Assembly: GCA_016204605.1 (NCBI GenBank)
Contig: JACQKK010000002.1
Location: 1-41,058 of the forward strand
Direction of reading: 5' to 3'
Length of the DNA: 41,058 nt
From: Candidatus Lambdaproteobacteria bacterium
Lineage (GTDB): Bacteria > SAR324 > JACQKK01
The position numbers and the translations under genes are program-made. Below are positions 1 to 41,058 of the stretch, one piece after another. The notes beneath the pieces are model-generated. The model made no database searches. It had not been told where the DNA came from and worked only from the letters and a program-made list of their open reading frames with translations. Positions within the stretch are counted from its first letter, which is position 1; every line of letters begins with the position of its first letter.

Positions 1-905
1 ACTCCCGTCGCCACCAGCACCCGGAACACCTCGCCCCGGCGCGGGGGCACCGGCTCGACCCGCACATCCGTGAACCCCGCCTCGCCCAGCAGGCGGGCCA
101 GCGCCTCCGGGGCGAAGCCGAGGTGGGCGTGGCCCAGCTTCTCGACCACCCAGCGCTCCTGGTGGGGCGCCAGGTCCGTGACCACCACCCGCCCGCCCGG
201 CCGCAGCACGCGCGCCGCCTCGGCGAGCCCCGCGCCGGGCTCGGGCAGGTGGTGCAGCGACTGGGACAGCAGCGCCAGGTCGAACGCGGCGGCCGGCTCC
301 GCCAGCGCCTCGATGCGGCCCACGCGGAAGCGGGCGTTGGCGAGCCCCGCGGCGGCGGCGCGCCGCTCGGCGGCCTGGATGGCGGCTGGATTCACGTCCA
401 CCCCCAGCACCGAGCGCGCGCCCCGGGCCAGCTCGAGGGTGAGCGTACCGTCTCCGCAGCCCAGGTCAATCGCGTCCAGGGCGGGCAGCAGCGTCAGGAG
501 GGCCCGGGCGAAGGCGTACCAGGACTGGCCGGGCTCCAGGAAGCGAGCCGTGGGCGCGACGCCCGCCTCCTCCCGCCGGCGCAGCGCCTCGGCCAGGCGG
601 GCCTGGTCGCCGTAGGGATCGCCCACCTGCTCGAGCGCCGCCAGCACGATCCGGTACAGTTGCGCCCCGGCGCCCTCCAGCGCCGCCGCGTCCGGCAGCG
701 CGTAGTAGCTCCACGGGCCCTCGGGCCGCTCCTCGACCAGCCCCGCCTGCCGCAGCAGCCCCAGATGGCGCGAGACGCCCGACTGCGCCAGCCCCAGGAT
801 CGCCGTCAGCTCGCTCACGTTGACCGGCTCCCGCGCCAGCAGCCGCAGGATGCGCAGCCGCGTCTCGTCCCCCAGCAGCTTGAGCCCGTTCGCAAGATTT
901 ATCAT
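1..905 (-). CDS. ArsR-family regulator fused to SAM-dependent methyltransferase (3' end outside window)
   Basis: The N-terminal ~90 residues form an ArsR/SmtB winged helix: it opens MINLANGLKLLGDETRLRIL, and a recognition-helix region LAQSGVSRHLGLLRQAGLV follows. After a linker comes a class I methyltransferase with motif I AIDLGCGDGTLTLELARGA, the acidic strand VLGVDVN and a post-II segment VLRPGGRVVVTDL. The ATG at 903-905 is the only start that leaves a normal HTH N-terminus. The reading frame is still open at base 1, so the last residues are missing. Members of this fused family in Proteobacteria commonly regulate the S-adenosylmethionine/homocysteine cycle and probably sense SAM or SAH. 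The likely target genes lie left of the window, so this role is inference. An inverted repeat directly upstream could be its own operator. Confidence 0.9.
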   Translation of the reverse strand, partial: MINLANGLKLLGDETRLRILRLLAREPVNVSELTAILGLAQSGVSRHLGLLRQAGLVEERPEGPWSYYALPDAAALEGAGAQLYRIVLAALEQVGDPYGDQARLAEALRRREEAGVAPTARFLEPGQSWYAFARALLTLLPALDAIDLGCGDGTLTLELARGARSVLGVDVNPAAIQAAERRAAAAGLANARFRVGRIEALAEPAAAFDLALLSQSLHHLPEPGAGLAEAARVLRPGGRVVVTDLAPHQERWVVEKLGHAHLGFAPEALARLLGEAGFTDVRVEPVPPRRGEVFRVLVATG

Positions 906-929
906 ATCAACGCGTAACAATACGCTGAT
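906..929. promoter_or_regulatory. Imperfect inverted repeat, candidate operator of the ArsR-methyltransferase gene
   Basis: ATCAACGCGTA at 906-916 faces TACGCTGAT at 921-929. The arms pair as ATCA plus GCGTA, with two extra bases in the left arm. It abuts the start codon of the ArsR-fused gene, where an autoregulatory ArsR operator is expected. The match to any published motif was not tested. Confidence 0.35.
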
Positions 930-1079
930 TTCAGTGTCGGCGCAAGCACCGGGCGGCTGAGGCGCATATCCGCCCGGGGAGCCGCCGGCGGCCTCACAGG
1001 CGCTCCGCCGATGAAGACCCCGCGCGGTTTGTGCACCGCCAGTCGCCCGCCGCTCTCCTCTATGCAGCGACGAATTTGC

Positions 1080-1107
1080 TTGTCTTCGTCCGATACGATG
1101 CTATAAT
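1080..1107 (+). promoter_or_regulatory. Strong sigma70-type promoter in front of the putative ncRNA
   Basis: A consensus -10 TATAAT (1102-1107), preceded by TGC, lies 16 bases after a -35-like TTGTCT (1080-1085). A consensus -10 is conspicuous in such GC-rich DNA. No credible protein gene follows on this strand until clpB, so the transcript is likely the structured RNA that follows. Confidence 0.6.
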
Positions 1108-1112
1108 GGGAT

Positions 1113-1665
1113 CGAAAGATGGATGGCGCGGTTGAGAGTGAGGCAGCAGGTCTCGCCAGACGGGCAGTGACCGGAAAGGGGGTCTCGGAGGAGATTAAAT
1201 TCGGTCGCGCGCGCGTCGCGGCGGCAGTACCTCGGGAACGCGGGGCATGGGTGCTCCCGGGGCGTGGTAACTCGGGGTCCGGCCTTACCGGCTCCCCCGG
1301 GGAGGACGGCTCCTGTGAACGGGAGCCGCGCAGGAGTCCGCCGGTGCGGTAGGCGTATCCCCGGTGGATGCAGGTTGCAGGTGAGGTTACCGCGCGAGGC
1401 GTCCAGAAAGAGGCGCCCGCGCGGGTTCACCGCCGGGGAGAGTCCAAAGGGAAGCTCCGCCGCGGGGTAGTGGATCAGGTGAAAGGCGCCGCATGGAGCT
1501 GATCGCCGAGACTGAGATGACGAGCGGGCGCTGAGCCCGCAACGACTCCCTCTGCAGGGAGCGGTTCCTGGGGGCGGGGTTGGCCCCCTCGAAAGAGCCA
1601 GATTGCAGGAACGATCCGGACGCCCGGCTAACGCCGCTGGCGTCCGGTTCTGTTTCGTGCGGCCG
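1113..1665 (+). ncRNA. Putative long structured non-coding RNA, family not recognised
   Basis: About 550 bases run from a consensus promoter to an intrinsic terminator with no convincing coding frame. The segment is dense in local hairpins: CGGCTCC/GGAGCCG near 1308-1330, GATCAG/CTGATC around 1474-1503, GCGGGC/GCCCGC around 1524-1540, CTCCCT/AGGGAG around 1547-1562, and a GGGGGC/GCCCCC stem just after. GA-rich unpaired linkers separate them. I looked for RNase P RNA signatures (GAAAGTCC, ACAGAACCC), the tmRNA acceptor end, SRP Alu/S-domain loops and the cobalamin riboswitch core, and found none convincingly. It is not a leader of a nearby gene, because the next gene (1900-2334) points the other way and clpB starts over 1 kb downstream. 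It may be a lineage-restricted large RNA; function unknown. Confidence 0.5.
1617..1656 (+). terminator. Intrinsic terminator of the putative ncRNA
   Basis: The stem CCGGACGCC / GGCGTCCGG is a perfect 9-bp pairing around a 14-base loop and is followed by TTCTGTTTC. The T-run is imperfect, but the stem is strong and correctly placed to end the transcript begun near 1113. Confidence 0.6.
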
Positions 1666-1733
1666 GCAACCCGGCAAGAATCTCGCTGCTGTCCGGAGGT
1701 ATCCCGCGACCACCCATTGCGTGCCAGAGCCGT

Positions 1734-1775
1734 GCTCCCTCCCCCCTTGCGGGGGAGGGCCGGGGTGGGGGTACG
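1734..1775. repeat. Dispersed C/G-rich palindromic element (copy 1)
   Basis: Arms CCCTCCCCC (1737-1745) and GGGGGAGGG (1751-1759) close a 5-base loop and are followed by a GGGGTGGGGG tail. The same design recurs near 16800, 37345 and 40700, always between genes, so this looks like a REP-like intergenic family. Confidence 0.6.
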
Positions 1776-1899
1776 CCGCCGGGCCCCCGCTCCGAGACAT
1801 GGAGCGGGGGAAGATCGCTGTTCCGCCCTAATGGCCGAATCCAGCCTCCCGCCTCTCCGGTTTTTGGAGCGGGAGGGTCGGGGCGGATGGGGTCGCGAC

Positions 1900-2334
1900 T
1901 CACGCCTTGGCGGGTGCCGCTCCGCGGCCGATGATGTACCACATCACCCAGGCGCCGATGACGGCTTCCACCACCGTCCCCAGGAACCACGTCAGCGCCA
2001 GATTGTACTTGATGGGCATCATGGCATAGGTGCCGTAGCCCATGCCGACGCCGATCATGATGCCCACGGCCAGTCCGTAAAGCAGGGCCGTCTTCTGCGT
2101 CCGGTCGGACATGAGCATCTGGTAGATGTAGACGAACGCGAACGAGTGGATGAGCAGGACCACATAGATCAGCCCCATCTTCATGTCGGCTTCGGGCCGC
2201 ATCATTTTCTCGGTGACCATGCCGGTGTAGGTCGAGCGCAGGATCACGCCGTGCAGGATGTAGTCGAGCACTCCCCAGGTCACGAACACGGCCGCAGTCG
2301 CCAGCAAGGGCTTCTTCACCATCGTCATGTTCAT
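1900..2334 (-). CDS. Small four-helix membrane protein, unknown function
   Basis: This 144-residue protein has about four hydrophobic segments, at roughly residues 9-30, 53-72, 83-105 and 113-135, with short Lys/Arg-containing loops. The ATG at 2334 sits five bases after a GGAGG ribosome binding site. No cysteine cluster, signal peptide or catalytic motif is visible. It resembles small conserved membrane proteins of the DUF1761 type in size and topology, but I cannot assign the family with confidence. It stands alone, convergent to the putative ncRNA and divergent from clpB. Confidence 0.75.
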   Translation of the reverse strand: MNMTMVKKPLLATAAVFVTWGVLDYILHGVILRSTYTGMVTEKMMRPEADMKMGLIYVVLLIHSFAFVYIYQMLMSDRTQKTALLYGLAVGIMIGVGMGYGTYAMMPIKYNLALTWFLGTVVEAVIGAWVMWYIIGRGAAPAKA

Positions 2335-2664
2335 CGCCGTTCCTCCCTTTGAAGCCGGTGAGCGTCTTCGTGCGTTCCGACCCCGGAACGCGCAGGCCCC
2401 GGGCCGGGATTACCGGCACTCCCGGCGGGCCCCATGCCGCTCCAGGTGTACACCCCTCGCTCCCGGAATCCAAGATTGGCCGCTGCCCGCTCCCGCCGCT
2501 CGCGGCGTCCGCTGGCGTATCGGGCCGGGCGTCATCGCCCGCAGCGTCACCGCACCCGACCGGATGCTCCCCAGCGAATTGGAGCGACAGCGCCGGATAT
2601 GTCTATCGCCGCCGTGGGCACGTCACCCATGGTCCACCAGCCCCTCGTCGGCCCCTTGCCGCGG
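2335..2664. other. Intergenic region between the membrane protein and clpB
   Basis: No supported gene is present. The only symmetry I noted is a perfect 10-bp palindrome GGTGTACACC at 2445-2454, which could be an operator for the leftward membrane-protein gene. The clpB control elements begin at 2656. Confidence 0.5.
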
Positions 2665-2685
2665 TTAGCACTCAAATGTTATAAG
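2656..2685 (+). promoter_or_regulatory. clpB promoter overlapping CIRCE
   Basis: The -35-like TTGCCG (2656-2661) and the -10-like TATAAG (2680-2685) are separated by 18 bases. The -10 lies inside the CIRCE palindrome, so bound HrcA would block RNA polymerase directly. Confidence 0.5.
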
Positions 2686-2691
2686 TGCTAA
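2665..2691. promoter_or_regulatory. CIRCE element (HrcA operator)
   Basis: TTAGCACTC (2665-2673), a 9-base spacer, then AAGTGCTAA (2683-2691). This matches the CIRCE consensus TTAGCACTC-N9-GAGTGCTAA at 17 of 18 arm positions; the one change is the first base of the right arm. CIRCE is the binding site of the heat-shock repressor HrcA, usually found ahead of groE or dnaK operons. Here it controls clpB. Confidence 0.93.
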
Positions 2692-2792
2692 CAAAGAGGG
2701 CAAGTCACGGATGAAGACTGCGCGGCGGCCCGGAACGGGATAGAATGGTCGCAACATGGGCAGGTGGCGGCACTGGCGAGAGGCAAAGTCCG

Positions 2793-5405
<2,613 letters not shown>

Positions 5406-5451
5406 GCGGCCTCACCTCGCTCTCCACACCGATGCCATACGGATGAACCAC

Positions 5452-5469
5452 CCCGCCGCATGCGGCGGG
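5452..5469. terminator. Perfect palindrome between convergent genes
   Basis: CCCGCCGCATGCGGCGGG is an uninterrupted 18-base palindrome between the ends of clpB and the leftward acyl-CoA dehydrogenase. It lacks a T-run on either strand, so a role as a bidirectional terminator or 3'-end stabiliser is inference. Confidence 0.4.
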
Positions 5470-5477
5470 ACAGGCCG

Positions 5478-6674
5478 CTAATCGGGGAGCCCCAGCACGC
5501 GCTTGGCGATGACGTTGCGCTGCACTTCGGAGGTGCCGCCTTCGATGGAGCGGCCGCGGCTGTTGGCGTTGTGCACGGCGACTTCCCGGATGTCCTGCCC
5601 GAACAGGCCCGTATCCCACGCGAGCCCCGCCGTCCCCGCCGCCTGCTGGTGCAGCTCCAGGATGCGCTGGAACAGCTCCGCCCCGAAGAACTTGAACACC
5701 ATGGTCTCGTTGCCGGGCACCTCGCCGCGCGCGATCCTGGTGAGCGAGCGGTAGCGGGTGTACCGCATGCAGTCGATGTCCATTTCCAGGGCGGCCGTGC
5801 GGCGGCACAGCGCCGGATCGTCCCAGACGACGCCCCCGGCCTGAGCCTGCCCGCGAGCGATGGTTTTCGCATCGTCCAGCGCCCGCCGCAGGATCAAGGG
5901 ATTGGCCGAGGTGACGTTGAGCCGCTCGTGCACGAGCAGCGCCTTGGCCACCGTCCACCCTTGGTTGAGCCCGCCCACCAGCCCCGATTCGGGCACGAAC
6001 ACGTTGTCGTAGAAGGTCTGGTTGAAGTGGTGAAACCCGTCGATGGTGTAGATGGGGGTGATGGTGACCCCCGGCGAGCGGACGTCGAACACGAAGAAGC
6101 TGATGCCGTCCTGCTTGCGCCGCGCCTGGGGGTCGGTGCGGGCGAGCAGGAAGATCCAGTCCGCATGCTGGGCGAGCGACGTCCAGATCTTCTGCCCGCT
6201 GATCCTGTACCCGCCCTCCACCCGCTCCGCGCGCGTCTGCAGGCTGGCCAGGTCCGAGCCCGACCCCGGCTCCGAGTATCCCTGGCACCAGCGCAGCTCG
6301 GCCCGCAGCGTTGGCGCGAGCAGCCGGGCCTTCTGCTCCGGGGTGCCCCACTTGAGCAGAATCTGGCTGATGTTGGTCGCGGAGCCGCTGGCCCCCGCCG
6401 CGGGCGGAATGCCGGCCCGGATATACTCCTCCTGGAAGACGATCTGCTGTATGGGGTCGAGCCCGCCCCCGCCGTACTCGGCGGGAAAGCCGGGAAAGAG
6501 CCAGCCCTGCGCGACCAGCGCCTCCCGCAGCGGGCGCAGGGCTTCCCAGCCCAGGCCGGGGCCGCGGATGATCCCCTGCCGGAGCCCCTTCAGGTGCGGC
6601 GGCACGTGCGTTGCGATCCACGCCCGCACCTCGGCGCGGAACCGGGCCTGTTCGGGTGTGTCGACGATGTTCAT
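5478..6674 (-). CDS. Acyl-CoA dehydrogenase
   Basis: This 398-residue flavoprotein has the standard ACAD fold: a helical N-domain, a middle beta-domain with FAD/substrate signature CQGYSEPGSGSDLA, a flavin segment ISGQKIWTS, and a C-terminal helical domain ending EGGTSEVQ. Glu378 in IEGGTS aligns with the catalytic base of medium-chain enzymes. It oxidises an acyl-CoA to the 2-enoyl-CoA and passes electrons to ETF. The ATG at 6674 gives a family-typical N-terminus (MNIVDTPEQARFRAEVRAW). The gene is divergent from the acyl-CoA ligase at 7382, suggesting a shared pathway. Chain-length or branched specificity cannot be read from the sequence. Confidence 0.93.
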   Translation of the reverse strand: MNIVDTPEQARFRAEVRAWIATHVPPHLKGLRQGIIRGPGLGWEALRPLREALVAQGWLFPGFPAEYGGGGLDPIQQIVFQEEYIRAGIPPAAGASGSATNISQILLKWGTPEQKARLLAPTLRAELRWCQGYSEPGSGSDLASLQTRAERVEGGYRISGQKIWTSLAQHADWIFLLARTDPQARRKQDGISFFVFDVRSPGVTITPIYTIDGFHHFNQTFYDNVFVPESGLVGGLNQGWTVAKALLVHERLNVTSANPLILRRALDDAKTIARGQAQAGGVVWDDPALCRRTAALEMDIDCMRYTRYRSLTRIARGEVPGNETMVFKFFGAELFQRILELHQQAAGTAGLAWDTGLFGQDIREVAVHNANSRGRSIEGGTSEVQRNVIAKRVLGLPD

Positions 6675-7381
6675 GGGCAATCCCCAGCTTCTGTCGCCCC
6701 TAGGGCGAGATGGGCCGGCAGCCGATGCGGGCAATCTTGCCGGCACGACAAGGTCAGGCGATAGCGACCCATGCGACGGACCACCTGACAGCTCACACCA
6801 TGGCATGCGTCGGCGGTCGCGCCAAGGTGTGCCGCGACTTCCGGCGCTCCACTTCCGCGGCGCGACCCACGCCGCCCCGTGACGGATGGGGCAGCGACGG
6901 CCCAGCGCCCGCGGCGGTTCCCTGACGCACCTCCATCTCGGCCGTGGGCAGCCGTGGCATCGCGTCATGGCGCCATTGCGCCGGCCGGGCTGGGAAGTCC
7001 CCGATCGGCAATCCTTTGTCCGGCGCACGCGGCCGGGCAGCGCGCGAGGGAATCTGGGCCATTCCGCCGCGGGCGCCCCTGCTCGTGCTGCGCCGTTGGG
7101 CGAATTTGCCCCCTGACACGTCAGGTTGTCCCATTTTCGCGGGCGCTGGCCGCGAACCGGAGAGGGCTGCCGCGCGCTGTGCGACTGTGCGATCCGCCCC
7201 GGGTAGCCCTGCCCTGGCGGCCGCCTTCGGATTCCGGGCGGCTGGTACGGTTCTTTCAGCACCCCCGCCAGGAACGGTCGGATACGTCGCCCGGTATTGC
7301 CGAGGGGGGCGGGCGCGAGGGAGCGCCCGCCGCCGGGCCGGAGGGTCTCACCAGGGCGATCATTCTGCTCACGGTGCGTCC
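6675..7381. other. Divergent intergenic region between acyl-CoA dehydrogenase and acyl-CoA ligase
   Basis: About 700 bases without a supported gene; open frames here have no recognisable protein features. The clearest feature is the dyad CCTGAC-AC-GTCAGG at 7112-7125. Promoters for both flanking genes should lie here, but no near-consensus pair stands out. Confidence 0.5.
7112..7125. promoter_or_regulatory. Candidate operator palindrome in divergent fatty-acid gene region
   Basis: CCTGAC and GTCAGG form perfect 6-bp arms around AC. The position between divergent acyl-CoA genes fits a TetR- or GntR-type regulator of acyl-CoA catabolism, but no such regulator is encoded in the window. Confidence 0.3.
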
Positions 7382-9001
7382 ATGGACGTCAATCGCGCGC
7401 CACTCACCCCCATCAGCCTGCTGCGGCGCAGCGTGCGCGTGTTCCCCGAGCGTACGGCCGTCGTCTACGGGGCGCGTCGGGTCAGCTATCGCGAGTTCGG
7501 CGAGCGCATCAGCCGCCTGGCCAACGGGCTGGCAGCCCTGGGCATCGGCCTGGCGAGCAAGGTGGCGCTGGTGGCTCCGAACATCCCCATGATGCTCGAA
7601 GCCCACGCGGCGGTGCCGACGCTCGGCGGCGTGGTGGTGCCGATCAACACGCGCCTGCAGCCGGCCGAGGTCGGCTACATCCTGGGCCACGCCCGGGCCG
7701 AGGCGGTGCTGATCGACCGGGCGTCGGTGGAGCTGTTGCGCCCGGTGCTGGCCGGGCTGCCCGCCCTGCGCCAGGTGGTGGTGGTGGAGGATGCCGCGGC
7801 CGGGGTCGAGAGCGGATGGCGACCGCCCGGCGCCCTGGACTACGAGACGCTGCTGGCCCGCTCGCCCGCCGCCGAGCCCGCGCTGGCCCTGCGCGACGAG
7901 GAGCAGCCGATCGCCATCAACTACACCAGCGGCACGACGGGTCCCCCGAAGGGCGTGGTGTTCAGCCATCGCGGCGCGTTTCTCAACACCGTCTGCAACG
8001 CCCTGCAGTACGGGCTGGATCGCGCCTCGGTGTTCCTGTGGGTGGTGCCGATCTACCACTGCAACGGCTGGTGCTTCGCCTGGACGGTGCCGGCCCTCGG
8101 GGCCGCCAGCGTCTGCCAGCGGCGGATCGAGCCGCTGCGGATGCGGGAGCTGATCGCCGCCGAGCGAGTCACCCACTTCTGCGGCGCGCCCGTGGTGCTC
8201 CAATTCCTGGCCAACCTGCCGGATGCCCCGGCGTTCCGGTTCCCGCGCACCGTGCGGGCGGTCACCGGGGGCGCCGCCCCTTCGCCCACGCTGCTGGCCG
8301 CGATGCGCCGCATGAACGTGGACGTCACGCACATTTACGGGCTCACCGAGACCTACGGACCGTTCACGGTGTGCGAGCCGCAGGACGAATGGCGCGGGCT
8401 ACCGGAGGCCGAGTGGGCCGAGCGCATGGCCCACCAGGGCGTGGACAACCTGCTCGCCGGCGAGGTGGCGGTGCTCGATGGCGAGCTGCACCCGGTACCG
8501 GCCGACGGCCGCACCATGGGCGAGATCTGCATGCGCGGCAACCTCGTGATGGAGCGCTATCACGAAGACCCTGCGGCCACCGCCGAAGCCTTCGCAGGGG
8601 GCTGGTTCCACAGCGGAGACCTGGGGGTGCTGCACGCCGACGGCTCCATCGAGCTGCGCGACCGGGCCAAGGACATCATCGTCAGCGGCGGCGAGAACAT
8701 CTCCTCGATCGAGGTGGAGAACGTGCTGGCGTCGCACCCGGCGCTCGAGGAGGTGGCGGTCGTCTCCAGCCCCGATCGGCAGTGGGGCGAAGTGCCGGTG
8801 GCCTTCGTGCGCGTCCGCCCCGGCAGCCGGCTCAGCGAGGCCGAGCTGATCGCCTTCTGCCGCGAGCGGCTGGCGCATTTCAAGTGTCCCAAGCGCGTGT
8901 TCTTCGAGCCGCCGCCGCGCACGTCCACCGGGAAGGTGCAGAAGTATGCCCTGCGCGAGCGCATGTGGCAGGGCGAACCGCGCCGGATTCGTGGCCACTG
9001 A
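7382..9001 (+). CDS. Acyl-CoA synthetase (AMP-forming, ANL superfamily)
   Basis: The 539-residue enzyme carries the P-loop YTSGTTGPPKG at 181-191, the A5 motif YGLTETYGP, the A7 hinge region SGDLG...RAKDIIVSGGENIS, and the C-terminal catalytic lysine in TSTGKVQK. It activates a carboxylic acid with ATP and forms the CoA thioester. GGENIS and the overall length fit the medium/long-chain fatty acyl-CoA ligase branch. The start ATG at 7382 (MDVNRAPLTPISLLRRS) matches the family, although no strong Shine-Dalgarno precedes it. The next gene is 85 bases downstream on the same strand and may be co-transcribed. Confidence 0.93.
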   Translation: MDVNRAPLTPISLLRRSVRVFPERTAVVYGARRVSYREFGERISRLANGLAALGIGLASKVALVAPNIPMMLEAHAAVPTLGGVVVPINTRLQPAEVGYILGHARAEAVLIDRASVELLRPVLAGLPALRQVVVVEDAAAGVESGWRPPGALDYETLLARSPAAEPALALRDEEQPIAINYTSGTTGPPKGVVFSHRGAFLNTVCNALQYGLDRASVFLWVVPIYHCNGWCFAWTVPALGAASVCQRRIEPLRMRELIAAERVTHFCGAPVVLQFLANLPDAPAFRFPRTVRAVTGGAAPSPTLLAAMRRMNVDVTHIYGLTETYGPFTVCEPQDEWRGLPEAEWAERMAHQGVDNLLAGEVAVLDGELHPVPADGRTMGEICMRGNLVMERYHEDPAATAEAFAGGWFHSGDLGVLHADGSIELRDRAKDIIVSGGENISSIEVENVLASHPALEEVAVVSSPDRQWGEVPVAFVRVRPGSRLSEAELIAFCRERLAHFKCPKRVFFEPPPRTSTGKVQKYALRERMWQGEPRRIRGH

Positions 9002-9086
9002 GCCGGGCGCACGGTGCCCGGCATCGCTGGGGCCGGCCGCTGCCGGCAGGCGCCCCGGGCGGGGCAGGCCGCCAAGGAGACAGACC

Positions 9087-10205
9087 ATGAACGATAGCGT
9101 GTTTGCGTTGGCGGACGAGCTGGGCCCCGCGAAGATGGTGCACCTGTACGAGCCCGCGGTCGGCCTGAAGGCGGTGGTGGCCGTGGACAACGTGGCCATC
9201 GGCCCCTCCATCGGCGGCATCCGCATGGCGCCCGACGTGAGCGCCGAGGAGGCGTTTCGCCTCGCCCGCGCCATGACGCTGAAGAATGCCGCCGCCGGCC
9301 TTTCCCACGGCGGCGGCAAGGCGGTCATCGTCGCCGACCCCCGCATGGCCAGGGGCGAGAAGGAACGGCTGATCCGCGCCTTCGCCGTGGCCATCCGGGA
9401 GTTGGGCGATTACATCCCGGGGCCCGACATGGGCACCGACGAGACGTGCATGGCCTGGATCCACGACGAGATCGGCCGCGGGGTGGGGCTGCCCCGGGAG
9501 CTGGGCGGCATTCCGCTGGACGAGATCGGCGCCACCGGCTGGGGCTTGTTCCACGCCATCGAAGTGGCACTGCCCCACTGTGGCTTCGGGCTCGAGGGGG
9601 CGCGGTTCGTCATCCAGGGCTTCGGGGCCGTGGGCATGCACGCGGCGCGCTTCCTCTCGGAGCATGGCGCCGTGCTGGTCGCCGCCGCCACCAGCCAGGG
9701 CACGCTGCACGATCCCAAGGGGCTCGATGTGGCGCGCCTGATCCGCACCCGCGCCGCGGGCGGCAACATCCTCGCAGGCGGCGGCGCGGTGCTGCCGCGC
9801 GAGGCCGTGCTGGAGATCGACTGCGACATCTGGATTCCCGCGGCGCGGCCCGACGTGGTCAACGAGTCCAACGTCGATCGCCTCCGCGCCCGGCTGGTGG
9901 CGCAGGGGGCCAACATCCCCTGCACCCCCGGGGCGGAGCGGCGGCTGGCTCAGCGCGGCGTGCTGGTGCTGCCCGACTTCATCGCCAACGCCGGGGGGGT
10001 GATCTGCGCGGCGGTCGAGTACCGCGGCGGCAGCGAAACCGTGGCCCTCGATACCATCCAGCAGAAGATCCGCGCCAACGTGGCCGCCATGCTGGATGCG
10101 GCCAAGCGGGAAGGCCGGCTCCCGCGCGAGGCGGCCGTGGCCATGGCCAGGCAGCGCGTGCTGCGCGCCATGCGCCTCCGGCGCTGGGGCGACCGCGCCG
10201 CCTGA
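9087..10205 (+). CDS. Glu/Leu/Phe/Val-type amino-acid dehydrogenase
   Basis: The 372-residue protein is in the ELFV dehydrogenase superfamily. The N-domain has GGIRM and the catalytic-lysine motif SHGGGKAVI with Lys78, followed by GPDMGTDE with the catalytic Asp. The C-domain is a Rossmann fold with VIQGFGAVGMHAARFL. It reversibly deaminates an amino acid to a 2-oxoacid with NAD(P)+. The short length and GGG-K context resemble leucine/valine dehydrogenases more than the ~420-residue glutamate enzymes, but specificity is inference. AAGGAGA precedes the ATG at 9087. The oxidoreductase genes directly downstream would consume its 2-oxoacid product. Confidence 0.88.
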   Translation: MNDSVFALADELGPAKMVHLYEPAVGLKAVVAVDNVAIGPSIGGIRMAPDVSAEEAFRLARAMTLKNAAAGLSHGGGKAVIVADPRMARGEKERLIRAFAVAIRELGDYIPGPDMGTDETCMAWIHDEIGRGVGLPRELGGIPLDEIGATGWGLFHAIEVALPHCGFGLEGARFVIQGFGAVGMHAARFLSEHGAVLVAAATSQGTLHDPKGLDVARLIRTRAAGGNILAGGGAVLPREAVLEIDCDIWIPAARPDVVNESNVDRLRARLVAQGANIPCTPGAERRLAQRGVLVLPDFIANAGGVICAAVEYRGGSETVALDTIQQKIRANVAAMLDAAKREGRLPREAAVAMARQRVLRAMRLRRWGDRAA

Positions 10206-10274
10206 GCCCCCCCGGGGCGCCGGGCAGCCCTGGGCCCGGCCGGCCGCGGCAGGAGCGGGCAGGAGCGAGAGGCC

Positions 10275-11210
10275 ATGTTTCGCGTGCGCTTTCACGGTCG
10301 CGGCGGGCAGGGGGTGAAGACGGCGAGCCGCGTGCTCGGCACGGCGCTGTTCCATGCCGGCTTCGAGGTGCAGGATGCGCCCCGCTACGGCGCCGAGCGG
10401 CGCGGGGCGCCCATCTTCGCCTACGTCCGGGCCGACCGGCAGCCGATCTTCGAGCGCGGCGTGATCGTGCGGCCGGATCTGGTGGTGGTGGTCGATGACA
10501 CGCTGCTCACGCTCCCGGCCGCGGCGGTGCTGCAGGGGATCGCCCCGCACACGCTGCTGCTGGTGCACTCCGCCCAGCCCGCCGAGGCCCTGCGGGCGAA
10601 GCTCAAGGCGCCCGGCCAGCTGGTGACCATCGCGCCGCGCGAGGTTGCGGCGACCGGCCTGCAGCCGCAGGGCGCCATGATGACCGTGGGCGCCGCCGCC
10701 CGGCTGCTGGGCGTCGTGCCGCGCCAGGCGCTCGAGTCGGCCGCCGGGGAGGAGCTGGCCGCCTTGCCCGCCAAGCTGCGGCAGCGCAGCCTGGCCCTGA
10801 CGCTCGACGGCTTCGACGGCGTGGAGGCGCCGGGCGGGCCGGTGCGCGAGCTGCCCGCCGAGCCCGCCGAGGACTACGATCGCCCGCGTTGGATCGCGCT
10901 GCCGTTCGAGGACGCGCGCATCGCCAGCCCCACCATCTACGGTGCGGGCACCAGCATGCTCTCCAAGACCGGGCTGTGGCGGGTGCAGCGGCCGGTCATC
11001 GACCGGGAGCGCTGCCGCCGCTGCGTGTGGGTGTGCGGCACGTATTGCCCCGACAACGCCATCGCCGCGGACGCGGGCGGCTACCCGGTGATCGACTACG
11101 ACCACTGCAAGGGCTGCATGATCTGCCTCGTCAACTGCCCGTCCCACGCCATCGCCGCCGTGGTCGAGTCGCAGGCGCGCGAGGCCGCAGCCGCGGGAGA
11201 CGCCCCATGA
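10275..11210 (+). CDS. 2-oxoacid:ferredoxin oxidoreductase, fused gamma-delta subunit
   Basis: Residues 1 to about 185 form the gamma domain (opens MFRVRFHGRGGQGVKTAS, with RYGAERRGAP). Residues 200-311 form a delta-type ferredoxin domain. Cysteines lie at 247, 250, 254 and 258 (C-x2-C-x3-C-x3-CP) and at 278, 281, 284 and 288 (C-x2-C-x2-C-x3-CP), enough for two [4Fe-4S] clusters. The first set has one residue more than the classical ferredoxin spacing. The gamma domain binds CoA; the delta domain relays electrons to ferredoxin. A GGAGCGAGAGG run precedes the ATG. The stop overlaps the next start (ATGA), so it is translationally coupled to the alpha subunit. Confidence 0.92.
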   Translation: MFRVRFHGRGGQGVKTASRVLGTALFHAGFEVQDAPRYGAERRGAPIFAYVRADRQPIFERGVIVRPDLVVVVDDTLLTLPAAAVLQGIAPHTLLLVHSAQPAEALRAKLKAPGQLVTIAPREVAATGLQPQGAMMTVGAAARLLGVVPRQALESAAGEELAALPAKLRQRSLALTLDGFDGVEAPGGPVRELPAEPAEDYDRPRWIALPFEDARIASPTIYGAGTSMLSKTGLWRVQRPVIDRERCRRCVWVCGTYCPDNAIAADAGGYPVIDYDHCKGCMICLVNCPSHAIAAVVESQAREAAAAGDAP

Positions 11211-12427
11211 CGCGCACGCTGTTGACGGGCAACGCGGCGGCGGCCTGGGGCGCCCGGCTCGCCGAGGCGGATTACGTGCCCGCGTTTCCCATCACCCCGC
11301 AGACGGAGATCATCGAGCTGCTCGCGGAGTGGATGCAGCGCGGCGCCATGGCCGGGCGCATCGTGATGCTGGAGTCGGAGCACTCGATGCTCACGGCCGC
11401 CGGCGCCGCCGCGGCCACCGGCGTGCGCGTCTTCACGGCCACCTCCAGCCAGGGGCTGCTCTACGCCATGGAGATGCTGTACACGGTCGCCGGCTGGCGC
11501 GTGCCGCTGGTGCTGGTGAACGTCTCGCGCGGGCTCGCCGCGCCCATCACCCTGGAGCCGGACCACAACGACGTGCTGGCCGTGCGGGACAGCGGCTTCC
11601 TCCAGTTCCATTGCGCCACCTGCCAGGAGGCGCTGGATGGCGTGCTGCTGGCCTACCGGCTGGCCGAGGACGCCCGGGTGCGCCTGCCGGTGATGGTCAA
11701 CATGGACGGCTTCTACCTCTCGTTCACCCGGGAGCCGGTGCGGCTCCCGGAGCCGGAGCAGGTGCGGCGCTTCCTGCCGCCCTTCGATCCCGAGACGCTG
11801 TACTTCCGCGCGGGCGCCCCGCGCTCGCAGGGCGTGGCGGTGCTGGGCGGCGCGCAGTACTCCTACTTCCGCTACGAGGCCCACCTGGCGTCGTTGGGCG
11901 CCCTCCGGGTGTTCGAGGAGGCTGCCGCGGAGTTCGCCCGGTTGTTCGGGCGCAGCTACGCGCCGCTCGAAACCTTTCACACCGCCGATGCGGAGTTCGC
12001 GTTCGTGATGCTGGGCGCCTTCGCCACCAAGGCCAAGCAGGCCGTGCTGCGGCTGCGCGAGGCGGGCTGGCGCATCGGGCTGGTGCGGCCGCGCCTGCTG
12101 CGCCCGTTCCCGGCCCAGGCGCTGGTGGAGGCGTTGGGCGGCCTGCGCGGGATTGCCGTGATCGACCAGAACCTCTCCACCGGCATGGGCGGGGTGCTGT
12201 GCAGCGAGATCGGCGCGGCCCTGCTGCGTGCCGGCGCCAGACCCGTCGTGGCGGGGTACGTCGGCGGCCTGGGCGGCCGCGACATCCCGGTGGAGGAGTT
12301 CTTCGAGATGGCGCGCGAGACCAAAGCCGCCGCGGAGGCCGGCCGCTGCCCGCCCACCCGGCTGCTCTACACCGAGGAGGAACTGCGCCAGACGCGGGCG
12401 CTCCAGGCCATCGCCATGGCCGAATGA
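11207..12427 (+). CDS. 2-oxoacid:ferredoxin oxidoreductase, alpha subunit
   Basis: The 406-residue product matches PorA-type alpha subunits: opening TGNAAAAWGARLAEADYVPA, the pyrimidine-binding region FPITPQTEIIELLAEW, and ESEHSMLTAAGAAAATGVRV. A domain II includes DQNLSTGMGGVLCSEI. It builds the TPP active site together with the beta subunit. The ATG at 11207 overlaps the preceding stop by four bases. The substrate could be pyruvate, a branched-chain 2-oxoacid or an arylpyruvate; the neighbouring amino-acid dehydrogenase favours an amino-acid-derived 2-oxoacid, which is inference. Confidence 0.92.
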   Translation: MTRTLLTGNAAAAWGARLAEADYVPAFPITPQTEIIELLAEWMQRGAMAGRIVMLESEHSMLTAAGAAAATGVRVFTATSSQGLLYAMEMLYTVAGWRVPLVLVNVSRGLAAPITLEPDHNDVLAVRDSGFLQFHCATCQEALDGVLLAYRLAEDARVRLPVMVNMDGFYLSFTREPVRLPEPEQVRRFLPPFDPETLYFRAGAPRSQGVAVLGGAQYSYFRYEAHLASLGALRVFEEAAAEFARLFGRSYAPLETFHTADAEFAFVMLGAFATKAKQAVLRLREAGWRIGLVRPRLLRPFPAQALVEALGGLRGIAVIDQNLSTGMGGVLCSEIGAALLRAGARPVVAGYVGGLGGRDIPVEEFFEMARETKAAAEAGRCPPTRLLYTEEELRQTRALQAIAMAE

Positions 12428-12494
12428 CCGGGGTGCCTGGGCCCGCGAGCCGGCGGCGCCGGGTGGCCGGCCGAGACTGCGGCGGGAGGATGTC

Positions 12495-13418
12495 ATGAGC
12501 GAAACCCGCTTCAAGGCCCTCAAGGACCTGCCGGCCCAGCACCTGCTGCTGCCGGGCACGCCGATGTGTCCCGGCTGCGGCGGGCTCGAGGTCGTCAAGC
12601 AGGTCTACGACGTGCTGGGGGAGAACACGGTGTTCGTCAATGCCGCGGGGTGCCTGACGCTGCTGGCCACCTACCCCTTCACGCCCTTCCGCGGCTCGTG
12701 GATCTACACCGCGATGGCCTCGGCGCCGGCCGGCGCCCAGGGCATCCGCGATGCCCTCGACATCCTGATCGCCAAGGGCAGACTGCCGCCGGCGCAGAAT
12801 CTGGACGTGGTCGTGCTCTCCGGCGATGGCGCGGCCTACGGGATGGGACTGGGGCCGACCTCGGCCGCCATCGACCGCGGGCTCGACTTCTACTACCTCT
12901 GCTACGACAACGAGGGGTACGGCAACACCGGGCAGCAGACCTCGGCCGCCACACCCGCGGGGGCGCGCACCGCCACCGACCACGGCCCGGTGGGCTTCGC
13001 GGGGGAGAAGAAGGACCTGTTCTCGATCTGGGTGGCCCACCACCCGCCCTATGTGGCCACGATCACCTCGGCCGATCCGGTCGACTTGGCCCGCAAGGTC
13101 GAGACGGCCCGCGGCCACGCGGGGCCGAAGCTGTTCATCGCCCTGGCCCAGTGCCCGACCGGCTGGCACTACGATCCCAAGGACACCGTCCAGATGGGCC
13201 GGCTGGCGGTGGCCACAGGCATCTGGCCGCTGAAAGCGTATGCCGGAGGGCGCGTCACCCACACCCGCAGGCCGAAGCCGAAAGGCGAGCGCCCGCCGGT
13301 GGAGGAGTATCTGCGTGCGCAGGGGCGCTTCGACCACCTGTTCTCGCCCACCCGCAACGAGGAGGCGCTGGCGCGCATCCAGGCCCGCGTCGACGCATAC
13401 TGGGATGCGGCCGAGTGA
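12495..13418 (+). CDS. 2-oxoacid:ferredoxin oxidoreductase, beta subunit (TPP-binding)
   Basis: The 307-residue product has the cluster-ligand pair CPGC at 25-28 and the TPP/Mg motif GDG at 110-112, continuing to the family's NEGYGNTGQQTS stretch. Together with alpha and gamma-delta it decarboxylates a 2-oxoacid, transfers the acyl group to CoA and reduces ferredoxin. GGGAGGA precedes ATG 12495, 67 bases after the alpha subunit. No ferredoxin gene is visible in the window, so the electron acceptor is encoded elsewhere. Confidence 0.92.
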   Translation: MSETRFKALKDLPAQHLLLPGTPMCPGCGGLEVVKQVYDVLGENTVFVNAAGCLTLLATYPFTPFRGSWIYTAMASAPAGAQGIRDALDILIAKGRLPPAQNLDVVVLSGDGAAYGMGLGPTSAAIDRGLDFYYLCYDNEGYGNTGQQTSAATPAGARTATDHGPVGFAGEKKDLFSIWVAHHPPYVATITSADPVDLARKVETARGHAGPKLFIALAQCPTGWHYDPKDTVQMGRLAVATGIWPLKAYAGGRVTHTRRPKPKGERPPVEEYLRAQGRFDHLFSPTRNEEALARIQARVDAYWDAAE

Positions 13419-13516
13419 ACGACCCTGACGCGCGCAGGGATAAGCGTGAACGCAACGGTGTGTCGCCGGTCGGGATTGATGGTTCACCAGGCTATGCGAA
13501 CAGCAGACCCCTCGCG

Positions 13517-13589
13517 GAGCCTGTCCTGAGCCGGCCGAAGGGCTCGGGGTGACAACTCTTCTTGTCATTCCGAGCGCAGCGAGGAATCT
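13517..13589. repeat. Pair of intergenic repeat-like modules
   Basis: One module (13517-13553) has GCCTGTCCTGAGC followed by GCCGAAGGGCTCGGGGTGAC. The second (13563-13589) has TGTCATTCC and GGAATCT around GAGCGCAGCGA, with ATTCC/GGAAT as closing arms. Both strings resemble widespread short intergenic repeats of GC-rich soil and thermophilic bacteria, recalled rather than searched. They sit between convergent genes. Confidence 0.55.
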
Positions 13590-13679
13590 GCTGTTCTTGC
13601 GAGCGTCGCGCACGAGATCCATGATGGCGCGACGCGGGTGGCGGGGAGTCGGAGCCGGCGCGATCGAGGCGCCCCGGGC

Positions 13680-14756
13680 CTACCGCGTGCCTGCCGGCGG
13701 CCCGATCCGCCGCGTGACCGAGCGGTAGAAGCCGAAGGTCGGGACGAAGGACGAGTGGGGGCCCGGCCCGCCCGAGACCAGCACGTGGATATCCTCGGCC
13801 CTACCCGTGATGGGAATGAGCTCGTCCGGGTTCGCGGTATCGACCCATTTCGGGTAGTTGCCGAAGCGGTTCGGCTCGTGGCTGCGCATCAGCAGGCGCA
13901 GCGGGCTGCGGGCCTTTTCCCACAGGAACTGCTGCACGTCCTGCCGCGTGAAGCCGCCCCGGGCCAGGGTGTGGGCATGCTCCGGGCAGAGCACCACCAG
14001 CAGGTCGCCCATGGTGACGCCCATCGAGTTGTTGTGGGCGCTGGTGGCCATCAGCCGCGCCAAGGCGGTGAGCGTACCGTGGGGGGAGTACATCACCTGG
14101 TCATGCAGGTTGTGCGGGCTTTCGCCCGAGTAGACCGTCACGGTGCTGTCCTCCCTCGCGAACCCCCTCGTCAGACGGAACGGCTCCCAGGGCGTGGCCG
14201 CCTCGTTCTCCGCGATGCAGGCGCTGAATTTGGCCGGCGAGCCCTGGCACGACTGGTCGCCGGCACCCGGCACGCCGCCGCCCACATTGATCAGCACCAG
14301 CCGCAGGGCGCGGCCGATGCTCGCGTTGGCGCGGAAGCCCGGGCCGAACACGCCGTGGCTGAAGTTCAGCCCGACCTGCTGCACGACCGGCCCGGTGACG
14401 ACGCTCAGCACGCTGCAGGGATGGGTCGTGGCCTGGACGCTGTAGAGCCCGAAGGCCGGGTCGCAGGCCGCCTCGAGGGCGGCCAGCAGCACCGGCATGT
14501 ACTCGGGCCGGCAGCCCGCCATCACCGCGTTGATGGCGACGTTCTCCACGGTGGCCTCGGCCCAGCGCGGCGGCACCGCGCCGATCACGTCGCCGGCCGG
14601 GCGCCCCGCGCCCGCGATCATGGCCTGCACCCGCGCCTCGGTGGGCAGGGTGAAGGCGAGCCCGTCCGTCCAGCGCCGGGCGTGGAACGCCTCGGTGACC
14701 TCGTCCTCGTCGCGGAAGCTCAGGTGCTCTGCATGCAGTTCCGGTGGCGTCGTCAC
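13680..14756 (-). CDS. Conserved protein of unknown function, paralog of the C-terminal domain of the next gene
   Basis: This 358-residue soluble protein shares an ordered motif set with residues ~198-580 of the gene at 14965-16707. The motifs are W(S/T)DGL, TVE-x-(I/V)A, NAV(M/L)AGCRP, GPG(F/W)RANA(S/T)IGRALRL, and INxGG followed by PGxxD, then a (W)EP(F/L)R segment. The Cys of AGCRP is conserved in both. No nucleotide-binding, heme or signal-peptide motif is seen. The start is a GTG at 14756 preceded by AGGAGC. The CaiB and MaoC-like genes upstream on the same strand suggest a role in CoA-linked catabolism, but the reaction is unknown. I do not recognise a named family. Confidence 0.8.
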   Translation of the reverse strand: MTTPPELHAEHLSFRDEDEVTEAFHARRWTDGLAFTLPTEARVQAMIAGAGRPAGDVIGAVPPRWAEATVENVAINAVMAGCRPEYMPVLLAALEAACDPAFGLYSVQATTHPCSVLSVVTGPVVQQVGLNFSHGVFGPGFRANASIGRALRLVLINVGGGVPGAGDQSCQGSPAKFSACIAENEAATPWEPFRLTRGFAREDSTVTVYSGESPHNLHDQVMYSPHGTLTALARLMATSAHNNSMGVTMGDLLVVLCPEHAHTLARGGFTRQDVQQFLWEKARSPLRLLMRSHEPNRFGNYPKWVDTANPDELIPITGRAEDIHVLVSGGPGPHSSFVPTFGFYRSVTRRIGPPAGTR

Positions 14757-14964
14757 GGGGCTGTGCTCCTGTAAAGTTCTGTATAGGTGGCGCTTCTGTG
14801 AGACCGCTCTGCATCAAGTCGGGTGAAACGATCCGCGTCCCTGAGGAGCGCGAAGCGCATCTCGAAGGGCGCGGCCTTCGAGACGGCACGCGGCACGGTA
14901 AGTGACTTGGTTGCGAAATAGGATAGCGGCCATGCTCCAGCCAGTGTGACGGGGCACAGAGCGG
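14757..14964 (-). pseudogene. Possible remnant of a third paralog's 3' end
   Basis: Between the two paralogous genes, the leftward frame reads AWPLSYFATKSLTVPRAVSK. This aligns with the C-terminus of the upstream gene, GWGRSYFVTKAVALPRAFER (S-Y-F-x-T-K and P-R-A identical). After that it diverges and has no start of its own. This looks like the tail left by deletion of a tandem copy. The match is short, so chance similarity is possible. Confidence 0.4.
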
Positions 14965-16707
14965 TCACGCGCCACCACCCGCCGCCGGCGTCTCCCACTC
15001 CCGCTCCCCTTCGCGCAGGCGCTCGAACGCCCGCGGCAGCGCGACCGCCTTGGTGACGAAGTACGAGCGTCCCCAGCCCCAGGTGGAGACATACGCGAAG
15101 ATGGCCGGGCCGGGGGCGCCGGCAGCCACTACCTTCAGGCTTTCCGGCGCGCGCAGCAGCGGCACCGGGGCCGCGGGGTCGCCCTGCGCCCGCTCCAGCA
15201 GCTCCTGCGGCAGCGGGATGCCCCCGCTGTTGGGGCCGGCCGCCTTGTGGGTGAAGAACTCCCGCGCCGGGAGCGAGGCCGCCCCGTGGATCAGTTCCTG
15301 AAACGCGCGGCGCGAGATGCCGTCGCGGCGCAGGGGGGCGAAGGCGTATGGGCTGAGGATGACCAGGTTGTCCGCGCCCCAGTTCTCGGGCAGGCGGTCG
15401 TACTTCGCGCGCGCCTGGCGGACGATCAGCTCCCGCAGCGAGCCGGTGGTGGCGCTTTCCGGCTGCACGATATCCACCTGCCAGGTCATGGCGGCCAGCA
15501 CGCTCACGGTGGTCTCGTGGGCGCCGAAGCCCTCGGCCACGCGCAGGGGCTCCCAGTGCGGCGGATAGGCGGCCTCGCGCTCCGCCAGCACGTGCACGTT
15601 CATGAACGGCGATCCGAAGGACTTCAGGTCCGTGTCGCCGGGCCAGCAGCCGCCGAGGTTGATCATGATCAGCCGCAGCGCGCGGCCGATGGTGGCGTTG
15701 GCCCGCCAGCCGGGCCCCATCGCGCCGAAGCCGGTGTTGAGGTTCATCGCGTCGATCGCGGCCGGGCCGCTCACGACCAGCAGGGGCGCGGCAGGGCCGG
15801 CCGTGCAGGCCACCCCCTGCAGGTCGAAGCGCGGATCGGCCAGCGCCTCGACGGCCGCGATCAGCAGCGGCAGGTGGTGGGGCCGGCAGCCCGCCAGCAC
15901 CGCATTGACGGCGATCCGCTCCACCGTGGCCGCAGCGCCCAGGGGCTCGATCAGCCCCACCACGTGCGCCGGCGGCAGCTCCGTGCCGGCCAGCATGCGC
16001 TCCACCGCGTCCCGGCGCGGGGGCACGAGGGGCAGGCCGTCGCTCCAGCGGTGGCGCAGGAAGAACTGCTCCATGCGCTCCATCGCCTCGGAGTAGTCGG
16101 CGCCCTGGAACACCGGCAACGCGTCCGAGGCGGTTGCGCTCGCCGCGGCCTCGGGAGCCCCCGTGCGCAGCGCCGCCAGCAGCGCCTCGGCCGCCCACTC
16201 GCCCAGCTTGAGCCGCTCGATCTCGGCCCGGGGCGGCACGACGGCGTGGGCCAGCTCCACCACGTTCAGGCGCGGCAGTCCCGCGGCGGCCGCATTGTTG
16301 CGGGCGCTGGCGGCGAAGCCCTGCACGACCAGGAACACCGCCGGCCGGCCCAGCCGCTCGATCCCGGCGACGTCGCGCGCGGTCTTGGCCGTGGGGTTGC
16401 CGCCCTCGCCGGTCAGGGCGATCACCGCATCGCTCTCCGCGGCGATCCGGGCGAGCAGGGGCGCCTTGGCCTCCGCGTCGAGGGGGAAGGGCACCTCCCA
16501 GGTGCGGATCGGCACGTCGGGGAGACGCTGCCGCAGCCCCGCCAGCAGAAACGGCAGCAACGCCACGCCCCCGGCCCGCGTGTTGTTGAGGATGCCGAGG
16601 CGCTTGCCGCGCCACGCCCGCACGGGCACCACGGGCGTGATGGGGGCGAGGGCGGGGGGCTCGCCCCGCGGGCTCATCACCTCCAGCCGTACCGATGTGC
16701 TGTCCAC
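14965..16707 (-). CDS. UGSC-like domain protein fused to the paralogous unknown domain
   Basis: The 580-residue product has two parts. Residues ~30-180 resemble the UGSC (seleno)protein domain: GKRLGILNNTRAGG, then a Rossmann-like strand DAVIALTGEGGNPTAK followed by TARDVAGIERLGRPAV. In UGSC proteins the matching loop carries Sec/Cys-Gly-Ser-Cys before (V/R)DAxxLE; here the loop is T99-G-E-G-G-N-P-T106, with no Sec or Cys. Residues ~198-580 are homologous to the gene at 13680-14756 (RWSDGLP, TVERIAVNAVLAGCRP, GPGWRANATIGRALRL). GTG 16707 is preceded by AGGAGC at good spacing, and upstream in-frame sequence is repeat-derived. Function unknown. Position downstream of CaiB and MaoC genes suggests CoA-ester chemistry. 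Confidence 0.75.
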   Translation of the reverse strand: MDSTSVRLEVMSPRGEPPALAPITPVVPVRAWRGKRLGILNNTRAGGVALLPFLLAGLRQRLPDVPIRTWEVPFPLDAEAKAPLLARIAAESDAVIALTGEGGNPTAKTARDVAGIERLGRPAVFLVVQGFAASARNNAAAAGLPRLNVVELAHAVVPPRAEIERLKLGEWAAEALLAALRTGAPEAAASATASDALPVFQGADYSEAMERMEQFFLRHRWSDGLPLVPPRRDAVERMLAGTELPPAHVVGLIEPLGAAATVERIAVNAVLAGCRPHHLPLLIAAVEALADPRFDLQGVACTAGPAAPLLVVSGPAAIDAMNLNTGFGAMGPGWRANATIGRALRLIMINLGGCWPGDTDLKSFGSPFMNVHVLAEREAAYPPHWEPLRVAEGFGAHETTVSVLAAMTWQVDIVQPESATTGSLRELIVRQARAKYDRLPENWGADNLVILSPYAFAPLRRDGISRRAFQELIHGAASLPAREFFTHKAAGPNSGGIPLPQELLERAQGDPAAPVPLLRAPESLKVVAAGAPGPAIFAYVSTWGWGRSYFVTKAVALPRAFERLREGEREWETPAAGGGA

Positions 16708-16775
16708 CGTTGCTCCTGTCCGAAGGCGGCCCGTGTCCGGGGGGCCTGCCGGTTCGTGGCTCTGCGGCAGCGCGC

Positions 16776-16840
16776 GTCCCCACCCCGCCCTGTCGGGCAC
16801 CCCTCCCCACATGGTGGGGAGGGGCTGGGGCGGGGACGCC
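16776..16840. repeat. Dispersed C/G-rich palindromic element (copy 2)
   Basis: Perfect 11-bp arms CCCCTCCCCAC (16800-16810) and GTGGGGAGGGG (16814-16824) around ATG, flanked by GTCCCCACCCCGCCC on the left and GGGGCGGGGAC on the right, which can extend the pairing. The reverse complement closely resembles copy 4 near 40700. It separates the MaoC-like gene from the UGSC-like gene and may attenuate the operon. Confidence 0.7.
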
Positions 16841-16853
16841 GGAACGATCGGCG

Positions 16854-17966
16854 TCAGCGCCGGGGCAGCTCGACGACCGCCCAGCCCTTGAGGGTGGTTT
16901 CGCCCCGCTGATCGAGCGCCTGCACGTCCAGCCGCACCCGTCCCGTTCCGTCGCTCCCCGGCTCCTTGGCCGTCACCTGGGCGCGGCAGGTGGTGATATC
17001 GCCGATCAGGTTGAATCGGCGCACCTCGCAGTACAGCTCCGCCAGGAAGCCGCGGTCGCCGATCCAGTTGGTGAGCAGCGTCGCCATCCAGGCGATCCGC
17101 TCCGGCCCGTAGTCGTACGCCTCCGGCACGCCGACGCTGCGCGCCAGCGCCGAATCCCAGTGCACGGCCTCGGGGGGCTCGGGCACCCCGTAGGCGTTGG
17201 GCAGACCCGCCGCCGGGTGTGCCCTGAGGTACTCGAACCAGTAGCCGTGGGCCCAGATGAACAGCCCGCCCCAGGCCTGCTCGAAGGCGATGGCCGTGGT
17301 CGCCGTGTAGGGGCCGCGCACGATCTCCGGGATCGCGCTCCCCACCTCGACCTCCTCCCAGGTGAGCGGCTCGGCACCGCGGCAGCGCTCGCGCGCATAG
17401 CGCCCGGCGACGTCGGCGAGCTGCTCGGCAGTGACGGGCTTGCGTTCGAGCCGCTCGTACTTGGCGGTCTTGCGGGCGGCGACGCGCTCGGTGCGCATGC
17501 CCCAGGAGTCGGACTCGGCGATCTGCTCGCCCTGATCGGTGCGAAACCGGATCAGCGAAATCTGCTTGAACATGCGCCGGGCAAAGCGGCTGGGCAGCTC
17601 GACCAGGTCCTTGTAGGTGACCTCGGTGTGGATGCGCTCGCCGAGGCGCGCCGGCCGGCGCCAGCGCCACCACGAGCCCCCGAACATGGCATGGACGCCC
17701 GGCAGCCCGCCGCGGTAGCCGATCGAGAGCCGGTCGAACGCGTAGAGCATGCACGGCGGAGCGATCAGCGTGCCATGCGGACCGCGCGCGGCGTAGGCCT
17801 CGTCGAGGTAGAGCGGGTTGCGGTCACCCGTGGCCCAGGCCCAGTGGCGGATGGCATCGCGGGTGACCTCGGTCAGGTAGGGCGGCTCGACGATCGTCAT
17901 GCGCTGCCCGAGCTTCCGCCGCTGGCGGTCGAGCTCCGCCTCGGTGACCCGCACGTCCTGTGTCAT
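16854..17966 (-). CDS. MaoC-like / FAS1-type dehydratase (double hotdog)
   Basis: The 370-residue protein has an N-terminal hotdog half of the FAS1_DH type (residues ~20-170: RHWAWATGDRNPLYLDEAYA, GTLIAPPCMLYAF). The second half (~200-365) contains VRGPYTATTAIAFEQAWGGL and ends in LKGWAVVELPRR. Such proteins hydrate enoyl-CoAs or dehydrate 3-hydroxyacyl-CoAs; the Asp-Arg-Asn-Pro-Leu-Tyr segment sits where hydratase-2-type active-site residues lie. The ATG overlaps the CaiB stop by four bases (ATGA), so the two are translationally coupled. Substrate unknown. Confidence 0.85.
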   Translation of the reverse strand: MTQDVRVTEAELDRQRRKLGQRMTIVEPPYLTEVTRDAIRHWAWATGDRNPLYLDEAYAARGPHGTLIAPPCMLYAFDRLSIGYRGGLPGVHAMFGGSWWRWRRPARLGERIHTEVTYKDLVELPSRFARRMFKQISLIRFRTDQGEQIAESDSWGMRTERVAARKTAKYERLERKPVTAEQLADVAGRYARERCRGAEPLTWEEVEVGSAIPEIVRGPYTATTAIAFEQAWGGLFIWAHGYWFEYLRAHPAAGLPNAYGVPEPPEAVHWDSALARSVGVPEAYDYGPERIAWMATLLTNWIGDRGFLAELYCEVRRFNLIGDITTCRAQVTAKEPGSDGTGRVRLDVQALDQRGETTLKGWAVVELPRR

Positions 17967-19231
17967 GGCGCCTCTTCTCCGTGATCGCGTGTGCCGGGCC
18001 CACGCCGGTCGGCCTCGGCCGCCACCCCCTCGGCGATGAGGCGCTCGATGGTCGCCCCGTCGCAGCCGGCGAGGGTCGCCAGCACGGCGCGGGTGTGCTC
18101 TCCCAAGAGCGGCGGCGGGCCCAGCGGCGGCAACTCCCCGCCGCCCCGCAGGCGCAGGGGACCCCGCACCAGGGGCACGCTGCCGCCCAGCGGGTGGGGC
18201 GTTTCAGCCACCAGCCCGCGCTCCCGGACATAGGGTTGCGTGAGCGCCTGGCCGATATCGTGGACGGGCGCGTTGGGGATGTCGGCCTCGTCGAAGATGC
18301 GCTGCCACTCCGCCAGCGTCTTGCGGGCGAGGATGCCGGTGACGATGGCCTCCAGCTCCTCGCGCCGGTCCCGCCGCTGCCCGGTGGTGCGAAACCGCGG
18401 GTTCTCGGCCAGATCGTCCCGGCCCACGGCCCGGCAGAACTTGCGCCAGAAGGAACCCTGGTGCAGGGCCAGGATGATGTGGCCGTCCCGCACGGGGAAG
18501 CGCCCGTAAGGCACGATGCTGTGGTGTCCGCTCCCGACCCGCCCCGGGCTCTCGCCGGTGACGAGAAACAGCTCGCCCAGGTAGCCGAGCAGCCCGAGCA
18601 GCCCGTCGAGCAGGCTCAGGTCGATGTGCGCCCCCTCGCCCCGCGTTTGGTGCCGGTGGAGCGCGCCGAGCACGCCGATCGCCCCCCACAGGCCGCCGGC
18701 GAGGTCGCCCATGGGCAGACCCAGCTTCGTCGGGGGGCCCTGGGCCTCGCCGTTGATGCTCATCACGCCGCTCAGGGCCTGGGTCACCAGGTCGAACGAC
18801 GGCCTGCCGCTCAGCGTGCCGTCCTGCCCGAACCCGCTGATGGAGCACACGATCAGCCCCGGCCGCTCCGCCTGCAGCCGCGCGTAGCCGAGCCCGAGCC
18901 GCTCCATCACCCCGGGGCGGAAGTTCTCCACCACCACGTCCGCGTGGCGCACGAGGCGCAGGGCGATAGCGACGCCCTCCGCGCGCTTGAGGTCCAGCGC
19001 GACGCTGCGCTTGTTGCGGTTGACGGCCAGGAAATAGTGGCTCAGCCCGTTGACTAACGGGGGAATGGCGCGGGTCTGGTCGCCGGCGCCCGGCTCCTCC
19101 ACCTTGATGACCTCGGCCCCCAGGTCGGCCAGGATCATGGTGCAGAGCGGTCCGGCCAGCACGCGGCTGAAATCGACCACCCGCACCCCCGCCAGCATGC
19201 CCGGGCGCGGGGTCTCCATCGCTGCGGTCAT
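17963..19231 (-). CDS. CaiB/BaiF family (class III) CoA transferase
   Basis: The 422-residue enzyme has the family hallmarks: GVRVVDFSRVLAGPLCTMIL, ADLGAEVIKVEEP, NRNKRSVALDLK, VVVENFRPGVMERLGLGY, and the catalytic-Asp region GRPSFDLVTQALSGVM. It transfers CoA between an acyl-CoA and a free acid through an aspartyl-CoA thioester. ATG 19231 follows GGGGGAGGGC; an internal ATG four codons later is also possible. It heads the leftward cluster with the MaoC-like gene and the two unknown paralogs. Confidence 0.93.
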   Translation of the reverse strand: MTAAMETPRPGMLAGVRVVDFSRVLAGPLCTMILADLGAEVIKVEEPGAGDQTRAIPPLVNGLSHYFLAVNRNKRSVALDLKRAEGVAIALRLVRHADVVVENFRPGVMERLGLGYARLQAERPGLIVCSISGFGQDGTLSGRPSFDLVTQALSGVMSINGEAQGPPTKLGLPMGDLAGGLWGAIGVLGALHRHQTRGEGAHIDLSLLDGLLGLLGYLGELFLVTGESPGRVGSGHHSIVPYGRFPVRDGHIILALHQGSFWRKFCRAVGRDDLAENPRFRTTGQRRDRREELEAIVTGILARKTLAEWQRIFDEADIPNAPVHDIGQALTQPYVRERGLVAETPHPLGGSVPLVRGPLRLRGGGELPPLGPPPLLGEHTRAVLATLAGCDGATIERLIAEGVAAEADRRGPGTRDHGEEAP

Positions 19232-19486
19232 GCCCTCCCCCACGATGATGGCGCCCGCGCAATGCGGGTCGCGCCCACCCCCGCCCATTCGTGGCCGAGT
19301 GCAGCCGGCACGGGGCCAGCGGCTGCGACCGCCGGCGCGGGGATGCCAGCACGCGACGCGATACTCTTCAGGCCACACGCACTTCCATGGCCACGTGCAA
19401 GGCGTAGCAACTCCCTCGGCGGGGCACAAGGCTTCTTCGGCGCTCCGCGCGCGCCGTTCCTCACCGATGGGGGTGCCCGCGACACG

Positions 19487-19924
19487 TCAGGGGCGTTGCA
19501 GGCGCCGGAGGTAGTGCACGACGCTCCAGATCGCCGTGCTGTCGAGCGCGCCCCGGAACGCGGGCATGGCGCCGCGGCCGACCTGAATCTGGGCCGCGAT
19601 CTGCCCGTCGCTCCACGCCGCAGCCGCCCCCAGCAGACTCGGCGGAGGCGGATTGAGCGCGGCCGCGCCGGGGCCATCGCCCCGGCCCTGTGCACCGTGG
19701 CAGATGGCGCAGTTCGCGTCGAAGACCGTCTTGCCCCGTGCGACGACGGCCTCGGAGGCGGGCAGCGGATTCTCGCCTGCCGACGGGGGTGGAGCCATCA
19801 TCATGTCCCGGCCGCCCATGCCGTGGCGCCGGTTGCCCACACCCATCCCCATGCCATAGGCGCCAACCGCCGCGGCGGCGACCAGCGCCAGCAGCAGCGC
19901 CGTCTGGAACAGTCTCTTCTCCAT
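19487..19924 (-). CDS. Exported class I c-type cytochrome
   Basis: The 145-residue precursor has a signal peptide/anchor at residues 1-24 and a Met/Gly-rich segment to ~45 (GMGMGVGNRRHGMGGRDMMM). A single heme-c domain follows, with C72-A-I-C75-H76 and a likely axial Met120 in GRGAMPAF. Such small periplasmic cytochromes carry electrons between complexes. The start MEKRLFQ at 19924 gives a clean signal peptide; a start nine codons upstream is open but less natural. It is the last intact gene of the leftward redox cluster. A damaged inverted copy lies just to its right. Confidence 0.85.
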   Translation of the reverse strand: MEKRLFQTALLLALVAAAAVGAYGMGMGVGNRRHGMGGRDMMMAPPPSAGENPLPASEAVVARGKTVFDANCAICHGAQGRGDGPGAAALNPPPPSLLGAAAAWSDGQIAAQIQVGRGAMPAFRGALDSTAIWSVVHYLRRLQRP

Positions 19925-20001
19925 ACATTCACCAGGTCTGCGGATCACCATGGCTCCGCGGATTGACGGGTACGCTCCCGCCTTGCCCGAAGGGGGAGGC
20001 A

Positions 20002-20271
20002 ATGAGATCAGATTCCCGCATCCTTGCAGAAGGCGCAGCCGCGCCTCCCCCTTCCTGCGCCAACGCCGTGGGTCACGGCGATGGCGCGGGGGCGGCCGTG
20101 CTCAGTCCGCGACCGCCGAATCTGCGCGGCGCCGTCGCGGGCTGGAGCGATGGACAGATCGCGGCGCGGATCAAGGCCGGCCGCGGCGCCATGCCCGCCT
20201 TCGGTGCGGCGATGGGCGACGAGGCCATCTGGGGTGTGGTGCATTACGTCCGCCGCTTGCAGGGCCGATAG
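20002..20271 (+). pseudogene. Inverted, heme-motif-less copy of the cytochrome c
   Basis: The 89-residue frame is homologous to the C-terminal half of the cytochrome on the other strand: WSDGQIAARIKAGRGAMPAF against WSDGQIAAQIQVGRGAMPAF, and IWGVVHYVRRLQGR against IWSVVHYLRRLQRP. The CAICHG segment is replaced by CANAVGHGDG, so the CxxCH heme site is gone, probably through a small deletion at TGCGCCAA. The signal peptide is also missing. It is most likely a degraded duplicate; an expressed heme-free remnant is possible, since the frame stays open after GGGGGAGG. Confidence 0.75.
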
Positions 20272-20320
20272 CGAGTGGGCGAACCGCGGCCGTGCGGCCG
20301 GCTACATCGCCTCCAGGCCG

Positions 20321-20962
20321 TCAGTTCATGTGAGGATGCTCCGTCGCACGCTGCTTGGTGAGGATGTGCGGGTGCCGCGGGGTCTGGTCCGGCGGCACAT
20401 CCACGCTGACTCGGATGAACGGACTGCCCACCGCGACATGACAGGCATTGCAGCGCTGCACCATTTCGCCGAGTTGCTTGCCGAATGCGGCCTTGTCGCC
20501 GTGCACGATCGCGTCGTCGAGCTTTTTCAGTATGTCCCCCATGAACGCCCGCATCAGTTTTCCCTTTTGGGGATCGATGACCTGAGCCACAGCCAATAGC
20601 CGATCCAGCTCCTTCGCCTCATGGTTCGCCACGGCCCAGTCGCCCGCATCTCCGGCAAAGTGCATCACGTGAAAGCGCTCGGAGAATTCGGGCATGAAAC
20701 CGGTGAAAGTTGGCCTGATGGCATTCAGTTCTGCCACCTCCTTCCTCAGCCGCTCCACCTCGGCCAGCAGGCTCGGCAGGTCCGCCTTGAGCGTGGGCTG
20801 CTGCTGCTTTGGCGGCGCAGCTTCCATCTGGCCCATGGACGGTTCCATGGTCATTCCGGTGCCGCTGCCGTGCTCCTTGCCCGAATCGGCAAGGGCGACG
20901 AACGGGAACAGCAGCCCAAGCACCGCGGACAGAGCGAGCAGGTTGCGCGTTACGGATTTCAT
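20321..20962 (-). CDS. Exported monoheme cytochrome with C-terminal CxxCH
   Basis: The 213-residue precursor has a signal peptide cleaved near ALA-DS (residue 25), a Met/Gln/Pro-rich linker to ~60, a helical region with LLAEVERLRKEVAELN, and one heme site C171-N-A-C174-H175 near the C-terminus. The late heme site on a helical domain recalls class II (cytochrome c') proteins. AGGAGAGCG precedes ATG 20962. It is periplasmic. It follows the DsbD/CcdA-like gene by 127 bases on the same strand. Confidence 0.82.
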   Translation of the reverse strand: MKSVTRNLLALSAVLGLLFPFVALADSGKEHGSGTGMTMEPSMGQMEAAPPKQQQPTLKADLPSLLAEVERLRKEVAELNAIRPTFTGFMPEFSERFHVMHFAGDAGDWAVANHEAKELDRLLAVAQVIDPQKGKLMRAFMGDILKKLDDAIVHGDKAAFGKQLGEMVQRCNACHVAVGSPFIRVSVDVPPDQTPRHPHILTKQRATEHPHMN

Positions 20963-21089
20963 TGCGCTCTCCTGAATGGATAGCTGACGTTGCCGGCAGC
21001 GCCGTCGGCAGCGGATCGAGCACGCACTCGGCCTGATCCCGCCCCGCCGAAGCCGGTCGCCTGTTGGATGCAACGGCTGACTCCAACGT

Positions 21090-21854
21090 TCACACCAACA
21101 GGTCGCCCTTGACCAGCCAGTAGTAAAGGATGTAGAGGCCGGCCGCCGAGACGAACACCGCGGTGGCCGTGTGCAGGTGGGGCACGATCCAGCGCACCCC
21201 GCGCAGCAGCACGCTCTCCTTGAGCAGCGCCACGGCCAGGGTGAGCAGCGTAACCACCGCGCCCATGCCGAGGCCGTAGCTCACGAATTGGGCCATCACC
21301 CCCGCGAACCCGCCGGCGGCCAGCGCGCTGCCCACGACCACCAGGAACACCGGCAGCGTGCAACTGACCGAGCATGCCCCGAACGTGATGCCGTAGAGGA
21401 AATACCCCCGCAGGCCGCCGCCCTGCCCCGCGCTGACGCGAGCGCCCCAGCGCAGCAGGGTGTCGGCGGCCATGTGGCGGCCCGCGAGCATCCAGGCGCC
21501 CAGCAGCAGCAGGCCTGCGCCGACGGCCGCGCCGATCCAGGGCATGGCGGAGATGACGAACCGCGCGCCGGCCGCCACGAGGCCGCCGATCGCACCGAAC
21601 AGCAGCGTGAAACCGAGGGTGACCACCGCGGCAACGCCCAGGGCACCCGCCAATCGGGTCGGCAGCGGGCGCTCGCGGAATCCCTGTTCCTTCGCGCCCA
21701 GGAACAGTGCCAAGTATGCGGGCAGCAGCGTGAATCCGCACGGGTTCACCGCCGACATCATGCCCGCGCCGAAGGCGTAGCCGACCGGCAATGCATCGAC
21801 GAGGCGACCCATCGCGCCTGAGGCGGTGACTTGCAGCGCACCGACGGGATCCAT
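21090..21854 (-). CDS. CcdA/DsbD-type thiol-disulfide membrane transporter (copy 1)
   Basis: The 254-residue protein has six or seven membrane helices and the two redox cysteines of the CcdA fold: C39 in SAVNPCGFTLLPAYLALF and C161 or C165 in FGACSVSCTLPVFL. It would carry reducing equivalents from cytoplasmic thioredoxin across the membrane to periplasmic thiol proteins used in cytochrome c or metalloprotein maturation. GGAGG lies six bases before ATG 21854. The cluster encodes a second, divergent copy (24111-24911), so the two may serve different partners. Confidence 0.88.
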   Translation of the reverse strand: MDPVGALQVTASGAMGRLVDALPVGYAFGAGMMSAVNPCGFTLLPAYLALFLGAKEQGFRERPLPTRLAGALGVAAVVTLGFTLLFGAIGGLVAAGARFVISAMPWIGAAVGAGLLLLGAWMLAGRHMAADTLLRWGARVSAGQGGGLRGYFLYGITFGACSVSCTLPVFLVVVGSALAAGGFAGVMAQFVSYGLGMGAVVTLLTLAVALLKESVLLRGVRWIVPHLHTATAVFVSAAGLYILYYWLVKGDLLV

Positions 21855-21878
21855 GTGGCCTCCTGCGTGACGTACCGT

Positions 21879-22310
21879 TCACGGCCAGCGGAACGTTACG
21901 TCGCCCATCGCGCGCACGTTGCGGATGACGATCTCGAAGCGCTCGGGCACGCGCTCCAGCGCGAACTCGAGCCGGCCGCGCGTGTGGTGGCCACTCAGGC
22001 CGGGAGCCTCGACGGGCCGCAAGGTCTTGCCGTCCGTGCGCAGCTCCGTGGCGGTGCGGAGGTCGAGGCTCGCCAGGTCGCCGCTGTGGGTGGTGACGAC
22101 GATGTCCACCCGGAAGCGGCCGCCCGCTGCGTCGCGCGGGGTCAGCACGAATTCGACCTCGCCCTTGTTGCTGCGCTCGAGGGACTTGCTCCAGGCGGGC
22201 TTTGCGACGGCGAAGGCGCCGCCGAGCAGCGCCAGCAGCGCGACCAGCCCCAGGGTGGCGAGGCGGCGGCGCAGCCGCGCCCCTGGCCGTGCGGTCGATC
22301 GGCGCTTCAT
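21879..22310 (-). CDS. Membrane-anchored periplasmic protein with THS/GHH motifs, unknown function
   Basis: The 143-residue protein has an Arg-rich start, one membrane segment (~residues 18-36) and a beta-rich extracytoplasmic domain. This domain contains VVTTHSGDLASLDL and LSGHHTRGRLEF, with three histidines that could bind metal. I recall similar THS-then-GHH proteins in metal-associated clusters but no named function. ATG 22310 overlaps the upstream stop by four bases, so it is coupled to the CCAHH membrane protein. Confidence 0.75.
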   Translation of the reverse strand: MKRRSTARPGARLRRRLATLGLVALLALLGGAFAVAKPAWSKSLERSNKGEVEFVLTPRDAAGGRFRVDIVVTTHSGDLASLDLRTATELRTDGKTLRPVEAPGLSGHHTRGRLEFALERVPERFEIVIRNVRAMGDVTFRWP

Positions 22311-22948
22311 GCCCACACCTCCCAGGTGATGGCGACGGCCATGACGAGCAGCGCGAGCCCCGCCAGGTACGGCACGGCGAGCCGCACCGGCCAGCGCAGC
22401 AGCGGGGCGAGCAACCGGCCCTCCTGCGCGTAAAGGCGGTGCTTCTGCATCTCGCCCAGCAGGAAGGCGATGCCCACCCCGTTGGAGAGCACGCCGGCCA
22501 GCAGGAACAGGGATTGGTAGCTGCTGAGGAACAGCGCGGCGCCGGCGAGCCCCACCAGCGGCAGCACGTCGGCGAGGTGGTGGGCGCAGCAGGCCACCAT
22601 GGCCAGGGCGCTGGTGCCGCCCGACGCCGCGACCCCGCTCGCGTGCGGCGAGACGCCGGCGCGGGCCAGTGCACGGCTGTAGCCGAACAGCCCCACCTGC
22701 AGCCCGAAGCCGGCCACCAGCGGCACCATCCAGTACCAGAGCGCCAGGAAGGTCTGCCACATGTATACCGGGCCGTTCAGCAGCGAGAGCGTGGCGCCAT
22801 AGAGCAGCGCCAGTGCCAGCGCCGCTGCCATGCCCCAGCCCCAGCCCTTGGGCAGGGCGGCCGCGTGGGGCGTCGGGGCGGAATGCAGGGTTTCGGTGAT
22901 GGCGGGTGCCGCGCAGTGATCGGCGCCCTGCGGATGGGTGACGTGCAT
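22307..22948 (-). CDS. Polytopic membrane protein with CCAHH motif, unknown function
   Basis: The 213-residue protein starts with a His-rich cytoplasmic tail (HVTHPQGADHCAAP) and has about five membrane helices. In the middle is the intramembrane motif C120-C-A-H123-H124 followed by LADVLPLVG. Paired Cys plus His inside a membrane suggests metal or heme binding or transport, as with the CC pairs of mercury transporters, but the family is not recognised. AAGGAG precedes ATG 22948. Confidence 0.75.
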   Translation of the reverse strand: MHVTHPQGADHCAAPAITETLHSAPTPHAAALPKGWGWGMAAALALALLYGATLSLLNGPVYMWQTFLALWYWMVPLVAGFGLQVGLFGYSRALARAGVSPHASGVAASGGTSALAMVACCAHHLADVLPLVGLAGAALFLSSYQSLFLLAGVLSNGVGIAFLLGEMQKHRLYAQEGRLLAPLLRWPVRLAVPYLAGLALLVMAVAITWEVWA

Positions 22949-23013
22949 CGTTGCTCCTTGCGGTGGGTGTTGGTGCTCGGGATGCGCGCAAGCGTGGGGT
23001 ATCGGGTCTGCCC

Positions 23014-23262
23014 TCATGGTTCCTCGGTGATGAAGCGGTAGCGCATGGCGGAGTTCCGCAGCTCCTGCACGCGCTCCAGGATTTCCTTGATGCGCTGGAT
23101 CTCCGCCCAGCGGATGATGTGCCCGCATGCTCGGCAGCGGGACTGGCGCGCGGGATCGAGGGTGGCGAGCTGGTCGCGGGAGATCTCGAACACCACCCCG
23201 CAGTTCGGGTGCGGACAGTCGCGCCCGATGGCCCGGATCTTCGCGAATTCGATGACGGCCAT
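23014..23262 (-). CDS. Small zinc-ribbon-like protein
   Basis: The 82-residue cytoplasmic protein has C16-x4-C21 (CPHPNC) and C43-x2-C46 (CRACG), a likely four-cysteine zinc site, followed by an amphipathic helix (EIQRIKEILERVQELR). GGAG precedes ATG 23262. It lies inside the redox/metal cluster; the role is unknown. Confidence 0.72.
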   Translation of the reverse strand: MAVIEFAKIRAIGRDCPHPNCGVVFEISRDQLATLDPARQSRCRACGHIIRWAEIQRIKEILERVQELRNSAMRYRFITEEP

Positions 23263-23344
23263 GTGCTCACTCCGCAATCTTTGCGCCGGAGACGGTGCCG
23301 GCATCCCACGCGACCAGCCCCGGTGGCGACGGTCTCTGCCCGGC

Positions 23345-23617
23345 TCACGCCCCGGGCTTCGGCGTGCCGGCGTCGTCCCGGCCCGGGCCGGGAGCAGGGT
23401 TGCCGTGGCCGTGGCCCCCATGGCCGCCATGGCCGCGGTGCATAAACACGTGCAGCAGCGGGCAGGCCAGCACCAGCAGCCAGGGCAGCGCGGCCAGCGC
23501 GCTCGTCCAGAACTGGATCAGCAAGGCCGCGCCCGCGATCGCGATCACGCCCAGCAGGAGCAGGCCGCCGGGCGTGCGGTACCAGCGCGGGGTCGGGAGG
23601 GCAGGTTCGTGGGCCAT
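23345..23617 (-). CDS. DUF2933-type small membrane protein with His/Gly-rich tail
   Basis: The 90-residue protein has two membrane helices (about 17-32 and 38-55), then CPLLHVFMHRGHGGHGGHGH, a Cys- and His-rich stretch typical of DUF2933 proteins found beside copper and other metal genes. It probably binds metal at the membrane surface; function unproven. The ribosome-binding region (CCGGAGCCGACC) is nearly identical to that of the next upstream gene. Confidence 0.82.
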   Translation of the reverse strand: MAHEPALPTPRWYRTPGGLLLLGVIAIAGAALLIQFWTSALAALPWLLVLACPLLHVFMHRGHGGHGGHGHGNPAPGPGRDDAGTPKPGA

Positions 23618-23636
23618 GGTCGGCTCCGGTAGGGGG

Positions 23637-24092
23637 TCAGCAGCAATTTTTCAGTTGCACGAGCAGGCTCGCCTGCGTATCCGAGGGCGGCTCGGACGTC
23701 GCCCGCCGCGCCAGGAGCCAGGGGACAGTCAGCAGCGCGGCCAGCAGCGCCATACCGAAAGCGAAGCTCGCCCAGAGCGGTATCAGCAGCGCATAGGCGG
23801 TTGCGAAGCCGGTCGCCACGAACGCGGTCTTCCAGGCCAGCACGGCGAGCGGTGGGCGCGCGGCCAGGGCGCGCTCTCCCAGGCCGGCCAGCCCCACCAC
23901 CGAGCCGCCCAGCAGGATCGCCGGCAGGCGCAAGTCCACCGCCGCCCCGGCCGCGTGGGCGACGAGCAGGCCGATCCACGTCCCTGCCACGCCCGCGCAG
24001 AGCGGGCACAGGCGTGGCAGGGCGGCCCTCCGCAGGAACCAGGCCAGGGCGGTCAGCACGAGCATCGAGGCCAGCGTCAGCGCGAGCAGCAT
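23637..24092 (-). CDS. Membrane protein with CPLC motif and C-terminal CC
   Basis: The 151-residue protein has four likely membrane helices, a C29-P-L-C32 pair after the first helix, and ends in LKNCC. The cysteine pairs suggest thiol or metal chemistry coupled to the adjacent CcdA-like protein, whose stop is 18 bases upstream. Family not recognised. Confidence 0.7.
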   Translation of the reverse strand: MLLALTLASMLVLTALAWFLRRAALPRLCPLCAGVAGTWIGLLVAHAAGAAVDLRLPAILLGGSVVGLAGLGERALAARPPLAVLAWKTAFVATGFATAYALLIPLWASFAFGMALLAALLTVPWLLARRATSEPPSDTQASLLVQLKNCC

Positions 24093-24110
24093 GGTCGGCT
24101 CCGGTCGGGG

Positions 24111-24911
24111 TCACAGGGCGAAGATCAGCGCGCCGAGCGTGACCATCGCCGCGCCGCCCCACAGGCGCAGGCGGCGGCGGTGGTGCTGGTGCCAGGCCTG
24201 GGCCTGGGTCACCAGCGCCTTGTCGGCGGCGAGGAACAGGATCAGCACCAGCGGCAGCACGAAGATGGCGTTGTAGAGCAGCAGGTAGCCTGCCCCGCTC
24301 CATCGGGTGGCCTGATCGTGCAGCAGCCCCACGGCCATCAGATAGGGCCCGCCGGTGCAGGGGAACTCGCAGAGGCCCACCAGCCCTCCCAGCGGGAAGG
24401 CCACCGAGAGCGACGCGCGGTCGATCAGGGTGGCGATCTGCCGGTGCGCGGCCTGGGGCACGGCCAGCCGGATCGGGAAGCCCGGTACCAGCTCGCCCGT
24501 GATGGCGAGGGCACCGCCCCCCATCAGCAGCGCGGCGCCCAGCCGAGCCATGAAGTGGGGCGTCTCGAACAGGTGCAGCACCTGCAGCAGCCCGACCCCG
24601 ATCAGAAGGTACACGGCGAACACGCCGGCCACGAACAGCCCGCCGATGGCGAGCACGTTCGAGCGCAACCGGCCGAGCGCGAACAGGAAGGCGATCGTCA
24701 CCAGCAGGATCGAGAAGGCGCAGGGGTTCACGCTGTCGATCAGTGCCGCCACGGAGATCAGCGGCAGCAGCCAGGTGCCTTCGTTGCTCAAGCCCCAGAG
24801 CCAGCCCGCGGTTTCGGGGCCGTACTGCAGCGTGAGCGCCGCGCCGGCGAGGGCCAGCGTGGCGAAGGCCAACAGCGCGGGCTTGCGCCAGCGGCGCGGT
24901 GCGGCAATCAT
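24111..24911 (-). CDS. CcdA-type thiol-disulfide membrane transporter (copy 2)
   Basis: The 266-residue protein has an N-terminal anchor and six CcdA-type helices, with C64 in DSVNPCAFSILLVTIAFLF and C181/C185 in LCEFPCTGGPY. The NPCAF and CEFPCTGG forms differ from copy 1 (NPCGF, ACSVSC), so these are distinct subfamilies rather than a recent duplication. It ends in a His-rich loop (WHQHHRRR) before the last helix. GGAG precedes ATG 24911; the DUF1573 gene ends 13 bases upstream. Confidence 0.88.
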   Translation of the reverse strand: MIAAPRRWRKPALLAFATLALAGAALTLQYGPETAGWLWGLSNEGTWLLPLISVAALIDSVNPCAFSILLVTIAFLFALGRLRSNVLAIGGLFVAGVFAVYLLIGVGLLQVLHLFETPHFMARLGAALLMGGGALAITGELVPGFPIRLAVPQAAHRQIATLIDRASLSVAFPLGGLVGLCEFPCTGGPYLMAVGLLHDQATRWSGAGYLLLYNAIFVLPLVLILFLAADKALVTQAQAWHQHHRRRLRLWGGAAMVTLGALIFAL

Positions 24912-24924
24912 CGTGGGCTCCTCG

Positions 24925-25482
24925 TCACGGGGTCACGTAAGCGGTGAACTGGAGCTCGATCACGCGCTTGTCGCCCATCACCACCGAGACGGCGCGGTCG
25001 TTGCGCCCCACCCCGGCGGGCCCGTGGGCGTTCGGATCGAACACGGCCTCGACCGCCAGCTCGGTTCCGGCGGGGATGACGCGGTCGATCCGCGGCGTGT
25101 AGCCCATGCCCTGCATGCCATAGGGCCCCAGGCTCTCGCCGCCGACGAGCAGGGAGGTTTCGGTACACATGCACGAGGTGTAGAGCTGCTTCACCAGCGC
25201 CGGCACTCCGCTGTCGTTGCGCAGGGCGTAGCGGTGGCGCACCTTGCCGTTCTTCATCGAGATGCGCCCGAAATCGAAGAAGGTCTCGGTGGTGGCGAGC
25301 GTGCCCGTGGCCGCGGCCACTTGCTGCGCCGAAGCCCCGGTGCCGCGGTCGCCGAAGGCGAACACCGCCACCCCGGCGATGGCCAGCACGCCGATTACAG
25401 CGAGATACAGCGCATGCAGCCGGCGTCGGGAGCGCCCGGAGCGGCGCCTGCCCTTGCCCGGTTCGTTGTTCTTGTGGGTCAC
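24925..25482 (-). CDS. Membrane-anchored DUF1573 protein
   Basis: The 185-residue protein has a basic N-terminus, one membrane segment (~24-43) and a periplasmic Ig-like DUF1573 domain. Signatures are FDFGRISMKNGKVRHRYALRN, the cysteine motif SCMCTETS, and VIPAGTELAVEAVFDP. DUF1573 proteins often accompany TlpA/CcdA systems. GTG 25482 follows AGGAG at seven bases, so it is a non-ATG start. Confidence 0.85.
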   Translation of the reverse strand: MTHKNNEPGKGRRRSGRSRRRLHALYLAVIGVLAIAGVAVFAFGDRGTGASAQQVAAATGTLATTETFFDFGRISMKNGKVRHRYALRNDSGVPALVKQLYTSCMCTETSLLVGGESLGPYGMQGMGYTPRIDRVIPAGTELAVEAVFDPNAHGPAGVGRNDRAVSVVMGDKRVIELQFTAYVTP

Positions 25483-25513
25483 GGTCGTTCTCCTGTCAGA
25501 TGCTGCGTTGGGC

Positions 25514-26089
25514 TCAGCGGGCCGCAGGGGGCTGCGGGGCCGGGCCGCCGGCGGGTGCCGCCAGCAGGCGCTCGATCTCGCTCTCGACCACGGGCCAGGT
25601 CAGGGCGCCGATGTGCTTGTGGGTGATGATCCCCCGCGCGTCGACGAAGAAAGTCTCGGGCACGCCGTACAGCCCCCAGTTGAGGGAGACGTCGCCCTGC
25701 TTGTTGTCCAGCGCGAGGTAGAATTCCTTCTGGTGGAGGCGGGCGAAGCGGCGCGCGTCCTCGAGCGTGTCCTGGATGGCGATGCCGATCACCCGGAATT
25801 TGCGGCCCGCCTTCTCGTAGCGGTCGTAGGCCGCCTTGAGGTAGGGCGCCTCTTCGCGGCACGCCTGGCACCACGAGGCCCAGAAGTTGATCATGAACGG
25901 CGTGCCCCGCAGCGCCTCCAGGCTGAGCGGCGCGCCGGTGTTCATTTCCGTCACCGCGAACGGGGGCGCGGCCTTGCCCACCAGCGGCGACTCGACCACC
26001 TTCGGGTCGCGGGTGAAGCCGAACGCCAGCAGCCCCACCAGGCCGGTGATGAAGGCCATCACGCTCCAGAACTTCCACGAGGTCAGCAT
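25514..26089 (-). CDS. TlpA/ResA-like membrane-anchored thioredoxin
   Basis: The 191-residue protein has an N-terminal anchor (~8-26), a thioredoxin fold with active site W73-C74-Q-A-C77, and the cis-Pro region YGVPETFFVD. Periplasmic thioredoxins of this type reduce apocytochrome or copper-site thiols using electrons from CcdA. Both CcdA-like transporters in this cluster are candidate partners. AGGAAA precedes ATG 26089. Confidence 0.9.
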   Translation of the reverse strand: MLTSWKFWSVMAFITGLVGLLAFGFTRDPKVVESPLVGKAAPPFAVTEMNTGAPLSLEALRGTPFMINFWASWCQACREEAPYLKAAYDRYEKAGRKFRVIGIAIQDTLEDARRFARLHQKEFYLALDNKQGDVSLNWGLYGVPETFFVDARGIITHKHIGALTWPVVESEIERLLAAPAGGPAPQPPAAR

Positions 26090-26309
26090 CGCGTTTCCTG
26101 CGGTTATCGGGGCCGGCAGGGACTGTCGTCGACCGGCCGTGATGCGGGCTGGAACGTCGGCGCGCGCCAAGCCCCCGGCAGCCCCTGCGGGCGGCTGCGT
26201 CGCGGCGCTTGCTCCGGCGCGCTTCCAGAGCCGGAGCAGGAGCCCGACGAGCCGCCGGCCGGTTCGCCGGGCGTGCACGTCGGCACGCGGAACGAGGCGG
26301 GGCGGGAAG

Positions 26310-26714
26310 CTAAATACGGATCAGCACGGCCTGCCGGTAGAGGCTGGCCCGATGGGGGGCCAGGCCGGCAAGGGGAACGGTGGCGCGCAACCTGGCGGGC
26401 GGCGCCGGCGCGGGCAGCGCCTGCGTCCGCTGCGGACCGGGGAATTGCTTCGCAGGCTGGCCCGGGCCTATATCAGCCTGCAAAAGGCTCTGGACGCCCT
26501 CGCAGCAGCCGAGGGCGGCCGACCCCGCGCCGGGGGCGCCGTTCGCGACCCCGGCGGCCTGGGCCAACGCCGTGGCTCTGGGTGCGGCGGCGCCGTGGGC
26601 GTGAGCGAGGCTTGCGCCGCCATGGCACCACGGCCACGACAGCACGGACAGCGCCGCGGCCAGGGCGAGCGCCCGTAAGGCCTGCTGCAGCGGTCTCACG
26701 GCTACGGTCTTCAT
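26310..26714 (-). CDS. Small exported Cys/His-containing protein (DUF2946-like)
   Basis: The 134-residue protein has a signal peptide or anchor (residues ~1-28), a WCHGG and HAHG segment, a CC pair near the middle, and a C-terminal tail RASLYRQAVLIRI. The short, low-complexity, Cys/His-containing precursor with an RxxxLxRI-type end resembles small DUF2946-like proteins near copper genes, but the match is loose. ATG 26714 was chosen; an in-frame GTG at 26732 is possible. Confidence 0.55.
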   Translation of the reverse strand: MKTVAVRPLQQALRALALAAALSVLSWPWCHGGASLAHAHGAAAPRATALAQAAGVANGAPGAGSAALGCCEGVQSLLQADIGPGQPAKQFPGPQRTQALPAPAPPARLRATVPLAGLAPHRASLYRQAVLIRI

Positions 26715-26757
26715 GATCGGGGATCCGTTCACGTCCAGGTGCTCTCGGGGCGCGCCG

Positions 26758-26904
26758 TCAGGGGCGCCGCAGCGTGCGCTCCAGCCGCTCGCGGGTGGCC
26801 TGCTGTCGGTCCGTCGCGGGCCGCGCCGGAGCCAGGGGCACCGGGCACGTGTCCAGCCCGAACAGCCGCACGAAGCCGCGCCAGAGTCTTGCCAGAAAAG
26901 CCAT
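26758..26904 (-). CDS. 48-residue cationic small protein coupled to the SHOCT gene
   Basis: The frame opens MAFLARLWRGFVRLFGLDTC: an amphipathic, Arg- and aromatic-rich N-terminus followed by a charged tail (RQQATRERLERTLRRP). A GGAG lies eight bases before ATG 26904. The ATG is two bases after the SHOCT stop, typical of translational coupling. It would probably associate with the membrane. Function unknown. Confidence 0.6.
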   Translation of the reverse strand: MAFLARLWRGFVRLFGLDTCPVPLAPARPATDRQQATRERLERTLRRP

Positions 26905-26906
26905 CG

Positions 26907-27143
26907 CTAGCGCTCCAACGCTTTGCGCATGCGGTCGAACGTCTCCTGGTCCAGCTCGCCCGTGGCGAAGCGTTCCTTGAGGATCGCCAGGGAGCGGTCC
27001 GCTGCGCCACCGCCGGCGGCGCTGCCGGAGCGTGCCCGCGCGATGGCGATCACCGCCCAGACGACCAGCGCGATCAGCACCAGGGGAATGATCCAGCCGA
27101 GGCCCATTCCCAGGCCCCATCCGCCACCATATCCGTACATCAT
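26907..27143 (-). CDS. SHOCT-domain small membrane protein
   Basis: The 78-residue protein has a Gly/Tyr/Met-rich start (MMYGYGGGWGLGMGLGW), one membrane helix (~18-36) and a C-terminal SHOCT motif (ILKERFATGELDQETFDRMR). SHOCT proteins are common in metal- and phage-related loci and may mediate oligomerisation. GGAG lies just before the two Met codons; the second ATG has better spacing. It is the first gene after the CsoR-like operator and promoter. Confidence 0.85.
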   Translation of the reverse strand: MMYGYGGGWGLGMGLGWIIPLVLIALVVWAVIAIARARSGSAAGGGAADRSLAILKERFATGELDQETFDRMRKALER

Positions 27144-27233
27144 CTCCAGTCTCCTCGTGCGGTGGAGCCGGGGCCGCCCGTCCTGCGGCGATGCAAGGGG
27201 TCGTGCGCGCCCCGGTCGTCCACCCTCCCTTCA

Positions 27234-27262
27234 ATACTATACCCCGGTCGGGTATATGCCAA
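27234..27262 (-). promoter_or_regulatory. Promoter of the leftward redox/metal cluster
   Basis: On the leftward strand, TTGGCA (27257-27262) is followed after 17 bases by TAGTAT (27234-27239). An overlapping TATAGT (27236-27241) would give 15. The spacer is filled by a palindrome, so the promoter should be blocked or remodelled by the cognate regulator. Confidence 0.55.
27238..27256. promoter_or_regulatory. CsoR/RcnR-like operator palindrome
   Basis: TATACCC (27238-27244), a 5-base centre CGGTC, and GGGTATA (27250-27256). A/T-flanked C- and G-tracts in inverted repeat are the form bound by CsoR/RcnR/CstR-type repressors that sense copper, nickel/cobalt or persulfide. The location between -35 and -10 of the leftward cluster supports this. 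No csoR-type gene was seen in the window, so the regulator is inferred. Confidence 0.6.
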
Positions 27263-27328
27263 GGTCCGGCATGTCACAGGTGCCGCGCACGCCGATGGGA
27301 CTGCTCCGGCGCAGGTCACGCAATGGGA

Positions 27329-27577
27329 TCAGGCGGGACGGAGCGTCCTGCGGACGGCGGCGAGCAGCTCGGCGGTCGAGTAGGGTTTGCGCAGCAGGGC
27401 GATGCCCACCGACCGGGCGATCGTCTCCTCCTCGAAGGTGCCCGCGTACCCGGTGCTGAACAGGACGGGCAGCGCCGGCTCCATCGCCCGCAGGGACTCG
27501 AAGACCTCCCGGCCGGTGCGTTTGGGCATCACCATATCGAGGATCGCCAGCCGGATGTCACCGCGGTGGTGGCGGCA
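27329..27577 (-). pseudogene. C-terminal fragment of a response-regulator receiver domain
   Basis: The frame retains the phosphoacceptor strand and the C-terminal half of a receiver: IRLAILDMVMPKRTGREVFE, then LPVLFSTGY (conserved Ser/Thr) and ALLRKPYSTAEL (conserved Lys-Pro). The first ~50 residues, with the acidic pocket, are missing; upstream sequence in this frame is unrelated. This pattern is typical of the end of a hybrid histidine kinase. It is probably a leftover of a larger deleted gene. Confidence 0.7.
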
Positions 27578-27644
27578 GCACTCGGCGTCGGCGCCGTTTC
27601 TCCGGAGCGGGCCGGCACCAGCCGCGATCGGTGCACGGATGCGT

Positions 27645-28331
27645 TCATTCCTCCTCGTCGAGCGCCATGTGCACCTGACCGCTTTTGGGCGCTTCGGGGG
27701 CTGGCGGCTTTCGCTCGGCGACTGTCGGCGCGGGCAGGTCGGCAGCGGCGAACAGCGGCCCCTCCACCACCGCGCGCAAGTGCTCCGTCAGCGGAGGGAA
27801 CATGGCGAGGGTGGCCTCCAGCACCCACAGCAGGTGCAGCAGCTCTTCGGTAAGCTGGGCGCTCCACCGTTCCGGGCGAATCTTGTCCAGGGGGGACGAT
27901 TTCCTGCCCGCGCCGCTTTTCATGCGGTAGGCGAGCCACGAGTGCACCACCTCAAGCCCGGAGACACTGAACCCCCACACGTCCGGGGGGACGGGCGCGA
28001 ACTCGCCCTGACCCACGTGCAGCGTCTGCGCAGCCTCCTCGTACTCGAACGTCTCGGGATGCTGCTGCGGCTGCTCGGCCACGGCCACCGTGCATCGCGC
28101 CGTCCCACGCGGCACCGTGCCTGCGCGCGCTCCGTTGGGTACCCAGCGCTCCCCATAGGTGTGCAGCCACACCAGCCTGCGGCCGAGGGCCACGCCCACC
28201 TGGAACTGCGCCGCGTCCCGCGTGAGCGGAATACGCGGGCCGGGTATGGTCAACTCCTCGCTGAACCGTTCCACATAGGCTGGCGTGGCCAGCAGGGCGT
28301 ACACGTAGGCGAACAGATCTTCCGCTGCCAC
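27645..28331 (-). pseudogene. C-terminal fragment of a type ISP restriction-modification enzyme
   Basis: The 228-residue frame matches the C-terminal target-recognition region of single-chain type ISP enzymes: DLFAYVYALLATPAYVERF, then LGRRLVWLHTYGER, GFSVSGLEVVHSWLAYRMK and SSPLDKIRPERWS, and ELLHLLWVLEAT. Intact enzymes are about 1500 residues, with nuclease, helicase and N6-adenine methylase domains first; none of these is present. The frame begins abruptly at DLFAYVYALL with only a GTG seven residues earlier. It is best read as a truncated relic of a defence island. Confidence 0.75.
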
Positions 28332-28532
28332 CGGCGCCCATCCCCCGGTGCCTCATGCATCGGGGAGGCCAGTGCCCGGCCCGAGCGGGGAATACGCACT
28401 TTGGTGGCGGACGCGATCGTGGTAACGTACGGCTCGGGGGGGTGGCGCGCGAGGACGGCCGTGCGCTCGACCCGGGCCGGCCCGGGCGCCCGCCCCACAT
28501 GGGAGAATGCATCGGAATATAGAGGGGGGAAC

Positions 28533-30128
28533 ATGATCCGAGCGAAAAATACAGTCGCGATGGTCACGGCTCTGCTGTGGCTGCAGCTCTGGGCCTCCGG
28601 GGCCGCGGCGCAGAAATTCGGCGGCACCCTGGTGGCGCTGCACCAGGAGCAGCCGCAATCGCTATCGGCCCACGAGAACACCAGCATCTCCGCGGTGTTC
28701 ATCTACATGCCCATGTACAACAACCTCGCGCTCTACGACCCGCTCAAGGCCAAGGAAAGCATCGAGACGATCCTGCCGGAGCTGGGCAGCAGTTGGAGCT
28801 GGGGCGAGGGGGGCAAGGCCGTCACCTTCAAGCTGCGCGAGGGCGTCAAGTGGCACGACGGCAAGCCGTTCACCGCCGCCGACGTCAAGTACACGTTCGA
28901 CCTGGTGCGCGGCGCCAGCAAGACGAGGCTGAAACTGAACCCGCGGCGCGGCTGGTATGCCAACGTGCAGGAGATCATCACCAACGGCGACCACGAGGTG
29001 ACCTTCAAGCTGAAACACCCGCAGCCGGCCCTGCTGGCGCTGCTGGCGGCGGGCCATTCCGTGGTCTACCCGGCCCACGTGCCGCTGGCCGATCTGCGCA
29101 CGGGCGCCATGGGCACGGGCCCGTTCAAGCTGAAGCGGCTGGACCCGGAAAAGTCCATCGACCTCGAGCGCAATCCGGACTACTGGTTCAAGAACCGCCC
29201 CTATCTGGACGGCGTCCGGTACGTCATCATCCGCAACCGGGGGAGCCGCACCGCGGCACTGCAGGCGAACCAGGCCGATCTGTCGTTCCCCTATGACATC
29301 ACCGACGCCATCCATCAGCAGTTGAGTGCGGCCGTACCGACCCTGGTGATGGACAAGAACAGCTCGAACGTCTCGTCCAACCTGCTCATGAATACGAGCA
29401 AGCCCCCGTTCAACGACGTGCGGCTGCGGCGCGTGGCGGCGCTGGCGCTGGACCGGCAGGCGCTGATCAAGGGGGCCTTCAAGGGGCTGGGGGTGGCCGG
29501 CGGGGCCATGCTGCCCCAGCCTCTCGGCGTGTGGGGACTCTCCGCCGAAGACCTGCGTCAGGTGCCCGGCATGGGCGACCCGGCCCAGGAGCGCGAAAAG
29601 GCCCGGGCGATCATGCGCGAGCTGGGCTACGGGCCGGGCAATCCGCTCAGGATCACGGTGTCCACGCGCGCCGTCTCGTCCTACGTTGACGTCGCGATCT
29701 GGGTGGTGGAGCAACTTCAGCACGTCTGGATCGACGCCACCCTCGAACAGGTGGAATCGGGCCGCTGGAACGGCCAGCGTTCGCGGATGGAGTACACGCT
29801 CGCCGCCAACCTGACGGGCGCGGCTGCCGACGAGCCGGACGTGGTCTTCTTCGAGGGCTATGCCTGCGACTCGCCGCGGAACTATTCCCGGTATTGCAAC
29901 AGGGCGCTGGAGCAGAAGTTCGTGGAGCAGTCGGCGGAAATGGATCCCGCCAAGCGCCTCAAGCTGGTGCACGAGATCGACCTCCAGTTGCAGGAGGATG
30001 GCGCCCGCCCCATGCTGAGGCACGCGGTCGGCTACACGGCTTACTATCCCTACGTGAAGAATTTCCTCACACACCAGGTGCTGTACAGCAACTACCGCTT
30101 CCAGGAGTTGTGGCTGGATAAGCCGTAG
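28533..30128 (+). CDS. ABC transporter substrate-binding protein, family 5 (peptide/nickel type)
   Basis: The 531-residue precursor has a signal peptide ending AAAQKFGG (about residue 26) and an SBP_bac_5 body with FKLREGVKWHDGKPFTAADV, MGTGPFKLKR, and FNDVRLRRVAALALDRQAL. Such periplasmic proteins capture oligopeptides or other solutes for an ABC importer. No permease or ATPase gene follows, so the rest of the transporter is elsewhere. GGGGGGAAC precedes ATG 28533. Specificity is unknown. Confidence 0.92.
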   Translation: MIRAKNTVAMVTALLWLQLWASGAAAQKFGGTLVALHQEQPQSLSAHENTSISAVFIYMPMYNNLALYDPLKAKESIETILPELGSSWSWGEGGKAVTFKLREGVKWHDGKPFTAADVKYTFDLVRGASKTRLKLNPRRGWYANVQEIITNGDHEVTFKLKHPQPALLALLAAGHSVVYPAHVPLADLRTGAMGTGPFKLKRLDPEKSIDLERNPDYWFKNRPYLDGVRYVIIRNRGSRTAALQANQADLSFPYDITDAIHQQLSAAVPTLVMDKNSSNVSSNLLMNTSKPPFNDVRLRRVAALALDRQALIKGAFKGLGVAGGAMLPQPLGVWGLSAEDLRQVPGMGDPAQEREKARAIMRELGYGPGNPLRITVSTRAVSSYVDVAIWVVEQLQHVWIDATLEQVESGRWNGQRSRMEYTLAANLTGAAADEPDVVFFEGYACDSPRNYSRYCNRALEQKFVEQSAEMDPAKRLKLVHEIDLQLQEDGARPMLRHAVGYTAYYPYVKNFLTHQVLYSNYRFQELWLDKP

Positions 30129-30134
30129 GCCGGA

Positions 30135-30146
30135 GGGGTCGACCCC
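30135..30146. terminator. GGGGTCGACCCC palindrome after the binding-protein gene
   Basis: A perfect 12-base palindrome lies six bases past the stop. It is followed by a second GC-rich stem (CCGGCG/CGCCGG near 30160-30185), with no T-run. It may mark the 3' end of the transcript. Confidence 0.3.
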
Positions 30147-30211
30147 GCGCTGTCCTTCAACCGGCGTCGCCCGCGGCGTCGCCGGCAACGGACGCCGCGA
30201 TCCGCATCCGC

Positions 30212-30442
30212 ATGGCTGCGGGCGTCGAGCGCCCGCAGGCGCGGGTGCGCCTTGTCGGAAAGGGCCCGTTGGATTCCGTCACGATCGAGCTGTACCCCGA
30301 CCAGGTCGCGTTCCTGCGCCGGATGGTCGAGACCCACCACCTGTTCGACGTCTCGAAAGCCGTGCGCGTGTTGATCACCTACGCCCGGCAGGATGGCTAC
30401 GCGGCCGGCATCTATGGCAAGATTCGCTGCACGATGTGTTGA
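30212..30442 (+). CDS. Small conserved protein with C-terminal Cys pair
   Basis: The 76-residue protein contains SVTIELYPDQVAFLRRMVE, VSKAVRVLITYARQDGY and the end GKIRCTMC. The helix-rich central part (YPDQ, then VSKAVRxLI) resembles small ribbon-helix-helix-like proteins. I recall relatives that end in a similar Cys-x2-Cys, but cannot name a family. The exact start is uncertain; ATG 30212 is used, and a GTG about 11 codons later is possible. Confidence 0.6.
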   Translation: MAAGVERPQARVRLVGKGPLDSVTIELYPDQVAFLRRMVETHHLFDVSKAVRVLITYARQDGYAAGIYGKIRCTMC

Positions 30443-30497
30443 CCCGCACGGCGTGTCACGGCACCGGCCCGCTGCGCCTTCGATCCGGGAGTGAGCC

Positions 30498-30863
30498 ATG
30501 CGCACCTCCAGCGACACGATGGCCTGCCGCCCGGCGCTGCCGGCAACGCCGGCCGCAATTCTCGCCGCCACGGCGCTGGCCCTGCTGCTGGTGGGCTGCG
30601 GCGGCGGTGAGCCGCGCCCGTGGTCTGAAGCCTGGTACCGCCAGCGCCATGAGCGCAGCGTGAACCAGGTGCTCCATCCGCCCGAGGAGGGCCCCCGCGA
30701 GGTGGCCCTGCGCCGCGAGCGCCAGGAGCTGGGCGACCGCTCCTGGCAGGAGTTCGAGCGGCGCAAGGCGCGCTTCGCCGAGGTGCTGGCCGAGGAAGAC
30801 GCCAGGGTGCGGGAGGCGTTTGCCCGGCGCAGCGCCGGGTTCATCGCCCATGTCCCCCGCTGA
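30498..30863 (+). CDS. Small lipoprotein
   Basis: The 121-residue precursor has a signal sequence with lipobox LLVGC (Cys at about residue 34), then a charged, helix-forming tail rich in Arg/Glu (VALRRERQELGDRSWQEFER). It is probably acylated and attached to the inner or outer membrane. GGGAGTGAG precedes ATG 30498. The MFS transporter starts 47 bases downstream. Confidence 0.72.
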   Translation: MRTSSDTMACRPALPATPAAILAATALALLLVGCGGGEPRPWSEAWYRQRHERSVNQVLHPPEEGPREVALRRERQELGDRSWQEFERRKARFAEVLAEEDARVREAFARRSAGFIAHVPR

Positions 30864-30910
30864 AGTCCGCACCCGCGCGCCTGCCGATCGGGCGCCACGA
30901 AAGGAGCCCG

Positions 30911-32116
30911 ATGCCGCCCGAGCGCCGGATCATCTCCCGCACCGTGCTGTTGCTGGGAATCGCGAGCCTGTTCACCGACGTGGGCTCGGAGATGGTGTTC
31001 CCGCTGCTGCCGATCTTCCTGGCGGAAACGCTGCGGGCGAGCCCGACGTACCTGGGGCTGATCGAGGGCGCGGCCGATGCCGTTGCGAGCCTGCTCAAGC
31101 TGGTTTCCGGCGTGATCTCGGACCACGTCGGGCGGCGCAAGGGGCTGGTGCTGTTCGGCTACGGCATCGCCAGCGTCGTGCGGCCGTTCATGGCGGCGGC
31201 CGCGGCGCCCTGGCACGTGCTCACGATCCGGCTGACCGACCGGGTGGGCAAGGGCATCCGCACCTCGCCCCGCGACGCCCTGATCGCCGGCGCTGTAGGC
31301 GACCACGGCGCCGGGCGTGCGTTCGGCTTCCATCGCGCCATGGACCATGCCGGGGCCGTGCTGGGCCCCCTCGTCGCCACCGGGCTGCTCGCCTGGGGGC
31401 TGGGGCTGCGCGCCGTGTTCTGGCTCACGGCGGCCCCGGGCGCGCTGGCGATGCTGGCGATCGCGCTGGTGCGCGAGCCGCCCCGGCCCGCGGCGGTAGC
31501 TGCCGGGGGCGCCGGGCCGACGGAGCCCGCCACGACGGATTCAGGCGAGCGGCTGACGGGGGGGTTCTACGGCTACCTGGGCATCCTGGCGCTGTTCAGC
31601 CTGGGCAACTCCTCCGACGCGTTCCTGCTGCTGCGTGCGCGCGAGCTGGGCTTGGCCACGGCCGCCATCCCGCTGCTGTGGACCGGCCTGCACGTCTCGA
31701 AGATGGTGTGCTCCTTCCTCGGCGGGGCGCTCGCCGATCGCTATCCGCGGGCCGTGCTGATCGTGGCCGGCTGGTCGGTCTACGCGCTCGTGTATGTGCT
31801 GCTGGGGATCGCGCAGGCGCCGTGGCAGGTGTGGGCGCTGTTCCTGCTGTACGGCGTCTATTACGGCCTGACCGAGCCCACCGAAAAGGCGCTCGTCAAG
31901 GAGCAGGTGCCGGCGAACGTCCACGGCCGCGCGTTCGGGCTCTACAACTTCGTGGTGGGCTTTTCCGCGCTGCCGGCCGGGCTGTTGACCGGCTGGCTCT
32001 GGGACCGGTTCGGGGCGCGCCCGGCCCTTGGCGCGGGCGCGGCCCTGGCCGCGGGCGCCGCGGCGCTGCTGCTCGGCTGGAACCGGGGTCGCGCAGCGCC
32101 GGGGCGGACCGGCTGA
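30911..32116 (+). CDS. Major facilitator superfamily transporter
   Basis: The 401-residue protein has about 12 membrane helices and the MFS loop 2-3 motif SGVISDHVGRRKGLVLFGYG, with a matching DRVGKGIRTSPRDALIA segment. The second half repeats the pattern (GGALADRYPRAVLIVAGWSV). The GKGIRTSPRDAL form occurs in MFS proteins linked to drug or metal efflux and unknown substrates. The start MPPERRIISRTVLLLG follows AAAGGAG. Substrate unknown. Confidence 0.88.
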   Translation: MPPERRIISRTVLLLGIASLFTDVGSEMVFPLLPIFLAETLRASPTYLGLIEGAADAVASLLKLVSGVISDHVGRRKGLVLFGYGIASVVRPFMAAAAAPWHVLTIRLTDRVGKGIRTSPRDALIAGAVGDHGAGRAFGFHRAMDHAGAVLGPLVATGLLAWGLGLRAVFWLTAAPGALAMLAIALVREPPRPAAVAAGGAGPTEPATTDSGERLTGGFYGYLGILALFSLGNSSDAFLLLRARELGLATAAIPLLWTGLHVSKMVCSFLGGALADRYPRAVLIVAGWSVYALVYVLLGIAQAPWQVWALFLLYGVYYGLTEPTEKALVKEQVPANVHGRAFGLYNFVVGFSALPAGLLTGWLWDRFGARPALGAGAALAAGAAALLLGWNRGRAAPGRTG

Positions 32117-32220
32117 GGCGGTGCGAGTGGGCGCCCCGACTCCCCCCTCAACGGCGCCCTGCCGATGGGAGGTCGGGAACGCGGTCATCCGGCCGGAGCC
32201 GCGCACGGCTGCGCCGCCGC

Positions 32221-32643
32221 TCAGCCTGCCGCCACGTAGGCTTCCATGGTGTGCAGGCTGGACGAGAGATCCTGCACCAGGTACTGGAGCACGTTGCGGA
32301 TCGAGAGCATGCCCAGCACGTGCTTGCCATCCTCGGAAACCGGCATGTGGCGGATGTGCCGGTCCAGCATGGTCTTGAGCACCTGGGCCGCGGGCACGTC
32401 CGGCGACACGGTCGTCACCGGGGTGCTCATCACGTCGCGGATGCGCGTGGTGGCCGGATCGAGGCGCTGGTGCACGACCTTGAGCATCACGTCGCGCTCG
32501 GTGAAGATCCCGACGAGGCGGCCGCCTTCGATCACGGCCACCGCCCCGACCCGGGCCGGCAGCGACAGCTCCACGGCTTCCAGCACCGTGTTTTCTGGTG
32601 TGACTTGAACCGCCGGGACGTGAGCGATCGAGAGCAGATCCAT
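32221..32643 (-). CDS. Paired CBS-domain protein (copy 1)
   Basis: The 140-residue cytoplasmic protein is two CBS repeats: VIEGGRLVGIFTERDVMLKV in the first, and MPVSEDGKHVLGMLSIRNVLQYL in the second. A CBS pair binds adenosine nucleotides and regulates a partner. GAGGAG precedes ATG 32643. It is divergent from the thioredoxin pair. A second CBS protein occurs at 39111-39590. Confidence 0.9.
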   Translation of the reverse strand: MDLLSIAHVPAVQVTPENTVLEAVELSLPARVGAVAVIEGGRLVGIFTERDVMLKVVHQRLDPATTRIRDVMSTPVTTVSPDVPAAQVLKTMLDRHIRHMPVSEDGKHVLGMLSIRNVLQYLVQDLSSSLHTMEAYVAAG

Positions 32644-32986
32644 GGCGCACTCCTCTGCCAGCGAGCCACAGCGTCGGGCGCCCCGGGGCGGGCACCCGGG
32701 TGAGAAGGCGGGAAACAACCATACCGCCTGGGCCGGGCGATGTCCAGCACGACCGATTTCCGCGGCGTGGCCCGCGGGCGATCCGGACGCCGCTTCGGCG
32801 CGCACAGCGTGCGCGGGTGGCTGGGTCGATGGGTCCGCGGGAGGCACGGCAACGCACCCGTCTCGCCCGGTCCGGCGGTGTGTGACACGGGTCACACTCG
32901 CAACCCCGCACCTGTGCTATTCTTTCAGAGACAGTAGCGGCAGGCGGCCGCGGTGGCCGCGTGCACCCGTTTTCAGGAGACCCGAC
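32644..32986. other. Divergent control region between CBS gene and thioredoxin genes
   Basis: About 340 bases without a gene. It holds a perfect CRP-type operator at 32881-32896 and a -10-like TATTCT at 32918-32923 for the rightward thioredoxin genes. No clear promoter for the leftward CBS gene is seen. Confidence 0.55.
32881..32896 (+). promoter_or_regulatory. Perfect CRP-type operator at -41.5 of the thioredoxin promoter
   Basis: TGTGA (32881-32885), a 6-base centre CACGGG, TCACA (32892-32896): an exact match to the CRP/Vfr consensus TGTGA-N6-TCACA. With -10 TATTCT at 32918-32923 and a start near 32930, the operator centre falls at about -41.5, the class II activator position. A Crp/Fnr-family regulator is encoded 4.6 kb away. 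Confidence 0.7.
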
Positions 32987-33325
32987 ATGTCCGAAGTGAT
33001 CGAATTGACCGATGCCACGTTCGAGCAGAGTGTGCTCGAAGCCGGCGTGCCCGTGCTGGTGGATTTCTGGGCACCCTGGTGCGGGCCGTGCCGTGCGGTG
33101 GCACCCACCATCGAGGCGCTGGCCGCCGAGTACGAGGGGCGCGCCAAGGTGGCCAAGGTCAACGTGGACGAGCAGCAGGGCGTTGCCGGTGCGCTGCGCG
33201 TCCAGTCCATTCCGACCGTGATCGTGTTCGACGGCCGGAACGTTGTCGCGGCGCAGGTGGGCGCGTTGCCCGCGTCCCAGTATCGCCAGATGCTCGACCA
33301 GGCGTTGACGGCACGGGCCGGCTGA
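32987..33325 (+). CDS. trxA: Thioredoxin (WCGPC)
   Basis: The 112-residue protein is a canonical thioredoxin: W31-C32-G-P-C35, buried Asp in VLVDFWAPWC, and cis-Pro in VQSIPTVIVFDG. It reduces cytoplasmic protein disulfides. AGGAGA precedes ATG 32987. A second thioredoxin follows 44 bases later. As a cytoplasmic reductant it could feed the two CcdA transporters encoded nearby. Confidence 0.95.
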   Translation: MSEVIELTDATFEQSVLEAGVPVLVDFWAPWCGPCRAVAPTIEALAAEYEGRAKVAKVNVDEQQGVAGALRVQSIPTVIVFDGRNVVAAQVGALPASQYRQMLDQALTARAG

Positions 33326-33369
33326 CGCCGGCCCCCTCGGGCGCCATCCGATCAGGGGAGGGATTGGCC

Positions 33370-33717
33370 ATGACACCCAGCTTCAAGCCGGTCGAGCTCA
33401 CCGACGAGACCTTCGACCGGGAAGTGTTCCAGGCGGGCATGCCCGTGCTGGTGGATTTCTGGGCGCCCTGGTGCGCACCCTGCCGCGCCGTGGCCCCGAC
33501 CATCGAGGAGCTGGCCGCGGAGTTCGCCGGTCGCGCCAAGGTGGCCAAGCTCGATCTGGACCGGTTTCCGCAGGCTGCGGGCGAGTTCCACATCCAGGCC
33601 ATCCCCACCGTGATGGTGTTCGATGGGGAGAAGGTGGTGGAAACCCGCATGGGCGCCCTGGCGCACGGGGAATACGAGGCCATGCTCAACAAGGCCCTGG
33701 CGGCCCGGGCCAACTGA
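33370..33717 (+). CDS. Thioredoxin-like protein (WCAPC)
   Basis: The 115-residue paralog of the preceding gene has active site W34-C35-A-P-C38 instead of WCGPC, and cis-Pro in IQAIPTVMVFDG. The A-P loop should shift the redox potential relative to WCGPC. No signal peptide, so cytoplasmic. GGGAGGGATT precedes ATG 33370. It is in tandem with trxA, probably in one transcript. Confidence 0.93.
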   Translation: MTPSFKPVELTDETFDREVFQAGMPVLVDFWAPWCAPCRAVAPTIEELAAEFAGRAKVAKLDLDRFPQAAGEFHIQAIPTVMVFDGEKVVETRMGALAHGEYEAMLNKALAARAN

Positions 33718-33775
33718 GCCATTTGAACGGTGCGACCGGCCCGCCGCCGGGCGCGCCGACGTCACGGAACGCGAC

Positions 33776-33865
33776 ATGAGCGATGCCCTGATCGGGCTGG
33801 GCGTGTTGACCGCGTATGTGGTGCTCCAGGTCTGGCTGCTGCCGCGCCTGGGGGTGCCGAGCTGA
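33776..33865 (+). CDS. 29-residue single-pass membrane peptide
   Basis: The frame MSDALIGLGVLTAYVVLQVW continues LLPRLGVPS: one hydrophobic helix of ~20 residues and a short positively charged end. It follows the thioredoxin pair by 58 bases and has a plausible GGAACG upstream. I recall near-identical tiny proteins in other Proteobacteria, but that is not checked. It may be a membrane partner of the thioredoxin pair; inference. Confidence 0.5.
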   Translation: MSDALIGLGVLTAYVVLQVWLLPRLGVPS

Positions 33866-33974
33866 GGCGTGCCGGTCAGGCCCCGCGTGGCGGGGTCCGC
33901 CGACGCGCCCGACCGATCCGCACCGCCCCCCGGCCCCTGACGGGCTGGAGGCCGGGGCCGCGCCCCATCCCTCC

Positions 33975-34721
33975 GTGAACCGAACACCCCCATCCGAACG
34001 CCCCGCACGTCCCGCGCCCGGCCGCCGCCGGGCGCCCGCGGGCGCTGCCCCGCCGCCGGGGAACCCCCTCGGGCCGGCGTTCTTCGACCGGGACGCGCAG
34101 GCGGTGGCCCGCGACCTGCTGGGCAAGGTGCTGGCCCATCGCGTGGACAGACTCTGGCTCCAGGCGCTCATCATCGAGGCCGAGGCCTACTACCTGGAGG
34201 AGAAGGGCAGCCATGCCTCGCTGGGCTATACGGAGAAACGCCGGGCGCTCTTCATGCCCCCGGGCACCATCTACATGTACTACGCCCGCGGCGGCGACTC
34301 CTTCAACGTGAGCTGCCGGGGCGCCGGCAACGCCGTGCTCGTGAAATCGGGCTATCCGCTGCCGGATGCGCCGGACGAGGCGGCGATGCTGGCCCGCATG
34401 ACGGCGCTCAACCGCCTGCCCTCCGGCCAGGCGCGCCCCCCGCAGCGGCTCTGCGCGGGCCAGACCCTGCTGTGCCGGGCACTGGGGCTGCGCGTGCCGG
34501 AGTGGGACGGGCGGCTGCCCGACGGGCGGAAGCTGGCCCTGCTCGATATCGGGCGGCGGCCCTCGCGCATCGTGCGCACCGCACGCCTGGGCATTCCCCC
34601 TGGCCGGGACGATCACCTCCCCTACCGCTACGTCGATGCCGACTACGCCCGCTTCTGCACGCGGAACCCCCTGGGCCGCGGGCAGCGGGCGGCGCGCGAG
34701 GGGGAACCGCGCCGCCCGTAG
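33975..34721 (+). CDS. DNA-3-methyladenine glycosylase (AAG/MPG type)
   Basis: The 248-residue protein has a Pro/Arg-rich N-terminal tail and then the AAG fold: LGPAFFDRDAQAVARDLLGK, the catalytic Glu region LIIEAEAYYLEEKGSHAS, and ALFMPPGTIYMYYARGGDSF with NVSC. It excises alkylated purines during base-excision repair. The start is an assumed GTG at 33975; no Shine-Dalgarno precedes it, and the first conserved residues begin about 30 codons later, so the true start may be downstream. Confidence 0.88.
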   Translation: MNRTPPSERPARPAPGRRRAPAGAAPPPGNPLGPAFFDRDAQAVARDLLGKVLAHRVDRLWLQALIIEAEAYYLEEKGSHASLGYTEKRRALFMPPGTIYMYYARGGDSFNVSCRGAGNAVLVKSGYPLPDAPDEAAMLARMTALNRLPSGQARPPQRLCAGQTLLCRALGLRVPEWDGRLPDGRKLALLDIGRRPSRIVRTARLGIPPGRDDHLPYRYVDADYARFCTRNPLGRGQRAAREGEPRRP

Positions 34722-34888
34722 CCGTCGCGTCTCGCGCGCCAAGGCGGAACCGCTCCGGAGTCGGCCGGCGGGCCTGCACTCGCCGGGGGCAGGTTTGCAA
34801 TGGGGGCGGCGGAATGGTATTGAGGAGCATCCGCCACCTGTGCCTCGATCAGCGAGGCCCCCGCTGCGCCATTTTCGAGGGATCGCGC

Positions 34889-35920
34889 ATGAAACGGTTA
34901 CATCGGGCATTCGCCGGCAGCATCGTGGCCCTGCTCGCGGCCGTGCTGCCCCTGGGCGCCACGTTCGCGCAGGACACCGTGTCGAGGGAGATTCGCGATA
35001 CCGAGGTGCAGTTGCGCAAGGACACGGCGAGCCAATTGCTCCGCGAACGGCTGCTCAGCCTGTACTACCTGAGGGGCGTGGACCAGCTCTGGAACTACGA
35101 GTACGGCCACGCCGCCGATTCCTTCCGCAAAGGCTTGGCCTATGCCGATCGGATGCCGGACACGGCGCCCATGGTGAAGGAGGCGCGCTACGCCTTGGCC
35201 ACGAGCCTGTTCCAGGCCGGCAAGGCGAACGAGGCCATCCCGCTGCTCCAGTCGATCCGCAGCGTCGATCCGGAACTGCGCAAGGTCAGCTACCTGCTGG
35301 GCGTGGTGCTGGCCGCCTCCGGCGATGCCGCCGGTTTCGACAAGGGGCTGGAGCTGCTGACCGGCCTGGCTGGCAGGCAGGGCACGACCGAAGCCCCGCT
35401 GGCCACCCGCTCCGCGGCACGCCTGGCCAACAACATGGCCGTGGTGCTGCACGCCGTGGGCAAGACCGATGGCGCCGCCAAGCTGATGGCCGACGTGCGC
35501 AAGCTCGGCGACAAGCCCGGCGCCTCGAGCGATGAGAACCTGAGAATCATGTATGCCACGGGCGTGTACACGCTCGACGCGGACCCGTTCACGTCCGTGA
35601 CGATGTTGGAGCTGGTCAAGGCGGCCTCGCCCGATTACAGGCCCAGCTCCGGCAGCCCGGATCTGAAGACCCTGCTCAGCGGTGCCTATTACCGGGCGGC
35701 CCTGCGTCACCTGGCCCAGGGCGGCGTCGCGCCCGGCCGCGACGCGCTCGCGCTGCTCGACAAGCTGGAGGCGCTCGAAGGCAAGAACGCGATCGATATC
35801 CACCACGCCAAGGCCGTGGCCCACAAGGTGGACGGCAACGATGCCGCCTCGCAGCGCGAGCTGGAAACGATCCGCACCCTGGACCCAGCCTACTTCGCCC
35901 GCATCAACATCGGCGGCTAG
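34889..35920 (+). CDS. Secreted helical-repeat (TPR-like) protein
   Basis: The 343-residue precursor has a signal peptide ending GATFAQD (about residue 28). Helical-pair repeats resembling TPR follow, for example AADSFRKGLAYADRMP, ARYALATSLFQAGKANEAIP and YLLGVVLAASGDAAGFDKGL. TPR proteins scaffold envelope complexes. No partner gene is adjacent. ATG 34889 is chosen for the clean signal peptide. Function unknown. Confidence 0.78.
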   Translation: MKRLHRAFAGSIVALLAAVLPLGATFAQDTVSREIRDTEVQLRKDTASQLLRERLLSLYYLRGVDQLWNYEYGHAADSFRKGLAYADRMPDTAPMVKEARYALATSLFQAGKANEAIPLLQSIRSVDPELRKVSYLLGVVLAASGDAAGFDKGLELLTGLAGRQGTTEAPLATRSAARLANNMAVVLHAVGKTDGAAKLMADVRKLGDKPGASSDENLRIMYATGVYTLDADPFTSVTMLELVKAASPDYRPSSGSPDLKTLLSGAYYRAALRHLAQGGVAPGRDALALLDKLEALEGKNAIDIHHAKAVAHKVDGNDAASQRELETIRTLDPAYFARINIGG

Positions 35921-36046
35921 GCAGCAGCCCCGCTGGCCTCGCGCGCATCCCGCGACGCGAGGCCGCCTCTTCCCCCCGCCTCTGCTTGAGCACTGTCACC
36001 GCTATTGCGGTTCCCGTCATCCCCGGGCGGTCTGCGACCACACGGA

Positions 36047-36075
36047 TTGCGGGCGCCCGATTTGCGCCATAGACT
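36047..36075 (+). promoter_or_regulatory. Candidate promoter of mrp
   Basis: TTGCGG (36047-36052), 17 bases, TAGACT (36070-36075), about 95 bases ahead of the mrp start. A reasonable sigma70 pair; no other stronger pair was seen in this gap. Confidence 0.4.
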
Positions 36076-36169
36076 GGCGTATATGACGTGCCGCCTGCCA
36101 CCGGTGCGGGCACGCTCCGCATCCGGCAGCCGCGGCTCCCCTTGACGCTCGTCAGCTCACGGAACGATC

Positions 36170-37327
36170 ATGCCCTCCCTCGAAGAACAGTTCGAACAGG
36201 CGCTCACCGAAATCATGGTGGGCGAGACCGGCAAGCACCTGCTGGAAGCCGAGGCCGTCACCGAGTGCCTGGTCAACGGCGACCGCGCGACCGTCACGCT
36301 GCGCCTGCCGGCCGATCCCACGCTGCGCCGGCGGGTGAGCGCGCAGGTGGAGGCGCGCCTCGGCAAGATCCCGGGCATCCAGGCCGTCAAGGTGCAGATG
36401 GCAGATCCCCAGCCCGATGGCCAGCCGGGCACCTGGCCGGCGGAGCGCCAGGCCCATGCCCATCCGCCCGGCGACGGCCACGGCCACGGGCACGCCCACG
36501 CGCCGGCCCAGCCCGCGCCCGGCCAGCCTCGCGGGCCCCAGCGCCCGAAGCGCCAGGTGTACCTGGACAACTACGGGGCCGTGATCGCGGTGGCGAGCGG
36601 CAAGGGCGGCGTGGGGAAATCCACGGTGGCGGTGAACCTGGCGGTCTCGCTCGCCAACCTGGGCCACCGCGTGGCGCTGTTCGACGCCGATATCTATGGC
36701 CCGAGCGTGCCGATCATGATGGGCATCCGCAACGCCAAGCCGCAGATGAACGACAACCGCCTGGTGCCGATCCGCAAGTTCGGCCTGGACGTGCTCTCGA
36801 TCGGCAACCTGGTCGATGAGTCCACCGCCACCATCTGGCGCGGGCCGATCGTCCATCAGGTGATCGAGCAGTTGCTGCGCGACACCGATTGGCCCGGGGG
36901 CGACTTCGCGGTGATCGACCTGCCGCCCGGCACGGGCGATACCCAGCTCACGCTTTCCCAGGTCTGCGAGATCACGGGGGCGGTGATCGTCTCCACCCCC
37001 CAGGACGTGGCCCTGCTCGATGCCATCAAGGGCGTGGCCATGTTCCAGAAGGTCGATATCCCGGTGGTGGGGCTGATCGAGAACATGAGCAGCTTCATCT
37101 GCCCCCACTGCAACAAGGAGACCCCGATCTTCGACGTGGGCAACGCCAAGAAGGCCGCCACCCAGCACGGCATCCCGTTCCTGGGCCGCATCCCGATCGA
37201 GCTCGCCATCCGCGAGGGCGGCGATGCCGGCGTGCCCGTGGCCACCGCCAAGGCCGCCACCCCGAGCAAGCTCGCCTTCGAGGAGATCGCCAAAAACCTG
37301 ATGGAGGCGCTGAAGAACCTGGGGTGA
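36170..37327 (+). CDS. mrp: Mrp/ApbC-type iron-sulfur cluster carrier ATPase
   Basis: The 385-residue protein has an N-terminal MIP18-like (DUF59) domain (residues 1-85). A His/Pro-rich linker (~90-125, including PGDGHGHGHAHAP) follows. Then comes the NTPase with the deviant Walker A G144-K-G-G-V-G-K-S-T152, the DADIYGPS Walker A' region and the cluster-binding C311-P-H-C314. It carries [4Fe-4S] clusters to apoproteins as a dimer. The His-rich linker is an unusual addition and could bind metal. Confidence 0.95.
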   Translation: MPSLEEQFEQALTEIMVGETGKHLLEAEAVTECLVNGDRATVTLRLPADPTLRRRVSAQVEARLGKIPGIQAVKVQMADPQPDGQPGTWPAERQAHAHPPGDGHGHGHAHAPAQPAPGQPRGPQRPKRQVYLDNYGAVIAVASGKGGVGKSTVAVNLAVSLANLGHRVALFDADIYGPSVPIMMGIRNAKPQMNDNRLVPIRKFGLDVLSIGNLVDESTATIWRGPIVHQVIEQLLRDTDWPGGDFAVIDLPPGTGDTQLTLSQVCEITGAVIVSTPQDVALLDAIKGVAMFQKVDIPVVGLIENMSSFICPHCNKETPIFDVGNAKKAATQHGIPFLGRIPIELAIREGGDAGVPVATAKAATPSKLAFEEIAKNLMEALKNLG

Positions 37328-37339
37328 GCGCGCCTCATG

Positions 37340-37385
37340 CGGCGCCCCCACCCCGGCCATCCCCCGCGAGGAGGGAGGGAGAACC
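37340..37385. repeat. Dispersed C/G-rich palindromic element (copy 3, degenerate)
   Basis: GCGCCCCCACCCCGGCCATC followed by CCCCGCGAGGAGGGAGGGAG resembles the other intergenic elements, with weaker arms. It lies between the convergent mrp and Crp/Fnr genes. Confidence 0.45.
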
Positions 37386-37491
37386 GCCCAGGGGCATCAT
37401 GGCGGGGGTGCGCCATCCGTCGGGGAACGGCCAGACTCCTGACAGGGCGGCCCAGCTCGGAGCAGCGGCGTTCGATGCCCGCCGCCGCCGG

Positions 37492-38178
37492 TCAGGCCGG
37501 GCCGCCGTTGCCTTCGGCGAGGAAGCGGCGGTGGGCCTGGAGCCGCTCCCGGGCGACCACCTCGACCCGCCCGCGTCCCAGGCGGACGAGGCCGTTGCGC
37601 TCGAGGTCCTTGAGGATGCGGCTGATCACCTCCCGCACCGACCCCAGCTCGACGGCCAGTTGGGCGTGGGTGAGCTCGACCACTGGTTTCGCGGGTGGCG
37701 CGGTGCGCTGCAGCAGGCGCTCGACGAGCCGCAGGTCCACCCGCCGGAACACCAGCTCCTCCACCACGGCCATCACCTCGGCCAGCCGGTCCGCCAGCCC
37801 CTGCAGCACGAACGCCTGGAGCTTGGGAAAGCGCTCCATCAACTGGCGGAAGACATGGCCGGGCAGCGCCAGCAGGTGCACGTCCTCCTCGGCCTCGGCC
37901 ATGGCCGGGTAGCGCTGCTCGGTCAGGGTGCACGAGGTGGACATGATGCAGGTCTCGCCCGGCAGCACCCGGTAGAGCGTCACCTCCCGCCCCGATTCGC
38001 CGAGCTTGTACACGCGGATCACCCCCGCGAGCAGGAACGGCACGAACGGGCACGGCCCGCCGCTGTCGTAGAGCACCGTGCCGCGCCGATAGCGCCGCTC
38101 CATGCCCTGCCGGCCGACGGCATCGGCCAGGCTCCCTTCGAGGAAGGGGAACAGGCTCGTCGCTGTCGAGAGGTCCAT
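37492..38178 (-). CDS. Crp/Fnr-family transcriptional regulator
   Basis: The 228-residue protein has an N-terminal cyclic-nucleotide-binding-type beta-barrel (residues ~8-125: VLYDSGGPCPFVPFLLAGVI, GREVTLYRVLPGETCIM) and a C-terminal helix-turn-helix. The recognition helix (GSVREVISRILKDLERNG) has the R-E-x3-R pattern used by CRP to read TGTGA. It has Cys at ~43 and two near 79-84 (ETCIMSTSC), but not the classical FNR four-cysteine N-terminus. It may be the regulator of the TGTGA-N6-TCACA site at 32881. ATG 38178; it follows the Mla-type ATPase by 24 bases. Confidence 0.9.
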   Translation of the reverse strand: MDLSTATSLFPFLEGSLADAVGRQGMERRYRRGTVLYDSGGPCPFVPFLLAGVIRVYKLGESGREVTLYRVLPGETCIMSTSCTLTEQRYPAMAEAEEDVHLLALPGHVFRQLMERFPKLQAFVLQGLADRLAEVMAVVEELVFRRVDLRLVERLLQRTAPPAKPVVELTHAQLAVELGSVREVISRILKDLERNGLVRLGRGRVEVVARERLQAHRRFLAEGNGGPA

Positions 38179-38202
38179 GGCCGCCCGGCGCCCGTGGCGC
38201 CC

Positions 38203-39000
38203 TCAGTACGGCCCTTGGGAGCGGCCGTGGAGGAACTGCTGGAGGATCGGGTTGGGGTTCTCCTGCAGCGAACGGGGGGTGCCCTCGGCGATGATCCTGC
38301 CCTTGTAGAGCATGCACACCTTGTCCGCGATCGTCATCGAGTTGGCCAGGTTGTGGGAGATCACCAGACAGGTGATCCTGAACTGATCCCGCAATTCCAT
38401 GATCAGCTCGCCGATGGCGGTGGTGGTGACGGGGTCCAGCCCCGACTCGGGCTCGTCGAACAGCATGATCTTGGGCTGAAGCATGATGGCCCGGGCCACC
38501 CCCACCCGCTTCTTCATCCCGCCGGAGAGATCGGCGGGCATCTTCGCTTCGGTGCCCGGCAGCCCCACCCGCGCCAGCATCTCCGCCACCCGCTCGCGGA
38601 TGGCGGGCTCCTTGAGCTTGGTATGCTCCCGCAGCGGAAACGCGACGTTCTCGTAGACCGACATGGAATCGAACAGTGCTGAGTATTGGAAGGACATCCC
38701 GATCGCCTTCTGCAGTTCGAGCCGCTGGAGCTCGTTCAGCGTGCTCACGTCCACGCCATCGATGACGATCCGTCCCGCATCGGGGGTGATGAACCCCATG
38801 ATCAGCTTGAGGATGGTGGACTTGCCGTGGCCGGAGCCGCCCATCACGACCGTGATCCGGCCCTTGGGCACCATCAGCTCCAGCGCATCGAGGATCAGGC
38901 GGCCGCCCAGGCGCTTGTCCAACCGCTCGAGCAGGATCATCGGCTGCGCCGCGGCCTCGGCGGGCGCTGGCGTGCTGGCAAGAGGCGCGGACGCTTCCAT
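38203..39000 (-). CDS. Mla/Mce-type ABC transporter ATPase
   Basis: The 265-residue ATPase has Walker A GGSGHGKST, the ABC signature LSGGMKKRVGVARA, Walker B IMLFDEPESGLDP and the switch His in VISHNLANS. GMKKR is characteristic of MlaF/MkL-type ATPases of phospholipid transport. No mlaE, mlaD or mce gene is next to it, so it is an orphan here. The extended Ala/Pro-rich N-terminus (~20 residues from ATG 39000) may reflect an upstream start choice; an internal ATG before ILLERLDKRLGG is possible. Confidence 0.88.
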   Translation of the reverse strand: MEASAPLASTPAPAEAAAQPMILLERLDKRLGGRLILDALELMVPKGRITVVMGGSGHGKSTILKLIMGFITPDAGRIVIDGVDVSTLNELQRLELQKAIGMSFQYSALFDSMSVYENVAFPLREHTKLKEPAIRERVAEMLARVGLPGTEAKMPADLSGGMKKRVGVARAIMLQPKIMLFDEPESGLDPVTTTAIGELIMELRDQFRITCLVISHNLANSMTIADKVCMLYKGRIIAEGTPRSLQENPNPILQQFLHGRSQGPY

Positions 39001-39110
39001 AGGCAATCGGCGCAGCCGGCAACTGCCGGGCCGGGGAGGGGGGCACGCCCGCCACCCGCCCGGGCGGGGGCTGGACCTGCCCGGAGCTGAGGCGGCCCCG
39101 CTCAGGCCGC

Positions 39111-39590
39111 TCAGCCGCTGACCATGTGCCGCAGCAGCTCGAGCAGGTTCGTGCTGGTGACGATCCCCTGCAGCCGGTTCTGCCCGTCCACGACGGGCAC
39201 GGAGTGCACCCGGTGCTCGAGGAACAGCGCCACGGCCTGCTCCACCGAAGCCTCCGGCGGCAGGGTGTGCAGCACCTTCGCCATGATCTCGCTGAGGGGG
39301 AGCAGCATATCGAGCGTGGCGTGGTACTCCTCGTCGCGGGTCATCCCCTTGCCGTGCAACACGTGGCGCAGCACGTCGGTCTCGGTGACCAGCCCCACCA
39401 GCGTCCGCTCCTCGCCGGTGACGATGGGGACGTGGCGGATCTCCTTGTCCTGCATCAGGTGCATGGCATCCATCACCAGGTCCCCAGGCGCCAGCGTGTA
39501 GGTGACCTGGGTCATCACCGAGCGCAGGGTCAGCGGACGGGGATCGGGGTCGCCCTCGCCCCTCTCGTAGAACCAGAACTTGCGGGTCAT
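39111..39590 (-). CDS. Paired CBS-domain protein (copy 2)
   Basis: The 159-residue protein has two CBS repeats (MQDKEIRHVPIVTGEERTLV with GLVTETDVLRHVL; VHSVPVVDGQNRLQGIVTST with NLLELL). It precedes the Mla-type ATPase on the same strand and could regulate it by nucleotide binding. ATG 39590. Confidence 0.9.
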   Translation of the reverse strand: MTRKFWFYERGEGDPDPRPLTLRSVMTQVTYTLAPGDLVMDAMHLMQDKEIRHVPIVTGEERTLVGLVTETDVLRHVLHGKGMTRDEEYHATLDMLLPLSEIMAKVLHTLPPEASVEQAVALFLEHRVHSVPVVDGQNRLQGIVTSTNLLELLRHMVSG

Positions 39591-39682
39591 GCGGTTGCTC
39601 TCGCGTCCGGGTCGATCCGGGAGTGCGCCTCCGGCCGGGCGCCTCTCCGGCCGGCGCTCCGACCCATTCTAACACGGGGTGC

Positions 39683-40351
39683 TCAGGGCGGCGAGGAGTT
39701 GCGCTCCGGCTGGAGGTCCTGCACGAGCTGCACGGCCGCATCGACGTCGTCCATCACCCGGAACAGGTCGAGATCCGCCGCGGCGATCAGCCCTTCCGCC
39801 ACCAGGTGCTGGCGGATCCAGTCGATCAGGCCGCTCCAGTAGCCGGAGCCCATCATCACGATGGGGAAGGGCCGGATCTTCTGCGTCTGCACGAGGGTCA
39901 GGGTCTCGAACATCTCGTCGAGCGTGCCGAAGCCGCCGGGCAGCAGGAAGAACGCGCTCGAGTACTTGACCAGCATCACCTTGCGCACGAAGAAGTAGCG
40001 GAATCCCAGATTGTGGGTCAGGTAGGGATTGGTCTGCTGCTCGCGGGGCAACTGGATGTTCAGCCCCACCGTGCGCCCGCCCGCCTCGAACGCGCCGCGG
40101 CTGGCCGCCTCCATGGCGCCGGGCCCGCCGCCCGTGAACACGCAGTAGCCGCGCTCGGCCAGCTTGCGACCCAGCGCGCGCCCGATCGCATAGTAGGGGT
40201 GGTTCTCGCCCACCCGCGCCGAGCCGTAGATGCTCACCGCCGGCAGATACTTCGGCAGGACATCGAAGCCCTCCACGAATTCCCCGATGATGCGGAACAG
40301 GCGCCAGGATTCCTGGCGCTCCAGCTCGTTGATGAGGTAATTCGTGGCCAT
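39683..40351 (-). CDS. LOG-family protein (TIGR00730, lysine-decarboxylase-like fold)
   Basis: The 222-residue protein has the LOG signatures GGGPGAMEAASRGAFEAGG and LPGGFGTLDEMFE. Members are nucleoside 5'-monophosphate phosphoribohydrolases; only some make cytokinin. It begins MATNYLINELERQESWRLF, giving a longer N-terminal helix than minimal LOG proteins. ATG 40351 follows GGGAGCCGCC. Confidence 0.92.
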   Translation of the reverse strand: MATNYLINELERQESWRLFRIIGEFVEGFDVLPKYLPAVSIYGSARVGENHPYYAIGRALGRKLAERGYCVFTGGGPGAMEAASRGAFEAGGRTVGLNIQLPREQQTNPYLTHNLGFRYFFVRKVMLVKYSSAFFLLPGGFGTLDEMFETLTLVQTQKIRPFPIVMMGSGYWSGLIDWIRQHLVAEGLIAAADLDLFRVMDDVDAAVQLVQDLQPERNSSPP

Positions 40352-40780
40352 CGGCGGCTCCCAGGATGATCCCCGGCATCGAATGCAAGGGGACGAGCAT
40401 CCCATGCACGCCCCGCGCCCGGCAAGGGGCTGCCCCCGCCCCTTTCCGTCCGCACGCGGGCGGCGGCAGGGGAGCTTGGCGTCTCTGCCGACCCTGGTGG
40501 CGATGGGAAGAAGACAGGCGGGACACGACCGAGGGCGACGCCGGGCGGCGAGCGAGAGCCGGTGCCGGCCGAAGGCGCAAACCGGCCTTGCCGGCTCGAC
40601 GCACGCAAGCCGGGCGCGTGCACTCGCACCCCGGCGCGCGCCTCGCGCGGGCAGGCGGTGGCCGTCCGTCGCAGATCCTCGCCCAGCACCATTCCCCGTC
40701 CCCACCTGGTGGGGAGGGTGCCCGCAGGGCAGGGTGGGGACGATGGGGTCCGAGCCGCCCCCCAGCCCGAGCGCCCCGGC
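40352..40780. other. Intergenic region between LOG gene and DUF302 gene
   Basis: About 430 bases with no supported gene. It contains palindromic element copy 4 at 40693-40745. No promoter is clear. Confidence 0.5.
40693..40745. repeat. Dispersed C/G-rich palindromic element (copy 4)
   Basis: CCCCACC-T-GGTGGGG (40700-40714), then a tail GGGTGCCCGCAGGGCAGGGT ending GGGGACG. The order matches the reverse complement of copy 2 (16776-16840). Confidence 0.65.
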
Positions 40781-41058
40781 CTAGGGCAGCGCCTCGAGGG
40801 CCGCGAGGAGCTTGGTGCGCGCCTCCTGGGCGACCGGCGCCAGCTCCCTGCGGCCGGTCAGCTCGACCATGGCCTCGGGGTCCATGGCGGAGACGATGGT
40901 GTTGCCGCTGCCCGCCTCCTCGTACACCGTGACGTTGCAGGGCAGCAGCAGCCCCACCTCCGGGACGGCGCTCAACGCCCGGAAGGCGAGCGGCGGGTTG
41001 CAGGCGCCGAGGATCACGTACTTGGTGAAGTCCTTGTCCAGCTTCGCCTTGAGGGTGG
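40781..41058 (-). CDS. DUF302-domain protein (5' part outside window)
   Basis: The visible ~92 residues, TLKAKLDKDFTKYVILGACN, then PPLAFRAL and VGLLLPCNVTVYEE, are the core of DUF302. The two conserved Cys (GACN and LPCN) are present. DUF302 proteins are small and of unknown function, often near thiol or sulfur metabolism genes. The N-terminus lies beyond the right edge. Confidence 0.88.
   Translation of the reverse strand, partial: TLKAKLDKDFTKYVILGACNPPLAFRALSAVPEVGLLLPCNVTVYEEAGSGNTIVSAMDPEAMVELTGRRELAPVAQEARTKLLAALEALP

Follow-up and report, generated by a model that had tools for sequence, protein, structure and literature searches.

The window, a stretch of 41,058 nucleotides from a Candidatus Lambdaproteobacteria bacterium, contains a four-gene cluster that raises a question of function: what can a UGSC selenoprotein domain do when it has neither selenocysteine (Sec) nor cysteine, is fused to a domain without a name, and is encoded beside a CoA-transferase and a predicted acyl-CoA hydratase?

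Organization of the gene cluster

All four genes lie on the minus strand. The preliminary description of their products as a CaiB-type CoA-transferase, a MaoC double-hotdog protein, a UGSC fusion and a paralogue of the domain fused to UGSC (hereafter the C-domain) was confirmed for each.

17966..19231, minus strand: caiB, class III CoA-transferase (CaiB/BaiF type, PF02515), first gene of the cluster
16857..17966, minus strand: MaoC/FAS1_DH double-hotdog protein (PF13452 and PF01575), predicted acyl-CoA hydratase/dehydratase
14968..16707, minus strand: fusion of UGSC (PF24696, residues about 30-185) and C-domain (about 206-575), 580 residues
16402..16404, minus strand: former Sec codon, now GGC (Gly102), located by codon comparison with counterparts; the UGSC Cys position is now CCC (Pro105)
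13683..14756, minus strand: stand-alone C-domain protein, 358 residues, with 38% identity to the fused C-domain

CaiB matches PF02515 over its full length (profile positions 1-366 of 366) with 421.7 bits against a cut-off of 23.3, and its nearest relative among solved structures is the succinate--hydroxymethylglutarate CoA-transferase 9br6 (E 4.8e-83). Its scores fall short of the NCBIfam equivalog thresholds for succinate-glutarate transferase (308 of 750) and mesaconate transferase (282 of 700). The double-hotdog protein exceeds the cut-offs of both PF13452 (55.4 bits) and PF01575 (31 bits), with the (R)-specific enoyl-CoA hydratase 5cpg as its top solved match (E 1.4e-7). Its N-terminal half carries the motif TGDRNPLY, in which the Asp is kept and a Tyr occupies the position of the His of the Asp/His dyad in the hydratase-2 motif; hydration by this protein is therefore not assured. 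Itaconate/mesaconate-type CoA pathways combine a class III CoA-transferase with a FAS1_DH-type hydratase, and the two kinds of gene stand side by side in the window as well. The window CaiB and MaoC proteins, however, reach no equivalog cut-off, and the four genes do not include a CoA-ester lyase.

Loss of the selenocysteine site

The UGSC domain indeed has no Sec or Cys in its loop, as described beforehand: the loop reads TGEGGNPT, with GGC as the Sec-site codon. The domain matches PF24696 with 63.7 bits (cut-off 25). Relatives among the UGSC selenoproteins (PF24696, NF041046) share the fusion of UGSC and C-domain; the window protein differs from them in reading GGNP where the U/C-G-S-C redox motif would stand, and in scoring under the cut-off of the UGSC (seleno)protein equivalog NF041046 (49.6 of 125 bits).

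The preliminary description had allowed that the redox residue was either lost or never present. Counterparts in two related genomes (L077 and L078), which are 53-56% identical to the window fusion and are the only two Sec-type counterparts available for comparison, have TGA and TGC at the two sites, so the first alternative holds and the second falls. Both read TGDUGSCTAKTARDV, whereas the window reads TGEGGNPTAKTARDV; from TGDUGSCTAKT to TGEGGNPTAKT, Sec has been replaced by Gly and Cys by Pro. The counterpart codons are TGA GGC TCC TGC and TGA GGC TCG TGC, those of the window GGC GGC AAC CCC, and six nucleotides differ between the window and L077 across the three key codons. The in-frame UGA of both counterparts is predicted to be read as Sec. 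Between the two counterparts, identity is 76.9% for UGSC and 73.7% for the C-domain, whereas the window protein is 50.6 and 46.8% identical to them in UGSC and 62.1 and 58.6% in the C-domain. Judged from these identities, the window UGSC domain is relaxed and has diverged faster than the C-domain. The window fusion is likely a de-selenated derivative of a selenoenzyme family.

The loss of both redox residues and the fast divergence of the UGSC domain might also be expected of a decaying gene without function. We regard this as very improbable, since the 580-residue frame is intact, the predicted model is well formed (pLDDT 93.3), and a protein 65% identical to the window fusion (P0123) shares the Gly and the Pro at the same two sites.

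Within this phylum, a UGSC loop free of Sec and Cys is the exception: across 52 genomes, 35 of 38 above-cut-off domains carry an in-frame TGA. The window genome itself has Sec machinery, with SelB at 340.7 bits (cut-off 242), SelD at 361 bits (cut-off 125) and a tRNA-Sec at 64.9 bits (gathering threshold 47). In an alignment of 44 UGSC rows, made of 31 of the 38 above-cut-off phylum matches and 13 plasmid proteins, the Sec column holds U in 29, C in 11, M in three and G in one. Among the 120 matches listed for fused database proteins, the same column reads S in 12, T in nine, G in two and C in one (24 of 75 rows covering the column), a tally that is unable to show Sec because database gene calls end at TGA.

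The C-domain family

The shared domain had been put forward as one without a name, and it remains so: no Pfam or NCBIfam family matched the 358-residue protein at E<=1, and the search against solved structures that had been suggested gave no significant sequence match (best E 0.19). The resemblance between the C-domains of the two window proteins (E 1.3e-56) lies well beyond chance, and the motifs said to be common to them are real, being near-invariant across 47 aligned C-domains. In the numbering of the 358-residue protein, D31, G32, N76, N144, R149, E183 and E185 are each present in 47 of 47, and C82 in 44 of 47. The domain is not confined to the two window proteins but defines an extensive family linked with UGSC selenoproteins, of which it is often the partner, and with thioredoxin. 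Of 7996 database candidates scored for the C-domain, 5744 have E<=0.001; copies in databases number in the thousands. A 2008 article (PLoS Genet., PMC2398784) reports a fusion between a UGSC selenoprotein and a conserved domain whose function was not known, the unnamed 'Unknown_1'; this is probably the architecture of the window fusion.

The window genome encodes 17 C-domains and only seven UGSC domains, six of the latter with an in-frame TGA, so many C-domains have no UGSC domain of their own. In a tree, the 358-residue protein falls in one clade with C-domains adjoining or fused to Sec-type UGSC, where P0124, P0194, P0005 and P0021 are labelled Sec-type only because their database entries start directly after the motif. 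Both observations would fit window C-domain proteins that have stayed redox-active by working in trans with a Sec-type UGSC encoded elsewhere in the genome. This seems improbable to us: the fusion's own UGSC domain, predicted with high confidence to be packed in a fixed position (pTM 0.93), would fill the docking site.

Kinship with the GrdB/PrdB Sec domain and connection to thioredoxin

On profile evidence, the UGSC family is distantly homologous to the Sec domain of the glycine and proline reductases (GRDB, PF07355), a link that is new here. Comparison by hhalign of the UGSC profile with the GrdB/PrdB Sec domain, for which 14 of the 16 fetched GRDB loci were included, placed Sec on Sec with a score of 50.2, a probability of 92.6 and a single-comparison E of 4.5e-7. 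The maximum of 200 column shuffles was 23.4 and the reversed profile gave 15.3, while masking UGxC in both profiles left a score of 42.0. The link drops to a probability of 76.1 and a score of 39.6 without the one full GrdB-like sequence, which alone gives a probability of 41.7. A first comparison that ended at the Sec codon returned no link (probabilities 0.5 and 13.6), and a Pfam search of the window protein at E<=1 gave no match to PF07355. The alignment with the Sec domain of PrdB and of component B of glycine/sarcosine/betaine reductase does not extend to the partner: no kinship is detectable between the C-domain that accompanies UGSC and the GrdE-like protein that neighbours GrdB (probability 0.5), and the analogy is thus limited to the Sec domain.

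Glycine/sarcosine/betaine and proline reductases use thioredoxin. Genes for thioredoxin reductase (TIGR01292, above cut-off) adjoin C-domain/UGSC genes in three annotated plasmids (L029, L031 and L034), the last of which also has an adjoining TrxA. The C-domain is in addition found fused to a thioredoxin-like CxTC domain, in which C17, T19, C20 and P75-T76 are invariant in 24 of 24 aligned sequences. With this profile, 45 of the 46 sequences matched in the PDB at E<=1 are thioredoxins; the thioredoxin models of Pfam give weak matches to the fused domain (in 8 of 24) and fail to detect that of L083. These fusions and the plasmid thioredoxin reductase neighbours are likewise new here, and the UGSC/C-domain family is likely thioredoxin-driven. 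The window genes examined include none that was recognised as encoding thioredoxin or its reductase.

Gene neighbourhoods and the probable substrate

Tricarballylate dehydrogenase, relatives of methylisocitrate lyase, isopropylmalate dehydratase, PrpD and aconitase X are encoded near other members, together with TRAP and tripartite tricarboxylate transporters. Judging from these neighbours, we favour a di- or tricarboxylate as the substrate of the family.

Several of the neighbours are themselves hydro-lyases of carboxylates: LeuC/LeuD-like proteins (L024), PrpD (L017, L084) and aconitase X (L093, L094). Across the whole family the C-domain could accordingly act as a hydro-lyase or an isomerase, with UGSC and thioredoxin as a redox switch or activator and the window pair as an unregulated version. 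The first PDB matches found by Foldseek point the same way, being class I fumarate hydratases both for the 358-residue model (pLDDT 90.5; 7xky, weak, E 2.3e-3) and for the 580-residue model (6uq8, E 9e-5), and so does the existence of fusions in which Ser, Thr, Met or Gly takes the place of Sec. We nevertheless consider this reading rather unlikely, as the fold matches have an rmsd of about 16-17 A and TM values of 0.2-0.3, and the single near-invariant Cys (C82) is too few for an Fe-S cluster of the class I fumarase type.

Conservation of the caiB-maoC-580-358 neighbourhood, raised in the preliminary description, was checked around the two counterparts and is absent at both. The L077 counterpart adjoins genes that by eye resemble nitrogen assimilation and the L078 counterpart a TRAP transporter, each without caiB or maoC nearby. 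The link to CaiB and MaoC is therefore local, and the two might be chance neighbours of C-domain proteins that have no connection to CoA esters. This we doubt, because the start of maoC overlaps the end of caiB and all four genes are co-directional. Of the 24 plasmid records with C-domains, 19 were looked at; among 17 annotated loci on plasmids, five (L028, L031, L089, L090 and L091) have a CoA-transferase gene within 6 kb of a member, four of the five being haloarchaeal and four of the five transferases profiling as class III. A MaoC gene also adjoins, on the opposite strand, the C-domain array of contig C127 in the window genome.

Proposed function of the cluster

Our preferred reading, which we hold with slightly less than even confidence, is that the cluster handles a small carboxylic acid in the form of a CoA ester, and that its C-domain proteins are non-redox descendants of a likely thioredoxin-driven selenoenzyme family. 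CaiB and MaoC would likely activate and then hydrate the acid as a CoA ester; the resulting intermediate would next pass to the C-domain proteins, which would act on it without redox chemistry. In ordinary members, the C-domain would bind the substrate, the Sec or Cys of UGSC would attack it, and thioredoxin would regenerate that Sec or Cys, by analogy with the Stickland reductases. In the window fusion, the UGSC domain may have turned structural, leaving the remaining activity to the C-domain, which keeps most of the conserved residues; the 358-residue paralogue perhaps shares that activity.

More speculatively, UGSC, C-domain and thioredoxin could together represent an extensive and so far undescribed class of seleno- or thiol-reductases that are driven by thioredoxin and act on organic acids, sharing the ancestor of their Sec domain with glycine and proline reductase and spread among environmental bacteria and haloarchaea. 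Some of its members, the window pair included, would have exchanged Sec and Cys for Gly/Pro, Ser, Thr or Met and become non-redox enzymes acting on a CoA-activated acid. A role on small organic acids, likely driven by thioredoxin, would open the function of a long-unexplained selenoprotein family to testing, and the GrdB/PrdB kinship, the recurring partner domain and thioredoxin suggest an assay in which various carboxylates are offered together with thioredoxin reductase and NADPH. As a natural case of selenium loss, the window fusion is of use for probing the partner domain's own role.

These findings also explain a problem of database annotation, in which many 'hypothetical proteins' of roughly 420 residues start directly after the missed Sec codon.

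A gene cluster with a UGSC fusion

Four consecutive genes on the minus strand of the window were assigned as follows.

19231-17966, minus strand: class III CoA-transferase (CaiB), first gene
17966-16857, minus strand: double-hotdog MaoC/FAS1_DH protein, second gene
16707-14968, minus strand: fusion of a UGSC domain and an unnamed domain (C-domain), 580 residues, third gene
14756-13683, minus strand: stand-alone C-domain protein, 358 residues, fourth gene

The preliminary description recognized a UGSC-like domain in the fusion and a family that it could not name. PF24696 matches the former (63.7 bits, cut-off 25), and the 358-residue protein has indeed no Pfam or NCBIfam match at E≤1. A PDB sequence search with both C-domain proteins gave zero matches at E≤10. 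CaiB and MaoC suggest a CoA-activated acid as the substrate, though weakly, because their arrangement with the C-domain genes was not found at the two loci encoding counterparts of the fusion (contigs of 8.9 and 10.1 kb). A small c-type cytochrome gene (19490-20002, minus strand) lies directly upstream of caiB. A glutamate/leucine dehydrogenase-type gene, followed by those for the gamma-delta, alpha and beta subunits of a 2-oxoacid:ferredoxin oxidoreductase, occupies 8946-13418 on the plus strand.

Loss of the redox residue

A search of 58 genomes, the window's own included, found nearly full-length counterparts of the fusion in two genomes of the same family, G007 (56% identity) and G005 (53%), each with one in-frame TGA. 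Both read TGDUGSCTAKTARDV at the motif, where the window reads TGEGGNPTAKTARDV. The codons TGA, TCC/TCG and TGC of the counterparts are GGC, AAC and CCC in the window; with three codons different, a single sequencing error is therefore excluded. P0123, a database protein 65% identical to the window fusion, has the same Gly and Pro. While the domain was first thought to have lost or never had its redox residue, these comparisons argue that it was lost. The window UGSC is 50.6 and 46.8% identical to those of the two counterparts and its C-domain 62.1 and 58.6%, and the counterparts share 76.9% (UGSC) and 73.7% (C-domain) with each other; by these values, the window UGSC has diverged faster than the C-domain since the loss.

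In a tree of 53 C-domains, in which the selenocysteine (Sec) state of database entries was judged from where they begin, the window fusion and P0123 form a pair (support 100/97) nested among ten UGSC fusions that make up one clade (100/100). As this clade also contains the two TGA-bearing counterparts plus Ser and Thr forms, Sec was probably lost more than once in the family. The 358-residue protein falls in a separate clade, also of ten members and with 100/100 support, together with C-domains that are joined to Sec-type UGSC or lie next to it. Met occupies the Sec site in G046:C63, a contig of a related genome, and in two plasmid-borne fusions (Sporomusa, Vibrio), which group apart in the tree and adjoin aconitase X.

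Distribution and selenocysteine use

The window's genome (3.84 Mb, 212 contigs, 80% complete) encodes 17 C-domains at E≤0.001 (358-residue query) and seven UGSC domains by PF24696, six with one in-frame TGA; the window UGSC is the only one without. No UGSC domain was detected by PF24696 in 14 control genomes. Across 52 genomes of the phylum, this one included, 38 PF24696 matches above cut-off are spread over 19 genomes: 35 have one in-frame TGA, two lack it (the window UGSC and that of G046:C63) and one is a fragment with TAA. By its gene content the genome can use selenocysteine, as it encodes tRNA-Sec (64.9 bits, gathering 47), SelB (340.7 bits, cut-off 242), SelD (361 bits, cut-off 125) and, at a contig edge, an end fragment of SelA slightly below cut-off. 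The SelD gene (L153 on contig C180) contains one in-frame TGA of its own. On a Paracoccus ferrooxidans plasmid, a selB gene (L092:10368-12143) and a C-domain gene are near neighbours.

With the 358-residue query, 5744 of 7996 database candidates scored were homologues at E≤0.001. Four of five inspected begin inside the C-terminal part of the UGSC domain, directly past the Sec codon, where the gene caller stopped. Lengths of ~420 residues are frequent among the 120 homologues listed, so this looks like a gene-calling error of wide reach. P0005, P0011, P0021 and P0040 are such entries (400-421 residues, beginning right past the missed Sec codon of UGSC/C-domain fusions). L044, a contig filed in a Klebsiella pneumoniae metagenome assembly and possibly mis-binned, carries a UGSC/C-domain gene whose best segment is 45% identical to the 580-residue protein.

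Profile-level kinship of UGSC with GrdB and PrdB

An initial comparison of UGSC with GrdB/PrdB that ended at the Sec codon, the end of the Pfam model, gave no match. By hhalign, 44 UGSC domains were then aligned with 14 GrdB/PrdB-like Sec domains from 16 loci fetched, the latter translated beyond their TGA. The score was 50.2 (probability 92.6, single-comparison E 4.5e-7) with coinciding Sec sites, against a maximum of 23.4 for 200 column shuffles and 15.3 for a reversed profile. It was 42.0 (probability 82.4) after the UGxC columns had been masked in the two profiles, 39.6 (76.1) without the single full GrdB-like sequence and 48.8 with Sec-type UGSC alone. That single sequence scored 34.7 (probability 41.7) against UGSC. 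Among 333 decoys the top 16, all at least 69, were UGSC proteins or pieces thereof; the best non-UGSC decoy scored 32.2 and one more UGSC-derived piece 28.2. As the scores exceed the controls and the non-UGSC decoys, we regard UGSC as distantly related to the Sec domain of glycine/betaine/proline reductase. Among the titles and abstract openings found in literature searches on UGSC, alone or with selenoprotein or proline reductase, none mentions such a link. A related genome has, at L101:1501-3445, a GrdB-like gene with an in-frame TGA (PF07355, 402 bits), and the next reading frame downstream appears GrdE-like by eye.

Connection to thioredoxin

Nineteen of 24 plasmid records with C-domains were inspected and 17 are annotated; UGSC was annotated or detected in the same stretch at 16 of these. 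At three of the 17 (Variovorax SRS16, Roseovarius THAF8 and Arthrobacter ERGS1:01, the last with thioredoxin as well), a protein that scores above the curated cut-off for thioredoxin reductase is encoded no more than 6 kb away, and two further loci have TrxR-like proteins under the cut-off. A second type of C-domain fusion has an N-terminal domain of ~110 residues. When the query was aligned with 23 of the 120 matches listed, all 24 shared its CxTC residues and a Pro-Thr pair. Of the 46 PDB sequences matched by its profile at E≤1, 45 are thioredoxins (best E 0.0014), and Pfam Thioredoxin_2 weakly matches eight of the 24 (best E 8.7e-5). Of the two such fusions detected in relatives, L081 scored 20.5 bits in Pfam (cut-off 27) and L083 had no match. 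The C-domain family therefore has fusions both to Sec reductase-like and to thioredoxin-like domains. A Cys-type UGSC protein (L034:10042-10854) ends in a NifU-like domain (27.2 bits, cut-off 27).

Proposed mechanism and substrates

We propose with moderate confidence a thioredoxin-driven reaction of C-domain and UGSC on acids. In ordinary members, the C-domain would hold the acid substrate, as its conserved Arg, Asn and Glu suggest; by analogy with GrdB/PrdB, the Sec/Cys of UGSC would attack it and thioredoxin would resolve the adduct. In the window protein the UGSC fold would be kept, as modelled, with its chemistry gone, so any remaining C-domain activity would be non-redox or depend on a Sec-type UGSC borrowed from elsewhere; CaiB and MaoC would provide the CoA ester. 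The UGSC family and its fusion to an unknown domain are already known. As far as our literature searches show, three findings are new: that UGSC is akin to GrdB/PrdB, that C-domains have thioredoxin-type fusions and neighbours, and that a Gly/Pro derivative exists whose counterparts bear TGA.

The neighbours tentatively point to di- and tricarboxylates as family substrates, and no single one stands out. On contig C210 of the window's genome, an FAD-dependent tricarballylate dehydrogenase (536 bits against a cut-off of 369) comes after a Sec-type fusion, as does a methylisocitrate-lyase relative; on C127, LeuC (above cut-off), a LeuD-like subunit and a MaoC protein surround a C-domain/UGSC array. 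PrpD-type proteins (on C125 of this genome and in related genome G001), aconitase X and, in several cases, TRAP or tripartite tricarboxylate transporter genes also lie near family members. However, other neighbours, namely SDR, GMC and LLM-type oxidoreductases and ABC transporters, give no such indication. CoA-transferases lie within 6 kb of family members at five of the 17 annotated plasmid loci, four of them profiled as class III.
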